A stretch of 64,000 nucleotides of DNA. Source: Parerythrobacter lacustris. Lineage in GTDB: Bacteria > Pseudomonadota > Alphaproteobacteria > Sphingomonadales > Sphingomonadaceae. The stretch covers positions 186,001 to 250,000 of the forward strand of contig NZ_JANKHH010000001.1 in NCBI RefSeq assembly GCF_024626475.1, given 5' to 3'. The notes under the pieces are model-generated. The model was not told where the DNA came from and made no database searches. It was given only the letters and a program-made list of their open reading frames with translations. Both the position numbers and the translations under genes were made by a program. Within the stretch, counting starts at the first letter, position 1. Each line of letters begins with the position of its first letter. This document shows, in pieces, positions 1 to 64,000 of this stretch.

Positions 1-444
1 TGCTTCGCGATAGACCAGCGTCTGTACCTCGCGCACTGCATCGACCCCGTCGGCACGAGTCAGATGCTCGACCTCGACGAAGGCGAGATTGCCGCTGCTG
101 CCGGGTTTCTCGGCCACCGAGTGCAACGTGCTCGTGCGCTCGATCCGCTGAGCGACACTGACCGGGTGCAGGAACGCGATGTCGCTCCCCGCCCACATCC
201 GGCGCGGTAGGGGGATCGGGGGGAACAGGCTGTCCGGGCTGTCGCTGCGCTTTGGATGCCCGTCCTCGCCGAGTTCGGCCGTCGCCGCCTGCGGCGTGCA
301 GAGCGCGAAGTGGATGCCCTGCGGCAGCGCGCCGTGGCCGGAGATGTCGCGGTCGAAGGTTGCCAGCCACCGCGCAGCAAGCGCCCGGTCGACGATATCG
401 GTCTGGACCTGCTGCCGCCCGATCCATGCATCCCACGCCCCCAT
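1..444 (-). CDS. HTD2-like hot-dog hydratase (MaoC / mesaconyl-C4-CoA hydratase type), 3' end off window
   Basis: The translation from the ATG at 444 gives 148 in-frame codons without a stop, so the C-terminus lies beyond the left edge. It contains LPRRMWAGSDIAF, a region I match to the N-terminal hot-dog domain of HTD2 / mesaconyl-C4-CoA hydratase proteins, followed by SGNLAFVEVEHLTR and REVQTLVYREA. Enzymes of this family hydrate or dehydrate acyl-CoA thioesters in the cytoplasm. The start overlaps the upstream thiolase stop (TGATG), so the two are translationally coupled. Together with the acyl-CoA dehydrogenase and CoA transferase upstream it completes a beta-oxidation-like set. The true substrate is unknown. 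The call rests on motif recall and context. Confidence 0.75.
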   Translation of the reverse strand, partial: MGAWDAWIGRQQVQTDIVDRALAARWLATFDRDISGHGALPQGIHFALCTPQAATAELGEDGHPKRSDSPDSLFPPIPLPRRMWAGSDIAFLHPVSVAQRIERTSTLHSVAEKPGSSGNLAFVEVEHLTRADGVDAVREVQTLVYREA

Positions 445-1688
445 CAGGCGGCGCGTTCGAAGATCGCCGCCATGCCCTGCCCGCCGCCGATGCACATCGT
501 CTCGAGCCCATAGCGCGCGCCGCGGCGGTGCATCTCGTGCGCCATGTCGGCGAGGATACGCCCGCCGGTCGCGCCGATCGGATGGCCGAGCGAAATGCCC
601 GAGCCGTTGACGTTGAGCAGGTCCATCCGGCTGTCGTCGTCCGACCAGCCCCAGCCCCTGAGCACCGCGAGCGCCTGCGGGGCGAAGGCCTCGTTCAATT
701 CGACCATCTCGATATCGCTCCAGCCCATGCCGGTACGCGCGAACAGGCGCTCGACTGCCGGGACCGGGCCGATGCCCATCCGGCTGGGGTCGCAGCCTGC
801 CGCCGCCCAGCCGGTGAACCACAGCATCGGGGTGAGGCCCAGCTCCTCGACCTTGTCTTCCGCCACCACCAGGCAGGCGGCGGCGGCATCGTTCTGCTGG
901 CTCGCATTGCCCGCGGTGACGATGGCATCGGGATCGCGCTTGAGATCGATCGCGCGCAACGCGCCCAGCGTCTCCATGCTGGCGTCGGGGCGGAAGCCCT
1001 CGTCCTCTGTGAAAATGACCGGATCGCCCTTCTTCTGCGGGATCGCCACCGGCACGATCTGCTCGTCGAACCGGCCCTGGTCCCACGCGGCGGTGGCGTT
1101 GCGGTGCGACCGTACGGCGAAGGCATCGGCCTGCTCGCGGGTGATGCCGTAGTCCTTGGAGAGGTTCTCCGCCGTCTCGATCATCCCGGTGATAACCCCG
1201 AAGCGTTCGATCGGCTGGCTCATCAGCCGCCCGCGCGTCAGCCGGTCCCACAGCACCATGTCGCCCATCCGCGCACCGTGCCGCGCGGTGGTGGTGTAAT
1301 GCTCGACGTTGGACATGCTCTCGACCCCGCCGGCGACGACGCAATCGGCCGCCCCGGTCTGCACCATCATCGCCGCATTGACGATCGCCTGCAGGCCCGA
1401 ACCGCAGCGCCGGTCGACCTGGTAGCCGGGCACTTCCAGCGGCAGGCCGGCGGCGAGCCAGCTCCAGTGGCCGATGGCGGGGGCTTCGCCGCTGCCGTAG
1501 CCCTGGCTGAAGACGACATCGTCGACTCGTTCGGGATCGACCCCGCTACGCTCGATCAGCGCCTTCAGGATCACCGCGCCCAGCGCCCCGGCTTCGAGCG
1601 GTGCGAGCGTGCCGAGATAGCGCCCGACTGGCGTGCGGAGCGGCGAGCAGATGGCGACGCGTCTGAGTACGAGATTGCCTGACACCAT
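444..1688 (-). CDS. Acetyl-CoA acetyltransferase (thiolase)
   Basis: A 414-residue thiolase, the normal length for the family, catalysing thiolytic cleavage of 3-ketoacyl-CoA or the reverse condensation. The nucleophilic cysteine lies in DRRCGSGLQAI (about residue 95). The C-terminal signatures NGSGISLGHPIGATGGR (catalytic His) and CIGGGQGMA (second catalytic Cys) are intact. The ATG at 1688 is preceded by GAGG about 7 nt upstream. It is the fourth gene of the minus-strand acyl-CoA operon. A REP-like repeat fills the gap to the CoA transferase, and the stop overlaps the start of the hydratase. Degradative versus biosynthetic role cannot be settled from sequence, but the neighbours favour degradation. 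Confidence 0.95.
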   Translation of the reverse strand: MVSGNLVLRRVAICSPLRTPVGRYLGTLAPLEAGALGAVILKALIERSGVDPERVDDVVFSQGYGSGEAPAIGHWSWLAAGLPLEVPGYQVDRRCGSGLQAIVNAAMMVQTGAADCVVAGGVESMSNVEHYTTTARHGARMGDMVLWDRLTRGRLMSQPIERFGVITGMIETAENLSKDYGITREQADAFAVRSHRNATAAWDQGRFDEQIVPVAIPQKKGDPVIFTEDEGFRPDASMETLGALRAIDLKRDPDAIVTAGNASQQNDAAAACLVVAEDKVEELGLTPMLWFTGWAAAGCDPSRMGIGPVPAVERLFARTGMGWSDIEMVELNEAFAPQALAVLRGWGWSDDDSRMDLLNVNGSGISLGHPIGATGGRILADMAHEMHRRGARYGLETMCIGGGQGMAAIFERAA

Positions 1689-1699
1689 AGTATCTACCT

Positions 1700-1791
1700 C
1701 CGTTCGCCCTGAGCTTGTCGAAGGGCCGTCCTTGTTTCTCTCCCGCGTCCCATGAAGAAGGACAGTGCTTCGACAAGCTCAGCACGAACGG
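1700..1791. repeat. REP-like inverted repeat within operon
   Basis: Two arms of about 38 bp (1700-1737 and 1754-1791) are imperfect reverse complements sharing the core GAGCTTGTCGAAG / CTTCGACAAGCTC and the outer CCGTTCG / CGAACGG. From memory this core is a common intergenic repeat in sphingomonad genomes. That is recall, not a search. The element occupies nearly all of the CoA transferase-thiolase gap and ends just upstream of the thiolase ribosome binding site. Confidence 0.75.
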
Positions 1792-1797
1792 GTGTGG

Positions 1798-3021
1798 TTA
1801 CATGTCGCTCAAAGCCACCGTCCCCGCGTCCACCAACTTGGCAATGGCACCTGAAGACAAGCCAAGGCGCTGCGCCAGAACTTCCTCGCTGTGCTGGCCA
1901 AGATAGGGGGCCGGGGCCGGGTCGCCCGGTTCGTGGCCGTGGCGCTTCGCGAAGCTGCGGGTGGCGGGATAGGCGAAGCCGCTGGGGTTGGCGGGGGAGG
2001 GGCCGAACAGCGGGTTGTCCGCCACCAGCACCGGATCGGTTGCTGCTCCGTGCATGGTGCGATAGCGTTCGAAGGTACAGCCGTGCTGCGCCAGCCGTTC
2101 CGCCAGCGCGGCGTAGTCGTGCTGCTCGGAAGCCTGCTGGAACAGCGCGAACAGCGGCTTGCGGTGGGTGAAGCGCGGCGTGTCGCCATCGGCGAAGCGC
2201 ACACCCAGTTCGGCCTCCAGCGCGGCAATCTCCGCTTCGACCCCGAAAGCGGCGACCAGCCCGTCCCACTGCTTCGGCGTCAACGCGGCGACCATGAAGC
2301 GCTGGCCGTCGCGACTGCGGAAATCGCGCCCGAAGGCGCCCCAGATCGCATTGCCCAGCCGCTCGCGGTCGGACCCGCGATAGAGCATCTCCGCCATCGC
2401 TCCCGAATTGGCCATCGTCCCGATCGCGACATCGCCGAGCGGGATGCGCAGCTCGCTCCCCTCGCCGGTGCGGGTGCGGTGATGCACCGCGGCCATCAGG
2501 GCAAAAGCACCATAGGCCCCGGTGATGAAATCCCACGCGGGCAGTACCTGATTGACCGGCGGGGCTGCCACCGGGTCCCATTCCTCCGGCCCGCACATCA
2601 GCGGATATCCACTCGCGGCGTTGACGGTGAAATCCATCGCCTGCCGCCCGTCGTGCCAGCCCATGATGCGCAAGCTGACCATATCCTCGCGCCCCCGCGC
2701 AACAGCAGCATGTGACAGGAAGCTCGCTTCGGGCAGGTTGGTCACCAGCGTGCCGGTGGTGCGCGCCAGTTCGGCGCACAGCTCGCGCCCCGCGCCGCTG
2801 CGCAGGTCGAGCGCGACGCTCTTCTTGCCCCGGTTGAGGTTCTCCCAGCTTAGCGAACGACCTTCGCCGGTCAGCATGTAGCGGTCGTAGTCGAGCCCGC
2901 CGGCTGTGTGATCGACCCGGATCACCTCGGCCCCCATCTGCGCGCAATAGAGCCCGATGGTGGGCGAGGCGACGAAGCTCGAGACTTCGATGAGGCTAAG
3001 ATCGTCGAGCAATCTATACAT
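1798..3021 (-). CDS. CaiB/BaiF family (class III) CoA transferase
   Basis: A 407-residue cytoplasmic enzyme expected to move CoA between a carboxylic acid and an acyl-CoA. The N-terminus (LIEVSSFVASPTIGLYCAQ, then GAEVIRVD) and NRGKKSVALDLRS are typical class III features. The likely nucleophilic Asp is in AWDFITGAYGA, and TRTGEGSELRIPLGD follows. The ATG at 3021 is preceded by GAGGATGACAG, whose purine-rich part comes from the end of a REP-like repeat. The gene sits between acyl-CoA dehydrogenase and thiolase genes, so it probably activates a carboxylate for this pathway. The substrate is not predictable from sequence alone. Confidence 0.9.
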   Translation of the reverse strand: MYRLLDDLSLIEVSSFVASPTIGLYCAQMGAEVIRVDHTAGGLDYDRYMLTGEGRSLSWENLNRGKKSVALDLRSGAGRELCAELARTTGTLVTNLPEASFLSHAAVARGREDMVSLRIMGWHDGRQAMDFTVNAASGYPLMCGPEEWDPVAAPPVNQVLPAWDFITGAYGAFALMAAVHHRTRTGEGSELRIPLGDVAIGTMANSGAMAEMLYRGSDRERLGNAIWGAFGRDFRSRDGQRFMVAALTPKQWDGLVAAFGVEAEIAALEAELGVRFADGDTPRFTHRKPLFALFQQASEQHDYAALAERLAQHGCTFERYRTMHGAATDPVLVADNPLFGPSPANPSGFAYPATRSFAKRHGHEPGDPAPAPYLGQHSEEVLAQRLGLSSGAIAKLVDAGTVALSDM

Positions 3022-3023
3022 CT

Positions 3024-3102
3024 GTCATCCTCGCGAAAGCGGGGATCCAGGGCCCCATGCGCTCTCCAGGCCATCGTGGATTCCCGCCTGCGCGGGGATG
3101 AC
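3024..3102. repeat. REP-like palindrome, GTCATCC...GGATGAC family
   Basis: Inverted arms of about 26 bp (3024-3050 and 3077-3102) carry GTCATCC...GCGGGGATCCA and TGGATTCCCGC...GGGGATGAC. A second copy of the same family lies at 39515-39583. It occupies the gap between the acyl-CoA dehydrogenase stop and the CoA transferase start. No transposase is near, so if it is mobile it moves in trans. Confidence 0.8.
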
Positions 3103-3124
3103 AAACAGGTTTGGCATTCATCGC

Positions 3125-4303
3125 TCAGCGCTGCTCCTCTTTCCATTCGCGCAGCATGTGCTTGGCGATCTGCAACAGCAGGATCTGCGTCGTCCCTTCA
3201 TAGATGCGGAAGATGCGCGCGTCGCGGTAGAAACGCTCGGCGTCGTATTCGGCGAGGTAGCCTGCGCCGCCATAGACCTGCACCACCCTGTCAACCACCC
3301 GGCCGCACATTTCGGAAGCGAAGACTTTGAACGCGGCCGCCTTGCGTAGCACGTTCTCGCCCCGGTCGGCGCGCGCGGTGACGTCGTCCATCATGCACTC
3401 GGCGGCATAGATTTCCATCTCGCTTTCGGCGAGCATCTGCTGGATGAGCTGGAAATTGGCGATCGGCTCGCCGAAAGCCTTGCGCTCGTTGGCATAACGG
3501 ATCGCCGAATCGAGCGCGCGCCGCGCCAGCCCCGCCGCCATCGCGCCGACCGAGATGCGCCCGTTGTCGAGACTCATCATGGCGAAACGGAAGCCCTTGC
3601 CGGTTTCCCCGCCGAGCAGCGCCTCGCCCGGCAGATGGACATCGTCGAGCATGATGTCGGCGATATGCGCGCCCGACTGCCCCATCTTCTTGTCCGGCGT
3701 CCCGGTCGAAACGCCGGGCGCGTCCATCGGCACGATGAAGGCGCTGACATGGGTGTTTTTGGGCAGGTTGTCCTTGTTCGTGCGCGCCATGATCAGCGCC
3801 ACCTTCGCGCTCGGCGCGTTGGTGATGTAGCGTTTGGTGCCGTTGAGGATCCAGCCATTGCCCGATGGATCGGGTTTGGCGGTGGTCTGGAGCCCTGCGC
3901 TGTCCGATCCCGAACCGGGCTCGGTCAGGCCGAAACAGGCGATCTCGCCAGCGGCGACGCGCGGCCACCATTCGGCCTTCTGCGCCTCCGTCCCGCCATT
4001 CTTGAGCGCGGAACTGAACATGCCGATGTTGATCGAAAAGATCGAGCGATAGGCCGGCGCGGCATAGCCCATCACGTGGATGACGCGGGCATATTGCTGC
4101 ATGTTGAGCCCCGCACCGCCGTATTCGACCGGAATCGACAGGCCGAACAGCCCCATGTTGCGCATCTCGTCCAGGATCGCAGCGGGAATGCGGTCGTGCT
4201 CGATCACCTCCTTTTCGGCCGGGATCAGCCGCTCGCGGACATAGCGCTGCAGCTGGTCGAGGAACTGGTCGAAGATTTCGGGGTCCATGCCGCTTTCGGC
4301 CAT
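3125..4303 (-). CDS. Acyl-CoA dehydrogenase
   Basis: A 392-residue FAD-dependent acyl-CoA dehydrogenase of normal length, oxidising acyl-CoA to 2-enoyl-CoA and passing electrons to ETF. The signatures FGLTEPGSGSDSAG and NGTKRYITNAP (flavin and substrate binding), MGQSGAH, and the C-terminal catalytic-glutamate motif RIYEGTTQI are all present. The protein is of the short-chain/isobutyryl type by general appearance, but chain-length preference cannot be read safely. It follows the small lipoprotein gene by about 30 bp and heads the enzymes of the minus-strand operon. ATG at 4303 gives MAESGMDPEIFDQF. A REP-like element follows its stop. Confidence 0.95.
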   Translation of the reverse strand: MAESGMDPEIFDQFLDQLQRYVRERLIPAEKEVIEHDRIPAAILDEMRNMGLFGLSIPVEYGGAGLNMQQYARVIHVMGYAAPAYRSIFSINIGMFSSALKNGGTEAQKAEWWPRVAAGEIACFGLTEPGSGSDSAGLQTTAKPDPSGNGWILNGTKRYITNAPSAKVALIMARTNKDNLPKNTHVSAFIVPMDAPGVSTGTPDKKMGQSGAHIADIMLDDVHLPGEALLGGETGKGFRFAMMSLDNGRISVGAMAAGLARRALDSAIRYANERKAFGEPIANFQLIQQMLAESEMEIYAAECMMDDVTARADRGENVLRKAAAFKVFASEMCGRVVDRVVQVYGGAGYLAEYDAERFYRDARIFRIYEGTTQILLLQIAKHMLREWKEEQR

Positions 4304-4333
4304 CGCGCTTCCTCTCCTGCCCGATGGGCGGTT

Positions 4334-4561
4334 CTATTCCTGCGAGTCGGGCGAGGGATCGCCTGCGGGTGTCCCGTTCTCGCTCGGCTGCGCTGCGGGC
4401 TCTGGCCGGCGCTGCTCGATCATTTCGGCCGCTTCGTCGAGCGCCTCGGCCTCGTTCTCGGTCACCCCACCGGGTCCGGCATCGCCCCCGCCGGCGCCGC
4501 AGGCAGCAAGCAGCATAAAGGCGGGCAGGAGAGCGAAGCCAGGTGCGCGCGAGATCATCAT
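4334..4561 (-). CDS. Small acidic lipoprotein, unknown function
   Basis: A 75-residue protein starting MMISRAPGF with a hydrophobic stretch ending in the lipobox LAAC, so it should be lipidated and exported. The mature part is acidic and Pro/Glu-rich (ENEAEALDEAAEMIEQRR) with no recognisable domain. A start 12 nt upstream (4573) is possible but would almost abut the palindrome at 4578-4599. Neither start has a strong ribosome binding site. It lies 30 bp ahead of the acyl-CoA dehydrogenase gene and is probably co-transcribed. A second, similar acidic lipoprotein is encoded just upstream (4673-4975). No function can be assigned. Confidence 0.65.
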   Translation of the reverse strand: MMISRAPGFALLPAFMLLAACGAGGGDAGPGGVTENEAEALDEAAEMIEQRRPEPAAQPSENGTPAGDPSPDSQE

Positions 4562-4577
4562 GTCAGGCACCATAATG

Positions 4578-4599
4578 CGCTTTACGCAAACGTAAAGCG
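4578..4599. promoter_or_regulatory. Perfect inverted repeat CGCTTTACG-N4-CGTAAAGCG, possible operator
   Basis: Nine-base arms with a CAAA spacer lie 17 bp upstream of the small lipoprotein start that leads the acyl-CoA operon. The TTTACG/CGTAAA halves resemble operators I associate with MerR-type regulators of branched-chain or fatty acid catabolism (LiuR class). That link is inference. A related repeat occurs at 42430-42445. It overlaps the T-rich tail of the terminator at 4597-4628 on the minus strand, so it could partly belong to that terminator. Confidence 0.45.
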
Positions 4600-4628
4600 G
4601 GCGGATCGCGCGTCCGCAATCCGCCCGC
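4597..4628 (-). terminator. Rho-independent terminator of the 4673-4975 lipoprotein gene
   Basis: GCGGGCGGAT (4597-4606) pairs perfectly with ATCCGCCCGC (4619-4628) over 10 bp with a 12-nt loop. Read on the minus strand, the hairpin is followed by a moderately T-rich CTTTACGTTT. It lies 45 bp beyond the stop of the upstream lipoprotein gene. Confidence 0.55.
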
Positions 4629-4672
4629 CCTGGGACTATCAATCAAGAGGCCCTGGTAGGCCGAAGCCCGGA

Positions 4673-4975
4673 TTACTCCTGATTGCTCGCTTCGGCTTCG
4701 TTGGCGATGGCCTCGAAATCGGCGACTGCGGCCTCTGCATCGTCTGCCGCCTGGTCGAGCGTCCGCTGCTCGACCGGCGGGCCGGCAGGCGCTTCTTCGC
4801 GCGGCGACATGTCGGTATCGAGCACCGGTTCCTCGATCACTTCCTCCATTGCCTCGGCAGCGGGTTCCTCGACGGTTTCGGCTTCGGCATCTTCCGACGC
4901 ATCTCTGGAGTCGCCGCAGGCGGTGAGGGCGAGGGCGGCGGCGGCGAAACTGGCGGCAAGGGCGATTTTTCTCAT
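4673..4975 (-). CDS. Acidic lipoprotein, unknown function
   Basis: A 100-residue exported lipoprotein: MRKIALAASF signal, hydrophobic Ala/Leu core, lipobox LTAC at about residue 20. The mature sequence is extremely acidic and alanine-rich (EDAEAETVEEPAAEAMEEVIEEP) and ends in a helical Glu/Ala segment. The ATG at 4975 is chosen because it opens directly into the signal peptide; the longer reading from 5038 adds an arginine-rich extension without one. It is divergent from recQ and is followed by a terminator hairpin. Its neighbour at 4334-4561 is another acidic lipoprotein, which suggests a duplicated or paired function. Not assigned to any family. Confidence 0.7.
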   Translation of the reverse strand: MRKIALAASFAAAALALTACGDSRDASEDAEAETVEEPAAEAMEEVIEEPVLDTDMSPREEAPAGPPVEQRTLDQAADDAEAAVADFEAIANEAEASNQE

Positions 4976-5127
4976 GGCGAATGTGCTCCAAGGGTCGAAA
5001 AATTGGGTGCGCCGACGTGCGACGCGGGCAATGGGCACAGATTAGCCTGTGCTTTTCCCCACCGCAAAGTCCAAATTCGCGGCGTCCCCTGTTTGCCGCG
5101 CGGCGCGCCTCTGCCAAGGGGACGGCC

Positions 5128-6921
5128 ATGGGCGGCGCAAACGGACACGACGGTCGGCTGGATGAGGCGCGCGAGACGCTGCGCCGATTGTTCGGCTTCG
5201 ACGACTTTCGCGGGCGGCAGGCGGACGTTGTCGCGCGGGTGCTGGCGCGGCAATCGACACTCGCGGTGATGCCGACCGGGGCGGGCAAGTCGCTCACCTA
5301 CCAGTTGCCGGCGGCGATGATCGATGGGACCTGCGTGGTCATCTCGCCGCTCATCGCGTTGATGCACGACCAGCTGCGCTCGGCGCGCGCCAACGGGCTT
5401 CGCGCGGCAACGTTGACCAGCGCCGATGCCGACTGGCGCGAGACAATGGACGCCTATCGCGCGGGCGGGCTCGACCTGCTCTATGTCGCCCCCGAACGCG
5501 CCAGCCAGCTGCAGTTCCGCGATTTTCTATCGAGCGCGCGCATCGGTCTTTTCGCGATCGACGAGGCGCATTGCGTGTCCGAATGGGGGCACGATTTCCG
5601 CCCCGACTATCGCCAGCTGCGTCCGCTGATGGATGCCTTCGGCGATGTGCCTCGTCTCGCGCTGACGGCGACAGCGGATGAGCGGACCCGCAGCGACATT
5701 CTCCAGCAGCTAGGCATTCCCGAGGACGGGCTGATCCTCGCCGGGTTCGACCGGCCCAACATCCGCTATGCAATCCGCCACCGTGACAATGCCACGCGCC
5801 AGATCGCGCAAATCATGGCGGAAGAACCGGGGCCGGGGATCGTCTATGCCCCGACCCGCAAGAAGGTGGAGGACCTCGCGGCGAAACTCTCCGATGCAAC
5901 CGGCCGCCCGGTGTTGCCCTATCACGCCGGGCTCGATCCGGAACGGCGCGCGGCCAACCAGGCGGCCTTCGTCTCGAGCGAGGACATGGTCATCGTCGCC
6001 ACGATCGCTTTCGGCATGGGGATCGACAAGCCCGACGTGCGCTTCGTCGCGCATGCCGGCATCCCCAAGTCGATCGAAGCCTATTACCAGGAAACCGGTC
6101 GCGCCGGGCGCGACGGCGATCCCGCGCGCGCCGAAATGCTGTGGGGCGCGGGCGATTTCGCCCAAGCACGCCAGCGGCTCGGCGAACTGCCCGAAGCGCG
6201 GCAGGGCGAGGAACGCGCGCGGCTCGAAGCGCTGGCCGGGCTGGTCGAGACCGCCGGTTGCCGCCGCGCGATCCTGCTCCGGCATTTCGGCGAAGACCCG
6301 CCACGCGAATGCGGCAATTGCGACAATTGCCTCTCTCCCCCCGGGGTGACCGATGCGACCGAAACCGCGCGCAAGCTGCTCTCGGCGGTCTATCGCACCG
6401 GCCAGAGCTTCGGCTTCGGGCATCTGCAGAAGGTGCTCACCGGGGCCGATGACGAGCGCGTGCGACAGCGCGGGCACGACCGGCTGAGCGTGTTCGGCAT
6501 CGTCGGTGGCGAAGAAGCGCGGCTGCTCCAGCCCCTGTCACGCGCATTGCAGGCGCGCGGGGCGCTGGTTTCGACCGAGCACGGCGGGCTGGCGCTGGGC
6601 GGCGAGGCACGCGACATCCTCAAGGGCGATGCCGCCGTGATGATCGTTGTGCCGCCCAAGCGCGAGCGCGGGCGGGGCCAGCGCGATTCGGCACCCAACC
6701 CGGTCGGCGACCCGCTGTTCGATGCCCTGCGCGAATTGCGCCGCGAACTGGCGCAGGAGGGGCAGGTGCCACCCTATGTGATCTTCCACGACGCCACCTT
6801 GCGCGAAATGGCGCGATTCCGGCCCTCTTCGCTTGCCGAGCTCGGCAACCTCAGCGGGGTCGGCGCGAAAAAGCTGGAAGCCTATGGCGACGCGTTCCTC
6901 ACGGTGATTCGCCAGCATTGA
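5128..6921 (+). CDS. recQ: ATP-dependent DNA helicase RecQ
   Basis: A 597-residue 3'-5' DNA helicase, the usual RecQ length. Motifs in order: Walker A MPTGAGKS (about residue 55), DEAH box in IDEAHCVSEWGHDFRPDY, motif VI GRAGRDGDPA, the zinc-binding cysteines (CGNCDNC) of the RecQ C-terminal region, and an HRDC domain at the end (FDALRELRRELAQ to the C-terminus). It acts in recombination and stalled-fork repair. The ATG at 5128 has AAGGGGA at the right distance; the reading frame extends upstream to 4981 but without similarity to the family. Divergent from the lipoprotein gene. Confidence 0.95.
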   Translation: MGGANGHDGRLDEARETLRRLFGFDDFRGRQADVVARVLARQSTLAVMPTGAGKSLTYQLPAAMIDGTCVVISPLIALMHDQLRSARANGLRAATLTSADADWRETMDAYRAGGLDLLYVAPERASQLQFRDFLSSARIGLFAIDEAHCVSEWGHDFRPDYRQLRPLMDAFGDVPRLALTATADERTRSDILQQLGIPEDGLILAGFDRPNIRYAIRHRDNATRQIAQIMAEEPGPGIVYAPTRKKVEDLAAKLSDATGRPVLPYHAGLDPERRAANQAAFVSSEDMVIVATIAFGMGIDKPDVRFVAHAGIPKSIEAYYQETGRAGRDGDPARAEMLWGAGDFAQARQRLGELPEARQGEERARLEALAGLVETAGCRRAILLRHFGEDPPRECGNCDNCLSPPGVTDATETARKLLSAVYRTGQSFGFGHLQKVLTGADDERVRQRGHDRLSVFGIVGGEEARLLQPLSRALQARGALVSTEHGGLALGGEARDILKGDAAVMIVVPPKRERGRGQRDSAPNPVGDPLFDALRELRRELAQEGQVPPYVIFHDATLREMARFRPSSLAELGNLSGVGAKKLEAYGDAFLTVIRQH

Positions 6922-6947
6922 ACGGTTCCGATTGACTCTCCTGCGAA

Positions 6948-6979
6948 TCGATATAAAAGTGATATCACTATTATATCGA
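6948..6979. promoter_or_regulatory. 32-bp palindrome at the SPFH operon promoter
   Basis: Outer arms TCGATATAA (6948-6956) and TTATATCGA (6971-6979) are perfect reverse complements and enclose a second perfect palindrome, AGTGATATCACT (6958-6969). The element is AT-rich in a GC-rich region and ends 12 bp before the SPFH start codon. TTGACT at 6932 could be a -35 element, but the spacing to TATAAA (14 bp) is short. This looks like an operator covering the promoter. The encoded ribbon-helix-helix protein is the most economical candidate ligand, by inference. Confidence 0.7.
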
Positions 6980-6991
6980 AAGGGTGGGACC

Positions 6992-7906
6992 ATGACCGAA
7001 TTGACAGGTGCAATGAATGTGAGCTGCGAGCGCAAGGCGAGCAGCTTCAACGGCTTCGTCATGCTGGTGGTGCTTGTCGCCGTGTCGGCGCTCGCGATCT
7101 GGACCGTGAGCCAGGGCGTCCCGCCCGAGGGTGCAATGAAGGATGCCAAGCTGGCATTTGCAGGGCTGCTGTTCGGCTCGATCCTTGCGCTCGTGCTGGT
7201 CGCCGCCGGGTTTTTCATGATCCAGCCCAACCAGGCGGCCGTTATTACCCTGTTCGGTGCCTATCGCGGGACCGAGCGGACCGAGGGGCTGCGCTGGGTG
7301 TGGCCGTGGATGATGCGCAAGAAGATCAGCGCGCGGGCGCACAACGTCCATTCGGACCGGGTCAAGATCAACGACCTGCGCGGCAACCCGATCGAGGTCG
7401 CCTGCAATGTGGTCTGGCGGGTGGCCGACACCGCGCAGGCGGCGTTCGATGTCGACGATTACAAGACCTTCGTCGAGATCCAGATCGAGGCGGGTCTGCG
7501 CACCGTCGGCGCGCGGCATCCCTATGACGACATGAGCGACGAGGACGAGACGACGCTGCGCGGCAGCGCCGATGTGGTCAATTCGGAGCTGTGTGCCGAA
7601 CTCAACGAACGGTTGCAAGTGGCGGGTATCGTGGTCGACGAGGCGGGGCTGACCCACCTCGCCTATGCGCCGGAGATCGCCGGGGCAATGCTCCGCCGCC
7701 AGCAGGCCGATGCGGTGATCGCGGCGCGCAAAAAGGTGGTGATCGGCGCGGTCGGGATGGTCGAGGATGCGCTCGCCAAGCTGGCCGAGGACGGCATCGT
7801 CGAGCTGGACGACGAACGCAAGGCGGCGATGGTGTCGAACCTCATGGTCGTGCTGTGCGGCGACCGCGAAGCGAGCCCGATCGTCAACGCCGGTTCGCTG
7901 TACTGA
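6992..7906 (+). CDS. SPFH/band 7 domain membrane protein
   Basis: A 304-residue stomatin/prohibitin-like protein. Two hydrophobic helices occupy roughly residues 22-42 and 55-76. The SPFH domain follows from about residue 78 ([26 protein letters not shown]) with [29 protein letters not shown], and ends in an alpha-helical segment ([28 protein letters not shown]) typical of the family. SPFH proteins scaffold membrane microdomains and oligomerise. The ATG at 6992 has AAAGGGTGGGA upstream. First gene of a three-gene operon with an RHH protein and a small membrane protein. The start is confident; the biological role is not known. Confidence 0.9.
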
Positions 7907-7930
7907 TCGACGCAACGCGGGAGCGGGCCT

Positions 7931-8131
7931 GTGGCCTCACCGAAGAAAAAGGCATTCGCGCTCCGGCTCGATCCTGCGGTCCACGCAGCAATCGAGCGGC
8001 TGGCCGCCGACGAGCTGCGCAGCGCAAATGCCGAAATCGAAATCCTGCTGCGCGAGGCGTTGAAAGCGCGCGGGATTACTGTGGACCGGGGCAGCCGCGC
8101 CAAGCGTGGTCGACCACCGAAGGGAGAATAG
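7931..8131 (+). CDS. Arc/MetJ-type ribbon-helix-helix protein
   Basis: A 66-residue basic protein with a GTG start. [40 protein letters not shown] reads as the beta strand plus two helices of a ribbon-helix-helix DNA-binding domain of the Arc class, followed by a basic tail ([12 protein letters not shown]). RHH proteins dimerise and bind short palindromes, often their own promoter. It lies 24 bp after the SPFH gene and 3 bp before the next gene. No toxin-like partner is adjacent, so a toxin-antitoxin role is not supported. An autoregulator acting at 6948-6979 is plausible inference. Confidence 0.8.
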
Positions 8132-8134
8132 GAC

Positions 8135-8404
8135 ATGCTGCACAAATTCTTCGAACCGGGTGACTGGTTCTCCGCCAAGACCCATGGCTATGGCGCAGGC
8201 CTGCCGGTTGCGTGGCAGGGCTGGGTATTGCTGGCATCCTACCTCGGTGTGATGCTCGGCTTCGGACTGCTGGCGGAGAGCGGCACATTCGCCAACATCG
8301 CCATTGCCGTGGCCGGGATCGTAGTCGCGACGGCCCTCCTCGTGCTGGTCGCAAAGCACCGCACGCGCGGGGGATGGCGCTGGCGCAACGGCGAGCGCGG
8401 CTGA
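8135..8404 (+). CDS. Small two-helix membrane protein, unknown function
   Basis: An 89-residue protein with two predicted transmembrane helices, about residues 28-46 ([18 protein letters not shown]) and 53-73 ([20 protein letters not shown]), and a basic C-terminus ([15 protein letters not shown]). The start ATG lies 3 bp after the RHH stop, with GGAGAATAGGAC as ribosome binding region, so it is the third gene of the SPFH operon. No family recognised. Its position suggests it works with the SPFH protein in the inner membrane, by inference only. Confidence 0.75.
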
Positions 8405-8457
8405 CCCGCCTTGCAGGCTTAGCAGGCCATTAACCCTTTGGCGCTATCGCGGGAGGC

Positions 8458-9438
8458 ATGGAAAACCCCGTCTTCCCGGTCGAATCGCGCCGCGTCTCGC
8501 GGCTGCTGATCGCTGTCGCCGCGCTGGCCGTTGCCGCGATCCCTGCCGCTACCGCCTTCGCCCAGTCGAGTGCCCCCTTCACCGTGGTGGAAACCGGGCG
8601 CGGCTACGCCCAGTTGCAAGACGCGGTCAACGCCATCGGCAACGGCAGCGGGACGATCTCGATCGCCAGCGGCACGCATCGCCAGTGCGCGGTGCAACAG
8701 GGCGGCAGCATTGCCTATCTCGCCGCCGAGCCGGGTCGCGCCGTGTTCGACGGGGTGACCTGCGAAGGCAAGGCGGCGCTGGTGCTGCGCGGGCGCGAGG
8801 CTAGCGTATCTGGCCTCGTCTTCCGGCGTATGGCGGTGCCCGATTTCAACGGCGCGGGGATCCGGCTCGAACAGGGCAATCTCACCGTGTCGCAAAGCTG
8901 GTTCGCCGACAGCCAGCAAGGCATTTTGACCGGCAACGACGCCAACGGACGGATCGTGATCGACAAGTCGACCTTCTCCGGCCTCGGCACCTGCGAGGGT
9001 TCGGGCGGCTGCGCGCATTCGATCTACATCGGCGACTACGGCCAGCTGCGCGTCACCCGCAGCCGGTTCGAGAAGGGCGCGGGCGGTCACTACGTCAAGG
9101 CGCGCGCCGCGCGGGTCGAGATCGCTGCCTCGAGCTTCGACGACAGCGCGGGCCAGAACACCAATTACATGATCGACCTGCCAGCGGGCGCGACCGGGCA
9201 GATCACCAACAACTGGTTCGTCCAGGGGCGCAGCAAGGAGAATTACTCCGCCTTCATCGCGCTCGGCGCGGAAGACCGGTTGCATCCGTCGGACGGATTG
9301 CTGGTGGCGGGCAACGACGCGCGGCTGGTGCCCAACCTCAGCCGCGAAACGGTGTTCCTTGCCGACTGGAGCGGGGCGGACATCGAGCTTGGCCCGAACA
9401 CCCTCGGCGCGGGGCTCAAGCGCTTCGAACGGCGTTAG
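8458..9438 (+). CDS. Exported right-handed beta-helix repeat protein
   Basis: A 326-residue protein with an N-terminal signal region (SRLLIAVAALAVAAIPAATAFA, cleavage after FAQ at about residue 37). The mature part opens with YAQLQDAVNAIGNGSGTISIASG, the usual start of pectate-lyase-fold proteins, and then shows regularly spaced strands (VSGLVFRRM, LTVSQSWFADSQQG, IVIDKSTFSGLG, LRVTRSRFEKG, VEIAASSFDDS, ITNNWFVQGR). Such proteins often bind or cleave polysaccharides, but no catalytic residues are evident. GGGAGG lies just before the ATG. Its stop overlaps the stop of the convergent Sel1 gene. Probably periplasmic or secreted; substrate unknown. Confidence 0.8.
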   Translation: MENPVFPVESRRVSRLLIAVAALAVAAIPAATAFAQSSAPFTVVETGRGYAQLQDAVNAIGNGSGTISIASGTHRQCAVQQGGSIAYLAAEPGRAVFDGVTCEGKAALVLRGREASVSGLVFRRMAVPDFNGAGIRLEQGNLTVSQSWFADSQQGILTGNDANGRIVIDKSTFSGLGTCEGSGGCAHSIYIGDYGQLRVTRSRFEKGAGGHYVKARAARVEIAASSFDDSAGQNTNYMIDLPAGATGQITNNWFVQGRSKENYSAFIALGAEDRLHPSDGLLVAGNDARLVPNLSRETVFLADWSGADIELGPNTLGAGLKRFERR

Positions 9439-10154
9439 TTCGCTTCGGGTTTGTAGTCCCGCCACGGGGTGAACTGCGCTTCGTAGCCGTACTCGGTGGC
9501 GATTGCGTTGGCGCGCTTATTGATCGCGTGAACCTCGTCGTCGTTCAGGCCATAGCTGATCTTCTGAAAGTTGGCCGACGCCACCATGTCGCCGGCCGAC
9601 AGGGCGACCAGCCACAACGCCATCGCCTCGACCTTGTCCTGCGGCACCCCTTGTCCTTCCAGATGGAGCACGCCGAGGCCCTGAAGCCCGTGGGCATTGC
9701 CCTTGCGCGCGGCCATCTCGTAGTTCCGCCGCGCTTCAGCGAAATCCTGCGGCAAACCCTTGCCTGCGGCAAGCATCACCGCGAGGCTCGCCATGGCACC
9801 GGTATTGCCCTGATCGGCTGCCTTGCGAAACAGCTCGACCGCCTGCTCGGGACTGCCTTCGACCGCACCGCTATCGATCATGATGCCCAGCCGCCATTGC
9901 GCATAAGGGTCGCCGCGATCGGCGGCCATCCGGTAGTAAGTCGCTGCCGTAGCCGGATTGGCCGCGACATCCTGTCCCTTCTCATAAGACATTCCGAGGA
10001 AGGTCATCGCTTCCACATCGCCGGCATCGGCCGCTTGCCGGATAAGCTCGATGGCTTCGCCCATCTTGCCCTGTTCGATCAGCGCCAGCGCATCCTCGCG
10101 CGGCGAGTTGGCGAGCAGAAGCAAGGCCGAAGCGGCGATCAGCAGGCGTTGCAT
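9435..10154 (-). CDS. Exported Sel1-repeat protein
   Basis: A 239-residue protein with a short signal (MQRLLIAASALLLLANS) and about four or five Sel1-like repeats of 36 residues. Clear units are AGDVEAMTFLGMSYEKGQDVAANPATAATYYRMA, RGDPYAQWRLGIMIDSG, QGNTGAMASLAVMLAAGKGLPQDFAEARR and KGNAHGLQGLGVLHLEGQGVPQD. These alpha-solenoids mediate protein-protein contacts, commonly in the periplasm. The C-terminal about 45 residues (YGLNDDEVHAINKRANAIATEY) are not repeat-like. The stop codon overlaps the beta-helix gene's stop. The exact role is unknown. Confidence 0.85.
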   Translation of the reverse strand: MQRLLIAASALLLLANSPREDALALIEQGKMGEAIELIRQAADAGDVEAMTFLGMSYEKGQDVAANPATAATYYRMAADRGDPYAQWRLGIMIDSGAVEGSPEQAVELFRKAADQGNTGAMASLAVMLAAGKGLPQDFAEARRNYEMAARKGNAHGLQGLGVLHLEGQGVPQDKVEAMALWLVALSAGDMVASANFQKISYGLNDDEVHAINKRANAIATEYGYEAQFTPWRDYKPEAN

Positions 10155-10239
10155 CGTATCCTATCCTCCGGTCCCGTCAGCGGCGTTGTATGCGCCCATG
10201 CATTATCGGCTCTGCGCCGTTCCTGAACGCAAACCGTTG

Positions 10240-11274
10240 TTACAGCAAGTGGCCCGACCTGTCGCGCTTGGTCGCAAGGTAATGCGCGTTGTGCGGATTG
10301 TCCGGTAGCTTGTGGGGCACGCGTTCGGCAACCGTCACTCCCGCCGATTCGAGCGCGGCGACCTTGGCCGGGTTGTTGGTCATCAGCCGGATTTCGCGCA
10401 CGCCGAGCAGCTCGAGCATGCGCGCTGCCACCGGGAAGTCGCGCGCTTCGTCGGGCAGGCCGAGGCGGCGGTTGGCGTCGACCGTGTCGAACCCCTGATC
10501 CTGCAGGCGATAGGCGCGCAGCTTGTTGATCAGCCCGATCCCGCGCCCTTCCTGCCGCAGGTAGAGCAGCACGCCCCAGCCCCCCGCTTGTGCTTCGCCC
10601 GCTATGGCATGCAGCGCCGCATCGAGCTGCGGGCCGCAATCGCATTTGAGGCTCGAAAAGATATCGCCGGTCAGGCATTCGGAATGCAGGCGCACCAGTG
10701 GGGTGCGTTCGGACGATTGCCGCCCGATCACCAGCGCCACGTGTTCGCGCAGGTCGTCGGCGCTGCGAAAGGCGACGATCTCCGCCTCCTCGTTGGCCGC
10801 GATGGGCAGGCGCGCGCGGGTGGCGATGAACAGCCGCTCGACTTCCGACCATTCGCGCAAATCGCTCGCTGCCAGCACCTCGGCCTCCCCGGCACCCTCC
10901 GGATCGACGAGAAAGGCCGGCAGGATCCCCGCGATCCGCGCCAGCTCCATCGCGGTCGCAGCCGCTTCGGGCCATTCGAGGGCCGAAGCGATGAACGGTC
11001 CCTTGAACGGATTGGCCATATCGAGCGCCGGATCGGCGATCGGCATTGCCGAGCCCAGGGCAAACCTTTCGGCCCCACGGATCAGCACCGGGGCATGCGG
11101 CTCGGCGGCCTCGCGCTGGTTGGCAAGCTTGAGCGTCGCGGCGCGCGCGGCGGAAATGAGCATGGTCTCGGAACTGGCGTCGCGCGCAATCGCGGTTTCG
11201 ACCGGAAACAGCGTCGGACCGTCTGCGAACGCGATCGGCCAGCCGTGCCGCAGGGCGTCGATCGCGCGCGCCAC
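10240..11274 (-). CDS. ribA: GTP cyclohydrolase II
   Basis: Catalyses the first step of riboflavin synthesis, opening GTP to a diaminopyrimidine with loss of formate. The GCHII domain (about residues 145-344) has the zinc motif SECLTGDIFSSLKCDCGPQ, the catalytic LYLRQEGRGIGL and TNNPAKVAAL. The first about 140 residues look like a degenerate DHBP-synthase-type domain, as in other alphaproteobacterial RibA proteins, so RibB activity is not expected. A GTG at 11274 is the first good start candidate (344 residues); no ATG lies nearby and the frame remains open into xth. It directly follows xth on the same strand. Confidence 0.9.
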   Translation of the reverse strand: MARAIDALRHGWPIAFADGPTLFPVETAIARDASSETMLISAARAATLKLANQREAAEPHAPVLIRGAERFALGSAMPIADPALDMANPFKGPFIASALEWPEAAATAMELARIAGILPAFLVDPEGAGEAEVLAASDLREWSEVERLFIATRARLPIAANEEAEIVAFRSADDLREHVALVIGRQSSERTPLVRLHSECLTGDIFSSLKCDCGPQLDAALHAIAGEAQAGGWGVLLYLRQEGRGIGLINKLRAYRLQDQGFDTVDANRRLGLPDEARDFPVAARMLELLGVREIRLMTNNPAKVAALESAGVTVAERVPHKLPDNPHNAHYLATKRDRSGHLL

Positions 11275-11315
11275 CCGGCGTGCCGGCGAAGCCGGGGGCG
11301 AAGGCGCGGCTGCGC

Positions 11316-12110
11316 TCAGAGATCGAACTCCGTCGTCAGCGGGATGTGGTCGCTCGGCCTGTCCCAGTCGCGCGCATCCTCGAACACGCGGTGCCCGATC
11401 GCCTGTCTGGCGAGCTCCGGGCTGGCCCACATATGGTCGAGCCGCCTTCCCCGGTCCCCGTCGCGCCAGTTCTTCGCGCGGTAGCTCCACCAGCTGTAAT
11501 AGCGTTCGGGATCGCGGATATGCTCGCGCCCGATGTCGGACCAGCCATGCGCATCCCGGAACCTCTGCAGCGTATCCACTTCGATCGGCGTGTGGCTGAC
11601 CACCTTGAGCAATTGCTTGTGATTCCACACGTCGCTCTCGAGCGGGGCGATGTTGAAATCGCCGACGATCAGCGTGGGCCGGTCGACCTTGTCGGCCCAA
11701 CGGGTCATTCGCTCGAGGAAATCGAGCTTCTGACCGAACTTCGGATTGATCGCGCGGTCGGGCTCGTCTCCGCCGGCGGGAATATAGACGTTCTCGAGGA
11801 TCATCCCCCTGCCCGGCCCGAGCAGCTCGACCCCGACATGGCGCGCCTCGCCATTGTCCTGCCAGTCATGCCGGGAAAACTCGGCGAGGGGGATGCGGCT
11901 GACGGTCGCCACCCCATGATAGCCCTTCTGCCCATGCACCGCGAAATGCTCGTACCCCAGCGCGCGGAACGCATCGTAAGGAAACTGCGGTTCCTGGCAC
12001 TTTATCTCCTGCAGGCACAATACGTCGGGCGATTGCTCCTGAATGAAGCGTTCGACGATAGGCATCCGCAGGCGGACTGAGTTGATGTTCCAGGTGGTGA
12101 TCGTGACCAT
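11316..12110 (-). CDS. xthA: Exodeoxyribonuclease III
   Basis: A 264-residue AP endonuclease / 3' exonuclease of base-excision repair, normal length. MVTITTWNINSVRLRM at the N-terminus, CLQEIKCQE (catalytic Glu), IVGDFNIAP (metal Asp/Asn) and the C-terminal WDRPSDHIPL (catalytic Asp-His) are all intact. The ATG at 12110 opens directly into the conserved core; the frame extends 36 nt further upstream. Pairing with ribA is a common arrangement in related genomes and probably an operon. Divergent from the alkaline phosphatase gene. Confidence 0.95.
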   Translation of the reverse strand: MVTITTWNINSVRLRMPIVERFIQEQSPDVLCLQEIKCQEPQFPYDAFRALGYEHFAVHGQKGYHGVATVSRIPLAEFSRHDWQDNGEARHVGVELLGPGRGMILENVYIPAGGDEPDRAINPKFGQKLDFLERMTRWADKVDRPTLIVGDFNIAPLESDVWNHKQLLKVVSHTPIEVDTLQRFRDAHGWSDIGREHIRDPERYYSWWSYRAKNWRDGDRGRRLDHMWASPELARQAIGHRVFEDARDWDRPSDHIPLTTEFDL

Positions 12111-12214
12111 GCGGGCTGCTTTAGGTGGCACAATCCGCGCCAGCAAGGCAGTGCAACATTGCGGTCATGACAAATCGTCATACCATTCACTGCAACATAG
12201 ACTTGGAGGCATCG

Positions 12215-13666
12215 ATGCAGCGCACCACCAATCTGATCGCCATGGCCGCCTGCCTTGCCGTGCCGCTGGGGACTTTGGCCATTCCGGCCGCTGCCCAGGA
12301 CGGCGGCTCGCCGCGATCTGCGACTGACCAGACACCGGCACCGCGCGCGAAGAACGTAATCCTCTTCATCGGCGACGGGATGGGGGTATCCACGGTCACG
12401 GCGGCGCGCATCTATGCCGGCCAGAAGCTGGGCCAGACCGGTGAGGAATATGTTCTGCCATTCGAGACATTCCAGAATGTCGCGCTGGTCAAGACCTATA
12501 ACACCAATGCGCAGGTGCCCGACAGTGCCGGAACCGCGAGCGCGATGCACACCGGCGTCAAGACGAAGATCGGCGTGCTCGGATACGGTCCAGAGATCAC
12601 TACCGGAGATTGCGCCTCGGCCGTGGGCCGCGAGCTGCCGTTGCTGGGTGCCGAAGCTACCGAGCGCGGGCTTGGATTGGGCATCGTCAGCACCGCGCGA
12701 ATCACCCACGCGACGCCTGCGGCGGTCTATGCGCACAGCGTGTCGCGCGACTGGGAAGCCGACGCGGCCATCCCCGAAGGGCAACGCGGGATCGGCTGCG
12801 AGGATATCGCCAGCCAGCTGGTCAATGCGCGCTTCGATGTCGCGCTGGGCGGCGGCAAGGCGGCATTCTTCGGCAAGGCGAACGGCGGCCAGCGACTTGT
12901 CGAGTCGGCAGACTTGCCCGGCGCGTGGCAGGCGGCGAGCGGGGGCACCTATGTCCAGACCGCGCAAGAACTGGCGGCAGCCCCGACCGGCAAGCCGGTG
13001 CTCGGCCTGTTTGCGCCCAGCCACATGAGCTATATGGTCGACCGCCAGCCCGAAAGCAGCGAGCCCACCCTGACCGAAATGACCGAAGCGGCGGTCGGTC
13101 GCCTGAAGAGCGATCCCGACGGCTACTATCTGATGGTGGAAAGCGGGCGGATCGACCATGCGCACCACGCCGGGCAGGCCGGCTATGCGCTCGAGGAAGC
13201 GGTTGAATTCGCCCGGGCGATCCAATGGGCCCTCGATCATACCGATCCGGCGGAGACGCTGATCCTGGTCACCGCCGACCACAGCCATGTTTTTACCATC
13301 GCGGGCTATCCAAGGCGCGGCAACGATATCCTCGGCCATGTCATTCCGCCCGAAGGCGGGGGCGAGGATGGCGGCGATAGCGATGGCGGGCCGACGCTGG
13401 CGCGGGATGGCAAACCCTACACCACTTTGTCCTATGCCAACGGACCGGGCGCAGTGGCACACGATGCCGAGGAGGGGCGACCGATCCCCGAGACGGGGGT
13501 CCGGGCGTATCAGCAGGCAGCGGTCCCACTCGGCTCTGAAACCCATGCGGGCGAAGATGTGGCGCTTTATGCCAGCGGGCCGGGAGCGGAACGCGTGCGC
13601 GGGGAGATGGAGCAGAACCGGATACACGACGTGATCCGCGCCGCCTTTGGCTGGACCGATAGATAG
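12215..13666 (+). CDS. Secreted alkaline phosphatase (PhoA family)
   Basis: A 483-residue phosphomonoesterase of the alkaline phosphatase superfamily, exported by an N-terminal signal (NLIAMAACLAVPLGTLAIPAAAQ). Metal ligands and nucleophile are present: FIGDGMGVS, VPDSAGTASAMHTGVKT with nucleophilic Ser104 (precursor numbering), ESGRIDHAHHAG and TADHSHVF. The ATG at 12215 is preceded by TTGGAGGC. It should release phosphate from organic esters in the periplasm or outside. The upstream region has GTCAT half-sites at 12163 and 12176, 13 bp apart rather than the 11 expected of a Pho box, so PhoB control is uncertain. Confidence 0.93.
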   Translation: MQRTTNLIAMAACLAVPLGTLAIPAAAQDGGSPRSATDQTPAPRAKNVILFIGDGMGVSTVTAARIYAGQKLGQTGEEYVLPFETFQNVALVKTYNTNAQVPDSAGTASAMHTGVKTKIGVLGYGPEITTGDCASAVGRELPLLGAEATERGLGLGIVSTARITHATPAAVYAHSVSRDWEADAAIPEGQRGIGCEDIASQLVNARFDVALGGGKAAFFGKANGGQRLVESADLPGAWQAASGGTYVQTAQELAAAPTGKPVLGLFAPSHMSYMVDRQPESSEPTLTEMTEAAVGRLKSDPDGYYLMVESGRIDHAHHAGQAGYALEEAVEFARAIQWALDHTDPAETLILVTADHSHVFTIAGYPRRGNDILGHVIPPEGGGEDGGDSDGGPTLARDGKPYTTLSYANGPGAVAHDAEEGRPIPETGVRAYQQAAVPLGSETHAGEDVALYASGPGAERVRGEMEQNRIHDVIRAAFGWTDR

Positions 13667-13687
13667 AACCTGCCGCAAGCAGACCAC

Positions 13688-13724
13688 AAAAAACCCTCGT
13701 GCCGGGGGCATTGGCACGAGGGTT
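13688..13724 (-). terminator. Strong Rho-independent terminator (minus strand)
   Basis: CCCTCGTGCC (13694-13703) and GGCACGAGGG (13713-13722) form a perfect 10-bp stem with a 9-nt loop. On the minus strand the stem is followed by six T (13693-13688). In the plus direction only two T follow, so it ends minus-strand transcripts: lolA or the RNA candidate just upstream of it. Confidence 0.85.
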
Positions 13725-13811
13725 CCATGTTAGCGTTCGTCACGCTTGGACAAAGCGGCCTGTTAAAGGAGGCTGAGGCAACAGGGGGGAAACCCGCCTC
13801 CGACCGCTTTG
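13688..13811 (-). ncRNA. Candidate structured RNA with pseudoknot, between lolA and its terminator
   Basis: This interval lies downstream of the lolA stop. P1 pairs 13751-13758 (CAAAGCGG) with 13804-13811 (CCGCTTTG). Inside it, 13759-13764 (CCTGTT) pairs with 13780-13785 (AACAGG), and 13768-13773 (GGAGGC) pairs with 13796-13801 (GCCTCC). The last two cross, giving an H-type pseudoknot closed by an 8-bp stem. A further 5-bp hairpin (13732-13736 with 13742-13746) and the T6 terminator follow in minus orientation. It could be an independent small RNA or a structured lolA 3' UTR. I do not recognise a known family, and no promoter is convincing. Confidence 0.5.
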
Positions 13812-13902
13812 TTGATTACAAACTACGCCTCACGGCCTTGCTCGTGAATGAACAATCGCACGCGGCTTGTCGCATTCTTACAACGATCAGCCGCCGAAGC
13901 GA

Positions 13903-14559
13903 TCAGTTGGGGCGACGAGTGGTGCGGCGCGGATCGCGGTAGGTGAAAGTGCTGTCCGCCACCGCGACTCCGTAGCGGTGATTACGCAGCCGCACCGTGG
14001 TCCGGTTGTTCTGCGAATCGAGTGCGACCCAGTTGGTCAGCTGCAATCCGCCCGGCGCGCTGGAGCTGGGCACGAAGATCAGCGTGATCACGCCGTACTC
14101 GGGCTTGTTCGGATCCTTGACCTCGACGCTGACCACCTTGGGGTCGTTGGTCGGGACGAGGCGGCCATAGCGCTTCACGTCACGATTGGGATCGAGCAGC
14201 GCGCCGAGCGGCGAATTGCTGATCGGCCAGCGCTGGACCTGATTTACCTCATAATCGATCAGGGTGAGCGACTTGCCGTTCGAAACCAGCAGCATCGGCA
14301 CCCCCTTCTCGTACTGGAAGCGGATCTTGCCCGGGCGCTTGAGCGTGAGCTTACCGGCCACCGTCTGGCCCTGCCGGTCGGTCTGGGTGAAGTCCGCCGT
14401 CATGGTCGAGATCCCGCGCAGGGCGGTCACCGCTTTGTCGAGATCGCCCGCAGCCGCCACGGCGGGCGTGCTGGCGGTCATCGTGACAGCGGGGGCTCCA
14501 AGCGCCAGCGCGGCGGCAATCGCGCCGAGCAGCGGTTTCGATTTGAGTTTTGAGATCAT
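13903..14559 (-). CDS. lolA: Outer-membrane lipoprotein carrier protein LolA
   Basis: A 218-residue periplasmic chaperone that carries lipoproteins from LolCDE to the outer membrane. Signal peptide GAIAAALALGAPAVTMTASTPAVAAA; the mature part shows LolA hallmarks: LRGISTMTADFTQTDRQGQTVAGKLTLKRPGKIRFQYEKG, LVSNGKSLTLIDYEVNQV, and ITLIFVPSSSAPGGLQLTNWVALDSQNNRTTVRL. The ATG at 14559 is preferred because GGAG lies 7 nt upstream; the ATG at 14565 is only one base from it. A structured interval and a strong terminator follow. rpmG lies upstream on the same strand. Confidence 0.93.
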   Translation of the reverse strand: MISKLKSKPLLGAIAAALALGAPAVTMTASTPAVAAAGDLDKAVTALRGISTMTADFTQTDRQGQTVAGKLTLKRPGKIRFQYEKGVPMLLVSNGKSLTLIDYEVNQVQRWPISNSPLGALLDPNRDVKRYGRLVPTNDPKVVSVEVKDPNKPEYGVITLIFVPSSSAPGGLQLTNWVALDSQNNRTTVRLRNHRYGVAVADSTFTYRDPRRTTRRPN

Positions 14560-14629
14560 GTTCATGCTCCGTCATCTAGCGTCGGAGCGTTGAACGGTCA
14601 CTGAACTTTTGCGGTTCCCGCGGTTCAGC

Positions 14630-14797
14630 TTACTTGATCTTCGCTTCCTTGAACTCGACGTGCTTGCGCACGACCGGGTCGTATTTGCGGAAGGTCATCT
14701 TTTCGGTGATGTTCCGCGGGTTCTTCTTGGTCACGTAGTAGAAGCCCGTATCGGCGGTCGAGACGAGCTTGATCTTGACGGTTGCGGGCTTCGCCAT
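14630..14797 (-). CDS. rpmG: 50S ribosomal protein L33
   Basis: A 55-residue basic protein, [20 protein letters not shown], then [21 protein letters not shown] and ending VEFKEAKIK, the standard long L33 form without zinc-binding cysteines. It is a component of the large ribosomal subunit. The ATG at 14797 is unambiguous. It stands alone between arfB and lolA, all on the minus strand. The gap after its stop contains CTGAAC...GTTCAG (14604-14627), a weak hairpin that might act as a terminator. Confidence 0.97.
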
Positions 14798-14930
14798 GGC
14801 GTTTTCCTAAAGATCGAAAGACCCGGTGTCCGGGCCGAAAAAATAAGGGCGGCGCGAAGTGCACCGCCATTCCGGCGCGGCCATTGGGCGAATCACCGCA
14901 AAAAGTCAAGCGCCCGGCGGGCAGGCCTGG

Positions 14931-15344
14931 CTACCAGTCGGACCGGCCTGGCTTGCCGCGCGCCGCCTTGATCTCTCCGCGCGCCTTCTTGTCTTTGATC
15001 CGCTCCGCCTTGGCGGCGCGCGAGACGCGCGTCTTCGTGCGTTTCCGCGGGGCGACCAGCGCTTCGGCGAGCAGTGCCAGCAGGCGTTCGCGCGCCGCAG
15101 CGCGGTTCTGTTCCTGCGTGCGGTATTCGTTGGCGGTAAGTACGATCTCGCCGCCCTTGGTCAGCTTGCTGCCCGCGATGTCCTTCAGGCGATGATATGC
15201 TTCCGGAGAAAGGCCGAGCTGGAACACGTCGACCCGCAGCTGCACCGCCGTTGCGACCTTGTTGACGTTTTGCCCGCCGGGTCCGGAGGAGGCGATGAAC
15301 TTCTCCTCGGCGATCTCCAGCGCCTTGTCCGCTACGGCACCCAC
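14931..15344 (-). CDS. arfB: Alternative ribosome-rescue factor ArfB (peptidyl-tRNA hydrolase)
   Basis: A 137-residue protein with the release-factor GGQ motif at residues 23-25 (SSGPGGQNVNKVATAVQLR) and a lysine/arginine-rich C-terminal tail (RKRTKTRVSRAAKAERIKDKK) that in this family inserts into the empty mRNA channel. It hydrolyses peptidyl-tRNA on stalled non-stop ribosomes. Start GTG at 15344, 6 bp after the stop of the pseudouridine synthase gene, so the two are co-transcribed. Length and tail match ArfB/YaeJ. Confidence 0.92.
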   Translation of the reverse strand: MGAVADKALEIAEEKFIASSGPGGQNVNKVATAVQLRVDVFQLGLSPEAYHRLKDIAGSKLTKGGEIVLTANEYRTQEQNRAAARERLLALLAEALVAPRKRTKTRVSRAAKAERIKDKKARGEIKAARGKPGRSDW

Positions 15345-15350
15345 GGCGGC

Positions 15351-16007
15351 CTACCCACCCTCGAAACCGAGCGCGGCGAAATCGGCGGGCAGCGGCGCAA
15401 GCGCCTCGATCGCCGGTTTGCTTTCGCGTTCCACGGTCAGGCCCGCCGCATGAAGCATTGCCCGCTTCACTCGCGGATCGGGCCTGCCATAGACCGGATC
15501 GCCCAGCAGCGGCACGCCCAGCCCCGCGAGCGCATGGATGCGGATCTGGTGGGTGCGCCCGGTCTCCGGGCGGAACTCGACCAGTGTCAGCCCATCGCGG
15601 GTTGCCAGCCTGCGCCAGTGAGTGACCGAGGGCTTACCCTTTCTGGCGGCGATCATCCGCCAGCCCTTCTCGGCGCTGCTGATCTTGCTCAGCGCAAGGG
15701 CGATTGTGCCGTCTGTGTCCTCAATCTCGCCGGCCAGGATGCCGAGATAGCGCTTGCCGACACGGCGCTCCTCGAACGCCCGCCCGAACCTGGCCAGCGC
15801 CTTGGAATTGCGCGCGAGCAGCAGGCAGCCCGAAGTATCGGTGTCGAGCCGGTGGACCGGCACCGGTGGTCGCTGGAAGCCGAGCTTCAACTGCTCGATG
15901 TGGTCTTCCAGGCTCGGCCCGCCCCTGCGCGGCTTGTCGATCGGTAGGCCGGCAGGCTTGTCGATCACCAGCGCTTCGCCGTCTTCGTAGAGGATGTCGA
16001 TCCTCAT
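15351..16007 (-). CDS. RluA-family pseudouridine synthase
   Basis: A 218-residue RNA pseudouridine synthase. The catalytic motif VHRLDTDTSGCLLLAR carries Asp55. YLGILAGEI, FRPETGRTHQIRIHALAGLGVPLLGDPVYG and MLHAAGL are typical of the RluA branch. There is no S4 domain, so it is the short RluA-like form and acts on rRNA or tRNA (target not predictable). The start overlaps the stop of pabBC by 4 bp (ATGA). It precedes arfB, giving a three-gene transcription unit. Confidence 0.93.
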   Translation of the reverse strand: MRIDILYEDGEALVIDKPAGLPIDKPRRGGPSLEDHIEQLKLGFQRPPVPVHRLDTDTSGCLLLARNSKALARFGRAFEERRVGKRYLGILAGEIEDTDGTIALALSKISSAEKGWRMIAARKGKPSVTHWRRLATRDGLTLVEFRPETGRTHQIRIHALAGLGVPLLGDPVYGRPDPRVKRAMLHAAGLTVERESKPAIEALAPLPADFAALGFEGG

Positions 16008-17839
16008 ATCAGCCTCGCCGCCATCAGGCCGCGCAAGGCATTGCCGAGCAGGAACCCTTGCGCCAGATCGTCGAGCGTCAGATCGGCCTCCTCCGCCTTC
16101 TCGCTATCGAGCAGCGACTGCCGCAATACGCCGGGGAGCAGGCCCAGCGCCAAGCGCGGGGTCAGCAGTTTCCCGTCACGCTCGACGAAGATCGAAGTCC
16201 AGCTTCCCTCGGTCAGCAGACCGTCTTCGCGCACCAGCAGCGCCTCCTGCGCGCCGGCCTGCTCGGCCACCTCCAGCGCCTCGCGGTAGAAGCCGCGATC
16301 GGTGGTCTTGTGGCGCAGCCGCCAGTCGCCCGGATCGACCGGTAGCGGCAGCGCGATGCAGTCGAGCGGTGCTTTGCGCGGCGGTGGCAGGTCCGAGGTC
16401 GTCAGCGAGGTCGCCCCACTGCGCGCGGCCATCAGGCGGACTTTCGCCGGGCGCTCGAGCTCGAAACACAGCGCGTGGATGCGGTTGCGGGTAGCGTGGC
16501 GGTCGAAGGAGAACCCGAGTTCTGCTGCGCTCGCCTTGATCCGTTCGAGATGAAGGTCGAGCAGTGCGATGCCCGTTTCCGGGGTGAAGCGCATGGTCTC
16601 GATCAGGTCGAACTGCGCGGTGGCAAGGCCGGGTCCGGATTTGCGCGCGAAACTGCCCTTGAGCAGGCACTCGCGCCACTCGGACTCGATGTCGCTGTCG
16701 GCGACGATGGCCGAGCCGACGCCCAGCACGGCGGTGCCGCGCTCGTTCTCGACCGGCGTCAGCCTGAGCGTCCGTATCGCGACATTGAACGCGGCATCGC
16801 CGCTGCCATCGATCCGCCCGATCGCGCCGCAATAGGGGCCGCGCGCGTCGCGCTCAACCGCGTCGATCAACTCCATCGCCCGGATCTTCGGCGCGCCGGT
16901 GATCGAGCCGCAAGGGAAGATCGTCCGCACCAGGTCGATCGCGCCCATCCCGTCCCGCAATTGCGCGCGGACGGTGGAGACCATCTGGTGCACCGTGGGA
17001 TAGCTCTCGATCGCGAAAGGCGCGTCGACCCGCACGCTGCCCGCTTCGGCTACCCGGCTCAGGTCGTTGCGCATCAGATCGACGATCATCAGGTTCTCGG
17101 CCTTGTCCTTGACCGAGGCGGCAAGATCGCGCGCCAGCGCTTCGTCCCTTGCAGCGTCATCGCTGCGCGGCCGGGTGCCCTTCATCGGCTTGGCCTTGGC
17201 CTCTGCGCCGCGCAGCGAGACAAACAGCTCGGGGCTAAGGCTCAGCAGCCAGTGCGATCCGTCGAACACCAGCCCGCCATAACCTGCCTGCGCCGTCGGG
17301 CGGAGCTGGCGGTAGAGCGCCACCGGATCGCCGCGATAGGAACCGGCGAGCGGGAAGGTGAGGTTGGCCTGGTATATGTCGCCCGCGCGGATCGCGTCCT
17401 GCATCCGGGCGAAGTCCCGCGCATATCCGCCGAACGACAGCTGGGGTTCGAGCGGACCGAGCGAGGCATGCCCTGCGCCCTCGGCGGTGAGCCAGTCCGC
17501 CGCTTCGGCAGGCGACAGCACCGTCTCCTCGTCGAACAGGCCGAGCCAGACAAGCGGGCCGCCTGCGCCGCTGCGATGGTCCGCCAGCCGCTTCAGTTTC
17601 GGCTCCAGCGCAAGCCCGGCTTCGTAGGCAATGTAGCCGGCGAGCGGCTTGCCGCTCTCGCGGCGCGCGGCATCGGCAGCGGCAAGCACCGCTTCGACTT
17701 CGTCCGGACGCCGCGCCACGAAGATCCGCGTCGGCGAACGGTAGAGATGCGCGTCCGCTGCGCCCGACGCCCGCGCATCGTCCAGCAGGACAAAGGGTTG
17801 CCGTGTGTCGGGTGCAGTCTCGGCCATCGCCCCCGCCAT
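16004..17839 (-). CDS. pabB: Fused aminodeoxychorismate synthase component I and aminodeoxychorismate lyase (PabB-PabC)
   Basis: A 611-residue bifunctional folate-pathway protein. Residues about 1-385 are the chorismate-binding domain (QANLTFPLAG, SPELFVSL, MKGTRPR, MIVDLMRNDLSRVAEAGSV, FPCGSITGAPKIRAMELID), which aminates chorismate with the PabA glutaminase. Residues about 410-611 form a class IV aminotransferase-like lyase domain (FDLIETMRFTPETGIALLDLHLERI, TDRGFYREALE, LTEGSWTSIFVE). The product is p-aminobenzoate. The ATG at 17839 is chosen; another in-frame ATG lies at 17827, and the open frame to 17926 runs toward the divergent gene. The fusion is common in alphaproteobacteria. Confidence 0.92.
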   Translation of the reverse strand: MAGAMAETAPDTRQPFVLLDDARASGAADAHLYRSPTRIFVARRPDEVEAVLAAADAARRESGKPLAGYIAYEAGLALEPKLKRLADHRSGAGGPLVWLGLFDEETVLSPAEAADWLTAEGAGHASLGPLEPQLSFGGYARDFARMQDAIRAGDIYQANLTFPLAGSYRGDPVALYRQLRPTAQAGYGGLVFDGSHWLLSLSPELFVSLRGAEAKAKPMKGTRPRSDDAARDEALARDLAASVKDKAENLMIVDLMRNDLSRVAEAGSVRVDAPFAIESYPTVHQMVSTVRAQLRDGMGAIDLVRTIFPCGSITGAPKIRAMELIDAVERDARGPYCGAIGRIDGSGDAAFNVAIRTLRLTPVENERGTAVLGVGSAIVADSDIESEWRECLLKGSFARKSGPGLATAQFDLIETMRFTPETGIALLDLHLERIKASAAELGFSFDRHATRNRIHALCFELERPAKVRLMAARSGATSLTTSDLPPPRKAPLDCIALPLPVDPGDWRLRHKTTDRGFYREALEVAEQAGAQEALLVREDGLLTEGSWTSIFVERDGKLLTPRLALGLLPGVLRQSLLDSEKAEEADLTLDDLAQGFLLGNALRGLMAARLI

Positions 17840-17928
17840 AATCGCTTTCGCTTCCAAGTCGAGTGCTTGACCGCACCGCTGCGGCTGGCCAGTGTCGTCT
17901 GCGGACAGGGATCGGAGCCACGACACAA

Positions 17929-19503
17929 ATGGGACAGATTTTTCTCGGCCTCGCGGCCAATGGCGAGAAGCAGTATCTCGACCTCGGCAAGGCCAATCGC
18001 CATGGCCTGATCGCGGGGGCGACCGGCACCGGCAAGACGGTGACGTTGCAGGGCCTCGCCGAGTGTTTCTCTGCCGCAGGCGTCCCGGTGTTTCTGGCCG
18101 ATGTGAAGGGCGATCTGGCGGGCATTGCCATGCCTGGATCGCCGACTTTCAAGCATGCCGACAAGCTCGAAAGCCGGGCGAAGGAACTGGGCAAGGACGA
18201 CTATGCCTATTCGGACAATCCGGCGGTGTTCTGGGATCTCTATGGCGAACAGGGCCATCCGATCCGCACCACCGTATCCGAAATGGGACCGCTTCTGCTG
18301 GCGCGCCTGCTCGATCTCAACGAGACGCAGGAGGGCGTGTTGCAGATCGTCTTCCGCCACGCCGATGAGAACGGGCTGCTGCTGCTCGACTTCGGTGACC
18401 TCCAATCGGTGCTGGCATGGGCGGCGGAGAACGCGAAGGAGCTGTCGGGGGTCTACGGCAACGTGACCAAGCCGACGGTCGGCACGATCCAGCGGCAGCT
18501 GCTGAGCTTCGAAAGCCAGGGGGCGGACCGGTTCTTCGGCGAGCCGGCGCTGGAGATCGACGATTTCCTCAAATGCGACGAGCAGGGGCGCGGTTACATC
18601 AACGTCCTCGCCGCCGACCAGTTGATGCGCAGCCCCAAGCTCTACGCCACTTTCCTGCTCTGGCTGCTGGCCGAACTGTTCGAATCGCTGCCCGAAGTCG
18701 GTGATCCCGACAAGCCGAAGCTGGTGTTCTTCTTCGACGAGGCGCACCTCTTGTTCGACGATGCACCCAAGGCGTTGCAGGACAAGATCGAACAGGTCGT
18801 GCGGCTGATCCGTTCGAAGGGCGTGGGGGTTTATTTCTGCACCCAAAACCCGATCGATATCCCGGAAGAGGTCGCAGGGCAGCTCGGCAACCGTGTCCAG
18901 CACGCGTTGCGCGCCTTCACCCCGCGCGACCAGCGCGCGATCAGGGCGGCGGCGGAAACCTTCCGGATCAACCCCGACCTCGATGTCGAGGCGGCGATCA
19001 CCGAACTGAAAGTGGGCGAGGCGCTGGTTTCGACGCTCGACGAGGATGGCGCGCCCACGATCGTCCAGCGGACACTGATCATGCCGCCGCGCAGCCGGCT
19101 CGGGCCGCTGACACCCAAGGAGCGCGCGATCATCCAGTCAGTCAGCCCGGTCGACGGGAAATACGACACGGCGGTCGACCGTGAGAGCGCGGAGGAAGTG
19201 CTTGCCGCCAAGGCCACTGACGCAGCGGTGACCGCCGAGGAAGTCGCCGCCAAGGGCACCGAGGAAGTGGCCAAGCGCCCGCGCAAGAGCACATCGCTGT
19301 GGGAGAAGGCGGGCAAGGCCGCCATGGGCGCCGCCGCAAGTTCCGCCGCAACCATCGTCGCCGCCAAGATCACCGGCCGCCGGTCGAGTGCCAACCCGAT
19401 GAAGACTGCGGCAACCTCGGCCGCCGGAACCATCGCAACCGAATTCGGCGGCGGCATCGCGGGCCGCTTCGTGCGCAACCTGATCGGTGGCTTGATGCGT
19501 TAA
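17929..19503 (+). CDS. HerA/YjgR-type ATPase (DUF853)
   Basis: A 524-residue protein of the helicase HerA-like C-terminal family. Walker A is GATGTGKTV at about residue 31, followed by [17 protein letters not shown]; Walker B is [13 protein letters not shown] and the sensor-like segment is [33 protein letters not shown]. The C-terminal about 100 residues are Ala-rich ([20 protein letters not shown]) and could contact membrane or DNA. YjgR-type proteins are poorly characterised. The ATG at 17929 has GGAG upstream and lies 89 bp from the divergent pabBC start. A hairpin-rich interval follows. Confidence 0.88.
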
Positions 19504-19508
19504 AGTCT

Positions 19509-19527
19509 GTTTCAGTTTCACTGAAAC
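19509..19527. repeat. Short perfect hairpin after the HerA-like gene
   Basis: GTTTCAG (19509-19515) pairs with CTGAAAC (19521-19527), loop TTTCA, starting 5 bp past the stop. There is no T-run, so it is a poor intrinsic terminator, but it could stabilise the transcript 3' end. Confidence 0.4.
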
Positions 19528-19530
19528 GAC

Positions 19531-19613
19531 GCGGCACCGGCCCGCACCCCACCCGGCCACCCAATCAGGTTTACTCTGCGGATGGCCGGGTGGGGGGTGC
19601 GGGCCGGTGCCGC
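19531..19613. repeat. Long GC-rich inverted repeat between convergent genes
   Basis: A left arm of 29 bp (19531-19559) and a right arm of 31 bp (19583-19613) are reverse complements except for two extra G in the right arm. The 23-nt spacer is less GC-rich. The element fills most of the gap between the HerA-like ATPase and the histidine kinase genes. Its size fits a REP/MITE-type dispersed element or a bidirectional hairpin; no other copy is seen in this window. Confidence 0.7.
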
Positions 19614-19635
19614 TTCGACGCTTGTGGAAAAGACT

Positions 19636-21045
19636 CTAGCTGCTCGGCAGGCGGATTTCGGCGCGCAGGCCCCGCTCAGGCAGGTTCGTCAGGACCAGCT
19701 CACCGCCATGCTGCTCGGCGATCGCGCGGGCGAGCGTGAGCCCGAGGCCCGCGCCGCCGGTCGCGCGATTGCGCGAAGCCTCGCCGCGGGTGAACGGCTC
19801 GAGCATGTCGGCGATGCGGTCGGCGGGGATACCCGGCCCGATATCGTCGACCCGCAGGATTGCGCGGCCTTCGGTTTCGGTCAGGCTGACGCTGGCTTTG
19901 TCGCCATATCGCACCGCGTTCGAAATGAGGTTGCGCAACGCACGGCGCAGCCAGGTAACGTGGACAGGGCGGACGATGCGGGGCGCGTCGATCATGTGCA
20001 CCGGCTTGCCCCTGTCCTCGAACTCCTCGACCACCGATGCCACGAGCGCGGTAAGGTCGGTCGGCTCGGCCGGGCCGGTGGCCTTGCCGACGCGGGCGAG
20101 CGAGAGGATATCGTCGAGCGAACGGGTGATATCCTCGATCCCGGCCGCCATCTTGGCCCGCTCGCGTTCGTCCTCGACGCTCTCGATCCGCACCCGCAGC
20201 GCGGCGAGCGGAGTCTTGAGATCGTGCCCGATCGCGCCGAGCATCACGTCCTTCTCATCGATCAGGGCGGCGATCCGCGCTTCCATCGCGTTGTGCGCAG
20301 CGATCAGTCGCTGGATGTCGTCCGGGCCTTGCGCGGCGAGCGGCTCGCTTGCCTGCCGCGTCGCAGCGAACCGTTCGGTCCTCTCGGTCAGTACCGCGAG
20401 CGGCCGGGTGATCCGTCGCAACAGGAAGAACAGCGAGCTCACCAGCACGAGGAAGATGACGATCGTCTGGAACAGGATCGTGCGCATCACCCCGGTGGGT
20501 GCGACAGGTTCGGGTACCCGCGAAACCGCCCATTCGCCGGCCCCGTCGCGTCTGACCGCCGCCACCAGCATTTCGCGTTGTTGCAGTCCCTCGCTCGCGA
20601 CCCGCTCCCGCAGCCGGGGACGCCCCGCAATGAACGGATCATCGCCAATCCGGCGCTCGAGCACGAGCACCTCGCTTACCGGCACCCCTTGCGCCAGCAG
20701 CAGTTGCTGCAGCTCCGCTTCGCGCGCGGGATCGCGTCGGTCGCCGGAGAGCCTGGCGGGATTATCGACCCATTCGATCCGTAATGGCCGGGGCAGGCGT
20801 GGCCCGGCGGTCTGCCGCCGCAATCGGTCGCGGCGGTCCCGCCGCTCGGCAGTGGCGAGCTGGCTGCGATCGGGCTGTTCCGCCTGGCGCACCAGTTGGA
20901 GCGCGGCGACATTAAGCATTGCCGCGTCGCGCCGCGATTCGGCGGCACGGTACAGGAGCACAACCGAGACCGATTGAGCGACCAGCACGGCAACGGTTGC
21001 CGCCAGCAAGACCTGCCCGAGCAGGCTTTTGGGCCAGAGGCGCAT
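19636..21045 (-). CDS. Sensor histidine kinase (EnvZ-like)
   Basis: A 469-residue membrane kinase. The first helix is near the N-terminus (SLLGQVLLAATVAVLVAQSVSVVLLY), then a periplasmic region of about 140 residues and a second helix (ILFQTIVIFLVLVSSLFFLL). HAMP, HisKA with phospho-acceptor His in GAIGHDLKTPLAALRVRIE, and HATPase motifs (LRNLISNAVRYG, VDDIGPGIP, TGGAGLGLTLARAIAEQHGG) follow. The ATG at 21045 lies one base after the response regulator stop (TGACATG), so the genes are coupled. The longer TTG start at 21063 is less likely. The stimulus is unknown. Confidence 0.93.
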   Translation of the reverse strand: MRLWPKSLLGQVLLAATVAVLVAQSVSVVLLYRAAESRRDAAMLNVAALQLVRQAEQPDRSQLATAERRDRRDRLRRQTAGPRLPRPLRIEWVDNPARLSGDRRDPAREAELQQLLLAQGVPVSEVLVLERRIGDDPFIAGRPRLRERVASEGLQQREMLVAAVRRDGAGEWAVSRVPEPVAPTGVMRTILFQTIVIFLVLVSSLFFLLRRITRPLAVLTERTERFAATRQASEPLAAQGPDDIQRLIAAHNAMEARIAALIDEKDVMLGAIGHDLKTPLAALRVRIESVEDERERAKMAAGIEDITRSLDDILSLARVGKATGPAEPTDLTALVASVVEEFEDRGKPVHMIDAPRIVRPVHVTWLRRALRNLISNAVRYGDKASVSLTETEGRAILRVDDIGPGIPADRIADMLEPFTRGEASRNRATGGAGLGLTLARAIAEQHGGELVLTNLPERGLRAEIRLPSS

Positions 21046-21046
21046 G

Positions 21047-21781
21047 TCAGTCGCGCCCGCCAACCGGGCGGGTCACCTGCGCCGCGAAGCGGTAGCCGCC
21101 GCCGCGTACGGTCAGGATGAGCTCGGGATTGCGGCTGTCGGCTTCGATCTTGCGTCGCAACCGGCTGACCTGGTTGTCGACCGCGCGGTCGAACAGATGC
21201 GCCTCGCGCCCCTGCACCATGTCGAGCAGCTGGTCGCGGTCGAGCACCTGGCGCGGATGGTCGAGGAAGGCGCGTAACAGGCGGAACTCGGCGGTCGAAA
21301 TGGAAACCAGCACCCCCTCGGGATCGGTCAACCGGCGCTTGAGCGGGTCGAGCCGCCAGCCTTCGAACCCATAGGGTGCATCAGCATCGGGCTCGCTCGA
21401 AGCGCGCCCAGCGCGGCGCAAGACCGAGCGGATCCGGGCGACCAGTTCGCGGGGTTCGAAGGGTTTGGTAACGTAGTCGTCCGCCCCGATCTCGAGGCCG
21501 ACGATGCGGTCGGTTGGTTCGCCCCTTGCGGTCAGCAGGATGACCGGCAAGGCGCGCGTTTCGATCAGGTGGCGGCACAGCGACAATCCGTCTTCGCCCG
21601 GCATCATGATGTCGAGCAGGACGAGGTCGGGCTTCTCGGTGCGCAGATGGCTGCGTGCAACGGCTGCGCTCTCGGCCTCCTGCACGGCGAACCCCTGGCG
21701 GGTAAGATACTCCGCCAGAGGTTCGCGCAGGCTGGCTTCGTCGTCGACCAGCAGGAGGGAAATAGGCGCGGTGTCATTCAT
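21047..21781 (-). CDS. OmpR-family response regulator
   Basis: A 244-residue DNA-binding regulator. The receiver domain has the acidic pocket DDE (13-15), phosphorylated Asp57 in LVLLDIMMPGEDG, and the conserved Lys in DDYVTKPFEPRELVARIRSVLRR. The winged-helix domain follows (ISTAEFRLLRAFLDHPRQVLDRDQLL, DRAVDNQVSRLRRKIE, ILTVRGGGYRF). It is transcribed ahead of its kinase with one base between the genes. The target genes cannot be told from this window. Confidence 0.95.
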   Translation of the reverse strand: MNDTAPISLLLVDDEASLREPLAEYLTRQGFAVQEAESAAVARSHLRTEKPDLVLLDIMMPGEDGLSLCRHLIETRALPVILLTARGEPTDRIVGLEIGADDYVTKPFEPRELVARIRSVLRRAGRASSEPDADAPYGFEGWRLDPLKRRLTDPEGVLVSISTAEFRLLRAFLDHPRQVLDRDQLLDMVQGREAHLFDRAVDNQVSRLRRKIEADSRNPELILTVRGGGYRFAAQVTRPVGGRD

Positions 21782-21832
21782 CAGATCGTTGCCGCGCCTA
21801 GCCGTTGGCTCAACCGATGAGCAAGCAATGGC

Positions 21833-22537
21833 TTACCGAGCCTGCCTCGCGGCACGACGTTCGGTCCACGCAGCCTTGCGTTCCTCGGCGGTCACGCTGC
21901 CATCCGCATTGGCGTCCATTGCGGCGAAACGCTTGTCGGCCGCTGCGGTGAATTCGGCTTGCGAGATCGACTTGTCGCCATTGGTATCGGCCATCCGCAG
22001 CATGGCCATTGCGCCGCGCTGGCCACCGCGATGGCCGCGCATCTTGCGCTCGCCGCCTTCACGCGCCCCGGCTCGGTCACCGCGGCGCTCCATCCGCGCT
22101 TCCTGCACGGCGGCGAGCTCGGCCTGGCTCACACCGCCCGAGCCATCGGTGTCGAGCCGGGCTAAGCGTTCATCCGCGCGACCGGCGCGTCGTTCGCGCA
22201 TGGCTTCGCGGCGTTCCTGCATCCGCGCCTGACGCGCTTCGCGGGCCGCGGCCATTTCCGCCTGCGACAGTTCGCCGTCGTTGTTGGCATCGACCCGGTT
22301 GAAGCGTTCGGCCTGCCGCGCCTTGCGGTCGTCGGCATTGATCGCGCCGTCGTCGTTCACATCCATCCGGGCGAATATCCGTGCGACATGCGCCTTGTGC
22401 TCGGCCGAGGTCACTACGCCATCTCCGTCGGCATCGGCTCCGCCTTTGCCACCGGGGTCGCCGGGTGCGGCATAAACGGCACCTGCGCCAGCAAGAGCCA
22501 GCGCGGCGGCGGAAAGGGTGAGGGTCAGTTTTCGCAT
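21833..22537 (-). CDS. Exported EF-hand calcium-binding protein
   Basis: A 234-residue protein with signal LTLTLSAAALALAGAGAVYAA and six EF-hand loops: DADGDGVVTSAE, DVNDDGAINADD, DANNDGELSQAE, DTDGSGGVSQAE, DTNGDKSISQAE and DANADGSVTAEE. The linkers are Arg/Ala/Met-rich (MQERREAMRERRAGR). It probably binds Ca2+ in the periplasm; the partner is unknown. The ATG at 22537 has GGAGAGA upstream, immediately beside a small hairpin (22548-22565). It is next to the two-component genes, transcribed in the same direction, with a 51-bp gap. Confidence 0.9.
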   Translation of the reverse strand: MRKLTLTLSAAALALAGAGAVYAAPGDPGGKGGADADGDGVVTSAEHKAHVARIFARMDVNDDGAINADDRKARQAERFNRVDANNDGELSQAEMAAAREARQARMQERREAMRERRAGRADERLARLDTDGSGGVSQAELAAVQEARMERRGDRAGAREGGERKMRGHRGGQRGAMAMLRMADTNGDKSISQAEFTAAADKRFAAMDANADGSVTAEERKAAWTERRAARQAR

Positions 22538-22741
22538 GTTATCTCTCCAATCGAAATTCCGATTGAGCTGCGACGCCGCCTGCCTGGGGAGGGGGAGGAC
22601 TGGCAAGGCACCGCCGCAGCTCGTGATAACGCTCTAGCGAAGCAATGTCGCAACATTATCCCCGCCAGCTGGAAAATTGTCGCAGATTGTATCGGCCGGA
22701 CGGGGACGTTCATCCGCCCGAAATGCCTCAGCAGTGCGAAT

Positions 22742-23140
22742 TCAGCGCGGCCGGTGCTGTGTGCCTTCGCCCGCAGTGATAAAGATCGCGGTCGCCCGCT
22801 CGGCGACATCGGCAATATGCCACACGCCGCGCGGGTTGATTGCATATTCGCCTGTTTCGAGTTGCACGACCTTGCGCGTGCCGTCGGGAAATTCCTGCGT
22901 CAGCGCCATCGAGCCGTCGATGCAGATGACGACTTCCTCGCCCAGCGGATGCATTTCCCAGCCGGGCCAGTCCTCGGTAAAAGTGTACTGCGAGACGAGC
23001 CGCCCTTCGGCCCCGTCGCCCGGATGGCGCGCGCCATAGGCGTCGTACCATTCCATCCCGTCGAACGGGGGCTGGGGCACGGCAGTCGCGCCGAGCCCCA
23101 GATGCAGCCAATGCTCCGCCAGCTTGCGGGTCTCAGTCAT
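22742..23140 (-). CDS. Cupin-domain protein
   Basis: A 132-residue single-domain cupin. The fold is indicated by GWEMHPLGEEVVICIDGSMAL and QLETGEYAINPRGVWHIADV, with His and Glu in the usual metal-binding spacing, and AIFITAGEGTQHRPR at the end. Such proteins are often metal-dependent isomerases, dioxygenases or sugar-binding sensors; the reaction is not predictable. The start ATG overlaps the stop of the upstream VOC gene by 8 bp, so the two are translationally coupled and probably act on related compounds. Confidence 0.85.
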   Translation of the reverse strand: MTETRKLAEHWLHLGLGATAVPQPPFDGMEWYDAYGARHPGDGAEGRLVSQYTFTEDWPGWEMHPLGEEVVICIDGSMALTQEFPDGTRKVVQLETGEYAINPRGVWHIADVAERATAIFITAGEGTQHRPR

Positions 23141-23528
23141 CCCGAACCATGCAGAAGGCGTTGAGCTTGTTGCCCTCCCGGTCGCGGAAATAGCCGGCAT
23201 AGAAAGTATTGCCCTGCTCGTCCGGCTCGCCGCGCGGACCTGGTGCGCCTTCATCGCTGCCACCATTGGCGAGCGCGGTGTCGTAGATGCGCTGGACGTG
23301 ATCCGGGTCCTTCGCCTGCAGCGCGACCATCACGCCATTGCCGACCGTCGCCGCATTGCCGTCGAACGGCTGGGTCAGGCCGATGCCGGCCCCGCCATCC
23401 CATGCGCCCCAAGCGATGAAAGTGTCGAAATCCATCATCCGCCCGACACCCATTTCCTTGGCGATGGCGTCATAAAACGGGGCATTGGCCGCTAGGTCGT
23501 TGGTCCCCAGCGTAACATATCCGATCAT
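23133..23528 (-). CDS. VOC-family (glyoxalase/bleomycin-resistance fold) protein
   Basis: A 131-residue protein with the single-module VOC layout: MIGYVTLGTNDLAANAPFYDAIAKEMG, a middle strand with GIGLTQPFDG, and the C-terminal FYAGYFRDREGNKLNAFCM. VOC proteins use a divalent metal for isomerase, dioxygenase or resistance functions. The ATG at 23528 is chosen because GGGAG lies 7 nt ahead; the ATG at 23534 is too close to it. A LexA-type direct repeat lies 35 bp upstream. First gene of a pair with the cupin. Confidence 0.85.
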   Translation of the reverse strand: MIGYVTLGTNDLAANAPFYDAIAKEMGVGRMMDFDTFIAWGAWDGGAGIGLTQPFDGNAATVGNGVMVALQAKDPDHVQRIYDTALANGGSDEGAPGPRGEPDEQGNTFYAGYFRDREGNKLNAFCMVRDD

Positions 23529-23562
23529 GTGCATTCTCCCTGCCGCGACTCGCGATCGGTAG

Positions 23563-23577
23563 GAACATTACCGGAAC
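23563..23577 (-). promoter_or_regulatory. Possible alphaproteobacterial LexA box, GAAC-N7-GAAC
   Basis: GAAC (23563-23566), ATTACCG, GAAC (23574-23577) reads GTTC-N7-GTTC on the minus strand, the consensus known for alphaproteobacterial LexA. It lies 35 bp upstream of the VOC-cupin operon start. A third GAAC follows at 23586. With eight fixed bases, about one such match is expected by chance in a window this size. Confidence 0.35.
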
Positions 23578-23599
23578 ACGTTCACCGGAACAAGCACGA

Positions 23600-25417
23600 T
23601 CACAGCGGCGTGCAGGCGTCCTCGAGCCAGGCGAGCACATCGCCCTCCAGCTGCGGTGCGAGGATTTCCCGCACCTGCGCATGATAGCGGTTCCACCAGT
23701 CGATTTCGTCCGCCGTCAGCAGGCTGCGCTCGACCAGCGTGCGGTCGATCGGCACGAAGGTCAGCGTCTCGAAGCCGAGGTAATCGCCTTCCGCACCGTC
23801 GATGTCCTGCGGCACGGTCAGCACCAGGTTCTCGATCCTTATGCCGAAGTCGCCCGCCTTGTAATACCCCGGCTCGTTCGACAGGATCATCCCTGCGCGC
23901 AGCGGCTCGCCGGTGCCCGGTTGCGGGCCGGTCGCCTTGGCGATGCGCTGCGGCCCTTCGTGCACGCCGAGATAGCTGCCGACGCCGTGGCCGGTGCCAT
24001 GCGCATAGTCGACCCCGGCCTGCCACAGGAACTGCCGCGCCAGCGCATCGAGCTGGCCGCCGCTCGTGCCCGCCGGGAAGCGCGCCATGGCGAGCGCGAT
24101 ATGCCCTTTGAGCACCCGGGTGAAGCGGTCCTTGTGCTCGGCACTCGGCTCGGCGCTGCCGTCCTCGGTGCGGATCCACACGGTACGGGTGATGTCGGTC
24201 GTCCCGTCACGGTACTGCCCGCCCGAATCGCACAGAAACACGCTTCCCGGCGCGATCGGCAGGTTGCTTTCCTCGTCCACCCGGTAGTGCGGGATAGCAG
24301 CATGCGGCCCGGCGGCGGAGATGGTGTCGAAGCTCTGGTCGCGCAGCAGGCCGGTTTCCTCGCGGAACCCGCGCAGCGCGGCCACAGCGGACAGCTCGGT
24401 TTCTCCCCCCTTGGGTGCTTCGACCGAGAGCCAGTGTAGGAACTTCGCCAGCGCCGCCCCGTCGCGCGCTTGCGCATCGCGGTGGCCCTGCTGTTCGGCG
24501 GGGTTCTTGGTCGCCTTGGGCACGATCACCGGATCGCGCTCGGCCACCGGCGTAGCGCCCGCCTCTTCGAGCAGCTGGTAGATCGCCGCGACGCCGAAAT
24601 CAGGATCGACCGCCACCGTCTTGCCCTTCATGCTGCCGAGCGCGGGCTCGAAGAGGGCGCGGTCGCGGATCGTCACCGCATTGCCGAGATGCTGTTCCAG
24701 CTCGGGTGTGACTTTCTCGGGGGCGATGAACAGCTCTGCCGTCCCGTCGGCATGGGCGATAACATAGGACAATGCGACCGGGGTGCGCTCGACATCGGTG
24801 CCGCGGATGTTGAGCAGCCAGGCAATCGAATCGAGCGCCGAGATCACTGCCGCGTCGTAGCCTTCGGCCTTGAGCCAGTCGGCCACTTCGCTGCGCTTCT
24901 CCGCGCTGGGCCGCCCTGCGAACTCGTCGCCATGCACTTCGGCCACCGCCTTCGAGGGTTCGGGTCGGTCCGCCCACACAGCATCGACCGGGTTGCGCTC
25001 GACCGGCACCAGCGCAATCTTCTTCTTCGCCACGGCCTTGCCCGTCGCCGAAACCCAGCCACGAGTGTGCAACCAGGCATCGTAGCCGATCCTGGCGCCT
25101 TCGGGGGCATGGAGCCTGAGCCAGTCTCCCATGCTTTCGCCCGGGATCTGGCAATAGTCGTAGAATTGCCCGTCGACCTGCTCGCGCACCTGGATGGTGT
25201 AGCGGCCGTCGACGAACATCGCCGCGCGGTCGCGCAGCACGATCGCCGTCCCCGCCGAACCGCCGAACCCGGTCAGCCACGACAGCCGCTGGGCATAGCT
25301 GCCGATATATTCGGACATATGCTCGTCGCTGATCGGGATCACGAACCCAGCGAGCCCCTGTCGCTTCAGTTCCTCGCGCAGGGCGGCAAGGCGGGCTTCA
25401 TGTGTATGCATCAGCAT
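23600..25417 (-). CDS. Aminopeptidase P family Xaa-Pro aminopeptidase
   Basis: A 605-residue M24 metallopeptidase that releases N-terminal residues before proline. This is the long form with two N-terminal creatinase-like domains (EELKRQGLAGFVIPISDEHMSEYIG, DGRYTIQVREQV) and a C-terminal pita-bread domain. Metal ligands: CDSGGQYRDGTTDITRTV, HGTGHGVGSYLGVHEGP, SNEPGYY and IRIENLVLTV. The ATG at 25417 has AGGA about 9 nt upstream. Divergent from oligopeptidase B (131 bp between starts), so a peptide-degradation pair. Confidence 0.93.
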   Translation of the reverse strand: MLMHTHEARLAALREELKRQGLAGFVIPISDEHMSEYIGSYAQRLSWLTGFGGSAGTAIVLRDRAAMFVDGRYTIQVREQVDGQFYDYCQIPGESMGDWLRLHAPEGARIGYDAWLHTRGWVSATGKAVAKKKIALVPVERNPVDAVWADRPEPSKAVAEVHGDEFAGRPSAEKRSEVADWLKAEGYDAAVISALDSIAWLLNIRGTDVERTPVALSYVIAHADGTAELFIAPEKVTPELEQHLGNAVTIRDRALFEPALGSMKGKTVAVDPDFGVAAIYQLLEEAGATPVAERDPVIVPKATKNPAEQQGHRDAQARDGAALAKFLHWLSVEAPKGGETELSAVAALRGFREETGLLRDQSFDTISAAGPHAAIPHYRVDEESNLPIAPGSVFLCDSGGQYRDGTTDITRTVWIRTEDGSAEPSAEHKDRFTRVLKGHIALAMARFPAGTSGGQLDALARQFLWQAGVDYAHGTGHGVGSYLGVHEGPQRIAKATGPQPGTGEPLRAGMILSNEPGYYKAGDFGIRIENLVLTVPQDIDGAEGDYLGFETLTFVPIDRTLVERSLLTADEIDWWNRYHAQVREILAPQLEGDVLAWLEDACTPL

Positions 25418-25548
25418 GGGTTTCGTCCTGTATTCGTGTCGTGCGGAACGCGCCGCGTCATCCCCGGCAACATAGCCTGTCTTGCCCGGGCTTGCCACCC
25501 GGCCCATCTTGCCTAGAGAACGCATTGCATCTCGAGGAACGATCCCGC

Positions 25549-27612
25549 TTGACCGACACCCCCATCGCGCCCCCCGTCGCCGCGAAGCGCGAACACAGCT
25601 TCACCCGGCACGGAATCACCATTTCCGATCCGTATCACTGGCTGAAGGACCCCGCTTACCCGGTGGTCGAGGACAAGGACGTTCTCGCCCATATCGAGGC
25701 GGAGAACGCATGGTTCGAAGCCCGCATGGCACCGCACAAACCGCTGGTCGAGACGATCTATCGCGAACTCAGGGGCCGGGTGAAGGAAGACGATTCCTCG
25801 GTCCCGCAGAAGGATGGCGAGTGGATCTACTGGACCGGGTTCGACGAAGGGCAGGAGTATCGCAAATGGTACCGCCGCCCGGCGGCAGGTGGTGACGAGG
25901 CGCTGATCCTCGACGAGAACGCGCTGGCCGAAGGCAAGGACTATTTTCGCCTCGGCGCGATCTCGGTGTCGCGGGATGGCAGGCTGCTGGCCTATTCGTT
26001 CGACGACAACGGGTCGGAACGTTTCACCGCGCGGATCAAGGATCTCGATACCGGCGAATTGCTGCCGGACGTGATCCCCGAAACCCTCTCCGGCCTCGTC
26101 TGGGTCGCGGGCGACACCATGCTCGCCTATGGCAAGGCCAACGAGCACTGGCGGGTCGACAATGTCCGGCTGCACCGGCTCGGCACGCCGGTGGCGGACG
26201 ATATCGAGATCTACCACGAGGCTGACGAAGGTTTCCGCGTCGGGGCGGGGCTTTCGGCGCAGGAGGACTGGCTGGTCATCGGGACCGGAGACAACGAAAC
26301 GAGCGAAGTGCGGCTGGTCCGCGCCGACGATCCGACCGGCGAGCAGATCCTCGTCAGGCCGCGCGCCAAGGGCGTGGAATACGATGTCGATCTGCGCGAC
26401 GGCGTGCTCTACGTCCACACCAACGACGACCATGTGAATTTCCGGCTGGCGACCGCGCGCCTCGATGCGCCGGGCGATTGGACCACGCTGATCGCGTGCT
26501 CGGACGAGTTCTACCTCACCGGTTTCGAGCTGTTCAAGGACTTCTACGTCACCGAAGGGCGGCTGGCGGGCCTCGACCAGGTGCAGATCCGTTCCTATGA
26601 TGATCCTGCGCAAATCACGCCGATCGCCTTTCCCGAAGCGAGCTATTCGGCGGGTCTGTCGAACAATCCCGAATACGATGTCGACACCTTGCGGCTCGAT
26701 TACGAGAGCATGGTCACGCCCGATTCGGATTACGATTATCACCTCGCCGACGCGCGGCTCGAACTGCTCAAGCAGCAGGAGATCCCGAGCGGCTACGATG
26801 CCTCGCTCTACGTTACCGAGCGGCTGACGATCGAAGCGCGCGACGGGACCATGGTGCCGGTGAGCGTGGTCTATCGCAAGGACCGCCCCGAGAAACCGGG
26901 GCCGCTGCACCTCTATGCCTATGGCGCATATGGCTATGCCGTGCCGCCGGGCTTTTCCACCTCGCGCCTCAGCCTGCTCGATCGCGGGATGGCTTTTGCC
27001 ATCGCGCATATCCGCGGCGGGGACGATCTGGGGCGCAACTGGTATCTGCAGGGCAAGCTCGAGGCGCGGTGCAACACCTTCACCGATTTCGTCGATGTCG
27101 CGAAGGGGCTGATCGCCCGGGGCTATACCGAAGCGGGCCGAATCTCTGCCAGCGGCGGATCGGCGGGGGGCGAGCTGATGGGGGTGGTGGTCAACACCGA
27201 CCCCGAACTGTGGGGCGCGGTCGTGGCGCATGTGCCCTTCGTCGACGTGCTCAACACCATGCTCGACGAGAGCCTGCCGCTGACCCCGGGCGAATGGCCC
27301 GAATGGGGCAACCCGATCGAAAGCGCAGAGGCCTTCGCGACGATCCGCAGCTATTCGCCCTACGATCAGGTCAGGCACCAGGCCTATCCGCCGATGCTGG
27401 TGACCGCCGGGCTAAACGATCCGCGCGTCACCTATTGGGAACCCGCCAAATGGGTAGCGAAGCTGCGCGAGATGAAGACCGACGACAACGAACTGCTGCT
27501 CAAGACCAACATGGGCGCGGGGCACGGCGGCAAGTCCGGACGGTTCTCCTCGCTCTATGAAACGGCAGAAGAGTTCGCCTTCATCCTGTGGCAGCTGGGT
27601 CTGGCGGAATGA
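25549..27612 (+). CDS. ptrB: Oligopeptidase B (S9A prolyl oligopeptidase family)
   Basis: A 687-residue serine peptidase cleaving after basic residues in short peptides. The N-terminus REHSFTRHGITISDPYHWLKD and a beta-propeller precede the alpha/beta-hydrolase domain. Catalytic residues: Ser538 in ISASGGSAGGELMG, Asp in GLNDPRVTYWEPAKW and His659 in NMGAGHGGKSGR. The TTG start at 25549 has GAGGA 10 nt ahead and gives the normal family length; no suitable ATG exists. Its stop overlaps the thioesterase start (ATGA). Cytoplasmic or periplasmic; no signal peptide is seen. Confidence 0.93.
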   Translation: MTDTPIAPPVAAKREHSFTRHGITISDPYHWLKDPAYPVVEDKDVLAHIEAENAWFEARMAPHKPLVETIYRELRGRVKEDDSSVPQKDGEWIYWTGFDEGQEYRKWYRRPAAGGDEALILDENALAEGKDYFRLGAISVSRDGRLLAYSFDDNGSERFTARIKDLDTGELLPDVIPETLSGLVWVAGDTMLAYGKANEHWRVDNVRLHRLGTPVADDIEIYHEADEGFRVGAGLSAQEDWLVIGTGDNETSEVRLVRADDPTGEQILVRPRAKGVEYDVDLRDGVLYVHTNDDHVNFRLATARLDAPGDWTTLIACSDEFYLTGFELFKDFYVTEGRLAGLDQVQIRSYDDPAQITPIAFPEASYSAGLSNNPEYDVDTLRLDYESMVTPDSDYDYHLADARLELLKQQEIPSGYDASLYVTERLTIEARDGTMVPVSVVYRKDRPEKPGPLHLYAYGAYGYAVPPGFSTSRLSLLDRGMAFAIAHIRGGDDLGRNWYLQGKLEARCNTFTDFVDVAKGLIARGYTEAGRISASGGSAGGELMGVVVNTDPELWGAVVAHVPFVDVLNTMLDESLPLTPGEWPEWGNPIESAEAFATIRSYSPYDQVRHQAYPPMLVTAGLNDPRVTYWEPAKWVAKLREMKTDDNELLLKTNMGAGHGGKSGRFSSLYETAEEFAFILWQLGLAE

Positions 27613-28043
27613 GCGAACCCTTCCGTCGCAGCTTCACCGCCGGGCCGCAGCACATCGATGTGATGGGCCACGTCAACAATGCGGTGTGGGTGCAGTGGGT
27701 GCAAGACATGGCGACCGCGCATTGGGATGCGGTCGCGCGGCCCGAAGATGCGCGCGATTTCGTCTGGCTCGTGGTGCGGCACGAGATCGACTATCGCGGC
27801 AATATCGGCGAGGGCGAGGGCGTGACCGGCGAGACGTGGATTCCGGGCGAGCCCAAGGGCGCGACTTCCGCCCGGCGGGTCGATTTCCGCAATGCCGACG
27901 GCAAGGTCATCGTCTCGGCGCTAACAACATGGGCGATGCTCGATCGCCTCACGCAGCGACCGGTGCGCGTGCGGCCTGAGGTTATAGCGCCCTTCTGGAA
28001 GGCACGCGGCGGTCAGGCCAGCGCATCAGCAGTCGGCAGGTAA
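27609..28043 (+). CDS. Acyl-CoA thioesterase (4-hydroxybenzoyl-CoA type hot-dog)
   Basis: A 144-residue single hot-dog protein. FTAGPQHIDVMGHVNNAVWVQWVQD is the family signature, with the catalytic-type Asp-x-x-x-His-x-N-N arrangement, followed by VVRHEIDYRGNIGEGEGVTGETW. It hydrolyses acyl-CoA thioesters; substrate length is unknown. ATG at 27609 overlaps the oligopeptidase B stop. The 3' end overlaps the convergent alanine dehydrogenase gene by 31 bp, so the last ten residues ([10 protein letters not shown]) are encoded antisense to ald. Confidence 0.88.
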   Translation: MSEPFRRSFTAGPQHIDVMGHVNNAVWVQWVQDMATAHWDAVARPEDARDFVWLVVRHEIDYRGNIGEGEGVTGETWIPGEPKGATSARRVDFRNADGKVIVSALTTWAMLDRLTQRPVRVRPEVIAPFWKARGGQASASAVGR

Positions 28044-29128
28044 TCATATCCCAGCTCGTCGGCGACCGCCTTGTAGGTCACCTTGCCTGCGTGGACATTG
28101 AGCCCCTCGGCCAGATGCGCGTTCTGGCGCAGCGCTTCCTTCCAGCCGAGTTCGGCCATCCGCAGCGCATGCGGCAGGGTGACGTTATTGAGCGCATAGG
28201 TGCTGGTCCGCGCGACCGCGCCGGGCATGTTGGCGACGCAGTAATGCACGATGTTGTCGATCACATAGGTCGGCTCGGCATGGGTCGTCGGCTTCGAGGT
28301 TTCGAAGCAGCCGCCCTGGTCGATCGCGACATCGACCAGCACCGCGCCGGGCTTCATCAAGGGCAGCATTTCGCGGGTGACAAGCTTGGGTGCCGCCGCC
28401 CCGGGGATCAGCACCGCGCCGATCACCAATTCCGCCTCGCCGATCATCTGTTCGATATTGGCCATGTTGGAAAAGCGCGTCTTGGCACGGCTCTCGAAAT
28501 GGGTCCCGAGCCGCTCAAGTACTTCGGGATCGCGGTCAAGGATGGTGACATCCGCGCCCAAACCGACCGCCATCTGCGCGGCATTGAAACCGACCACGCC
28601 GCCGCCGATCACCATCACCCGGCCCGGCAACACGCCCGGTACGCCGCCCAGAAGGACGCCGCGCCCGCCATGCGCCTTCTCCAGCGCGGAGGCGCCGGCC
28701 TGGATGCTCATCCGGCCGGCGACCTGGCTCATCGGCTTCAGCAGGGGCAGCGAATTGTTCGGCCCGGTGACGGTTTCATAGGCGATCGCGGTGACCCCCG
28801 ACTTGACCAGATCGGCGGTCTGTTCGGGATCGGGCGCGAGGTGGAGATAGGTGTAGAGCAGCTGTCCCTCGCGCAGCTTGGCGCGTTCCCCGGCCTGCGG
28901 CTCCTTGACCTTCACCACCATCTCGCACTCGGCGAAGATCGGGTCCGGCCCGTCGACGATTGTCGCGCCCGCCGCGCGGTACTGGTCGTCGGTCGCGCCG
29001 ATGCCGAGGCCGGCACCGCTCTGGATCCACACCTCGTTGCCGCGCAACACCAGTTCACGCGCACTTTCCGGCGTCAGGCCGACGCGGTATTCATGGTTCT
29101 TGATTTCGGTCGGGCAGCCGATGCGCAT
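28013..29128 (-). CDS. ald: Alanine dehydrogenase
   Basis: A 371-residue NAD-dependent enzyme converting L-alanine to pyruvate and ammonia, normal length. [20 protein letters not shown] starts the catalytic domain (catalytic Lys within VVKVKEP, His in TYLHLAPD). The Rossmann motif is [28 protein letters not shown], followed by [23 protein letters not shown] at 29128 with GGAGAGA upstream. It is divergent from the Pho-boxed porin and supplies ammonium or pyruvate from amino acids, in keeping with the neighbouring peptidases. Confidence 0.96.
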
Positions 29129-29209
29129 GACGAGTCTCTCCGGTTGGCGGTGATTTTCCGTTACAACTGAAACTATCTTGCGGCAAGCGTGGGGCATTCG
29201 GCGATGTGA

Positions 29210-29238
29210 ATGTCATTGTGCTGTCATAAAACCTGCAT
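29210..29238 (+). promoter_or_regulatory. Pho box (three half-sites) upstream of the porin gene
   Basis: ATGTCAT (29210-29216), CTGTCAT (29221-29227) and CCTGCAT (29232-29238) repeat with an exact 11-bp period, matching the PhoB consensus CTGTCAT-N4-CTGTCAT. A -10-like TTGAAT (29250-29255) follows 11 bp downstream, the spacing used at PhoB-activated promoters. It lies 49 bp before the porin start, so the porin is very probably phosphate-starvation induced. Confidence 0.85.
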
Positions 29239-29286
29239 AGCGGCGTCACTTGAATGTCAGGAACAGGTCATATCAAGGTCACTAGA

Positions 29287-30675
29287 ATGAAATCTCTGCT
29301 TCATGTTTCGGCGGTTGCGGTTGCCTGCGGCTGGGCTGCGCCATCTAATGCGCAATCCGACGCAGGTCCGGATGAGGCGGCGGTGGCACAAGAGCTCGCC
29401 GCGATGCGTGCGGAGATGGCGCGGATGGCGGCGCGGATCGATACGCTCGAAGGGCAGCTCGATCAGGCGCAGGCCAAGGCCGACAATGTGACGCAGTCGG
29501 CCGCCGTCGCAACGCAGACTGCCAATACCGCCGCCGGCAAGGCGGAGGCGGGCAAGGGACCGGCGATCGCCTTCAAGGGCGCACCCGAGATCAAGGCGGA
29601 AGGCGGCTGGAGTTTCAAGCCGCGCGGCCGGCTGCAATACGACACCGGCTTCGTCGATGCGCCCGATTCTACCGGGCGGGACGATGGCTGGGGCAGCAAT
29701 GTCCGCCGTGCGCGGCTGGGGGTTCAGGGCACGATGCCGGGCGGCTTCGGCTACAAGTTCGAAGTGGATGTCGCAAACAGCGACGTGAGCGTGACCGATG
29801 CCCTGATCTCTTATGAGGCGGGCGATCTCGAAGTGAGCGTCGGGCAGTTCAACAATTTCCAGTCGCTCGAGGAGCTGACCAGCAGCCTCCACACCAGCTT
29901 CATCGAGCGCGCCGCCTTCACCGATGCCTTCGGCTTTATCCGCCGGGTCGGGGTCGGCGCGCAGTATGGCAAGGGCGACGTGCTGATCCAGGCCGGGCTG
30001 TTCAGCGACAACATGGATGCTCTGTCCAACCGAAACTGGAGCACCGATGCACGCGTGGTGTTCCTGCCGAAGCTGGGCGACGCCCAGCTCCACCTCGGTG
30101 GTTCGGTGCATTACCGCTCCTACCAGACCGGCAGCACGGTGCGTTATCGCCAGCGCCCGCTGGTCGCCTTCACCGACGAACGTTTCATCAACACAGGCAA
30201 TCTTGCCGCGAACAGCGAAACCGGGTTCGGATTGGAAGGCGCGATCATTTCCGGGCCGTTCCACGCCGCCGCCGAGGCCTATTGGCAGAAGCTCGACCGA
30301 CCCGGGGCGCTGGCCGATCCCGACTTCTTCGGCGGTTATGCCGAGGTCGGCTATTTCCTCACCAAGGGCGATACGCGCGGCTACAAGGCCGGCGTGTTCG
30401 ACCGGGTGAAGCCGGCCAACCCGGTCGGCAAGGGCGGCATGGGGTCGGTGCAGGTAAACCTGCGCTACGACTATCTCGACCTCGTCGATGCCGGGATCGT
30501 CGGCGGGCAGCAGAACGGGCTTTACCTCGCCCTCGCGTGGAAGCCGACCGACTACACCATGCTGCTCGCGAACTACGGCAAGCTCGAATATGACGATGCC
30601 GTCTTCGCCGCCGCCAACGGCGATCGCTCCTACGGCGTCGACAGCTTCGGCCTGCGCGCCCAGATCGACTTCTGA
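29287..30675 (+). CDS. Phosphate-selective porin (OprO/OprP family)
   Basis: A 462-residue outer-membrane protein with signal peptide (LLHVSAVAVACGWAAPSNAQ). A coiled-coil (AVAQELAAMRAEMARMAARIDTLEGQLDQAQAKAD) precedes the barrel, as in OprO/P. The barrel starts at FKPRGRLQYDTGF, contains VRRARLGVQGTMPGGFGYKFEVDVA and QFNNFQSLEELTSS, and ends in a C-terminal Phe (LRAQIDF), the usual signal for barrel assembly. It should let phosphate or polyphosphate through the outer membrane. The Pho box upstream and pstS downstream support this role. Confidence 0.92.
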   Translation: MKSLLHVSAVAVACGWAAPSNAQSDAGPDEAAVAQELAAMRAEMARMAARIDTLEGQLDQAQAKADNVTQSAAVATQTANTAAGKAEAGKGPAIAFKGAPEIKAEGGWSFKPRGRLQYDTGFVDAPDSTGRDDGWGSNVRRARLGVQGTMPGGFGYKFEVDVANSDVSVTDALISYEAGDLEVSVGQFNNFQSLEELTSSLHTSFIERAAFTDAFGFIRRVGVGAQYGKGDVLIQAGLFSDNMDALSNRNWSTDARVVFLPKLGDAQLHLGGSVHYRSYQTGSTVRYRQRPLVAFTDERFINTGNLAANSETGFGLEGAIISGPFHAAAEAYWQKLDRPGALADPDFFGGYAEVGYFLTKGDTRGYKAGVFDRVKPANPVGKGGMGSVQVNLRYDYLDLVDAGIVGGQQNGLYLALAWKPTDYTMLLANYGKLEYDDAVFAAANGDRSYGVDSFGLRAQIDF

Positions 30676-30679
30676 GAAT

Positions 30680-30697
30680 TTGTCACACGCGTGTCAC
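30680..30697 (+). promoter_or_regulatory. Pho box upstream of pstS
   Basis: TTGTCAC (30680-30686), ACGC, GTGTCAC (30691-30697): two half-sites at 11-bp period, close to the PhoB consensus. A -10-like CCTAAT (30706-30711) follows. It sits between the porin stop and the pstS start, so pstS can be transcribed from its own PhoB promoter as well as from the porin promoter. Confidence 0.75.
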
Positions 30698-30745
30698 ACA
30701 TGCTGCCTAATCGGCAGCCCAATCCAATCCAGCGGGGATCCCACC

Positions 30746-31792
30746 ATGAAACTCACCAAGGCTCTTGCATTCGTTGCCCTTTCGTCGCTCGCACTTGCGG
30801 CCTGTGACAACGCCGGTACCGGCGGCGGCACGCGCGAATCGGTCAAGGCCGTCGGCTCTTCGACCGTTTTCCCCTTCTCCAAGGCGGTGGCTGAAGGCTT
30901 CGTCGCGTCGAATCCCGGCTTCGCCTCGCCGGTGATCGAATCGACCGGCACGGGCGGCGGGATCAAGCTGTTCTGCGAAGGTGTCGGCCCCAACACGCCC
31001 GACATGGCGAACGCTTCGCGCCGGATGAAGAAGAGCGAATTCGACAGCTGCGTCGCCAACGGGGTGAAGGATATCGTCGAACTCCAGATCGGCAACGACG
31101 GCCTCGCCTTCGCCTCGGCCAAGGGCGGGCTGCAACTGAACCTGACCCCGGAGATCGTCTACAAGGCGATCGCTGCCAAGCCGTTCGGCAAGCCGCAGAC
31201 CGCCAAGACCTGGGCCGATGTCGATCCCTCGCTGCCGGCCGAGCCGATCCTCGTCTACGGCCCGCCGTCCACCTCGGGCACCCGCGACTCGCTCAAGGAA
31301 CTGGTGCTCGAAGTCGGCTGCCAGACCGACCCGGCGATGAAGGCGCTCAAGGAATCGGATGAGGACGCTTACGACAAGACCTGCACCGATGTGCGGGCGG
31401 ATGGTGCCTATGTCGATCAGGGCGAGCAGGACAATCTGATCGTCCAGAAGATCGTCGGCAACCCCAAGGCGGTCGGCGTGTTCGGCTATTCCTTCCTCGA
31501 GGAGAACCTCGACAAGGTGCAGGGCCACACCATGAACGGCGCGGCACCGACCTACGACAACATCGCCAGCGGCAGCTATCCCGCCTCGCGCGCGATGTTC
31601 GTCTACATCAAGAAGGCGCATCTCGACGCCATTCCCGGGCTGAAGGAATTCATCGCCCAGTGGCCGAAGATGTGGAAGGCCGATGGCCCGCTTGCCAAGA
31701 TCGGCCTGATCGCCAGCGCGCCCGAGGTGATGAGCGCGATGGAAAAGGCAGCCACCGATTATCCGACACTCGACGGCAGCAAGCTGAAGTAA
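30746..31792 (+). CDS. pstS: Phosphate ABC transporter substrate-binding protein PstS
   Basis: A 348-residue periplasmic phosphate-binding lipoprotein: signal LTKALAFVALSSLALAAC with lipobox LAAC. The binding motifs are VKAVGSSTVFPFSKAVAEGF, ESTGTGGGIKLFCEG and YGPPSTSGTRDSLKELVLE, characteristic of PstS. ATG at 30746 follows GGGGATC. It is preceded by a Pho box and followed by a strong terminator, so no pstCAB genes are co-transcribed here and the permease and ATPase must lie elsewhere. It works with the adjacent porin to capture phosphate. Confidence 0.95.
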   Translation: MKLTKALAFVALSSLALAACDNAGTGGGTRESVKAVGSSTVFPFSKAVAEGFVASNPGFASPVIESTGTGGGIKLFCEGVGPNTPDMANASRRMKKSEFDSCVANGVKDIVELQIGNDGLAFASAKGGLQLNLTPEIVYKAIAAKPFGKPQTAKTWADVDPSLPAEPILVYGPPSTSGTRDSLKELVLEVGCQTDPAMKALKESDEDAYDKTCTDVRADGAYVDQGEQDNLIVQKIVGNPKAVGVFGYSFLEENLDKVQGHTMNGAAPTYDNIASGSYPASRAMFVYIKKAHLDAIPGLKEFIAQWPKMWKADGPLAKIGLIASAPEVMSAMEKAATDYPTLDGSKLK

Positions 31793-31820
31793 GCCGGTCC
31801 AGCGTTTCCAGCGGATAATG

Positions 31821-31856
31821 AAAAGCGCCCCGGGACCGGATCCCGGGGCGCTTTTT
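31821..31856 (+). terminator. Rho-independent terminator of pstS
   Basis: A perfect 15-bp stem (31821-31835 with 31841-31855) around the GC core GCGCCCCGGGA / TCCCGGGGCGC with a 5-nt loop, followed by T5. The A-run on the left arm makes it potentially bidirectional, also serving the convergent TonB receptor gene. Confidence 0.92.
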
Positions 31857-31885
31857 CGTCTTGCCCGATCTTCAGGGCCGGGGCC

Positions 31886-34507
31886 CTAGAAGTCGACGCT
31901 CACCCTCGCATAGAGGAAACGCCCGCTGAAGCCGAAGGGCGACTGCGAGGAATAGGGCAGGAAGCTGTTGTTGAGCCCGAAGTTGACCCCTCCGACGGTT
32001 CCGAACGGCAGCCGGTCGGGATATTCGTCGAGCAGATTGTTCGCGCCCACCGCCAGCTGGACCTGCTCGAGCGGGTTGAACCGCACTTCCAGGTCGACCA
32101 CCCATTTGGGCGACAGGGTGATGTCGCCCGGGGCATCGCCCTTGGCGACATTGATGTCGTTGCGGATCTGCGGGTTGGTCGCCGATGCGGGCAATCCGTT
32201 GACCGTCGCGGTCGTCACCCCGTCGGGCAGAAACACGCTGCCGAATCGGTTGGCGTTGAGCGAGATGCCGAACGGTTCGCGTTCCCAGGTCAGGCCTAGG
32301 TTGAGCTTGTTCGAAGGCTGGCCGTCGGTCAGGCGGAAACTCTCTTGCCGCGCGAACAGGCGGTCGGCGGTGAAGCCGCTGAATATCCGCCGGTCGGTGA
32401 TCGTGGTGTCGTTGATGTTGTAGCCGGCATTGAGCGTTAGGCGGCCACCGGCAACGTCGGGCAGGCGGTAGCTGCCGACGATGTCGAGCCCTTCGGTGCG
32501 GGTGTCGATCCCGTTGATGAAGAACCGCGCCGAAGAACCGGCCACGTTTGCCGCCTGCAACAGCGCGACCACATCCGCGCCGGTCAGGTTCTCGGTCAGC
32601 ACGATCCGGTCGGAGAGTTCGATGTTGTAATAGTCGACCGTGATGTTGAGCCCGTCGACCATGTTGAACACGACGCCGGCCGACAGGTTGACCGATTCTT
32701 CGGGTTCGAGTGGCTGCGAACCCAGCGCAATCGCGATCGGCGAACTGACCGGGAAGGTCCCGATCTCGATCAGCTGGCCGCCGACGTTGTTGGTCGAGGT
32801 GGTCGAGAAAAACTGCTGCGCCATGCCCGGTGCACGGAAGCCGGTGGATGCCGAGCCGCGCAGTGCAAGGCCGTCGACCGGTTCGAACCGTGCGGCGATC
32901 TTGCCGTTGATGGTGTCCCCGAAATCGGAGAAATGCTCGTAGCGTCCGGCGACCTGCACATTGAACCGGTCGGTCAGATCGGTGTCGAGTTCGACATAGG
33001 CGGCGAAGCTGTCGCGCGAGACGTCGACCGCGGTGGTCGGCGAGAAACCGGGGAACACCTGCGCCCCTGGTGCGGCGTTGAACGGTGCAGCGGAGAACGG
33101 CCCCGCGACATAGCTGCCCAGCTCGCCCGGGCGGATCTTGTAGTTCTCGTTGCGCCATTCGCCGCCGAGCGCGAGCGAGGTCTCGCCGATACCGAGGTCG
33201 ATCGAGCGCTGTGCATCGAAATTGACTGCGGTCTGTCCAGCGCGCAGCCCGCCCGCGTCGAATTCGGTCGGGCTGACATTGCCGCCGAGCGATGCGTTCC
33301 AGGTGTTGGTGATCCGGTAGTCGAGCCGGTTGGAGCCGTAGCCGACGGAGAAGTCGAGGTTCCACCCGCTCGCCTCGCCCCGTACGCCCAGCGTCCCAGC
33401 GATATCCTCGATATCGCTGTTGATCAGCGGCAGAAAGCCGTCCGGATAGAACGGGGTGCCGCCGTTGGCGAAGTCGGTGTTGCGGGCATCGAGCGAGCGG
33501 CGATAGAAGCCCGCGCCATTGCCCTTGCGCTTGCCGTAGCTGCCGAAGGTGTAGACCTCGAATGCCTCGCCCAGATCGGTCCCGGCGTTGAGGAACAGGT
33601 TGAAATCCTCCGACTTGCCGTCGCCGAAGCGGTGGGCGTAGCGGTTGAAGGTCGTTTCGCGCGGATCGCCCAGCCCGGCATAGTTGCGCCGGATATCGGG
33701 GCCCGAACGGTTGGTCGGGTCGCGGTCCTTGTACTCGGCGGTGACATTGACATAGGCGGTATCGCCGACAGGCACGCCGAAGTTGGAGGCAATGGTGATC
33801 GTGTCCCCGTCGCGCCGCTTGCGGTCTTCGCCGGTGAAGGTGATGACCGGATTCTCGCTTGCGCTGGCGGTTAGGGTCGGCGCAACGCTCGCCACCTGGG
33901 CGACATCCTCCATCGTAGTGATGTATTTGCCGTAGGTCGCCTGCGCGCGGCCGCCCTCGCTCTTCTTGAGCTGGATGTTGATCACCCCGGCGATAGCGTC
34001 GGAGCCGTATTGCGACGCCGCCCCGTCACGCAGCACTTCGATCCGCTCGATCGCGAGCGGCGGGATGGTGTTCATGTCGACCCCCGCCGAACCGCGCCCG
34101 ACCGAGCCGTTGAGGTTGAGCAGCGAGGAAATGTGCCGCCGCTTGCCGTTGACCAACACCAGCACCTGGTCGGGTGCCAAGCCGCGCAGCGTGGCGGGGC
34201 GCAGCGAGTCGGTGCCGTCGGTCAGCGAAGGCTGCGGGAAGTTGAACGACGGAACGAGATTGTTGAGCAGGCGATTGGTCTCGGTCGTGCCCTGGTTGAG
34301 CAGCGCTTCGGAAGTCAGCACGTCGATCGGCACGGTGCTGTCGGCAACAGTCCGGTCGGTTCGCCGGGTACCGGTCACGATAATCGGATCGTCGTCGGTG
34401 AAGCCGGTCTCCGCGCCTTCGTCCTGCGCATGGGCGGGCTGGACAAGGCCGGCGACAGCCAGAGCGATGACGGCCGATCCCGAACGGAATGCGAAGCGAA
34501 TGGACAT
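31886..34507 (-). CDS. TonB-dependent outer-membrane receptor
   Basis: An 873-residue receptor: signal FRSGSAVIALAVAGLVQPAHA, a short TonB-box region (DDPIIVTGTRR), a plug domain (STVPIDVLTSEALLNQG to IERIEVLRDGAASQYGSDAIAGVINIQLKK) and a C-terminal beta-barrel ending in Phe (YARVSVDF). It belongs to the subgroup with LAPDQVLVLVNGKRRH in the plug. It imports a large ligand such as a siderophore or oligomer, which is not predictable. No FecR/anti-sigma signalling domain is present. The upstream 230 bp is AT-richer and holds no recognised operator. Confidence 0.93.
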   Translation of the reverse strand: MSIRFAFRSGSAVIALAVAGLVQPAHAQDEGAETGFTDDDPIIVTGTRRTDRTVADSTVPIDVLTSEALLNQGTTETNRLLNNLVPSFNFPQPSLTDGTDSLRPATLRGLAPDQVLVLVNGKRRHISSLLNLNGSVGRGSAGVDMNTIPPLAIERIEVLRDGAASQYGSDAIAGVINIQLKKSEGGRAQATYGKYITTMEDVAQVASVAPTLTASASENPVITFTGEDRKRRDGDTITIASNFGVPVGDTAYVNVTAEYKDRDPTNRSGPDIRRNYAGLGDPRETTFNRYAHRFGDGKSEDFNLFLNAGTDLGEAFEVYTFGSYGKRKGNGAGFYRRSLDARNTDFANGGTPFYPDGFLPLINSDIEDIAGTLGVRGEASGWNLDFSVGYGSNRLDYRITNTWNASLGGNVSPTEFDAGGLRAGQTAVNFDAQRSIDLGIGETSLALGGEWRNENYKIRPGELGSYVAGPFSAAPFNAAPGAQVFPGFSPTTAVDVSRDSFAAYVELDTDLTDRFNVQVAGRYEHFSDFGDTINGKIAARFEPVDGLALRGSASTGFRAPGMAQQFFSTTSTNNVGGQLIEIGTFPVSSPIAIALGSQPLEPEESVNLSAGVVFNMVDGLNITVDYYNIELSDRIVLTENLTGADVVALLQAANVAGSSARFFINGIDTRTEGLDIVGSYRLPDVAGGRLTLNAGYNINDTTITDRRIFSGFTADRLFARQESFRLTDGQPSNKLNLGLTWEREPFGISLNANRFGSVFLPDGVTTATVNGLPASATNPQIRNDINVAKGDAPGDITLSPKWVVDLEVRFNPLEQVQLAVGANNLLDEYPDRLPFGTVGGVNFGLNNSFLPYSSQSPFGFSGRFLYARVSVDF

Positions 34508-34737
34508 GCAGGATTACCCCTTCTTCAGGCCGCACCACACCATGCGACAGCGTAGGGAAATTACACCACACGAAGGAATACAGAAGAATATTACGCAAAT
34601 CCTTCATTGTTCTTGGCGATTTGTGTCTTTCCAGTGACAGCGGGCCATGCGGGAAAGCGGTTTGCGGCCTTGCGCAGATGCCGTAATGGGGCATGCGAGC
34701 GAGCGGCGAGGTGCGTATTTTGACCCGAACACACCCA

Positions 34738-35652
34738 ATGCGACTGGGAATGATCCTCGCCGCACTCCTCGTGGCGCAAAAGGCGGCGGCGAGCGAGTGT
34801 TCCCCGATTGCCGAAGGTTCCTCGCAAATCGTGTTTTCGGACTGGGCGGGTCCGGAACTGCCGGTCTACCTGCATCGGCCATCGGAGAGCGGTGCGGACA
34901 GCCCGATCGTATTCGTGATGCACGGGGTCAATCGCGACGGCGACCGTTACCGCGACGAATGGCGCGAGCTGGCCGAGGAGCACGGCTTCATCGTCGCCGT
35001 GCCCAACTTCGGGCGCGACGATTTCCCGACCACTGCGTCGTACAACATGGGCAATATCTTCGACGGCGAAGGGAATGTGCGTCCGCGCGAGCAATGGTCC
35101 TTCGCCGCGATCGAACCGCTGTTCGACGAGCTGGTCTGCGGGCTGGACGGCCGGCAGCGCGACTATGCGCTCTATGGTCATTCTGCGGGCGGCCAATTCG
35201 TCCACCGCTATGTCGCCTTCGCCCAGGCACCACGCCTGCGGGTCGCGGTGGCTGCCAATTCGGGGTGGTACACCATGCCCGACGCGAGGGAGTTTCCCTA
35301 CGGCTGGGGAGGTACCGCCGCAGGGCTGGTCGATTCCGCAACGGCGTTATCGCGCCCGCTTACGATCCTGCTAGGGACGCAGGATACCGATCGCAACGAC
35401 CCCAACCTGCGGCGCAACGAAGCCGCCGACCGGCAGGGACCGAACCGGCTCGCGCGGGGCGAGACGTTCTTCGCCACCGGTCACGACAGCGCAAGCGCGG
35501 CGCAGTTCGACTTCGCGTGGCGCATCGCCTACGCTCCCGGCATCGCGCACAGCAATGCCGGCATGGCGGCTTTTGCGGTTCCCATTCTGCTGGATGCGCC
35601 TGCGCCGCGCATCGAGGTGAAAGACAGCGCAGCGAGCGGACCGGAGAACTAA
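34738..35652 (+). CDS. Exported alpha/beta hydrolase (PHB-depolymerase / esterase-like)
   Basis: A 304-residue protein with signal MRLGMILAALLVAQKAAAS. IVFVMHGVNRDGDRYRDEWRELAEEHGFIVAVPNF gives the oxyanion region, and YALYGHSAGGQFVHRYVAF the nucleophile elbow (GHSAGG). An Asp region GTQDTDRNDP and a C-terminal His (IAHSN) follow. It resembles secreted esterases related to polyhydroxyalkanoate depolymerase or feruloyl esterase; the substrate is unknown. ATG at 34738 opens the signal peptide; a longer start at 34693 would disrupt it. The stop overlaps the convergent ftsK stop. Confidence 0.82.
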   Translation: MRLGMILAALLVAQKAAASECSPIAEGSSQIVFSDWAGPELPVYLHRPSESGADSPIVFVMHGVNRDGDRYRDEWRELAEEHGFIVAVPNFGRDDFPTTASYNMGNIFDGEGNVRPREQWSFAAIEPLFDELVCGLDGRQRDYALYGHSAGGQFVHRYVAFAQAPRLRVAVAANSGWYTMPDAREFPYGWGGTAAGLVDSATALSRPLTILLGTQDTDRNDPNLRRNEAADRQGPNRLARGETFFATGHDSASAAQFDFAWRIAYAPGIAHSNAGMAAFAVPILLDAPAPRIEVKDSAASGPEN

Positions 35653-37988
35653 AGCGGGTTCCCGTCGCTGTCGCGGTAGATTTCGCGGCGTCCGACGTGG
35701 TTCGCGGGGCCGACCAGCCCGTCGCTTTCCATCCGTTCGATCCACTTGGCGGCGGTGTTGTAGCCGACGCCCATCTGGCGCTGGAGCCACGAGCCGGACG
35801 CCTTCTGGTTCTCGATCACGATCTGGCACGCCTGACGGTATTTGCGTTCTTCCGGGTTGTCCGAGGCGGTGAATTCGTCTTCGAAGTTCATGCCAAAACC
35901 GTCTTCCGGTTCTTCGGTCACCGCGTCGACATAGTCGGGGCTGCCCTGCGCGCGCCAGTGGTCGGCCACCGCTTCGACCTCCTCGTCGCTCACGAAGGGG
36001 CCGTGGACGCGGATCATCGCGCCGGTGTTGGGCTTGTAGAGCATGTCGCCCTTGCCGAGCAGCTGCTCCGAACCCTGCTCGCCAAGGATCGTCCGGCTGT
36101 CGATCCGGCTGGTGACCTTGAAGCTGATCCGGGTCGGCAGGTTTGCCTTGATCACGCCGGTGATGACATCGACCGAGGGGCGCTGGGTCGCCATGATGAG
36201 GTGGATGCCCGCCGCGCGGCTCTTCTGGCTCAGTCGCTGGATCAGGACCTCGATTTCCTTGCCCACTGTGACCATAAGATCGGCCAGCTCGTCGACGATC
36301 AGTACGATCTGCGGCAGCGGGGCGTAGTCGAGCTGCTCTTCCTCGAACAGCTCCTCACCCGTCTCGGGATCGAAGCCGGTCTGGACCCTACGCCCCAAAG
36401 GCTTGCCCTTGGCGATCGACGCGCGCACCTTCTCGTTGAACCCGGCGATGTTGCGCGAATTGACGCTCGACATCATCCGGTAGCGCCGCTCCATTTCCTC
36501 GACCGCCCATTTGAGCGCGCGGACCGATTTGGCGGGCTCGGTCACCACGGGTGAGAGCAGGTGCGGGATATCGTCGTAGGTCTTGAGCTCGAGCACCTTG
36601 GGATCGATCAGGATCAGGCGGCATTCTTCGGGCGTGAAGCGATAGAGCAGGCTGAGCAGGATGCAGTTCAGCCCGACCGACTTGCCCGCACCGGTGGTGC
36701 CCGCCACCAGCAGGTGCGGCATCGCGGCGAGATCCGCCACGATCGGCTCACCCGCGATATCCTTGCCCAGGATGATCGGCAGCGCGCCCTTGTTGTCGGC
36801 GAAAGCGGCGCAGGCGGCCAGTTCCTTCAGCGCGACCATCTGGCGGTCGGCATTGGGCAGTTCGATCCCCATCACCGTCTTGCCGGGGATGGGCGAGACG
36901 CGGGCGGAGATGGCGGACATGTTGCGCGCGATATCCTCCGCCAGGCCGATCACGCGGCTGGCTTTGATGCCGGGCGCCGGTTCGAGCTCGTACATCGTCA
37001 CCACCGGTCCGGTGCGCACCGCGGTGATCTCGCCCTTGACGTTGAAATCGTCGAGCACGGTTTCGAGCAGCCGCGCGTTGCGTTCGAGCGCCAGCTTGTC
37101 GAGCTTGGGGCCCCTGTCGGCGGGTGGATCGGTCAGCAGGTCGAGACTCGGCAACTGATAGCTGGCGAACATGTCGCGCTGTTTCGCCTTGGCCATGCTC
37201 GCCTTTTTCGGCGGCGCAGACGGATCGGTGATCTCGGGCGCGCGGCGGGTGCTTTCGGCGATGACCGGATCGTCCTCCACCATCGCCTTGCGCGCGGCTC
37301 GGTCCTTGCGCCGGGGCAGATAGGGCTCGACCGCTGCGGGCAGTTCGGGCCGGTGCTTGAGGAACCGCGGCAGGGTGAGCAGTTGCACCCAGTCGAGCGC
37401 AAAGACCCGGGTGACCAGCAGGGCCCCGCCCGCCAATGCGGCAAGCCCCATGCCGAGGATCGCCCAGCCGCCCGGCCCGTCGCCCAGCCTTGCGCCGATG
37501 GCTTCGACCGCACTCGCCCCGAGCAGGCCGGTGATGCCGCCCATCGAGGCGGGGAAGTTGCCGCGCTGCGGATCAACCACCAGCGCCAGCACCGTCGCCA
37601 GCAGCGCCATCCCGAGCAGCAGCATCAGCACCGGCCGCCACCATCGGGTGTCGTTGTAGACATCCTCCTCTTCGACATCGCGCCACAGTTTGCGCGCTCC
37701 AATATAGAGCAGCGGCAGCAGGAAAATGGCAGTCCACCCGAACAGGAACAGCACTCGCTCGGCCGCCCAAGCGCCGCTCACCCCCATCCAGTTGGCGACT
37801 TCTGCGGTGGAGGCGGCGGTGGACGGGCTGGGGTCGGTCTGGCTGTAGCTCACCAGCGCAAGGGCGAGGAACACCATCGCGCCGAACAGGATCGCTGCCC
37901 CCGCCATCTGGGCCGCGCGCCGCAGCGAGCGGCGGAAGGCGATCCGCCAATCCGCTTTCGGCGATTTCGAGATGGCTCGACTGGCCAT
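35649..37988 (-). CDS. ftsK: DNA translocase FtsK/SpoIIIE
   Basis: A 779-residue septal DNA pump for chromosome segregation. Four membrane helices lie in about the first 190 residues (AAQMAGAAILFGAMVFLALALVSY and following). A short linker precedes the motor: alpha/beta core with Walker A AGTTGAGKSVGLNCILLSLLY and Walker B QIVLIVDELADLM, plus IMATQRPSVDVITGVIKANLPTRISF. The C-terminal gamma winged helix (RQACQIVIENQKASGSWLQRQMGVGYNTAAKWIERME) reads KOPS-like sites. The ATG at 37988 opens MASRAIS. The 239 bp upstream holds a MITE-like repeat. Confidence 0.96.
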   Translation of the reverse strand: MASRAISKSPKADWRIAFRRSLRRAAQMAGAAILFGAMVFLALALVSYSQTDPSPSTAASTAEVANWMGVSGAWAAERVLFLFGWTAIFLLPLLYIGARKLWRDVEEEDVYNDTRWWRPVLMLLLGMALLATVLALVVDPQRGNFPASMGGITGLLGASAVEAIGARLGDGPGGWAILGMGLAALAGGALLVTRVFALDWVQLLTLPRFLKHRPELPAAVEPYLPRRKDRAARKAMVEDDPVIAESTRRAPEITDPSAPPKKASMAKAKQRDMFASYQLPSLDLLTDPPADRGPKLDKLALERNARLLETVLDDFNVKGEITAVRTGPVVTMYELEPAPGIKASRVIGLAEDIARNMSAISARVSPIPGKTVMGIELPNADRQMVALKELAACAAFADNKGALPIILGKDIAGEPIVADLAAMPHLLVAGTTGAGKSVGLNCILLSLLYRFTPEECRLILIDPKVLELKTYDDIPHLLSPVVTEPAKSVRALKWAVEEMERRYRMMSSVNSRNIAGFNEKVRASIAKGKPLGRRVQTGFDPETGEELFEEEQLDYAPLPQIVLIVDELADLMVTVGKEIEVLIQRLSQKSRAAGIHLIMATQRPSVDVITGVIKANLPTRISFKVTSRIDSRTILGEQGSEQLLGKGDMLYKPNTGAMIRVHGPFVSDEEVEAVADHWRAQGSPDYVDAVTEEPEDGFGMNFEDEFTASDNPEERKYRQACQIVIENQKASGSWLQRQMGVGYNTAAKWIERMESDGLVGPANHVGRREIYRDSDGNPL

Positions 37989-38088
37989 ATGCACCCCTGT
38001 CCTTCTCGGCCCTGTCCTATGTCTGCGATACACCATGAATCCGCCGGGACTCGCCGTCAAGCACGGAGCGGTGAGGCGAAGGTTTCCC

Positions 38089-38227
38089 GGTTCACACGAA
38101 GACACGAAGAGGGCTTGCTTTGCGGCGAAGTCGCCCTTCCAAAGTTGCGCCGGCGAGGCGGGTGTGGTTCTCGGTGTATTGGGCGGCGGTGCCGCAAGTG
38201 CGACAGCTTCGTGTCTTCGTGTGAACC
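38089..38227. repeat. MITE-like element with perfect 21-bp terminal inverted repeats
   Basis: The 21-bp ends at 38089-38109 and 38207-38227 (inner part CACACGAAGACACGAAG and its complement) are perfect reverse complements. They bound a 97-bp interior that lacks a credible gene. The right end abuts the stop codon of the ThiE-like gene. Size and structure fit a non-autonomous miniature element; no transposase lies in this window. Confidence 0.7.
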
Positions 38228-38785
38228 TCAAGAAAGCCCGTCGATCGCAGCCCAGCGCGGCCAGCCGAGCCGCTTTGCACGCGCGTGGGTCATGCCGCCG
38301 AGCGCAATGACCGGCACCTGTGTCTTGCGCGCCAGCAAGCGAAAGCGCACCGGGCCGAGCGGCTTCGCATCGGGATGCGAAGCGGTGGAAAAGACCGGCG
38401 AGAGCAGGATCGCATCCGCCCCCGCACGTTCGGCGGCGACGATTTCCTTCCAGTCGTGCGCGGTGGCGATCTTGAGCAAGCTGTCGTCGCGCGGCATCGC
38501 ACCCGCCGGGCCGTAGACGCCGTCGGCGCGCCATTTTCTGGCCAGCACCGGGCTGCCCGACAGCACCACCACATGGTCGCGCTTCCTTGCCGCATCGCGC
38601 AGCGCCTCGAACCGCTCTTGCCGCGCCCCGGGGTCGAGGTGGTAGTGGCGGAACACGAAACCCGAACCGCGCGGCAGGCAGGCGAGCGCGCCCTCCAACA
38701 CCGCATCGTTGCGCGCATCGCTGAGCAGCCACAGGTCGGGTAAGGCCCACTGGCCGGGCTCGGGAGAGGTCTGGAGCTTTGCCAC
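38228..38785 (-). CDS. Thiamine-phosphate synthase / TenI-like protein
   Basis: A 185-residue TIM-barrel protein, slightly shorter than typical ThiE. LPDLWLLSDARND marks the first strand, VYGPAGAMPRDDSLLKIATAH the middle, and AERAGADAILLSPVFSTASHPDAKPLGPVRFRLLA with VPVIALGGM the phosphate-binding end. ThiE joins the thiazole and pyrimidine moieties of thiamine; TenI paralogues isomerise the thiazole. No thi neighbours are present to decide. Start GTG at 38785 is the best fit; the frame extends upstream but into the divergent yggS gene. The stop touches the MITE-like repeat. Confidence 0.75.
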   Translation of the reverse strand: MAKLQTSPEPGQWALPDLWLLSDARNDAVLEGALACLPRGSGFVFRHYHLDPGARQERFEALRDAARKRDHVVVLSGSPVLARKWRADGVYGPAGAMPRDDSLLKIATAHDWKEIVAAERAGADAILLSPVFSTASHPDAKPLGPVRFRLLARKTQVPVIALGGMTHARAKRLGWPRWAAIDGLS

Positions 38786-38807
38786 GCCCGCGCTATAGCG
38801 GCGCGCA

Positions 38808-39470
38808 ATGGAAAGTGCAGCCACTCCGCTCGAACAGGTCCACGCCGAAATCGCGAAGGCGTGCAAGGCCTCGCGCCGCGACCCCGCAGACATCGCGCTG
38901 ATCGCGGTCAGCAAGACGCAGGGTCCCGATGCGATCGAGCCGCTGCTGGCGCAGGGTAACCGCCTGTTCGGCGAAAACCGGGTTCAGGAGGCTCAGGGCA
39001 AATGGCCTGCGCTGATCGAGCGCTATCCCGATACGCAGTTGCACCTGATCGGCCAGCTCCAGTCGAACAAGGCGGAGGAGGCGGTCGCGCTGTTCGACTG
39101 CATCCATTCGCTCGACCGGCCGAGCCTGCTCACCGCGCTCGCCAAGGCGATGGACAAGGCGGGCAGGCGCGTGCCGTGCTTCGTACAGGTGAACATTGGC
39201 GAGGAAGATCAGAAGGGCGGCTGCCTGCCGAAGGACTTGCCCGCTTTCGTGAGGCAGGTGCGCGATGCCGATATTCCGCTCGCCGGGCTGATGTGCATCC
39301 CCCCGGCCGAGATCGAGCCTGCCCCTTTCTTTGCTTTCCTCGCGAAGCTGGCGGCGGACAATGGCGTGTCGGGTCTCAGTATGGGGATGAGCGGCGACTA
39401 CCCGGCCGCGGTGATGCTCGGCGCGACGCATGTCCGCGTCGGCACCGCGCTGTTTGGATCGCGCGAATAA
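38808..39470 (+). CDS. YggS-family PLP homeostasis protein
   Basis: A 220-residue cytoplasmic PLP-binding protein (PLPBP/YggS) that maintains free pyridoxal phosphate. PLP-lysine Lys36 in IALIAVSKTQ; FGENRVQEAQGKW, LHLIGQLQSNKA, PCFVQVNIGEEDQKGG, LMCIPP and GLSMGMSGDYPAAVMLGATHVRVGTALFG are all diagnostic. The ATG at 38808 is only 22 bp from the divergent ThiE-like start, with TATAGC at 38794-38799 as a possible -10, so the transcript may be leaderless or nearly so. Confidence 0.95.
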   Translation: MESAATPLEQVHAEIAKACKASRRDPADIALIAVSKTQGPDAIEPLLAQGNRLFGENRVQEAQGKWPALIERYPDTQLHLIGQLQSNKAEEAVALFDCIHSLDRPSLLTALAKAMDKAGRRVPCFVQVNIGEEDQKGGCLPKDLPAFVRQVRDADIPLAGLMCIPPAEIEPAPFFAFLAKLAADNGVSGLSMGMSGDYPAAVMLGATHVRVGTALFGSRE

Positions 39471-39514
39471 GCCCGCCGCTCGAGCTTTTCTTCGGCTGAC
39501 AATCTGTCCTGCGT

Positions 39515-39583
39515 GTCATCCCCGGGAAGGCGGGGATCCCGGCTGGACCTCGTTCGATGGATTCCCGCCTTCGCGGGAATGAC
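39515..39583. repeat. REP-like palindrome, second copy of the GTCATCC...GAATGAC family
   Basis: Arms of about 26 bp (39515-39541 and 39558-39583) carry GTCATCCCCGGG...GCGGGGATCC and GGATTCCCGCC...CGGGAATGAC. Same family as 3024-3102. It lies between yggS and the TonB receptor gene, just beyond both 3' ends. Confidence 0.85.
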
Positions 39584-39635
39584 AAGGGAGGGTCAAGCAA
39601 AAGACCTCGTCCAAATAGATCCAAATCGCCCAACG

Positions 39636-39663
39636 AAAAAGGGCGCCCCGCGAGGCGCCCTTT
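39636..39663 (-). terminator. Rho-independent terminator of the second TonB receptor gene
   Basis: GGGCGCC (39641-39647) pairs with GGCGCCC (39654-39660), extended by AAA/TTT, loop CCGCGA. On the minus strand it is followed by T5. It lies about 25 bp after the receptor stop. Confidence 0.85.
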
Positions 39664-39686
39664 CCCTGTTTCGCTGATCTTGCGGA

Positions 39687-42410
39687 TCAGAAGCGGAAAC
39701 GGCCGGTAATGCCGTAGGTCCGCGGTTCGGCAAGGAACTGCGAGAAGATCTGCCGTCCGCCGGGATAGACCGGATCGACGAATGGTGCGGCCGTCGTGCC
39801 CGCCTGGAACGGCGAGTTGAACGCGACCTGCGCATAATCCTTGTCGAAGATGTTCTGCGCCCAGGCCTCGATGCTCCACTTCTCGTCCGGACCGCGAACC
39901 CCGATGCGGGCGTTGAAGATGGCATAACCGTCCTGCTCCTTCTGCGGGAACAGGTCCGAACCGGTGTTGTAGTCGTCGGTCATGCGGCCATCGAAATAGA
40001 CCAGCCCGCTCAGACCGCTGTCGCCGATGTCAGGCGTCCAGGTCACGCTCCCGGTGGCGACGATTTCAGGTGCGTTGGAGAGATTGTCGCCCGGCAGTTT
40101 GCGCAGCGCCTGATCGAGCGGCAGGCCATTGGCATTGCCGACCAGATCGTCGGCAAATTTGGTCTGCGCATAGGTCAGGCCGGCACCCACGCGGAAATTG
40201 CGCGCCGGGACCAGCTGCGCTTCGAGCTCGAAGCCCTGGGTACGCACGCCATAGCTGACATCGTCCGCCGCGCAGGCACCGGTCGCGTTGCTAAGATCGG
40301 TATCCGCATTCGGCCCGCCGGTCAGCTCGCCGCCGCAGCCATTGATCGTGGCGACCAGGAAGACCGAGCCGTTGAAGGTGTTCAGCTGGAAATTGCTGAA
40401 GTCGGAACGGAATGCCGAAACGCTGACGCTGAACGGGCCGGTCGCATATTTCGCGCCGAGCTCGTAGCTGTCGACCAGCTCGGGATCGAACTGGAGGTTG
40501 CCGACCAGCGCCTGCGCCCCGCCGACCGAGGCGAAGGTGGGTATCGACGATTTGAGCGCCGAGCGGTCGAGGTTGAACCCGCCTGCCTTGTAACCGCGCG
40601 CGAAGCTTGCGTAGAGCAGCAGGTCGTCGACCGGCTTGTACGAAAGGATTGCGGTGCCGGTCCATTCGTCCTCGCTGCGGTCATCGCTGATCGAGACGCC
40701 GTTGAGCTCGGCGGTCGAGTTGCCCTGGCAGCCAAGGCCGATCAGGCCGCCCGCCGTGGCCGCCAGCGACGGGTTGGTCAGGAAACCACCGACAAGGCCC
40801 TGGATCGTGGTGCAGGCGGTGTTGTCGTTGCCGAAGGTGGCCGCGAAGTCCTTCTTGTCGTTGGTGTAGCGCAGGCCGAGGGTCAGATCGAGGCTGTCGG
40901 TGATGTGCACGATGTTGTGGGTGAAGATCGCCCAGTTCGAGCCATCCTGCATGTACCGGTCGTTGGTCGTGCCGCGATCGCTGATGCCGTCGAGTGCGTC
41001 CAGTGCTGCGTAGATCGCAGGCGAAGCGGCGCCGAACGCTGCCGGACGCGCCGCAAGGCAGCCGGGCGACGACGGCGAATAGAGCCCGGCGAACCCACCG
41101 CCCGAGAAGAGGCGGCAGCTTACGAACCGGCCGTAGTCCTCGCCGAAGCGCAGGTTGTCGCGCACGGTCAGCTTTTCGTTGGCGTAGAACCCGCCGACGA
41201 GCCAGTCGAGCGTTCCGTCGAACGCCTCGCCCTGCAGGCGCAGTTCCTGGGTGAAGGTGTGGAACTGGCGGTAGGCGTCATCGCTCGGCGCGCGGTACAG
41301 GATGTCGACAGTGCCGTAGTCGGTGTCCGACGCCTGGCCCGAACGGTATTCGCGATAGGCCGTGATCGAGGTCAGCGTGGCACCGCCGAGATCCCAGTCG
41401 ATCTGGCCCGAGAAGCCGTAATCGGTGGTCTCGCCGGCGAAGCTTCGGCCAGGAGTGACCGAGACGTCGCGCCCATAGCCCTGGTTGAAGGCGCTCAGAT
41501 TCTGGCCGAGATCGCGCAGCACGTTGATGATGTTGTTGCCATCTTGCTGCAGCGGGGTCAGCGGGTTGGAAGGGTTGTTGAGATTGCCGATGAACGGATT
41601 GACGCTGCTGTCGACATAGGTGGCTGCGCAGCACTTCTCGTCACGCCTGGTATAGTCGGCGATCAGGCGGATAGAGAGATCGTCATTCGGTTCGAGCAAC
41701 AGCTGCCCGCGCACAAAATAGCGGTCACGGTCGTTGATGTCGGTGTTGTTGGCTGCGTCGCGATAGAAACCGTCGCGCTTGGACCACACCCCGTCGACCC
41801 GCACGGCGATCGTATCGGAAATCGGTCCGGTGATCCCGCCCTCGAGGCGCATCGCGTCGTAGTTGCCATAGGTGAAAGCACCGTATCCACCGAAGGTGAA
41901 TTCGGGTTCGGCGGTATAGATGCTGAGCAGGCCGGCCGAAGAGTTGCGGCCGCCGAGCGTGCCCTGCGGGCCGCGCTGCACTTCGACCCGGTCGATCGGG
42001 CCGAGCTCGTTGAGGCCGATCCCCGAGCGCGAGCGGTAGACGCCATCGATAAACACCGGAACCGAGCTTTCCAGGCCGGGGTTGTCGCCCACCGTGCCGA
42101 TCCCGCGAATACGCGCCGAGCCATTGGCTTCCGAACCGGTCGAGGACACGAGCAGTGAGGGTGCGACCTGGTTGAGCTGGCGGATATCGCTCGCGCCGCT
42201 GTTCTGCAGCGTCTCGCCCGACACGGCGGAGATCGCGACCGGCACGTCGGCCAGCGACTGTTCGCGGCCCTGTGCGGTAACGATGATGATGCCGTCGTCG
42301 AACTCTTCGGCGCCTTCGGCGGTTTCATCCTGCGCATAGGCGGTATGCGGGGCCAGCATCATGCCGGCACCGAGCAGGGCAATCGCACGAAGCGAAGTAA
42401 AGCTTTTCAT
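39687..42410 (-). CDS. TonB-dependent outer-membrane receptor
   Basis: A 907-residue receptor with signal LRAIALLGAGMMLAPHTAYAQ, TonB-box-like GIIIVTAQGREQSLADVPVAISAVSG, a plug (LQNSGASDIRQLNQVAPSLLVSSTG to VEVQRGPQGTLGGRNSSAGLLSIYTAEP) and a barrel ending RTYGITGRFRF. The plug type is common in sphingomonads for siderophores, carbohydrates or aromatic ligands; the ligand is unknown. Several cysteines occur in pairs in barrel loops (EKCCAATY, NGCGGEL...TGACAADD), suggesting disulfides. GGGAGAGG precedes the ATG. Upstream lie repeated CGTAAA motifs (42430-42445). A terminator follows. Confidence 0.93.
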   Translation of the reverse strand: MKSFTSLRAIALLGAGMMLAPHTAYAQDETAEGAEEFDDGIIIVTAQGREQSLADVPVAISAVSGETLQNSGASDIRQLNQVAPSLLVSSTGSEANGSARIRGIGTVGDNPGLESSVPVFIDGVYRSRSGIGLNELGPIDRVEVQRGPQGTLGGRNSSAGLLSIYTAEPEFTFGGYGAFTYGNYDAMRLEGGITGPISDTIAVRVDGVWSKRDGFYRDAANNTDINDRDRYFVRGQLLLEPNDDLSIRLIADYTRRDEKCCAATYVDSSVNPFIGNLNNPSNPLTPLQQDGNNIINVLRDLGQNLSAFNQGYGRDVSVTPGRSFAGETTDYGFSGQIDWDLGGATLTSITAYREYRSGQASDTDYGTVDILYRAPSDDAYRQFHTFTQELRLQGEAFDGTLDWLVGGFYANEKLTVRDNLRFGEDYGRFVSCRLFSGGGFAGLYSPSSPGCLAARPAAFGAASPAIYAALDALDGISDRGTTNDRYMQDGSNWAIFTHNIVHITDSLDLTLGLRYTNDKKDFAATFGNDNTACTTIQGLVGGFLTNPSLAATAGGLIGLGCQGNSTAELNGVSISDDRSEDEWTGTAILSYKPVDDLLLYASFARGYKAGGFNLDRSALKSSIPTFASVGGAQALVGNLQFDPELVDSYELGAKYATGPFSVSVSAFRSDFSNFQLNTFNGSVFLVATINGCGGELTGGPNADTDLSNATGACAADDVSYGVRTQGFELEAQLVPARNFRVGAGLTYAQTKFADDLVGNANGLPLDQALRKLPGDNLSNAPEIVATGSVTWTPDIGDSGLSGLVYFDGRMTDDYNTGSDLFPQKEQDGYAIFNARIGVRGPDEKWSIEAWAQNIFDKDYAQVAFNSPFQAGTTAAPFVDPVYPGGRQIFSQFLAEPRTYGITGRFRF

Positions 42411-42429
42411 CTAGCACCTCTCCCAAGGG

Positions 42430-42445
42430 TTTACGTTTACGTTTG
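42430..42445 (-). promoter_or_regulatory. CGTAAA direct repeats upstream of the TonB receptor
   Basis: On the minus strand this reads CAAACGTAAACGTAAA, 20 bp before the receptor start. The CGTAAA half-sites match those of the palindrome at 4578-4599. It may be an operator; no regulator of the expected class is encoded in this window. Confidence 0.35.
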
Positions 42446-42446
42446 T

Positions 42447-42477
42447 GGAAAGCGGGGTATCGCGATTTCCCCTTTCC
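42447..42477 (-). terminator. Weak hairpin after glnD
   Basis: GGAAAG-CGGGG (42447-42457) pairs imperfectly with CCCC-TTTCC (42469-42477), about 50 bp beyond the glnD stop. There is no T-run, so its function as terminator is doubtful. Confidence 0.3.
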
Positions 42478-42526
42478 GCCAAGGAACACTCTGCAAACGG
42501 CGGATTTTCGCGGTTAAGTGTTGCTT

Positions 42527-45286
42527 CTATGCCTCTTCCAGCTCGGCCTGCCGCTGGTCGCTGGCGGCTTCCAGCAGCGCGTTCTCGATCGCCGCGAGCC
42601 GGTCGGGTGCGGTGATCTTCTGGCCCAGCAGGTCGGTGACGTAGAAGGTGTCCGCCGCGCGCTCGCCATAGGCGGTGATATGCGCCGAATGGACCACCAG
42701 CTGGCTTTCGAACAGGCTGCGCGCAAGGCGGTTGAGCAGCGCCGGTCGGTCGCGGGCGTTGACCTCGATCACGGTGAAGCGGTTCGAGGCGCTGTTGTCG
42801 AATATCGCCCGTGGCTGCACCTCGAACGCCTTGGCGCGGCTGCGAGGCAGCGGCCGGCGGGCGAGCTGTGGGGCCAGCTCGATCCGGTTGGCCAGCGCAT
42901 CGGCGATCGATTTCTCGATCCGGACGAGCTGCCCGTCCTCGCGGAACGGCTTGCCCAGCGGGTCCTGCACCAGAAAATTGTCGACCGCCCAGCCGTTGCG
43001 GGTGGTGTGGATCCGCGCGTCGATGATGTTGGCGCCCGCCAGGTGGATGCCGCCGGCGATGCGGTAGAACAGGCCGGGATGGTCGGCGGCGATCACGCTG
43101 ACCAGCGTCGCGCCACGCGCGGGGTAGAATTCGCAATGGACCGACAGCTTCCCGTTGCGCCCGCGCACCTGCGCATACTGCACCAGATTGCGTTCTATCA
43201 CGTCCTCCGGCTCGGCAATCCAGTAAGCGTCGGTGAACACCTTGGTGAATTTCTCGATCAGCCCTGCCTGATACCCCAGAACCGCCGCCACAGCGGTCTT
43301 CTTGGCTGCTACCATCTGGTCGCGCCCATGCCGCATATGGCCGAGCCGCAGCCGTTCCTGCGCCGCGTCGTAGAGATTGCCCAGCAGCTGACGCTTCCAG
43401 CTGTTCCACACTCCCGGGCCGACTGCACGGATATCGACAGCGGTCAGGATCAGCAGGTTGCGCAGCCGCTCGAGGCTCTGCACCTCGCCGACGAAATCCT
43501 CGATCGTCTTGGGATCGGTCAGGTCGCGCTTGAACGCGGTCGCGCTCATCAACAGGTGCTGGCGCACCAGCCAGGCAACCAGCCCGGTCTCGCCGTCCGT
43601 CAGGCCGAAACGCGGGCACAGCCGCTCGGCCACTTCTCCGCCGAGCACCGAATGGTCGCCGCCGCGCCCCTTGGCGATATCGTGCAGCAGCACCGCGACA
43701 TAGAGCGCACGGCGCGAGGCGATGCGGTGGATCAGCCGGGTCGAACGCGGATGGTCCTCGACCAGCTCGCCCTGCTCGATCTTGGCCAACAGGCCGATCG
43801 CGCGGATGGTGTGTTCGTCCACCGTGTAGTGGTGGTACATGTCGAATTGCATCTGCGCGTTGACCTTGCCAAAATCGGGCACGAACTTGCCGAACACGCC
43901 GGCTTCGTTCATCCAGCGCAGCACCGTCTCAGGATCGTTGCGGCCCGCGAGCAGGTCGAGGAACAGCGCATTGGCGCGTGGATCGTTCTGCACCTCGGCC
44001 TTGATCAGCCCGGAATCGCGGTCGGCCTGGCGCATGGTTTCGGGGTGGATCTCAAACCCGTCGGCCTCGGCGATCTGGAAGATCTCGATCAGCCGCACCG
44101 GGTCCTTGCGGAACCAGTCGTCGCTCGGCGCGGCGATCCGGCCGCCGAACACGCGGTAACCCTTGTGGTCGCGCGGGCGGGCCTTGAATCCGGCGAGGAA
44201 GCCGCGCCGCGCGCGCTTCTGGGCGAACTGCTCGTCGATATGCGCGAGGAACACGCCGGTCAGGCTGCCGACGCGTTTCGCCTGGAGGAAATAGAACTGC
44301 ATGAAGCGCTCGACCGCACTCTTGCCGGTGCGATCGGCGAAGTTCATCCGCTCGGCCACCTGGCGCTGCAGGTCGAAGGTCAGGCGGTCCTCGGGCCGGT
44401 TGGTGATCGTGTGTAGATGACACCGGACCGCCAGCATGAAGCCTTCCGCGCGGCGGAAGCTGCGATATTCCTTGGCGGTGAACAGCCCGACGTCGACCAG
44501 CTCGGCGGCGACGCGCACCTTGTGGATGTATTTGCCGATCCAGTAGAGCGTATGCAGGTCGCGCAGGCCACCCTTGCCATCCTTGACGTTGGGCTCGACG
44601 ACATAGCGCGTGTCGCCCATGCGCTTGTGGCGGGCGTTGCGCTCCTCCAGCTTCTCGGTGAGGAATTCGCGCTCACTGCCATGCGCGACATCGGCCCAGA
44701 AACGCCGCCTGACTTCCTCGTAGAGCTCCTGGTCGCCCCACACGTAGCGCCCCTCGAGCAGCGCGGTGCGGATGGTCAGGTCTTCCTTCGCCATGCGCAC
44801 GACATCGTCCGGCGTGCGGCTCGAATGGCCGACCTTGAGGCCGAGATCCCACAGGAAATAGAGCATCGCTTCGATCACCTGCTCGCACCACGGCGCGCGG
44901 CGGGTGGGGGTGAGGAAGGCGATGTCGACATCCGAATGCGGTGCCATTTCCGCCCGCCCGTATCCGCCGACCGCCATGATCGACAGCCGCTCGCCCGACG
45001 AACGGTTGCCAGGCGGATAGACGCGCTCGACCACGTGATCGTGCAGCAGCCGCACGATCTGGTCGACCAGGAAGGCATGGCCCGCGCAGCAGTCGTGCCC
45101 GGCGGAAGGTTTCGCTTCCAGCCGTTTCGCCAGCTCGGCGCGCCCGCCCTCCAGCGCGTCGCGCAGCAGGGCGACAATGGCTTTGCGCCCCTTGTCGCCC
45201 TGTTCGGCATGGATCGCGCCAATGGCTTCGGCGAGCCCACGGCGGTCGATCACCTGCCGCTGGTTGGGGATGGCGAGCTTCTTCAA
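42527..45286 (-). CDS. glnD: [Protein-PII] uridylyltransferase / uridylyl-removing enzyme
   Basis: A 919-residue nitrogen sensor that uridylylates PII at low glutamine and removes UMP at high glutamine. The nucleotidyltransferase domain has VGGYGRAEMAPHSDVDIAFL. A central region follows (VVEPNVKDGKGGLRDLHTLYWIGKYI), an HD domain (AVLLHDIAKGRGGDHSVLG), and two C-terminal ACT domains (TLVSVIAADHPGLFYRIAGGIHLAGANI; RFTVIEVNARDRPALLNRLARSL). The TTG start overlaps the stop of the acyl-CoA synthetase gene (TTGA); no ATG lies near the N-terminus of the conserved region. Confidence 0.95.
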   Translation of the reverse strand: MKKLAIPNQRQVIDRRGLAEAIGAIHAEQGDKGRKAIVALLRDALEGGRAELAKRLEAKPSAGHDCCAGHAFLVDQIVRLLHDHVVERVYPPGNRSSGERLSIMAVGGYGRAEMAPHSDVDIAFLTPTRRAPWCEQVIEAMLYFLWDLGLKVGHSSRTPDDVVRMAKEDLTIRTALLEGRYVWGDQELYEEVRRRFWADVAHGSEREFLTEKLEERNARHKRMGDTRYVVEPNVKDGKGGLRDLHTLYWIGKYIHKVRVAAELVDVGLFTAKEYRSFRRAEGFMLAVRCHLHTITNRPEDRLTFDLQRQVAERMNFADRTGKSAVERFMQFYFLQAKRVGSLTGVFLAHIDEQFAQKRARRGFLAGFKARPRDHKGYRVFGGRIAAPSDDWFRKDPVRLIEIFQIAEADGFEIHPETMRQADRDSGLIKAEVQNDPRANALFLDLLAGRNDPETVLRWMNEAGVFGKFVPDFGKVNAQMQFDMYHHYTVDEHTIRAIGLLAKIEQGELVEDHPRSTRLIHRIASRRALYVAVLLHDIAKGRGGDHSVLGGEVAERLCPRFGLTDGETGLVAWLVRQHLLMSATAFKRDLTDPKTIEDFVGEVQSLERLRNLLILTAVDIRAVGPGVWNSWKRQLLGNLYDAAQERLRLGHMRHGRDQMVAAKKTAVAAVLGYQAGLIEKFTKVFTDAYWIAEPEDVIERNLVQYAQVRGRNGKLSVHCEFYPARGATLVSVIAADHPGLFYRIAGGIHLAGANIIDARIHTTRNGWAVDNFLVQDPLGKPFREDGQLVRIEKSIADALANRIELAPQLARRPLPRSRAKAFEVQPRAIFDNSASNRFTVIEVNARDRPALLNRLARSLFESQLVVHSAHITAYGERAADTFYVTDLLGQKITAPDRLAAIENALLEAASDQRQAELEEA

Positions 45287-46986
45287 GCGCCGATCGGGTC
45301 GTCCGCAAACTGCTTGCGAACCGTCCGCTTGTCGATCTTCTGCGTGCCGAGGCGGGGCAGCGGATCGTCGCTCTGCCAGATATGTTCGAGCAGCGGCACC
45401 TTGAACGGGGCGATATGTTCGAGCAGGAAATCGCGCAGGTCTTCGGATGCGATATGCTGGCCGGGCTTGACGTAGAACACCGCCGCCGGAAGCTCGCCGA
45501 ACCGCTCCTCCGGAACCCCGAAGACCGAACATTCGGCGATCGCGTCATGCGCATAGATCGCTTCTTCCACCTCGATGCAGCTGATGTTCTCGCCGCCACG
45601 GATGATGATGTCCTTCTTGCGGTCGACGATGAACAGATAGTCGTCCTCGTCGAGATAGCCGAGGTCGCCGGTGCGGAAATAGCCGTCGGAAGTGAAAGCA
45701 GCCTCGGTCGCCTCGTCGTTCTTCCAGTAGCCGCGGAAGTTGCAGATCGTGCGCATGCATACTTCGCCGACCGCGCCCTGCGGCAGTTTGTTGCCGTCGT
45801 CGTCGAGGATCGCGAGGTCGACCAGCGGGCGGCTGGCGCGGCCGGTCGAGCCGGGCTTGGCGAGGTAGTTCTCGTTGAGATTGCCGCAGCCCACGCCATT
45901 GGTTTCGGTCAGGCCGTAGCCGAGCAGCGGGAAGCCGTCGGGAAACGCCTTGCGGATCTTGGTCACATGCTCGACCGGGCGCGGCGCGCCGCCCGCAGCG
46001 AGGCTCTTGAGCGCCGAGAGGTCGAACTTCTCGCGCTCCGGGTGGCTCGCCATCTCGTAGGTCATCAGCGGGACTCCGGCGAAATAGCTCACTTTCTCGG
46101 CTTCCATCAGCCGCATCGCCTCGTAGGCGTCCCACTTGGGCATCAGCACGACCTTGCGCCCGATGGCGTAGGACTGGAGGAACAGCGGCACCTCCCCGGT
46201 GACGTGGAATAGCGGCACCGCGATCAGCGTGGAGGGCTGCTGGCTGACATCCTCGCCCTTGCCTTCCATATAAAGCTTGGCCATCGCGCTTTGCGAGACG
46301 TAGCTCATCACCCCGTGGACCACGCCGCGATGGTCGGACCACGCGGCTTTCGAACTGCCGGTCGAACCCGAGGTGTAGAGGATCGTCGCCATTCCGTCGG
46401 GCGTGAGCTGGCCGAGCATCCGCATCGCGGTGTCGCCGTCGCCCCAGATCGCGGCGAGGCCGGTGGCGGGATCGCAGTCATGGTCGAACAGCACCACTTT
46501 CGCGCTGTGGCCAATCCCGTCGAACCGTTTGGCGCGGCCCGCATCGGCCAGCACCAGATCGCAATCTGCGAGATCGATGCCATAGGCGATTTCCTCGCCA
46601 CTCCAGAACCCGTTGAGCAGCGTGGCGCAGCCGCCGGCCATGATGATGCCCATATAGGCGATGATCCAGTTGGCCGAATTGCGCGCCGCGATGCCCACCC
46701 GGTCGCCCGGTTTCACCCCGTGCATCTGCTCCAGCCCGGCCGCGACATGAGTCGCTGCCAGCCAGGCCTCGCCGAAGGTCAGGCGGCAGTCGCCGTCGAC
46801 CAGGAAGACCTTGTCTTTATGCTCGTTGCAGAAATGCGCGAAATAATGGGCCAGCGTAGGCGGGGCGTGTTTGAACGCCGGGATCTGCACCCCGAACCGG
46901 TCGAACGGCACGGTTTCGAACGGCATCTCCGGCTTCACCAGTTGGTCCATGATCGCGACAAGGGTGTTGTCGAGTGCGGTCGGCAT
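45283..46986 (-). CDS. Acyl-CoA synthetase (AMP-forming, class I adenylate-forming)
   Basis: A 567-residue ligase activating a carboxylic acid through an acyl-adenylate. The P-loop motif ATILYTSGSTGSSKAAWSDH, the A5 motif GYGLTETNG, YFRTGDLGYLDEDDYLFIVDRKKDIIIRGGENISCIEVE and the catalytic C-terminal lysine in GTQKIDKRTVRKQF are intact. It acts in the cytoplasm; the substrate is likely a medium or long acyl chain, but this is not certain. ATG at 46986 with GGAGAGA upstream. The stop overlaps the start of glnD, an unusual coupling of acid activation with nitrogen control. Confidence 0.9.
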   Translation of the reverse strand: MPTALDNTLVAIMDQLVKPEMPFETVPFDRFGVQIPAFKHAPPTLAHYFAHFCNEHKDKVFLVDGDCRLTFGEAWLAATHVAAGLEQMHGVKPGDRVGIAARNSANWIIAYMGIIMAGGCATLLNGFWSGEEIAYGIDLADCDLVLADAGRAKRFDGIGHSAKVVLFDHDCDPATGLAAIWGDGDTAMRMLGQLTPDGMATILYTSGSTGSSKAAWSDHRGVVHGVMSYVSQSAMAKLYMEGKGEDVSQQPSTLIAVPLFHVTGEVPLFLQSYAIGRKVVLMPKWDAYEAMRLMEAEKVSYFAGVPLMTYEMASHPEREKFDLSALKSLAAGGAPRPVEHVTKIRKAFPDGFPLLGYGLTETNGVGCGNLNENYLAKPGSTGRASRPLVDLAILDDDGNKLPQGAVGEVCMRTICNFRGYWKNDEATEAAFTSDGYFRTGDLGYLDEDDYLFIVDRKKDIIIRGGENISCIEVEEAIYAHDAIAECSVFGVPEERFGELPAAVFYVKPGQHIASEDLRDFLLEHIAPFKVPLLEHIWQSDDPLPRLGTQKIDKRTVRKQFADDPIGA

Positions 46987-47169
46987 CGGGCATTCTCTCC
47001 TTTGGTGGTCCGGGAAGCGCGGGACTCCGCAGGGCCGGGGGAAAGCCGGCCCGGCAGGCAAAGCGAGGGTTCCCCCCGTCTTCCACCTATGCCAAAGGCC
47101 AGCCAGCGCCTATGGAACGCGCGACACGGATATCGCGTGATTTGTCACAGTCTCTAGGGGGTCGAGCCT

Positions 47170-48093
47170 TTGCTGTCACTACTCGCCGCAACTGCCGCTG
47201 CCAGTACGCCCGGCGTGCCGATCGAATGGAGTTCGCTCGGGCTGAGCGAGGGAATCGATCTCGGCATCTTCACGCTGCGCTACTACTCGCTGGCCTATCT
47301 GTTCGGCATCCTGTTCGCCTATTGGCACCTGTCGAAGATGATCAAGCAGCCCGGTGCGCCGATGGCCGCGCGCCATGTCGAGGACCTGTTTTTCTACTGT
47401 TTCCTCGGGGTGATCCTCGGTGGGCGGCTAGGTTACGCGATGTTTTACGACCAGAGCCTATTCACGGAATTTTCCGAAGAAGGCTGGGTGTCATGGAAGC
47501 TGCTGCGATTGTGGGATGGCGGGATGAGCTTCCATGGCGGGCTGCTCGGCGTGGTCGCCGCGATCGGGTGGGTTTCGTGGCGAGAGAAGCTGAGCTTTAT
47601 CCGGGTATGCGATTATGTCTCGGTCACCGTGCCGGTCGGCATGTTCCTCGGGCGGCTGGCCAATTTCGTGAACGGCGAACTCTACGGCCGGGTCACCGAT
47701 GTGCCGTGGGCGATGAGCTTTCCCGAACTGATCAACGGCGCGGTGATCAACGGCCCGCCGCGCCATCCCTCGCAGCTCTACCAGGCAGGGCTCGAGGGCC
47801 TCGCGCTGATTGTCGTCATGCTGCTGCTGTTCTGGAAAACCCGCGCGCGCTACCGCCCCGGCCTGCTGGTCGCGACCTTTGCCACCGGCATGGGCCTCGC
47901 CCGCTTCGTCAACGAATTCTTCCGCGAGCCCGACGCGCAATTGCTCGAATTCGCGCAGCAGACCGGCCTGTCGATGGGCCAATGGCTGTCGATCCCGCTG
48001 ATCCTTGCCGGGCTGGCGGTGATGGTGTGGACCATCCGCCGCCCCGAAATGAACAGCACTGCCGTGCCGGAGGACAGCGCCAAACCGGCATGA
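47170..48093 (+). CDS. lgt: Prolipoprotein diacylglyceryl transferase
   Basis: A 307-residue inner-membrane enzyme attaching diacylglycerol to the lipobox cysteine of prolipoproteins. It has about seven membrane helices and conserved segments YYSLAYLFGILFAYWH, GGRLGYAMFYD, WDGGMSFHGGLLG, GRLANFVNGELYGRVTDVPWAM (Lgt signature) and RHPSQLYQAGLEGL. Start TTG at 47170, with a G-rich stretch (47157-47163) upstream. The stop overlaps the methyltransferase start (ATGA). It is divergent from the acyl-CoA synthetase gene; the 183-bp gap shows no other feature. Confidence 0.95.
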   Translation: MLSLLAATAAASTPGVPIEWSSLGLSEGIDLGIFTLRYYSLAYLFGILFAYWHLSKMIKQPGAPMAARHVEDLFFYCFLGVILGGRLGYAMFYDQSLFTEFSEEGWVSWKLLRLWDGGMSFHGGLLGVVAAIGWVSWREKLSFIRVCDYVSVTVPVGMFLGRLANFVNGELYGRVTDVPWAMSFPELINGAVINGPPRHPSQLYQAGLEGLALIVVMLLLFWKTRARYRPGLLVATFATGMGLARFVNEFFREPDAQLLEFAQQTGLSMGQWLSIPLILAGLAVMVWTIRRPEMNSTAVPEDSAKPA

Positions 48094-49148
48094 GCGACTT
48101 CGAAAACCTCGCCCTCGGCGATCGTTTCCGTCGGCTGATCCGCAACACCGGTCCCGTCTCGCTGGCTCATTTCATGGGCGAGAGCAACGCGGTCTATTAC
48201 GGCGGCAAGGATCCGCTCGGCAGCGGCGGGGACTTCATTACCGCACCCGAAATCAGCCAGATGTTCGGCGAATTGATCGGGCTGTGGCTGGCCGACATGT
48301 GGATCAAGGCAGGGCGCGACGAGCCGGTGCACTATGTCGAACTGGGCCCGGGGCGCGGGACGCTGGCGTCGGACGCGCTGCGCAGCGCGCGGCGCTACGG
48401 GCTCGAACCGCGGGTGCATTTCGTCGAGACCTCGCCGGCGCTCAAGGACATCCAGCTCGCCGCCGTCCCCGGCGCGATCTGGCACGAGGATCTGTCCACC
48501 GTGCCGATGGAAGATCCGATCCTGCTGGTGGCCAACGAATTCCTCGATGCGCTGCCGGTGCGCCAGCTGGTGCGGACCGCGAATGGCTGGCGCGAGCGGA
48601 TGGTCGGACTCGATGGCGACGCTTTTGCTTTCGTCGCGGGCGGGCAGGCGATGGACGCGGCGGTACCGGTCGAATGGCGCGACGCACCCGAAGGCACGAT
48701 CCTCGAAACCTGCCCCGCCGCCGCAGCGATCCTGTTCGAGGTGGCCGGGCGGCTGGCCGAACAGGGCGGCTGCGCGCTGTTCATCGATTACGGCCATGAT
48801 GCGATGCGCGCAGGATCGACGCTGCAGGCGGTACGCGAGCATCGCAAGGTCGATCCCTTCGCTGCGCCGGGCGAAGCGGATTTGACCGCACATGTCGATT
48901 TCTCCACCCTGTCGCGCATCGCACTGTCGCGCGGCGTGCGGCACCTCGGCACGGTGACGCAGGGCAATTGGCTGCGCGCGCTGGGGATCGAGACGCGGGC
49001 CGAGAACCTCGCCGCCAAGGCCCCGCATTACAAGCCGGAGATCGACGCTGCGCTGCACCGACTGATCGACGACGACCAGATGGGCCAACTGTTCAAGGTC
49101 ATGGGCCTCGCTGCCGAGAACTGGCCCGGCGGGGCGGGCTTTTCCTAG
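48090..49148 (+). CDS. SAM-dependent methyltransferase, MidA/NDUFAF7 family
   Basis: A 352-residue member of the family whose mitochondrial homologue NDUFAF7 methylates an arginine of a complex I subunit. GDFITAPEISQMFGELIGLWL and HYVELGPGRGTLASDALR (SAM-binding glycine motif) are diagnostic, followed by HFVETSPALK and LLVANEFLDALPVRQ, and DYGHD further on. The ATG at 48090 overlaps the lgt stop, the usual lgt-midA arrangement in alphaproteobacteria. The stop codon overlaps the stop of the convergent transporter gene within CTAG. Confidence 0.9.
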   Translation: MSDFENLALGDRFRRLIRNTGPVSLAHFMGESNAVYYGGKDPLGSGGDFITAPEISQMFGELIGLWLADMWIKAGRDEPVHYVELGPGRGTLASDALRSARRYGLEPRVHFVETSPALKDIQLAAVPGAIWHEDLSTVPMEDPILLVANEFLDALPVRQLVRTANGWRERMVGLDGDAFAFVAGGQAMDAAVPVEWRDAPEGTILETCPAAAAILFEVAGRLAEQGGCALFIDYGHDAMRAGSTLQAVREHRKVDPFAAPGEADLTAHVDFSTLSRIALSRGVRHLGTVTQGNWLRALGIETRAENLAAKAPHYKPEIDAALHRLIDDDQMGQLFKVMGLAAENWPGGAGFS

Positions 49149-50686
49149 AGACCCGCGCGTCTCGCCAGTTGCGCTGCCGCTTGCTCCGGCGATTGCTTGT
49201 TGCCCTGCCGGTCGACCGCGAAATTCGCTTCACGCATCGCTTCCACGTCGATCGCGCCGACCAGCGGTTCGAGCGCGGCGATCAGGCGCTGGTTGCTGGC
49301 GTGGCCGGGGGCAACCAGCATCAGCGCATCGTAGGACGGGAAAGCCTGTTTCGTATCCTCCAGGACCAGTAGCCGGTCTGCCGCGATCCGCCCGTCGGAG
49401 GTGTAGGCGCTGATCACGTCGGCCTCCCCGCCGGTCAGCGCGTCATACATAAAGGTGGTGGTGAAATTTCGCTCGCGCCCGAAGTCGAGGCCATAGGCAT
49501 CGCGCACCGCGACCCACTCGGGGCGGCGGAAGAATTCGACATCGCCGCCGATGGTGAGCCGCGGTGAGGCTCGCGCGAGATCCTCCATCGTGCGGATGCC
49601 GAGCGCGTCGGCCCGGTCCTGCCGCATGGCGAGCGCATAGGCGTTCTCGAATCCCAGCCGCCCGAGCACCCGCGTTCCGGTAGTCTCGCGCTCCCATTCG
49701 ACCAGCGTGCGATAGATCGCCTCTCGCCCCGGGTTGTCCTCGCGCTTGAGCTGGTTGGTCCACAGCGTGCCGGTGTAGTCGATCGAGATGTCGATCGCCC
49801 CGGTGGTGAGCGCTTCGTGCACCACCGCACTGCCCAGCCCGTCGCGGTACTTGACGGTGAACCCGGCCTTCTCCAGCCGCGCACCGATCAGCCGGGCGAG
49901 AATATACTGCTCGGAAAAGCTCTTCGCGCCGATCACGATGGTCTCGCCGCCGGCGCGCTCCTGCGGGCGCAGCGTCCAGCCCGACAGCAGCACACCGAGC
50001 AGCGCCACGCCGAGGCCGCCCCACACCAGCGCGCGCTTGCGCTGTGCCAGCCCGCGCTCGACCGTGCCGAGCAGCGCGTCGGTGAGCAGGGCGAGAGCGG
50101 CGGCGGCAATGCAGCCGGCGAGCACTAACGCCCAGTTCTGCGTCTGCAAGCCGGCGAAGATCGGGTCGCCGAGGCTCGGCTGGCCGATGGTGGTCGACAG
50201 CGTGGCCGCGCCGATGGTCCATACTGCGGCGGTGCGGATGCCCGCCATCACATAGGGCGCGGCGAGCGGCGCTTCGACCAGGCGCAGCTTTTGCCACGCG
50301 GTCATGCCGACCCCGTCAGCAGCCTCGAGCACCTCGCCGGCCATATGCTCGCGCGCGGTCACCGCGTTGCGCAGGATCGGCAGCAGCGCATAGAGCGCGA
50401 GCGCGAGCAGCGCGGGCAGGAAGCCGAGCGTCGGCAGCCCCTCGCCGAAGATGGCACGCAAGCTCAGCAGGATCGGAAAGAACAGCGCGAGCAGCGCCAG
50501 TGCCGGCATGGTCTGCACCAGGCTGGCGAAGCCCAGTGTGATTCGCCGCACGGCCCGGTTGCGGCTCGCCCACACCGCCAGCGGCAGGGCCACCGTGATG
50601 CCCAGCGCAATCGCCGCCGCCGCGAGCAGGACATGCGCGGCGAGCTTGCCCCCCAGCCCGGACAGGATCTCGGCGATTTCGCTCAT
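49145..50686 (-). CDS. Fused permease and substrate-binding protein of an osmoprotectant-type ABC transporter
   Basis: A 513-residue fusion. The first about 215 residues are an OpuCB-type permease with several helices (HVLLAAAAIALGITVALPLAVWASR, FASLVQTMPALALLALFFPILL, TAWQKLRLVEAPLAAPYVMAGIRTA). After a further helix (VWGGLGVALLGVLLSGW), a periplasmic binding domain follows (ETIVIGAKSFSEQYILARLIGARLEKAGFTVKYRDGLGSAVVHEALTTGAIDISIDYTGT). Uptake of glycine betaine, choline or similar is likely. The start overlaps the ATPase gene stop (ATGA). Permease-SBP fusions are known in this family. Confidence 0.9.
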   Translation of the reverse strand: MSEIAEILSGLGGKLAAHVLLAAAAIALGITVALPLAVWASRNRAVRRITLGFASLVQTMPALALLALFFPILLSLRAIFGEGLPTLGFLPALLALALYALLPILRNAVTAREHMAGEVLEAADGVGMTAWQKLRLVEAPLAAPYVMAGIRTAAVWTIGAATLSTTIGQPSLGDPIFAGLQTQNWALVLAGCIAAAALALLTDALLGTVERGLAQRKRALVWGGLGVALLGVLLSGWTLRPQERAGGETIVIGAKSFSEQYILARLIGARLEKAGFTVKYRDGLGSAVVHEALTTGAIDISIDYTGTLWTNQLKREDNPGREAIYRTLVEWERETTGTRVLGRLGFENAYALAMRQDRADALGIRTMEDLARASPRLTIGGDVEFFRRPEWVAVRDAYGLDFGRERNFTTTFMYDALTGGEADVISAYTSDGRIAADRLLVLEDTKQAFPSYDALMLVAPGHASNQRLIAALEPLVGAIDVEAMREANFAVDRQGNKQSPEQAAAQLARRAGL

Positions 50687-51447
50687 CCGGCGAGCTCCGC
50701 CAGCGCGCGCGCCTGTTCGCGCGGTACTGCGACCAGCGCCTGTGCGGTGGACCCGCCGTCGCCCGCGAGCAGTTCGTGAGGGGTGCAATCGGCGACGATC
50801 CGCCCTTGCTCCATCACCAGCACCCGGTCGGCCAAGAGCAGCGCTTCGGCCATGTCGTGCGTCACCATCAGCGTGGTCAGGCCAAGCCGGATATGCAGAT
50901 CACGCACCTTCCGGCCCAGCGCATTGCGCGTCACGGGATCGAGCGCGCCGAATGGCTCGTCCATCAGCAACACCTGCGGATTGCACGCGAGTGCGCGAGC
51001 GACACCGATCCGCTGGCGTTGCCCGCCCGAAAGTTCGTGCGGCAAGCGCGCGGAGTAGCTTCCGTCGAGCTCGACCAGTTGGAGCAACGCGCCCACGCGC
51101 GCGGCATCGATCGTTGCACCCGCGATGCGCGGCCCGATGGCGATATTCTCTGTCACGGTCATATGCGGGAACAGCCCGATCCCCTGAAACACATAGCCCA
51201 TCCGGCGGCGCAGCGCGTGCGGCTCGAGGCGGCGGATGTCCTCGCCTTCGAGCAGGATCGCACCCTTGTCGGGTTCGACCAGCCGGTTGATCGTCTTGAG
51301 CAGGGTCGACTTGCCGGAGCCGGAAGCCCCGACCAGCGCGACGAAGCTACGGTCGGCAAGATCCAGCGACACTCCATCCACAGCCTGGATCGCGCCGTAG
51401 CGCTTCGTCACGTCCTGTAACGAGAGGATAGGAGCGGGCTCGGCCAC
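50683..51447 (-). CDS. ABC transporter ATP-binding protein (osmoprotectant type)
   Basis: A 254-residue ATPase energising the adjacent permease. Walker A GASGSGKSTLLKTINRL, signature LSGGQRQRIGVARALA and Walker B VLLMDEPFGALDP are present, followed by the H-loop VTHDMAEA. VFQGIGLFPHMTVTENIAIGPRIAG is typical of OpuCA/ProV-like proteins, but the C-terminal CBS pair of OpuCA is absent. ATG at 51447. First gene of the two-gene transporter operon, coupled by a 4-bp overlap. Confidence 0.93.
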   Translation of the reverse strand: MAEPAPILSLQDVTKRYGAIQAVDGVSLDLADRSFVALVGASGSGKSTLLKTINRLVEPDKGAILLEGEDIRRLEPHALRRRMGYVFQGIGLFPHMTVTENIAIGPRIAGATIDAARVGALLQLVELDGSYSARLPHELSGGQRQRIGVARALACNPQVLLMDEPFGALDPVTRNALGRKVRDLHIRLGLTTLMVTHDMAEALLLADRVLVMEQGRIVADCTPHELLAGDGGSTAQALVAVPREQARALAELAG

Positions 51448-51478
51448 CCCGGCTTCCTATGCGCCGCCGCGCGGCGGG

Positions 51479-52987
51479 TCAAAGCCGGTCTTGCGGGACG
51501 ACCAATCGCGCGAATAGGCCCTCGGGCCGGAATGCGCGTTCGAGCGTGCCTTGCAACTGGCTCGAAACCGTGAGCTGCACCAACCGCGAGCCGAACCCCG
51601 TGGTTTCGGTCGCTTCGACTTCGGGCCCTCCGGTTTCGCGCCACTCGATCACCAGTCGCTCACCTTCGCGCTGACAGGCAATTTCGACCTTGCCTTGCGT
51701 AACCGACAAGGCGCCATACTTCGCCGAGTTGGTGGCCAGCTCATGGAATACGAGCGCGAAGGGCGTCGCGCTCTTGCGGCCGAGCCGCAAATCGTCACCC
51801 GCTATCGCGACCCGTTCGCTCGCAATGCCGCAATAGGGGGCGAGCAGATCGCTCAGCAGACCGATCAGCGAGCTGCCTTCGCCATCGTGCTCCGCAATCA
51901 CGAAATTATGCGCGCGGCTCAACGCCATCAGGGTCCCGGAAAGTTCGTCCGCAAAACCCTGCGCTTCGGGATGCTCGCGCGCGCGGATCGCGATCAGGCC
52001 GTTGATCACGGCGAAGATGTTCTTGATCCGGTGGTTGAGCTCCTGGCTCAGCAATTCGCGGCCGATCAGCTTGCGATGCGCCTCGTCGATGTCGGTCAGC
52101 GTGCCGTACCAGCGCAGCACCGACCCGTCCCTGCCGACCAGCGGGAGCGCGCGCGACAGGGTCCAGCGCCAGCTCCCGTCTGCCTGCACCAGGCGGTATT
52201 CGTCTTCGAACGCCACGCCGCGCGCGGCACAATCGTACCATCGGCCAAAAGCCCGTTCCTGGTCTTCTGGGTGCACGAACGGGCGCCACGCTTCAGCCTC
52301 GACCGGAGGTGTACCGCCAGTCACCTGTTCCCACCGGGCGTTGTAGTAGTCGAACCGACCCTCGGCATCGGCCGACCAGATGATATCGGGCAGCCAGTCG
52401 CCGATCTGCCGCATCCGGTCCATCTGGTTCGAGCGCAGCGTCTGCTCGTGCAGCGTCTCCCGGCGATTGCGCAGGCGGCGCATCACTGCCGTCGCCAGCA
52501 CCGCCAGCCCGTCGCGCTGGAAGTCATCCAGCCCACCAGGCCGGGCGACCGAGTCGATCACGCACAGCGCACCCAGCGGCGCGCCTTCGGGCGAGATCAG
52601 CGGAGCTCCGGCGTAGAACCGGATGCCCGGCCCGCCGGTCACCAGCGGGTTGTCGGCAAAGCGCGGGTCGGCAGTCGCATCCTCGACCACCATCGGTTCC
52701 GCCTCCAGCATCGCGTGGGCGCAGAACGACTGGGAACGCGGAGTTTCCTTGTCCTCCAGCCCGCAACCGGCGAGGAAACGCTGGCGGACATCCTCCACCA
52801 GGCTGACTTGGGAAACGGGTACGTTGCACAGCCGGGCGGCAAAGCGGGTGATCTCGCGCAGCTCGGTATCGTCGTCCAGCGCATCGAGGTCGTAGGCGTC
52901 GAGGACGCGCAGGCGCGACTCGTCGTCGCGCATCGAGGGCGCCGGGGGCTGGCCTTTGGGCCAGGGCTCAAGCTGTCCGGTGTTCAT
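51479..52987 (-). CDS. Soluble GAF-PAS HWE-family histidine kinase
   Basis: A 502-residue cytoplasmic sensor kinase without membrane helices. A GAF domain spans about residues 40-175 ([36 protein letters not shown]), a PAS/PAC domain about 190-320 ([67 protein letters not shown]), then the HWE kinase domain with phospho-His in [26 protein letters not shown] and [13 protein letters not shown] kinases often feed the alphaproteobacterial general stress response. No PhyR, NepR or EcfG is present here. ATG at 52987. Confidence 0.92.
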
Positions 52988-53067
52988 TGCGTCCGACACC
53001 TTGTTAGGCGCAAAGCCACCTGTTTTCAAAGTGTTTCGATGGTGCGAGCGAATTGCTCCTGCCCGTT

Positions 53068-53083
53068 GATTCCATTTGGAATC
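53068..53083. promoter_or_regulatory. Palindrome GATTCCA-TT-TGGAATC upstream of ivd
   Basis: Seven-base perfect arms with a TT spacer lie 57 bp before the isovaleryl-CoA dehydrogenase start, in the divergent gap with the HWE kinase gene. The layout fits an operator. No regulator is assigned. Confidence 0.4.
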
Positions 53084-53140
53084 CGCATGTTTGCGGGTGC
53101 GCGCGGGAGCGGCTATGCGGCTCTCACCACAGGAGATACC

Positions 53141-54307
53141 ATGCGCGCCACCCCCGATTTCGACTTCCAGCTGGGCGAGACCGCCGAGATGATTCGCGAG
53201 ACGACCGCCCGTTTCGCCGACGAGCAGGTTGCCCCGCTGGCCGAAAAGGCCGACCGCGAGGACTGGTTCCCGCAGGAGCTGTGGCCGAAAATGGGCGAGC
53301 TTGGCCTGCACGGCATCACCGTGGACGAGGCGGACGGCGGGCTCGGTCTCGGCTATCTCGAGCACGTCATCGCGGTGGAGGAAATCAGCCGCGCGAGCGC
53401 CTCGGTGGGCCTCAGCTACGGCGCGCACTCGAACCTCTGCATCAACCAGATCCGCCGGTGGGGGAGCGAGGAGCAGAAGGCGAAATACCTGCCGGGACTG
53501 ATCAGCGGCGAACACGTCGGCAGCCTTGCGATGTCGGAAGCCTCGGCGGGCTCGGATGTCGTCTCGATGAAGCTCAAGGCCGATGCGGTGCAGGGCGGCT
53601 ATGTCCTCAACGGCACCAAATTCTGGATCACCAACGCTCCCTATGCCGATACGCTGGTGGTCTATGCCAAGACCGCGCCCGAGGCGGCATCGCGCGGGAT
53701 CACCGCCTTCCTGATCGAGAAGGACATGCCCGGCTTCAGCATCGGCCAGAAGATCGACAAGATGGGAATGCGCGGCAGCCCCACGGCAGAGCTGGTGTTC
53801 GACGATTGCGAAGTGCCCGAAGAGAACGTGATGGGCCCGCTCCACGGCGGGGTCGGCGTGCTGATGAGCGGGCTCGATTACGAGCGCGTGGTGCTCGCCG
53901 GATTGCAGCTCGGCATCATGCAGGCCTGCCTCGACACGGTGATCCCCTATCTGCGCGAGCGCAAGCAGTTCGGAAAGCCCATCGGCAGCTTCCAGCTGAT
54001 GCAGGCCAAGGTGGCGGATATGTATGTCGCGCTGCAATCGGCGCGCGCCTACACCTATGCCGTGGCCAAGAGCTGCGACGCGGGCCAGACCACCCGCTTT
54101 GATGCCGCCGGCGCGATCCTGCTCGCCAGCGAAAACGCCTTCAAGGTCGCCGCCGAAGCGGTCCAGGCGCTGGGCGGCGCGGGCTACACCAAGGACTGGC
54201 CGGTCGAACGCTACCTGCGCGACGCCAAGCTGCTCGATATCGGCGCGGGCACCAACGAGATCCGCCGGATGCTGATCGGGCGCGAATTGATCGGGGCGGC
54301 GGGGTGA
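53141..54307 (+). CDS. ivd: Isovaleryl-CoA dehydrogenase
   Basis: A 388-residue acyl-CoA dehydrogenase of leucine degradation, converting isovaleryl-CoA to 3-methylcrotonyl-CoA. The subfamily is indicated by [38 protein letters not shown] and [21 protein letters not shown], which in this family carries the catalytic Glu, while the usual C-terminal Glu position is replaced ([12 protein letters not shown]). AGGAGA precedes the ATG. The stop overlaps the GFA gene (GTGA). mccB lies 1.6 kb downstream in the same direction. Confidence 0.93.
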
Positions 54308-54708
54308 GCGGCATAACCGGCCACTGCAGTTGCGGCTCGGTGCAACTGAACGTGCTTCCGCCCTTCCCCGAATTGCACATTTGCCATTGCAGCCAATGCC
54401 GCCAATCCAACGGGAGTGCGTTCAATTTGGCGCTTGTTCTGCAGTCCGAGCAAGTGGATTGGCTGACGCGAGACACGCTCATCGAGTTTGAGAGTTCGCC
54501 AGGCAAGTTGCGATCATTTTGCCGGGATTGCGGTTCGCCGGTGTACAGTCGGCGCGAGGATCTCCCGGCCACTTTCCGCCTGCGCGCCGGTCTGTTTGCA
54601 AACCTTCCCAAGCCGGAAACCTTCACGCAAGGCTATCGGAATTCCGCGTGGCCATGGGCCGATGAGCTGTTTGCCCTGACTGCCTCCAACCAGGAACTTT
54701 CCCTATGA
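54304..54708 (+). CDS. GFA-family zinc protein (glutathione-dependent formaldehyde-activating enzyme-like)
   Basis: A 134-residue protein with three cysteine clusters typical of the GFA/CENP-V fold: [24 protein letters not shown] and [11 protein letters not shown]. The family includes glutathione S-(hydroxymethyl)transferase-like proteins, but most members have no proven activity. The GTG start overlaps the ivd stop, implying co-transcription. Its base composition appears less GC-rich at third positions than its neighbours', so recent acquisition is possible. Confidence 0.88.
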
Positions 54709-54760
54709 TTTTTCCCATCCGAGCGCTGCCCGGCGACGCCTCCCGACGAAAGGACCGGCG

Positions 54761-55066
54761 ATGAGCATCGATGAAGACTACGTCTATGACGAGGCCAGCG
54801 GCGAGTGGCTGCCCGCATCCGAGCTCGCGGCCAGGCAGGCGGTAGAGAACGCGGTCGAGGTGCGCGATGCGGTCGGCAATCTGCTCGCCGATGGCGATGC
54901 GGTGACGCTGATCAAGGATCTCGAGGTCAAGGGCGCAGGCCAGACGCTCAAGCAGGGCACCCTGATCAAGTCGATCCGCCTGACCGGCGACGCGCAGGAG
55001 ATCGACTGCAAATACCCCGGCATCAAGGGCCTGGTGCTGCGGGCCGAGTTCGTGCGGAAGCGGTGA
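54761..55066 (+). CDS. PhnA-domain protein (YjdM-like)
   Basis: A 101-residue protein: YVYDEASGEWLPASEL, then VRDAVGNLLADGDAVTLIKDLEVKGAGQTLKQGTLIKSIRLTGDAQEIDCKYPGIKGLVLRAEFVRK, the C-terminal PhnA/YjdM beta-domain. The N-terminal zinc ribbon of long PhnA proteins is missing. Despite the historical name, a role in phosphonate use is unproven. Ribosome binding sequence AAAGGA before ATG 54761. It stands 52 bp after the GFA gene, same direction. Confidence 0.88.
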   Translation: MSIDEDYVYDEASGEWLPASELAARQAVENAVEVRDAVGNLLADGDAVTLIKDLEVKGAGQTLKQGTLIKSIRLTGDAQEIDCKYPGIKGLVLRAEFVRKR

Positions 55067-55087
55067 TGGGGGGCCACAACGGGATGC

Positions 55088-55849
55088 TTAGCCCTGCGGC
55101 TGACGGTCAAATGCTGGTGCCCAATCAAACGGTTGGTTCTGCTGCCGGATTTCCTCTTGGGTGAGCACCCGGTCCGGCAGTTCGAAACGCGCTGGGTCAA
55201 TGGCATCCGATGATACTTCGGACAGTTCCAACGCGTTGATCCGGATCGGCGTGCCTGTGTTTAAGAGGTCGCGCACTTTGGCGTCGTAGAAGCCGAAGCC
55301 GCCAAAAAGGCTGGTCAAAGTAAGCGCCCTCAGCGTGCCGAATCGCCCATTCGCTAGCCGGGCGAACGCTTTGCCGATCGAATCGAGGCCCACATCGTCC
55401 GAGAGCACGAGTTCCGGCCGACCGACCTCATCGTCATATTCGCGTTGTGCGTAACCCTGACCCTTCCATTTCCCAACCTTCACCATCCCCATGTCGACCA
55501 GATCGATCTTTGGAAACTGCTCGAGCAGTTCGAGGGAAATTCCGCCTGCCTGCCCCGCATTGGCGATCACGGCTTCGAGATCATCTAGTTTTTCCGCATA
55601 AGGCCCGTCGATCCCGCGGCTGACGGTATAGACCTCGCCGTTGCGGATGAGGAAATAGTCGGACTTGCCGGTTATGTGCAGGCGCGCGTCGCCCGCAGCG
55701 TTGACTTCGATTGTCATGGCGAGGTCGAGCGTCCGCGCAAACTCGTCATCCGACCGCACTTCGTAGAGCGCGGAAACGTCCGCACTTGCGGGCATGGCAA
55801 TGGCTCCAAAAATGAGCGCGCAAATCGCGGCGGGCCAACGGATTTTCAT
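55088..55849 (-). CDS. Exported protein of unknown function
   Basis: A 253-residue protein with a clear signal peptide ([21 protein letters not shown], cleavage near residue 24). The mature part begins [53 protein letters not shown], reminiscent of beta-strand-rich DUF4412-type exported proteins, but I cannot assign a family. The C-terminal half ends in a Gln/Pro-rich segment. It is oriented against ivd-mccB and interrupts the leucine-degradation cluster. Lower GC than its neighbours. Probably periplasmic. Confidence 0.7.
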
Positions 55850-55913
55850 GGAATGCGGCCTCCAAACTTGGCGCGGGAATGCTACAGCGTTAGGGCGCGA
55901 TCAAGGAGAGAAT

Positions 55914-57521
55914 ATGACCGCCCCCACCCTCACCACCAAACTTGATCGCGAAAGCCCCGAGGCCAAGGCCCGGTTTGCGCATAACCACGCCCTCGCGCAG
56001 CAACTGCGTGCCGCCGTGGCCGAAGCTTCGCTGGGCGGCACCGAAAAGTCGCGCGAACGCCACGTGTCGCGCGGCAAGCTGTTGCCGCGTGAGCGGGTGG
56101 AGCGGCTGCTCGATCCGGGTTCGCCCTTCCTTGAAGTGGGGCAATTGGCCGCGAACGGGATGTACGAGGGAGACGTAAACGGCGCCTCGATCATCTGCGG
56201 TGTGGGGCGTGTCTCCGGTCGCCAATGCATGATCGTGTGCAACGACGCGACCGTGAAGGGCGGCACCTATTACCCGATGACGGTCAAGAAGCACCTGCGC
56301 GCGCAGGAGATTGCGCAGGACAACCGTCTGCCGTGCATCTACCTCGTCGACAGCGGCGGGGCCAACCTGCCCTACCAGGCCGAGGTTTTCCCCGACCGCG
56401 ATCACTTCGGGCGCATCTTCTTCAACCAGGCGAACATGAGCGCGCTCGGCATCCCGCAGATCGCCTGCGTGATGGGGAGCTGCACAGCGGGCGGGGCCTA
56501 TGTGCCCGCGATGAGCGACGAGACGGTGATCGTGCGCGAGCAGGGCACGATCTTCCTCGCCGGCCCGCCGCTGGTGAAGGCCGCGACGGGCGAGGAGATC
56601 ACCGCCGAAGACCTTGGCGGAGGCGACCTGCATGCGCGCAAGTCCGGCGTGGTCGATCACCTGGCTGAGAACGACGAGCACGCGCTCACCATCGTGCGCG
56701 ATATCGTCAGCCACTTGGGCGCGAACACCGGTGCGGCGAAGGACGTTGCGCTGAAAGACCCGCGTGCTCCAAAATTCGACGCCGAAGACCTCTACGCTCT
56801 CATCCCCGAAGACGTGCGCGCGCCTTATGACGTCAAGGAAGTGATCGCACGCCTCGTGGACGGCAGCGAGTTCCACGAGTTCAAGGCGCATTACGGCAGC
56901 ACCCTCGTCTGCGGTTTCGCGCATATCTGGGGGATGCCGGTCGCGATCCTTGCCAATAACGGCGTGCTGTTCTCCGAAAGCGCGCAGAAGGGCGCGCATT
57001 TCATCGAGCTCGCCTGCCAGCGCCGCATTCCGTTGCTGTTCCTCCAGAATATCAGCGGCTTCATGGTCGGCGGGAAATACGAGGCGGAGGGGATCGCCAA
57101 GCACGGTGCAAAGCTCGTCACCGCCGTCGCCACCGCGACCGTGCCCAAGGTGACCGTGGTGATCGGCGGCAGCTTTGGCGCGGGCAATTACGGGATGTGC
57201 GGGCGCGCTTACTCGCCGCGCTTCCTGTTCACCTGGCCCAATGCGCGCATCTCGGTGATGGGCGGGGAGCAGGCCGCAAGCGTCCTCGCCACCGTCCACC
57301 GCGACGCCGACAGCTGGACCCCCGAACAGGCCGAGGCCTTCAAGGCCCCGATCCGCCAGAAATACGAGGACGAGGGCAACCCCTACTACGCCACCGCCCG
57401 CCTGTGGGACGACGGCGTGATCGACCCGGTGCAGACCCGCGACGTGCTGGGTCTGGCGTTTGCCGCCTGCCTCGAAGCGCCGATCCCCGAGCGGCCCGCG
57501 TTCGGTGTGTTCAGGATGTAG
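55914..57521 (+). CDS. mccB: Methylcrotonoyl-CoA carboxylase beta subunit (carboxyltransferase)
   Basis: A 535-residue carboxyltransferase moving CO2 from biotin to 3-methylcrotonyl-CoA in leucine breakdown. N-terminal and C-terminal carboxyltransferase halves are present: [65 protein letters not shown], and [52 protein letters not shown] precedes the ATG. The biotin-carrying alpha subunit is not encoded in the window, although it is usually nearby. Confidence 0.95.
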
Positions 57522-57622
57522 CCTCGCCGCCCGACGAGGCCTTATGAAAGATTTGTGACAAGCGCCGCGATCCCTTGGCGCGACTCGGGACCCGTGCCTA
57601 GCACCTGTCACGGGAAAACAGC

Positions 57623-58009
57623 TTGGACTACGACCCGATGCCTGCTGGCGCTATCATGGACCCTGCTTCGGCGCACGTCGTACAGGGTCATCCGGACCTC
57701 CTGCGGGCCCTGTTCTGGGCCGAGCTGCGGCGTCAGGCGGGGAGCCTTCGCTTCTGCCGCAACTATCCGACCGGCAGCTTCGTCCATGATTTCTACTGCC
57801 TCAATGCGCGGCTGGCGGTGCGGGTCGAGACCGCGCCTGCCGATCCCGCTGCCGAGCGGGTGCGCAGCGAGTGGCTGACGCGCGGCAATATCGCCGCGCT
57901 GGCGGTGTCGATGGCGGATATTCGGGAGGATTTGCGTGGCACGGTGGCCCGGGTCCTCACCGCCGCGCGCAAGCGGCTGCCCCACGCGCATCCCGCTTTT
58001 TCCGCCTGA
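57623..58009 (+). CDS. DUF559-like (PD-(D/E)XK nuclease-related) protein, possibly degenerate
   Basis: About 128 residues from a TTG start; ATGs at 57638 or 57656 are alternatives and none has a strong ribosome binding site. HPDLLRALFWAELRRQAGSLRFCRNYPTGSFVHDFYCLNARLAVRVETAP matches the layout of DUF559 proteins (Vsr-like fold), which normally read RRQHPIG...DFxCxxxxLVIEVDG. Here the second acidic position is replaced (VRVET), so nuclease activity is doubtful. The C-terminal part is helical. It follows mccB by 101 bp, same direction. Confidence 0.65.
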   Translation: MDYDPMPAGAIMDPASAHVVQGHPDLLRALFWAELRRQAGSLRFCRNYPTGSFVHDFYCLNARLAVRVETAPADPAAERVRSEWLTRGNIAALAVSMADIREDLRGTVARVLTAARKRLPHAHPAFSA

Positions 58010-58076
58010 ACAGATTTTCGCACGCATCCGCTCGCAATCCTTTGCGTAACTGCTAGTCAGTCCGCAGGGAGAAACG

Positions 58077-58703
58077 ATGTCTAGCAGTTCGCGTCGCAAG
58101 CGCTCGATCCTGTCGCGCATCGTGCGGCGGATCATCATGGCGATCTATCGCTGGAAGGGGTGGAAGCTCGACGGGCATCTCCCCGACCTGCCGAAATATG
58201 TCATCGCCGGTGCGCCGCACAGTTCCAACTGGGACTTCGTCTTCTTTATCGGCGCCACCGCGAAAGAAGGGGTCGAGCCCAGCTTCATGGGCAAGCACAC
58301 GCTGTTCACCGGGATCATGCGCAACTTCATGTTCGACATGGGAGGCATCCCGGTCGACCGGACCAAGCGGGCCAATGTCACCCAGCAGGTGGCGGATGAA
58401 TTCGCCCGGCGCGATCGGCTGGCGCTGGTCATCGCGGCAGAGGGGACCCGCAAGTCGAGCGGTGAATGGCGATCGGGCTTCTACCACATCGCGCAGGCGG
58501 CGGACGTGCCGATCGTGCCGGCATGGGTGTGCAACGAGCGCAACATTCTCGGCTTCGGTCCGCCGATCCATCCGACCGGGAACTATGCCGAAGACCTGCT
58601 GACGATTGCGCGCTTCATGCGGTCCAAGCTACCCGACTATGAACGCTACAAGGTGCTGGAGGCGCAGGCGCTCCGGCTGATCGAAGAGGCGAACCATGCT
58701 TGA
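58077..58703 (+). CDS. Lysophospholipid acyltransferase family protein
   Basis: A 208-residue PlsC-superfamily acyltransferase. The catalytic HX4D motif is in APHSSNWDFVFF, the substrate-binding EGTR motif in IAAEGTRKSSGEWRSGFYHIA, and GGIPVDRTKR and VPIVPAWV follow. A basic, moderately hydrophobic N-terminus (RRKRSILSRIVRRIIMAIYRW) suggests membrane attachment. It probably transfers an acyl chain to a lysophospholipid or related acceptor. ATG at 58077 with GGGAGAAACG. The stop overlaps the DUF1295 gene by 8 bp. Confidence 0.88.
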   Translation: MSSSSRRKRSILSRIVRRIIMAIYRWKGWKLDGHLPDLPKYVIAGAPHSSNWDFVFFIGATAKEGVEPSFMGKHTLFTGIMRNFMFDMGGIPVDRTKRANVTQQVADEFARRDRLALVIAAEGTRKSSGEWRSGFYHIAQAADVPIVPAWVCNERNILGFGPPIHPTGNYAEDLLTIARFMRSKLPDYERYKVLEAQALRLIEEANHA

Positions 58704-59490
58704 TGCCCTGCTCACCAATGCCGCGATGCTGGTCGGGATCGTGCTGATCCTGTGGGTGATTTCGCTGCAATTGAACGATGTGTCCTTCGTCGACAGCTTC
58801 TGGGGGGCGGGCATGGGGCTGATGGCGGTCGCCAGCTATGTCCAGTCGCCCTCGCGCGGGCTGGTCGGGATGCTGCTGCTGGTCATGACCGCCGCCTGGG
58901 GCTTCCGGCTCGGCCTCTACCTGCTGCGCCGCTGGCTGCGCCATGGCGAGGACCCGCGGTACGAGCGAATCCTCAGGAAAGACCGCGAGAAAGGCCGTTT
59001 CACGATCGCCGCGCTGACCAAGGTCTGGCTCGGGCAGGCAGTGCTGCTGTTCCTCGTGTCGAGCCCGGCGCAGGTCGGCATCCTCGCCGCAGGCGCGATG
59101 GATGCGATCGCCCCGCTCGCCTGGGCGGGCTTCGCGCTCTACGCAGTCGGGATCTTCTTCGAATGGACCGGTGACTGGCAGCTGGCCCAGTTCAAGGCCG
59201 ACCCGAAGAACGAAGGCACGATCCTCGATACCGGCCTGTGGCGATACACCCGCCATCCGAACTATTTCGGCGATGCCTGCGTCTGGTGGGGCATCTGGCT
59301 GGTGACCGCCTCGGTTGGCTGGGAATGGGCGCTCTATACCGTGGCCGGGCCGATCTTTCTCACCTTCACGTTGACCAAGTGGTCGGGGGCAGCGCTGCTC
59401 GAAGCGGGGATGAAGAAGAAGCGCGGCGATGCCTATGCGGACTATGTGCGCCGCACTTCGCCCTTCTTCCCGCGCCCACCGAAAGGCTGA
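58696..59490 (+). CDS. DUF1295 membrane protein (steroid 5-alpha-reductase-like)
   Basis: A 264-residue integral membrane protein with about six or seven helices. FVDSFWGAGMGLMA, AWGFRLGLYLLRRWLRHGEDPRYERI, LAQFKADPKNEGTILDTGLWRYTRHPNYFGDACVWWGIWL and GDAYADYVRRTSPFFPRPP are diagnostic of DUF1295, a family related to steroid reductases and isoprenylcysteine methyltransferases. The substrate is unknown; it may modify a lipid with the coupled acyltransferase. Start overlaps the preceding gene by 8 bp. Confidence 0.9.
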   Translation: MLDALLTNAAMLVGIVLILWVISLQLNDVSFVDSFWGAGMGLMAVASYVQSPSRGLVGMLLLVMTAAWGFRLGLYLLRRWLRHGEDPRYERILRKDREKGRFTIAALTKVWLGQAVLLFLVSSPAQVGILAAGAMDAIAPLAWAGFALYAVGIFFEWTGDWQLAQFKADPKNEGTILDTGLWRYTRHPNYFGDACVWWGIWLVTASVGWEWALYTVAGPIFLTFTLTKWSGAALLEAGMKKKRGDAYADYVRRTSPFFPRPPKG

Positions 59491-59565
59491 CGCGAAAATT
59501 CTTGTCCGCCCCTTCCAGTGTCGGAGGGGCCTCCCTAGATAGGCGCTACCTTCAGGGAGGAATCG

Positions 59566-60195
59566 ATGACGACGGCAGAGCTCGACGCGCGCAGGGTCGA
59601 ACTGACGAAACTGGCGATGGACCTTATTGCCAAGCGCGGCGCGATGATCGGCAAGTCCGATCTGGCCGCCGAAACCCGGGTATCGCGAGCGCGGGTCGAC
59701 GAAATCTTTCCCGAAGAGAGCGACCTTTTCGACAGCATCGTGGAGCAATGGTACGCGCACGATATCGAGATCATGGAAGCGGTGATCGCGTCTAACCTCC
59801 CGGTGCAGCGCAAGTTCTACGAATTCTTCGCCCGTCGCTTCGCCCGCGAGCGCGAGCGTTACCTCGAGGATCCCGGGCTGTTCGCGCTTTATGTCGAGCT
59901 AGGATCGGACCGCTTCGAGCAGGTCCGGGGCTATATCGACCTCGCCGATCATTATCTGACCGAACTAATCGCGCAGGCGCAGGATGAGGGGTATTTCGCG
60001 GGCCTCGCGATCAATCGCGCGCTCTCGCTGATCAACCAGATGGTGGTGTGCTACACCTCGCCGCAGATGATGTTGATCCTCGAAGACCGGCTGGCGGAAG
60101 ACAAGCTGGCTGCTATCGTCGACACGTTGTTCGCCGGCCTTTCGGCTGCCGAACGGGGCGCTGCACCCGTCACTGCGCTGCGCATCGCCGAATAG
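59566..60195 (+). CDS. TetR-family transcriptional regulator
   Basis: A 209-residue repressor-type protein. The N-terminal helix-turn-helix (VELTKLAMDLIAKRGAMIGKSDLAAETRVSRARVDEIFPEESDLFDSIVEQW) is recognisable but diverges from the usual TetR consensus. The C-terminal ligand domain is all-helical. The ATG has GGGAGGAATCG ahead. It lies 75 bp downstream of the acyltransferase-DUF1295 pair, in the same direction, and may regulate them. Its stop directly adjoins the convergent nucleotidase stop. Confidence 0.85.
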   Translation: MTTAELDARRVELTKLAMDLIAKRGAMIGKSDLAAETRVSRARVDEIFPEESDLFDSIVEQWYAHDIEIMEAVIASNLPVQRKFYEFFARRFARERERYLEDPGLFALYVELGSDRFEQVRGYIDLADHYLTELIAQAQDEGYFAGLAINRALSLINQMVVCYTSPQMMLILEDRLAEDKLAAIVDTLFAGLSAAERGAAPVTALRIAE

Positions 60196-61935
60196 TCAGT
60201 CTTTCAGTTCAGTCACCCGGCCGAGCGCGGGGAGCTGTCGCATCGGCACCGCGCGCAAATATTCCTCCATCGCGTCGAGGTCGACCGCGCCCACGGTAAC
60301 ACTCGAGCCCTCGTTGAACACAGTGAAGCTGTCGCCGCCGGCGGCGAGGAAGCTGTTCATCGTGACGCGATAGGTCTTCGCCGGATCGATCGGCTCGCCG
60401 TTCAGCGTCGCCGACACCAGCCGCTGCCCCGCCGGGCGGCGCATGTCGTAGGTCATGGCAAAGCCTGCGGACGGGCTGAAGGTCTGGACGAAACCCTCGT
60501 CGTCGAACTGCTGTTCGAGCAGGGCGAGCAGCTGCGCGCCGGTAAAGCTCTTGGTGATGAGCGTGTTGCCGAATGGCTGGACCGCATAGATGTCGCCATA
60601 GGTCACCGTGCCGTCGGCGGCCGGGACGAGGCCGGTGCGCACCCCCGAATTGTTCATCAAGGCGATCTGCGCGCCCGCCTCGCTTGTGCCGAACAGCTGC
60701 GCATCGGCGATCAGATTGCCGAGCGCGGTTTCCTCGGTTGCGGGCCCGGGGTCGAGCGCTTCGCCCGAAATTCTGCCGACCGGGCGGGTGGCGGCTTCGC
60801 TTGCTGCCGCGCTGTAGCGGGCGACATAGGCGGCCACTTCTGCATCGGGGGCGAACCGGCGATAGCCCGGGGGGATCGGCGTGGGCTCGCCCGGCTGCGC
60901 CGCCGGGTTGGTGCTCATGACGACCACATTGTTCGCCTCGACCACCCGCGCATCGCCGGCAGCCGGGTCGACCTCGAGCAGGATATCGGTCAGAAGCGAT
61001 CCGCCGTATCCCGCGCTGGTGACCCAGAACCGCCGCGCCGGGTCGATATCGGTGAAATCGCACACATAGGCGCGGTGCGTATGCCCCGAAATCACCAGAT
61101 CCACACGCGGATCGACCTGCTTGAGGATATCGATCAACGGGCCGGAGACCCCGCCGCAGCTTTTGTCGTTGTAGCCGACCTCGGTATAGAGTCCTTGGTG
61201 GATCGAGACGATGATCGCGTCCGCGCCCTGCGCCGCCAGTTCGCCCACCGCGCGGTTGATGCTGGCCGCCTCGTCCTCGAAGGTGAGGCCCGCGACCCCG
61301 CTCGGGGTGACCAGCGTCGGGGTGTCCTTGAGCGTCAGCCCGATCACTCCGACCGCAATCGCCGTATTCCCTTCGCCGAAGCGGCGCAGGCCGTAGGCCG
61401 GAAACAGCGTTGCGCCGTCGGGCTGGATGACATTGGCGGCGAGGAAGGCGAAATCCGCCCCGGCGTATTGTTCGACCGCACAGGGCTCGCGCAGCGTGTG
61501 CTTCTCGCAGCCGCCGTCCTGGATGCGCTTCAGCTCCTTCCACCCGCGATCGAATTCGTGGTTGCCGACCGCGTTGAAATCGAGCCCGAGCCGGTTCATC
61601 GCACCGATTGCCGGCTCGTCGAGAAAGATCGAGGAGACCAGCGGGCTGCCGCCGATCAGATCGCCCGCCGCGATGACCAGCGAATGGGCGTCCTTGGCGC
61701 GGGTCTCGGCGACCGCGCTGGCGAGCCAGGCCGCCCCTGCGGCATGGACCTCGTGTTCGGTCCCGTCGGTTTCGACGAAGCGGATCGGGCGGCGAATGGG
61801 TTCGAGATTGCCATGGAAATCGTTCAGCCCGACGATGCGCAAGGGCACCTTCGGGGCTGCCTGCTGCGGTTGCGGGACGGTGGCGCAGGCGGCGAGGCCG
61901 AGCGCGGCGGAAGCGGTCAGGATGGCGCGAAACAT
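60196..61935 (-). CDS. Exported bifunctional metallophosphatase / 5'-nucleotidase lipoprotein
   Basis: A 579-residue UshA-type enzyme hydrolysing nucleotides or cyclic nucleotides. Signal with lipobox LAAC (FRAILTASAALGLAACATVPQ). The metallophosphatase domain has LNDFHGNLEP, AAGDLIGGSPLVSS, AVGNHEFDRGWKEL and VISGHTHRAYVCD. The C-terminal nucleotidase domain has NNSGVRTGL and TYGDIYAVQPFGN and NSFLAAGGDSFTVF. ATG at 61935 opens the signal. It would recover phosphate and nucleosides at the cell surface or in the periplasm, complementing the alkaline phosphatase and PstS found earlier in the window. Confidence 0.93.
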   Translation of the reverse strand: MFRAILTASAALGLAACATVPQPQQAAPKVPLRIVGLNDFHGNLEPIRRPIRFVETDGTEHEVHAAGAAWLASAVAETRAKDAHSLVIAAGDLIGGSPLVSSIFLDEPAIGAMNRLGLDFNAVGNHEFDRGWKELKRIQDGGCEKHTLREPCAVEQYAGADFAFLAANVIQPDGATLFPAYGLRRFGEGNTAIAVGVIGLTLKDTPTLVTPSGVAGLTFEDEAASINRAVGELAAQGADAIIVSIHQGLYTEVGYNDKSCGGVSGPLIDILKQVDPRVDLVISGHTHRAYVCDFTDIDPARRFWVTSAGYGGSLLTDILLEVDPAAGDARVVEANNVVVMSTNPAAQPGEPTPIPPGYRRFAPDAEVAAYVARYSAAASEAATRPVGRISGEALDPGPATEETALGNLIADAQLFGTSEAGAQIALMNNSGVRTGLVPAADGTVTYGDIYAVQPFGNTLITKSFTGAQLLALLEQQFDDEGFVQTFSPSAGFAMTYDMRRPAGQRLVSATLNGEPIDPAKTYRVTMNSFLAAGGDSFTVFNEGSSVTVGAVDLDAMEEYLRAVPMRQLPALGRVTELKD

Positions 61936-61978
61936 GCGGCGTTCGATGCGGCGCGAATGCGGCAATGTAAAGACTCTG

Positions 61979-63154
61979 CTAGAGCGCCTGTGCGCAGGCG
62001 TGTGCCGATGCCCAGGCCCACTGGAAGTTGTAGCCGCCCAGCCAGCCGGTCACGTCGACCGCTTCGCCGATGGCGTAGAGGCCGGGTGACTTCTTCGTTT
62101 CCATCGTCTGCGACGACAGTTCGGCCGTGCTGATGCCGCCGGCGGTGACTTCCGCCTTGGCGAAGCCTTCGGTGCCGTTCGGCAGGAAGGTCCAGCGGTG
62201 CAGCCGCTCCTGCGCCGCGCGCAGCGCCTTGTCCGGCAGATTGCCGAGATCGCCGTCGAGACCCAGCCGCTCGGCAAGCGTATCCGCCAGCCGCTGCGGC
62301 AAGGCCTCGCGCAGCAGCGTGCGGAACTGGGTGCGGGGGGCGCAGCGCTTGGCTTCGAGCAGCCAGTCGCGAGGTCGGCCTGGCAAGAAGTCGATCGTGA
62401 CCGGATCGCCGTGCCGCCAGTAGGAACTGACCTGGAGGATCGCCGGCCCAGACAGCCCGCGATGGGTGAATAGCGCGGCTTCGTGAAAGATCGCCTTGTT
62501 GGCGCTCGCATCGACCTCGGCGGACACGCCCGAGAGGTCGCGGAACAGGACGTCCTCCCCGCCCAGCGTCAGCGGCACCAGCGCCGGGCGCGGTTCGACC
62601 ACCTTGAGGCCAAACTGCCGCGCGAGATCGTAAGCATAGCCGGTCGCGCCCATCTTGGGGATCGACGGCCCGCCGGTGGCAATCACCAGACTGTGCGCGC
62701 CATACAGGGTGCCGCTGGCGGCGACGATGAAGGCACCCTCACGATGCTCGACCTCGCTCACCTCCCGCGACGTCAGGATCGTGACATCGCCCTTGGCACA
62801 TTCGGTCATCAGCATGTCGACCACCTGTTGTGCGCTGCCGTCGCAGAACAGCTGGCCCAGCGTCTTCTCGTGCCACGCGATGCCATGGGCCTCGACCAGC
62901 GCGAGAAAATCGCGCGGAGTGTAGCGCGCGAGCGCCGATTTGGCGAAATGCGGATTGGCGGAGAGGTAGTTTGCAGAACCCGCGCCCAGATTGGTGAAAT
63001 TGCACCGCCCGCCGCCCGAGATGAGGATCTTCTTCCCCACCTTCTCGGCCTTCTCCAGCACCAGCACGCGCTTGCCGCGTTGCCCCGCCTGCGCGGCGCA
63101 GAACAGCCCGGCCGCTCCGCCGCCGAGGACGATGGCGTCGAAGGTCGTGGTCAC
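61979..63154 (-). CDS. BaiN/HI0933-family NAD(P)/FAD-dependent oxidoreductase
   Basis: A 391-residue flavoprotein. The N-terminal FAD motif is DAIVLGGGAAGLFCAAQAGQRGKRVLVLEKAEKVGKKILISGGGRCNFTN, the family hallmark; a second motif VIATGGPSIPKMGATGYAYDLARQFG and the C-terminal FLPNGTEGFAKAEVTAGGISTAEL, IGEAVDVTGWLGGYNFQWAWASAHACA follow. Members include a bile acid reductase but most have no known substrate. Start GTG at 63154, 16 bp after the transporter stop. Same direction as the preceding transporter gene. Confidence 0.9.
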   Translation of the reverse strand: MTTTFDAIVLGGGAAGLFCAAQAGQRGKRVLVLEKAEKVGKKILISGGGRCNFTNLGAGSANYLSANPHFAKSALARYTPRDFLALVEAHGIAWHEKTLGQLFCDGSAQQVVDMLMTECAKGDVTILTSREVSEVEHREGAFIVAASGTLYGAHSLVIATGGPSIPKMGATGYAYDLARQFGLKVVEPRPALVPLTLGGEDVLFRDLSGVSAEVDASANKAIFHEAALFTHRGLSGPAILQVSSYWRHGDPVTIDFLPGRPRDWLLEAKRCAPRTQFRTLLREALPQRLADTLAERLGLDGDLGNLPDKALRAAQERLHRWTFLPNGTEGFAKAEVTAGGISTAELSSQTMETKKSPGLYAIGEAVDVTGWLGGYNFQWAWASAHACAQAL

Positions 63155-63170
63155 AGGTTGGATCGGGGCG

Positions 63171-64000
63171 TCATTCGGGCGCTGGCAGCACTTCAGCCTG
63201 CGCCTCGCGCTGTTCGCGCAGGATCGCCCACCCGGCGAGGAACAGCCCGGCGGCGAGCGGGCCAAGCACGATGCCGGACAGGCCGAGCACCCCGATCCCG
63301 CCCAGCGTAGTGATCAGGATCATCCAGTCGGGAATGCCGGTGTCGCGCCCGACCAGGATCGGCCGCAGCGCATTGTCCGCCAGCCCGATCAGGGCAACGC
63401 CCGAGACAATCACCACGATTCCCTGCCAGATCTCGCCCACCGCGAGCAGATAGGCAGCAACCGGGATCCAGATCAGCGCCGGGCCAAGCGCGGGCAGCAA
63501 CGAGGCGATCGCCATCAGCAATCCGAGCAGCAGCGCGGAAGGCACGCCGACGATCCAGAAGGTGATCGCCCCCAGCGCGCCCTGCACGAGCCCGACCACG
63601 ACGGATCCCTTGATCGTTGCGCGCACGATGGTGAGGAAGCGTTCGGCCAGCCGTTCGGCGATCGACGGCTCGAGCGGCAGGGTGCGCATTACGCTCGCGC
63701 CGATCTCCTGCCCGTCGCGGAGCAGGAAGTAGGTCACGTAGAGCCCGACACCAAAGGCGAGCACGAAGCTTGCGACGCTGCCGCCGATCGCGATGGCCTG
63801 CTGCGCGATCATCCCGACCGATTCCTCAGCCAGGATTTGTGCCCGGCTCTGGATTGCGCCGAGATCCGCGAGGCCCATCGAGGCGAGCCACGCCTGAACA
63901 TTGCCGGGCAGCGCGCCCTTGATCTGCTCGAACCAGTCGGTCACGCTCATCTCGCCGTCGCGCAGCGCGAGCACGACGCTGATCGCCTGGTCGACGATCG
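63171..64000 (-). CDS. AI-2E-family transporter (PerM-like), 5' end off window
   Basis: The reading frame remains open to the right edge, so about 80 N-terminal residues are missing from a family that usually has 340-370. The visible 276 residues carry about five or six helices: SVASFVLAFGVGLYVTYFLLRDG, VVVGLVQGALGAITFWIVGVPSALLLGLLMAIASLLPALGPALIWIPVAAYLL, ALIGLADNALRPILVGRDTGIPDWMILITTLGGIGVLGLSGIVLGPLAAGLFLAGW. The GPALIWIPVA and DNxLRPxLV segments are typical. It exports an unknown small molecule or ion; the AI-2 link is historical. Confidence 0.88.
   Translation of the reverse strand, partial: IVDQAISVVLALRDGEMSVTDWFEQIKGALPGNVQAWLASMGLADLGAIQSRAQILAEESVGMIAQQAIAIGGSVASFVLAFGVGLYVTYFLLRDGQEIGASVMRTLPLEPSIAERLAERFLTIVRATIKGSVVVGLVQGALGAITFWIVGVPSALLLGLLMAIASLLPALGPALIWIPVAAYLLAVGEIWQGIVVIVSGVALIGLADNALRPILVGRDTGIPDWMILITTLGGIGVLGLSGIVLGPLAAGLFLAGWAILREQREAQAEVLPAPE

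Follow-up and report, generated by a model that had tools for sequence, protein, structure and literature searches.

The minus strand downstream of lolA in Parerythrobacter lacustris probably encodes an independently transcribed, trans-acting small RNA (sRNA) of ~125 nt that is conserved across its family, is the lolA-xthA counterpart of RusT from Caulobacter crescentus, and acts on envelope mRNAs; we give this reading as a whole a probability of roughly 0.68. It builds on conservation, a nested fold, synteny, a promoter-like element, and loop complementarity, all of which were observed in the sequences compared. A trans-acting sRNA is of an ordinary kind, but this one is very well conserved, and its position is that of an sRNA already known to respond to iron.

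Genomic setting and conservation

All coordinates refer to the window, the whole 64,000-nt stretch of P. lacustris DNA that was analyzed. The RNA gene and its neighbors are as follows.

13903 to 14565, minus strand: lolA, the upstream neighbor (Pfam LolA, 1e-23)
13688 to 13812, minus strand: small RNA gene, ~125 nt, bounded by the foot of P1 and the last T of T6 and delimited by blastn conservation, alignment, and a covariance model, with its 5' end placed from the -10-like box
12125 to 13666, plus strand: alkaline phosphatase gene (Pfam Alk_phosphatase, 3e-116), convergent with the RNA
11316 to 12146, minus strand: xthA (exonuclease III family; Pfam Exo_endo_phos), the usual downstream neighbor, which adjoins the RNA in most other genomes

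A blastn search with a 223-nt stretch against 59 relatives found homologues in many genera of the host family (Sphingomonadaceae in the GTDB sense), and the conserved part spans query positions 91 to 217, that is, 13812 to 13686 of the window. We picked 80 lolA loci independently, by LolA protein alone; 74 of them carry the RNA by blastn and five more (L091, L093, L103, L106, and L107) by covariance model. The RNA lies downstream of lolA at 79 of the 79 testable loci, the 80th (L037) being a contig that ends 124 bases past the lolA match. A covariance model, R1, matched 211 of 213 sampled host-family genomes at E<=0.01, nearly always once and on the lolA strand, and one of the two genomes that it missed (G103) was recovered with laxer filters. 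The window RNA scores 134.6 bits against R1, a model that includes the window sequence itself among its sequences. Homologues are 105 to 137 nt long, with the terminator stem conserved. In two other families of the order, R1 gave weak matches that are syntenic (L203 and L206 adjoin lolA and xthA; L205 is near xthA), and the RNA is probably also present in other Sphingomonadales. There was no convincing R1 match outside the order; the matches at L144 and L145 are not near lolA or xthA and were treated as chance.

In nearly all distant members, the RNA has lolA on one side and xthA on the other and is encoded by the same strand as lolA. The window departs from the arrangement in most of the family, where lolA, the RNA, and xthA are adjacent, in that the alkaline phosphatase gene splits the RNA from xthA. 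With a same-strand xthA coming next in most genomes, the RNA might be read as a cis-acting element (a riboswitch or attenuator) in the xthA leader. The intervening alkaline phosphatase gene argues against this, since the RNA is intact in the window despite a convergent gene before xthA. In addition, the aligned sequences retain a full terminator, and it is the hairpin loops that are conserved. We therefore regard an xthA leader as very improbable.

Nested fold and covariation

The minus-strand RNA can be divided into the following parts.

13802 to 13812, minus strand: P1 5' arm, pairing with 13750 to 13760 over 11 bp including one G-U; double-sided changes occur at every P1 pair
13796 to 13801, minus strand: P2 5' arm GGAGGC, pairing with 13768 to 13773; covariation
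13779 to 13792, minus strand: C-rich loop UUUCCCCCCUGUUG, the proposed seed; near-invariant in 86 homologues
13768 to 13773, minus strand: P2 3' arm GCCTCC; covariation
13759 to 13764, minus strand: AACAGG, the second strand of a crossing helix suggested in the preliminary description; not conserved
13750 to 13760, minus strand: P1 3' arm; covariation
13732 to 13746, minus strand: hairpin 2, AGCGUGACGAACGCU; GCGTGACGAACGC is invariant in 70 of 70 aligned sequences
13688 to 13724, minus strand: intrinsic terminator with a 12-bp stem, loop AAUGCCCCC, and T6; stem cells are 99.5% paired, with compensatory changes

On the minus strand, the 215-nt stretch folds with a z score of -5.2 relative to shuffles, none of 200 of which folded as well. 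Single-sequence folds of the 86 homologues mostly share a nested P1, a 3'-side bulge, P2, P3, and the C-rich loop. Across 70 aligned sequences, 28 of 36 nested pairs have double-sided changes, compared with 19.3 in shuffles, and the covariation score is 0.304 versus 0.163 when shuffled (0 of 500 shuffles as high); the signal was lost when the partners were slid by 1 to 3 columns. When a deeper set of 54 sequences was fitted to the model, both partners varied in 35 of 36 pairs (score, 0.568 versus 0.184), in an alignment that leans toward the covariance model used to fit it. The alignment of homologues sets a near-invariant loop, TTTCCCCCCTGTTG, among variable stems; the loop core CCCCCTGTT is retained family-wide, and the terminator loop GCCCCCG (also given as UGCCCCC) is invariant. 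These comparisons strongly support a nested conserved fold, predicted as a long hairpin with the UUUCCCCCCUGUUG loop, the AGCGUGACGAACGCU hairpin, and the terminator.

The preliminary description, made from the letters of this DNA alone, had taken an H-type pseudoknot to be the functional fold. The helices it listed are all there: the 8-bp closing stem (13751 to 13758 with 13804 to 13811), which extends to 11 bp (13750 to 13760 with 13802 to 13812, with one G-U); the two perfect 6-bp crossing helices (13759 to 13764 with 13780 to 13785, and 13768 to 13773 with 13796 to 13801); the 5-bp hairpin AGCGU-GACGA-ACGCU (13732 to 13746); and the minus-strand T6 terminator, whose stem is 12 bp (13688 to 13724). 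The nested helices covary within a stretch that folds far better than its shuffles, but the argument that such helices could not be accidental fails for the crossing pair. Some crossing pair of perfect 6-bp helices arises in 398 of 500 dinucleotide shuffles of the whole 215 nt. The perfect 6-bp crossing helix in the window does look unusual against a chosen 45-nt core, only 4 of 3,000 shuffles of which contain a crossing 6-bp pair.

The homologues decide against the pseudoknot. The columns of the crossing helix CCUGUU/AACAGG are 60.6% paired versus 60.3% in shuffles, with 296 of 500 shuffles at least as high, so the covariation check separates nested helices that covary from a crossing helix that equals its shuffles. 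One strand of that helix, CCTGTT (13780 to 13785), lies inside the C-rich loop, and it is invariant because it is part of this exposed loop; an intact 6-bp partner for it occurs in only 3 of 85 homologues. Further, forming the crossing helix would disrupt inner P1 and P3 pairs that covary. Because crossing pairs are common in shuffles, and because this one shows no covariation and has an intact partner in 3 of 85 homologues, we consider the pseudoknot a coincidence at the level of the species, or no more than an addition peculiar to it, and its role as the functional fold is hardly credible.

Promoter-like element upstream of the RNA

Two conserved boxes precede P1.

13820 to 13825, minus strand: -10-like box TAGTTT; the TA is conserved at a fixed distance from P1
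13836 to 13853, minus strand: conserved upstream element GTTCATTCACGAGCAAGG, with consensus GTTCAtt-N5-GNAAGC (GTTCAT-N6-GNAAGC); overlaps the -35 position

TTCA is found 36 to 47 nt before P1, nearly always at 40 to 42 nt, in 86 of 86 sequences, and the TA box lies ~14 nt before P1. The upstream element was also present in 33 of 37 distant homologues. Given the conservation of the element and the TA box at fixed distances, the RNA is probably transcribed independently. GTTCAtt-N5-GNAAGC is a probable candidate for a regulator site, and its overlap with the -35 position, as counted from the TA box, would fit a regulated promoter. In the rest of the host genome, a pattern like it has eight exact sites versus five for the control, which is not clearly above control.

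The alternative source of the transcript is lolA itself: read-through to the terminator, with the 3' end then cut off, would leave a processed or stable lolA 3' untranslated region (UTR), serving as a 3'-UTR-derived sRNA or as protection of the mRNA end. The geometry allows it, in that the RNA is always linked to lolA, lies on the same strand directly downstream (lolA stop at 13903, RNA from ~13812), and is separated from lolA by no terminator. A processing product, however, has no need of GTTCAT-N6-GNAAGC and TA boxes held at fixed distances in 86 of 86 sequences, and RusT, which shares this locus, is transcribed from a separate NtrX-bound promoter (PMC11005374). We thus judge a 3' UTR origin to be rather improbable. 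Where the preliminary description had left the choice between an independent sRNA and a processed lolA 3' UTR open, the promoter-like element at a fixed distance (86 of 86) favors the former and disfavors the latter, although read-through from lolA may add to the RNA. That description's discrete, terminated regulatory RNA on the minus strand downstream of lolA is likewise supported by the family-wide conservation and the nested covariation.

Relation to RusT

RusT (CCNA_R0199) of C. crescentus is a 118-nt Hfq-bound sRNA from the lolA-xth intergenic region; it is repressed by NtrX, induced by iron starvation, and Hfq dependent, and it uses a C-rich hairpin-loop seed (C53) to repress TonB-dependent receptors and OmpW (PMC11005374). 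Like RusT, the sphingomonad RNA occupies the lolA-xth gap in the orientation of lolA (with xthA displaced by the alkaline phosphatase gene in the window), is ~120 nt long from its inferred 5' end to a Rho-independent terminator, and has a C-rich hairpin loop among its best-conserved parts; outer-membrane receptor mRNAs are plausible targets for it as well. Unlike RusT, the sphingomonad RNA has the loop UUUCCCCCCUGUUG where RusT has CUAUCCCCUC, three hairpins rather than four, and a different conserved promoter element. Apart from the C-rich loops, the two RNAs show no detectable sequence homology, and R1 gave ~5 to 25 bits at RusT positions, the level of GC-rich terminators.

Genomes that we take to be Caulobacteraceae were assigned from CtrA identity, with a CtrA query that is 87% identical to the protein of G376, together with the gene order and content of the fetched lolA-xth gaps. 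The Rfam families CC2171 (RF01867) and ceN33 (RF01866) proved uninformative as markers of this family, and CtrA and gap content were used instead. In most of these presumed Caulobacteraceae gaps, the hairpin GCCGG-CTATCCCCTC-CCGGC is accompanied by a terminator and a promoter-like box; the sphingomonad promoter element was not above chance in them (median P, 0.5). Among lolA-xth gaps with room, lolA-strand C-rich hairpin loops were found in six genomes from five further families (L249, L266, L267, L272, L302, and L332), and shuffles of those six gaps yield a C-rich loop in 20 to 60% of cases, so that each gap alone is weak evidence. The same six gaps mostly contain a terminator-like hairpin, and some have a RusT-like GCCGG..TCCCCTC..CCGGC hairpin. 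The case for homology with RusT would rest not on sequence but on the shared locus, the similar size and orientation, and the presence of a C-rich loop, and the best reading of the sphingomonad RNA is as the positional counterpart of RusT.

Loop complementarity and candidate targets

The word AACAGGGGG is the complement of the invariant loop core, CCCCCUGUU. Genome-wide in the host, AACAGGGGG is not enriched, with 19 sites (13 + 6) versus 20 (11 + 9) for the reversed word. Four host AACAGGGGG sites fall 15 to 19 nt before start codons; one of the genes that follow encodes a trypsin-like secreted protein and another a GGDEF-EAL protein, and the products of the other two have no Pfam match. In 59 genomes of the family, CAACAGGGGG stands 3 to 12 nt ahead of an ATG at 47 sites, versus 2 for the reversed pattern, a control that ignores the G-richness of ribosome-binding sites. 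Predicted loop-target duplexes have energies of -19 to -25 kcal/mol.

Among 30 loci with perfect loop complements at start codons, which yielded ~23 genes in a usable reading frame, four encode TonB-dependent receptors by Pfam (L419, L423, L436, and L442). For Sphingobium SYK-6, 74 TonB-dependent receptor genes are reported (PMC6874591). Set against the usual total gene number, they give an expected share of ~2% (binomial P of ~0.001 for the four receptors); four is a small count, and G-richness is a general property of ribosome-binding sites. No orthologous receptor recurred as a target in several genomes. The excess of receptors among the complements supports RusT-like targets but does not prove them.

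Two other gene groups carry the complement. CAACAGGGGG lies at the ribosome-binding site of a conserved family of ~174 amino acids without a Pfam match in two genera including that of the host (L431:627-1148, plus strand; L427:979-1503, minus strand), a possible conserved target. GGDEF-EAL or EAL genes with CAACAGGGGG just before the start codon occur in the host and another genus (L404 and L443).

We propose the following mechanism, in which expression, the part of Hfq, the targets, and the inducing signal are inferred. Transcription probably starts ~7 nt past the TAGTTT box and is probably switched by a regulator that binds GTTCAT-N6-GNAAGC. The first hairpin would display the unpaired UUUCCCCCCUGUUG loop, which would most likely pair with G-rich ribosome-binding sites, where CAACAGGGGG precedes the ATG, in mRNAs that encode envelope proteins, TonB-dependent receptors among them. 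This pairing, with Hfq, would probably block translation.

Comparison with other sRNAs

The preliminary description recognized no known family, and the Rfam search that it proposed agrees: Rfam 15 returned no family at gathering score and none at E<=10. GsrN of Caulobacteraceae, with proposed relatives in Rhizobiaceae, is usually encoded near the general stress genes ecfG, nepR, and phyR (C. crescentus gsrN being an exception) and has an EcfG/SigT promoter; its 5' C-rich loop pairs with a G-tract in a target mRNA leader (PMC5869019). The sphingomonad RNA shares the C-rich loop with GsrN but sits at lolA-xthA and not near ecfG, nepR, or phyR. ChvR of Caulobacter is also a small trans-acting RNA that represses a TonB-dependent receptor via stem-loops, yet it is encoded at another locus, upstream of recF, and is 84 nt, Hfq independent, C. 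crescentus specific, and ChvI controlled (PMC6237742). SuhB of Sphingopyxis granuli, an Hfq-dependent trans-acting sRNA conserved in Sphingopyxis, is 61 nt (PMC6563040), whereas the sphingomonad RNA is ~125 nt and lacks an Rfam match even at E<=10. No RNA linked to lolA was found in the passages covered from the tetralin/SuhB review or from papers on Zymomonas sRNAs. Judged by Rfam and the open-access literature, the RNA is apparently undescribed.

A trans-acting RNA at this position could have another role, acting on stress genes in the manner of GsrN or as a sponge for G-rich RNAs, and its sharing of a locus with RusT would then be coincidental. The lack of sequence similarity to RusT is in keeping with this, as is the C-rich loop of GsrN together with the reported lack of an apparent gsrN-like gene in Erythrobacter litoralis, which would leave that role free (PMC5869019). 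Against a coincidence, Caulobacteraceae share the intergenic slot, size, orientation, and C-rich loop; C-rich loops appear in another five families wherever the gap between lolA and xth is long enough; and receptor genes are overrepresented among the best complements. We consider such a role unlikely and prefer a RusT counterpart acting on envelope mRNAs.

Implications

Tentatively, and at somewhat less than even odds, the lolA-xth gap may hold an ancient alphaproteobacterial sRNA gene, spanning Sphingomonadales, Caulobacterales, and several other families, whose C-rich loop has been retuned in each order while the job of remodeling the outer-membrane receptor set was kept; the sphingomonad RNA with its C6-UGUUG loop would then regulate TonB-dependent receptors throughout the order, a role not described before. 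As degraders of pollutants and lignin, sphingomonads are important, and many of their substrates enter via dozens of TonB-dependent receptors. Few sphingomonad sRNAs have been characterized, examples being SuhB in Sphingopyxis and several in Zymomonas. A single-copy RNA that is present in ~99% of the sampled family genomes, is absent from Rfam, and has a clear candidate seed is a directly testable candidate regulator. Its sharing of a locus with RusT suggests that one sRNA gene was maintained across alphaproteobacteria even as the sequence drifted apart.
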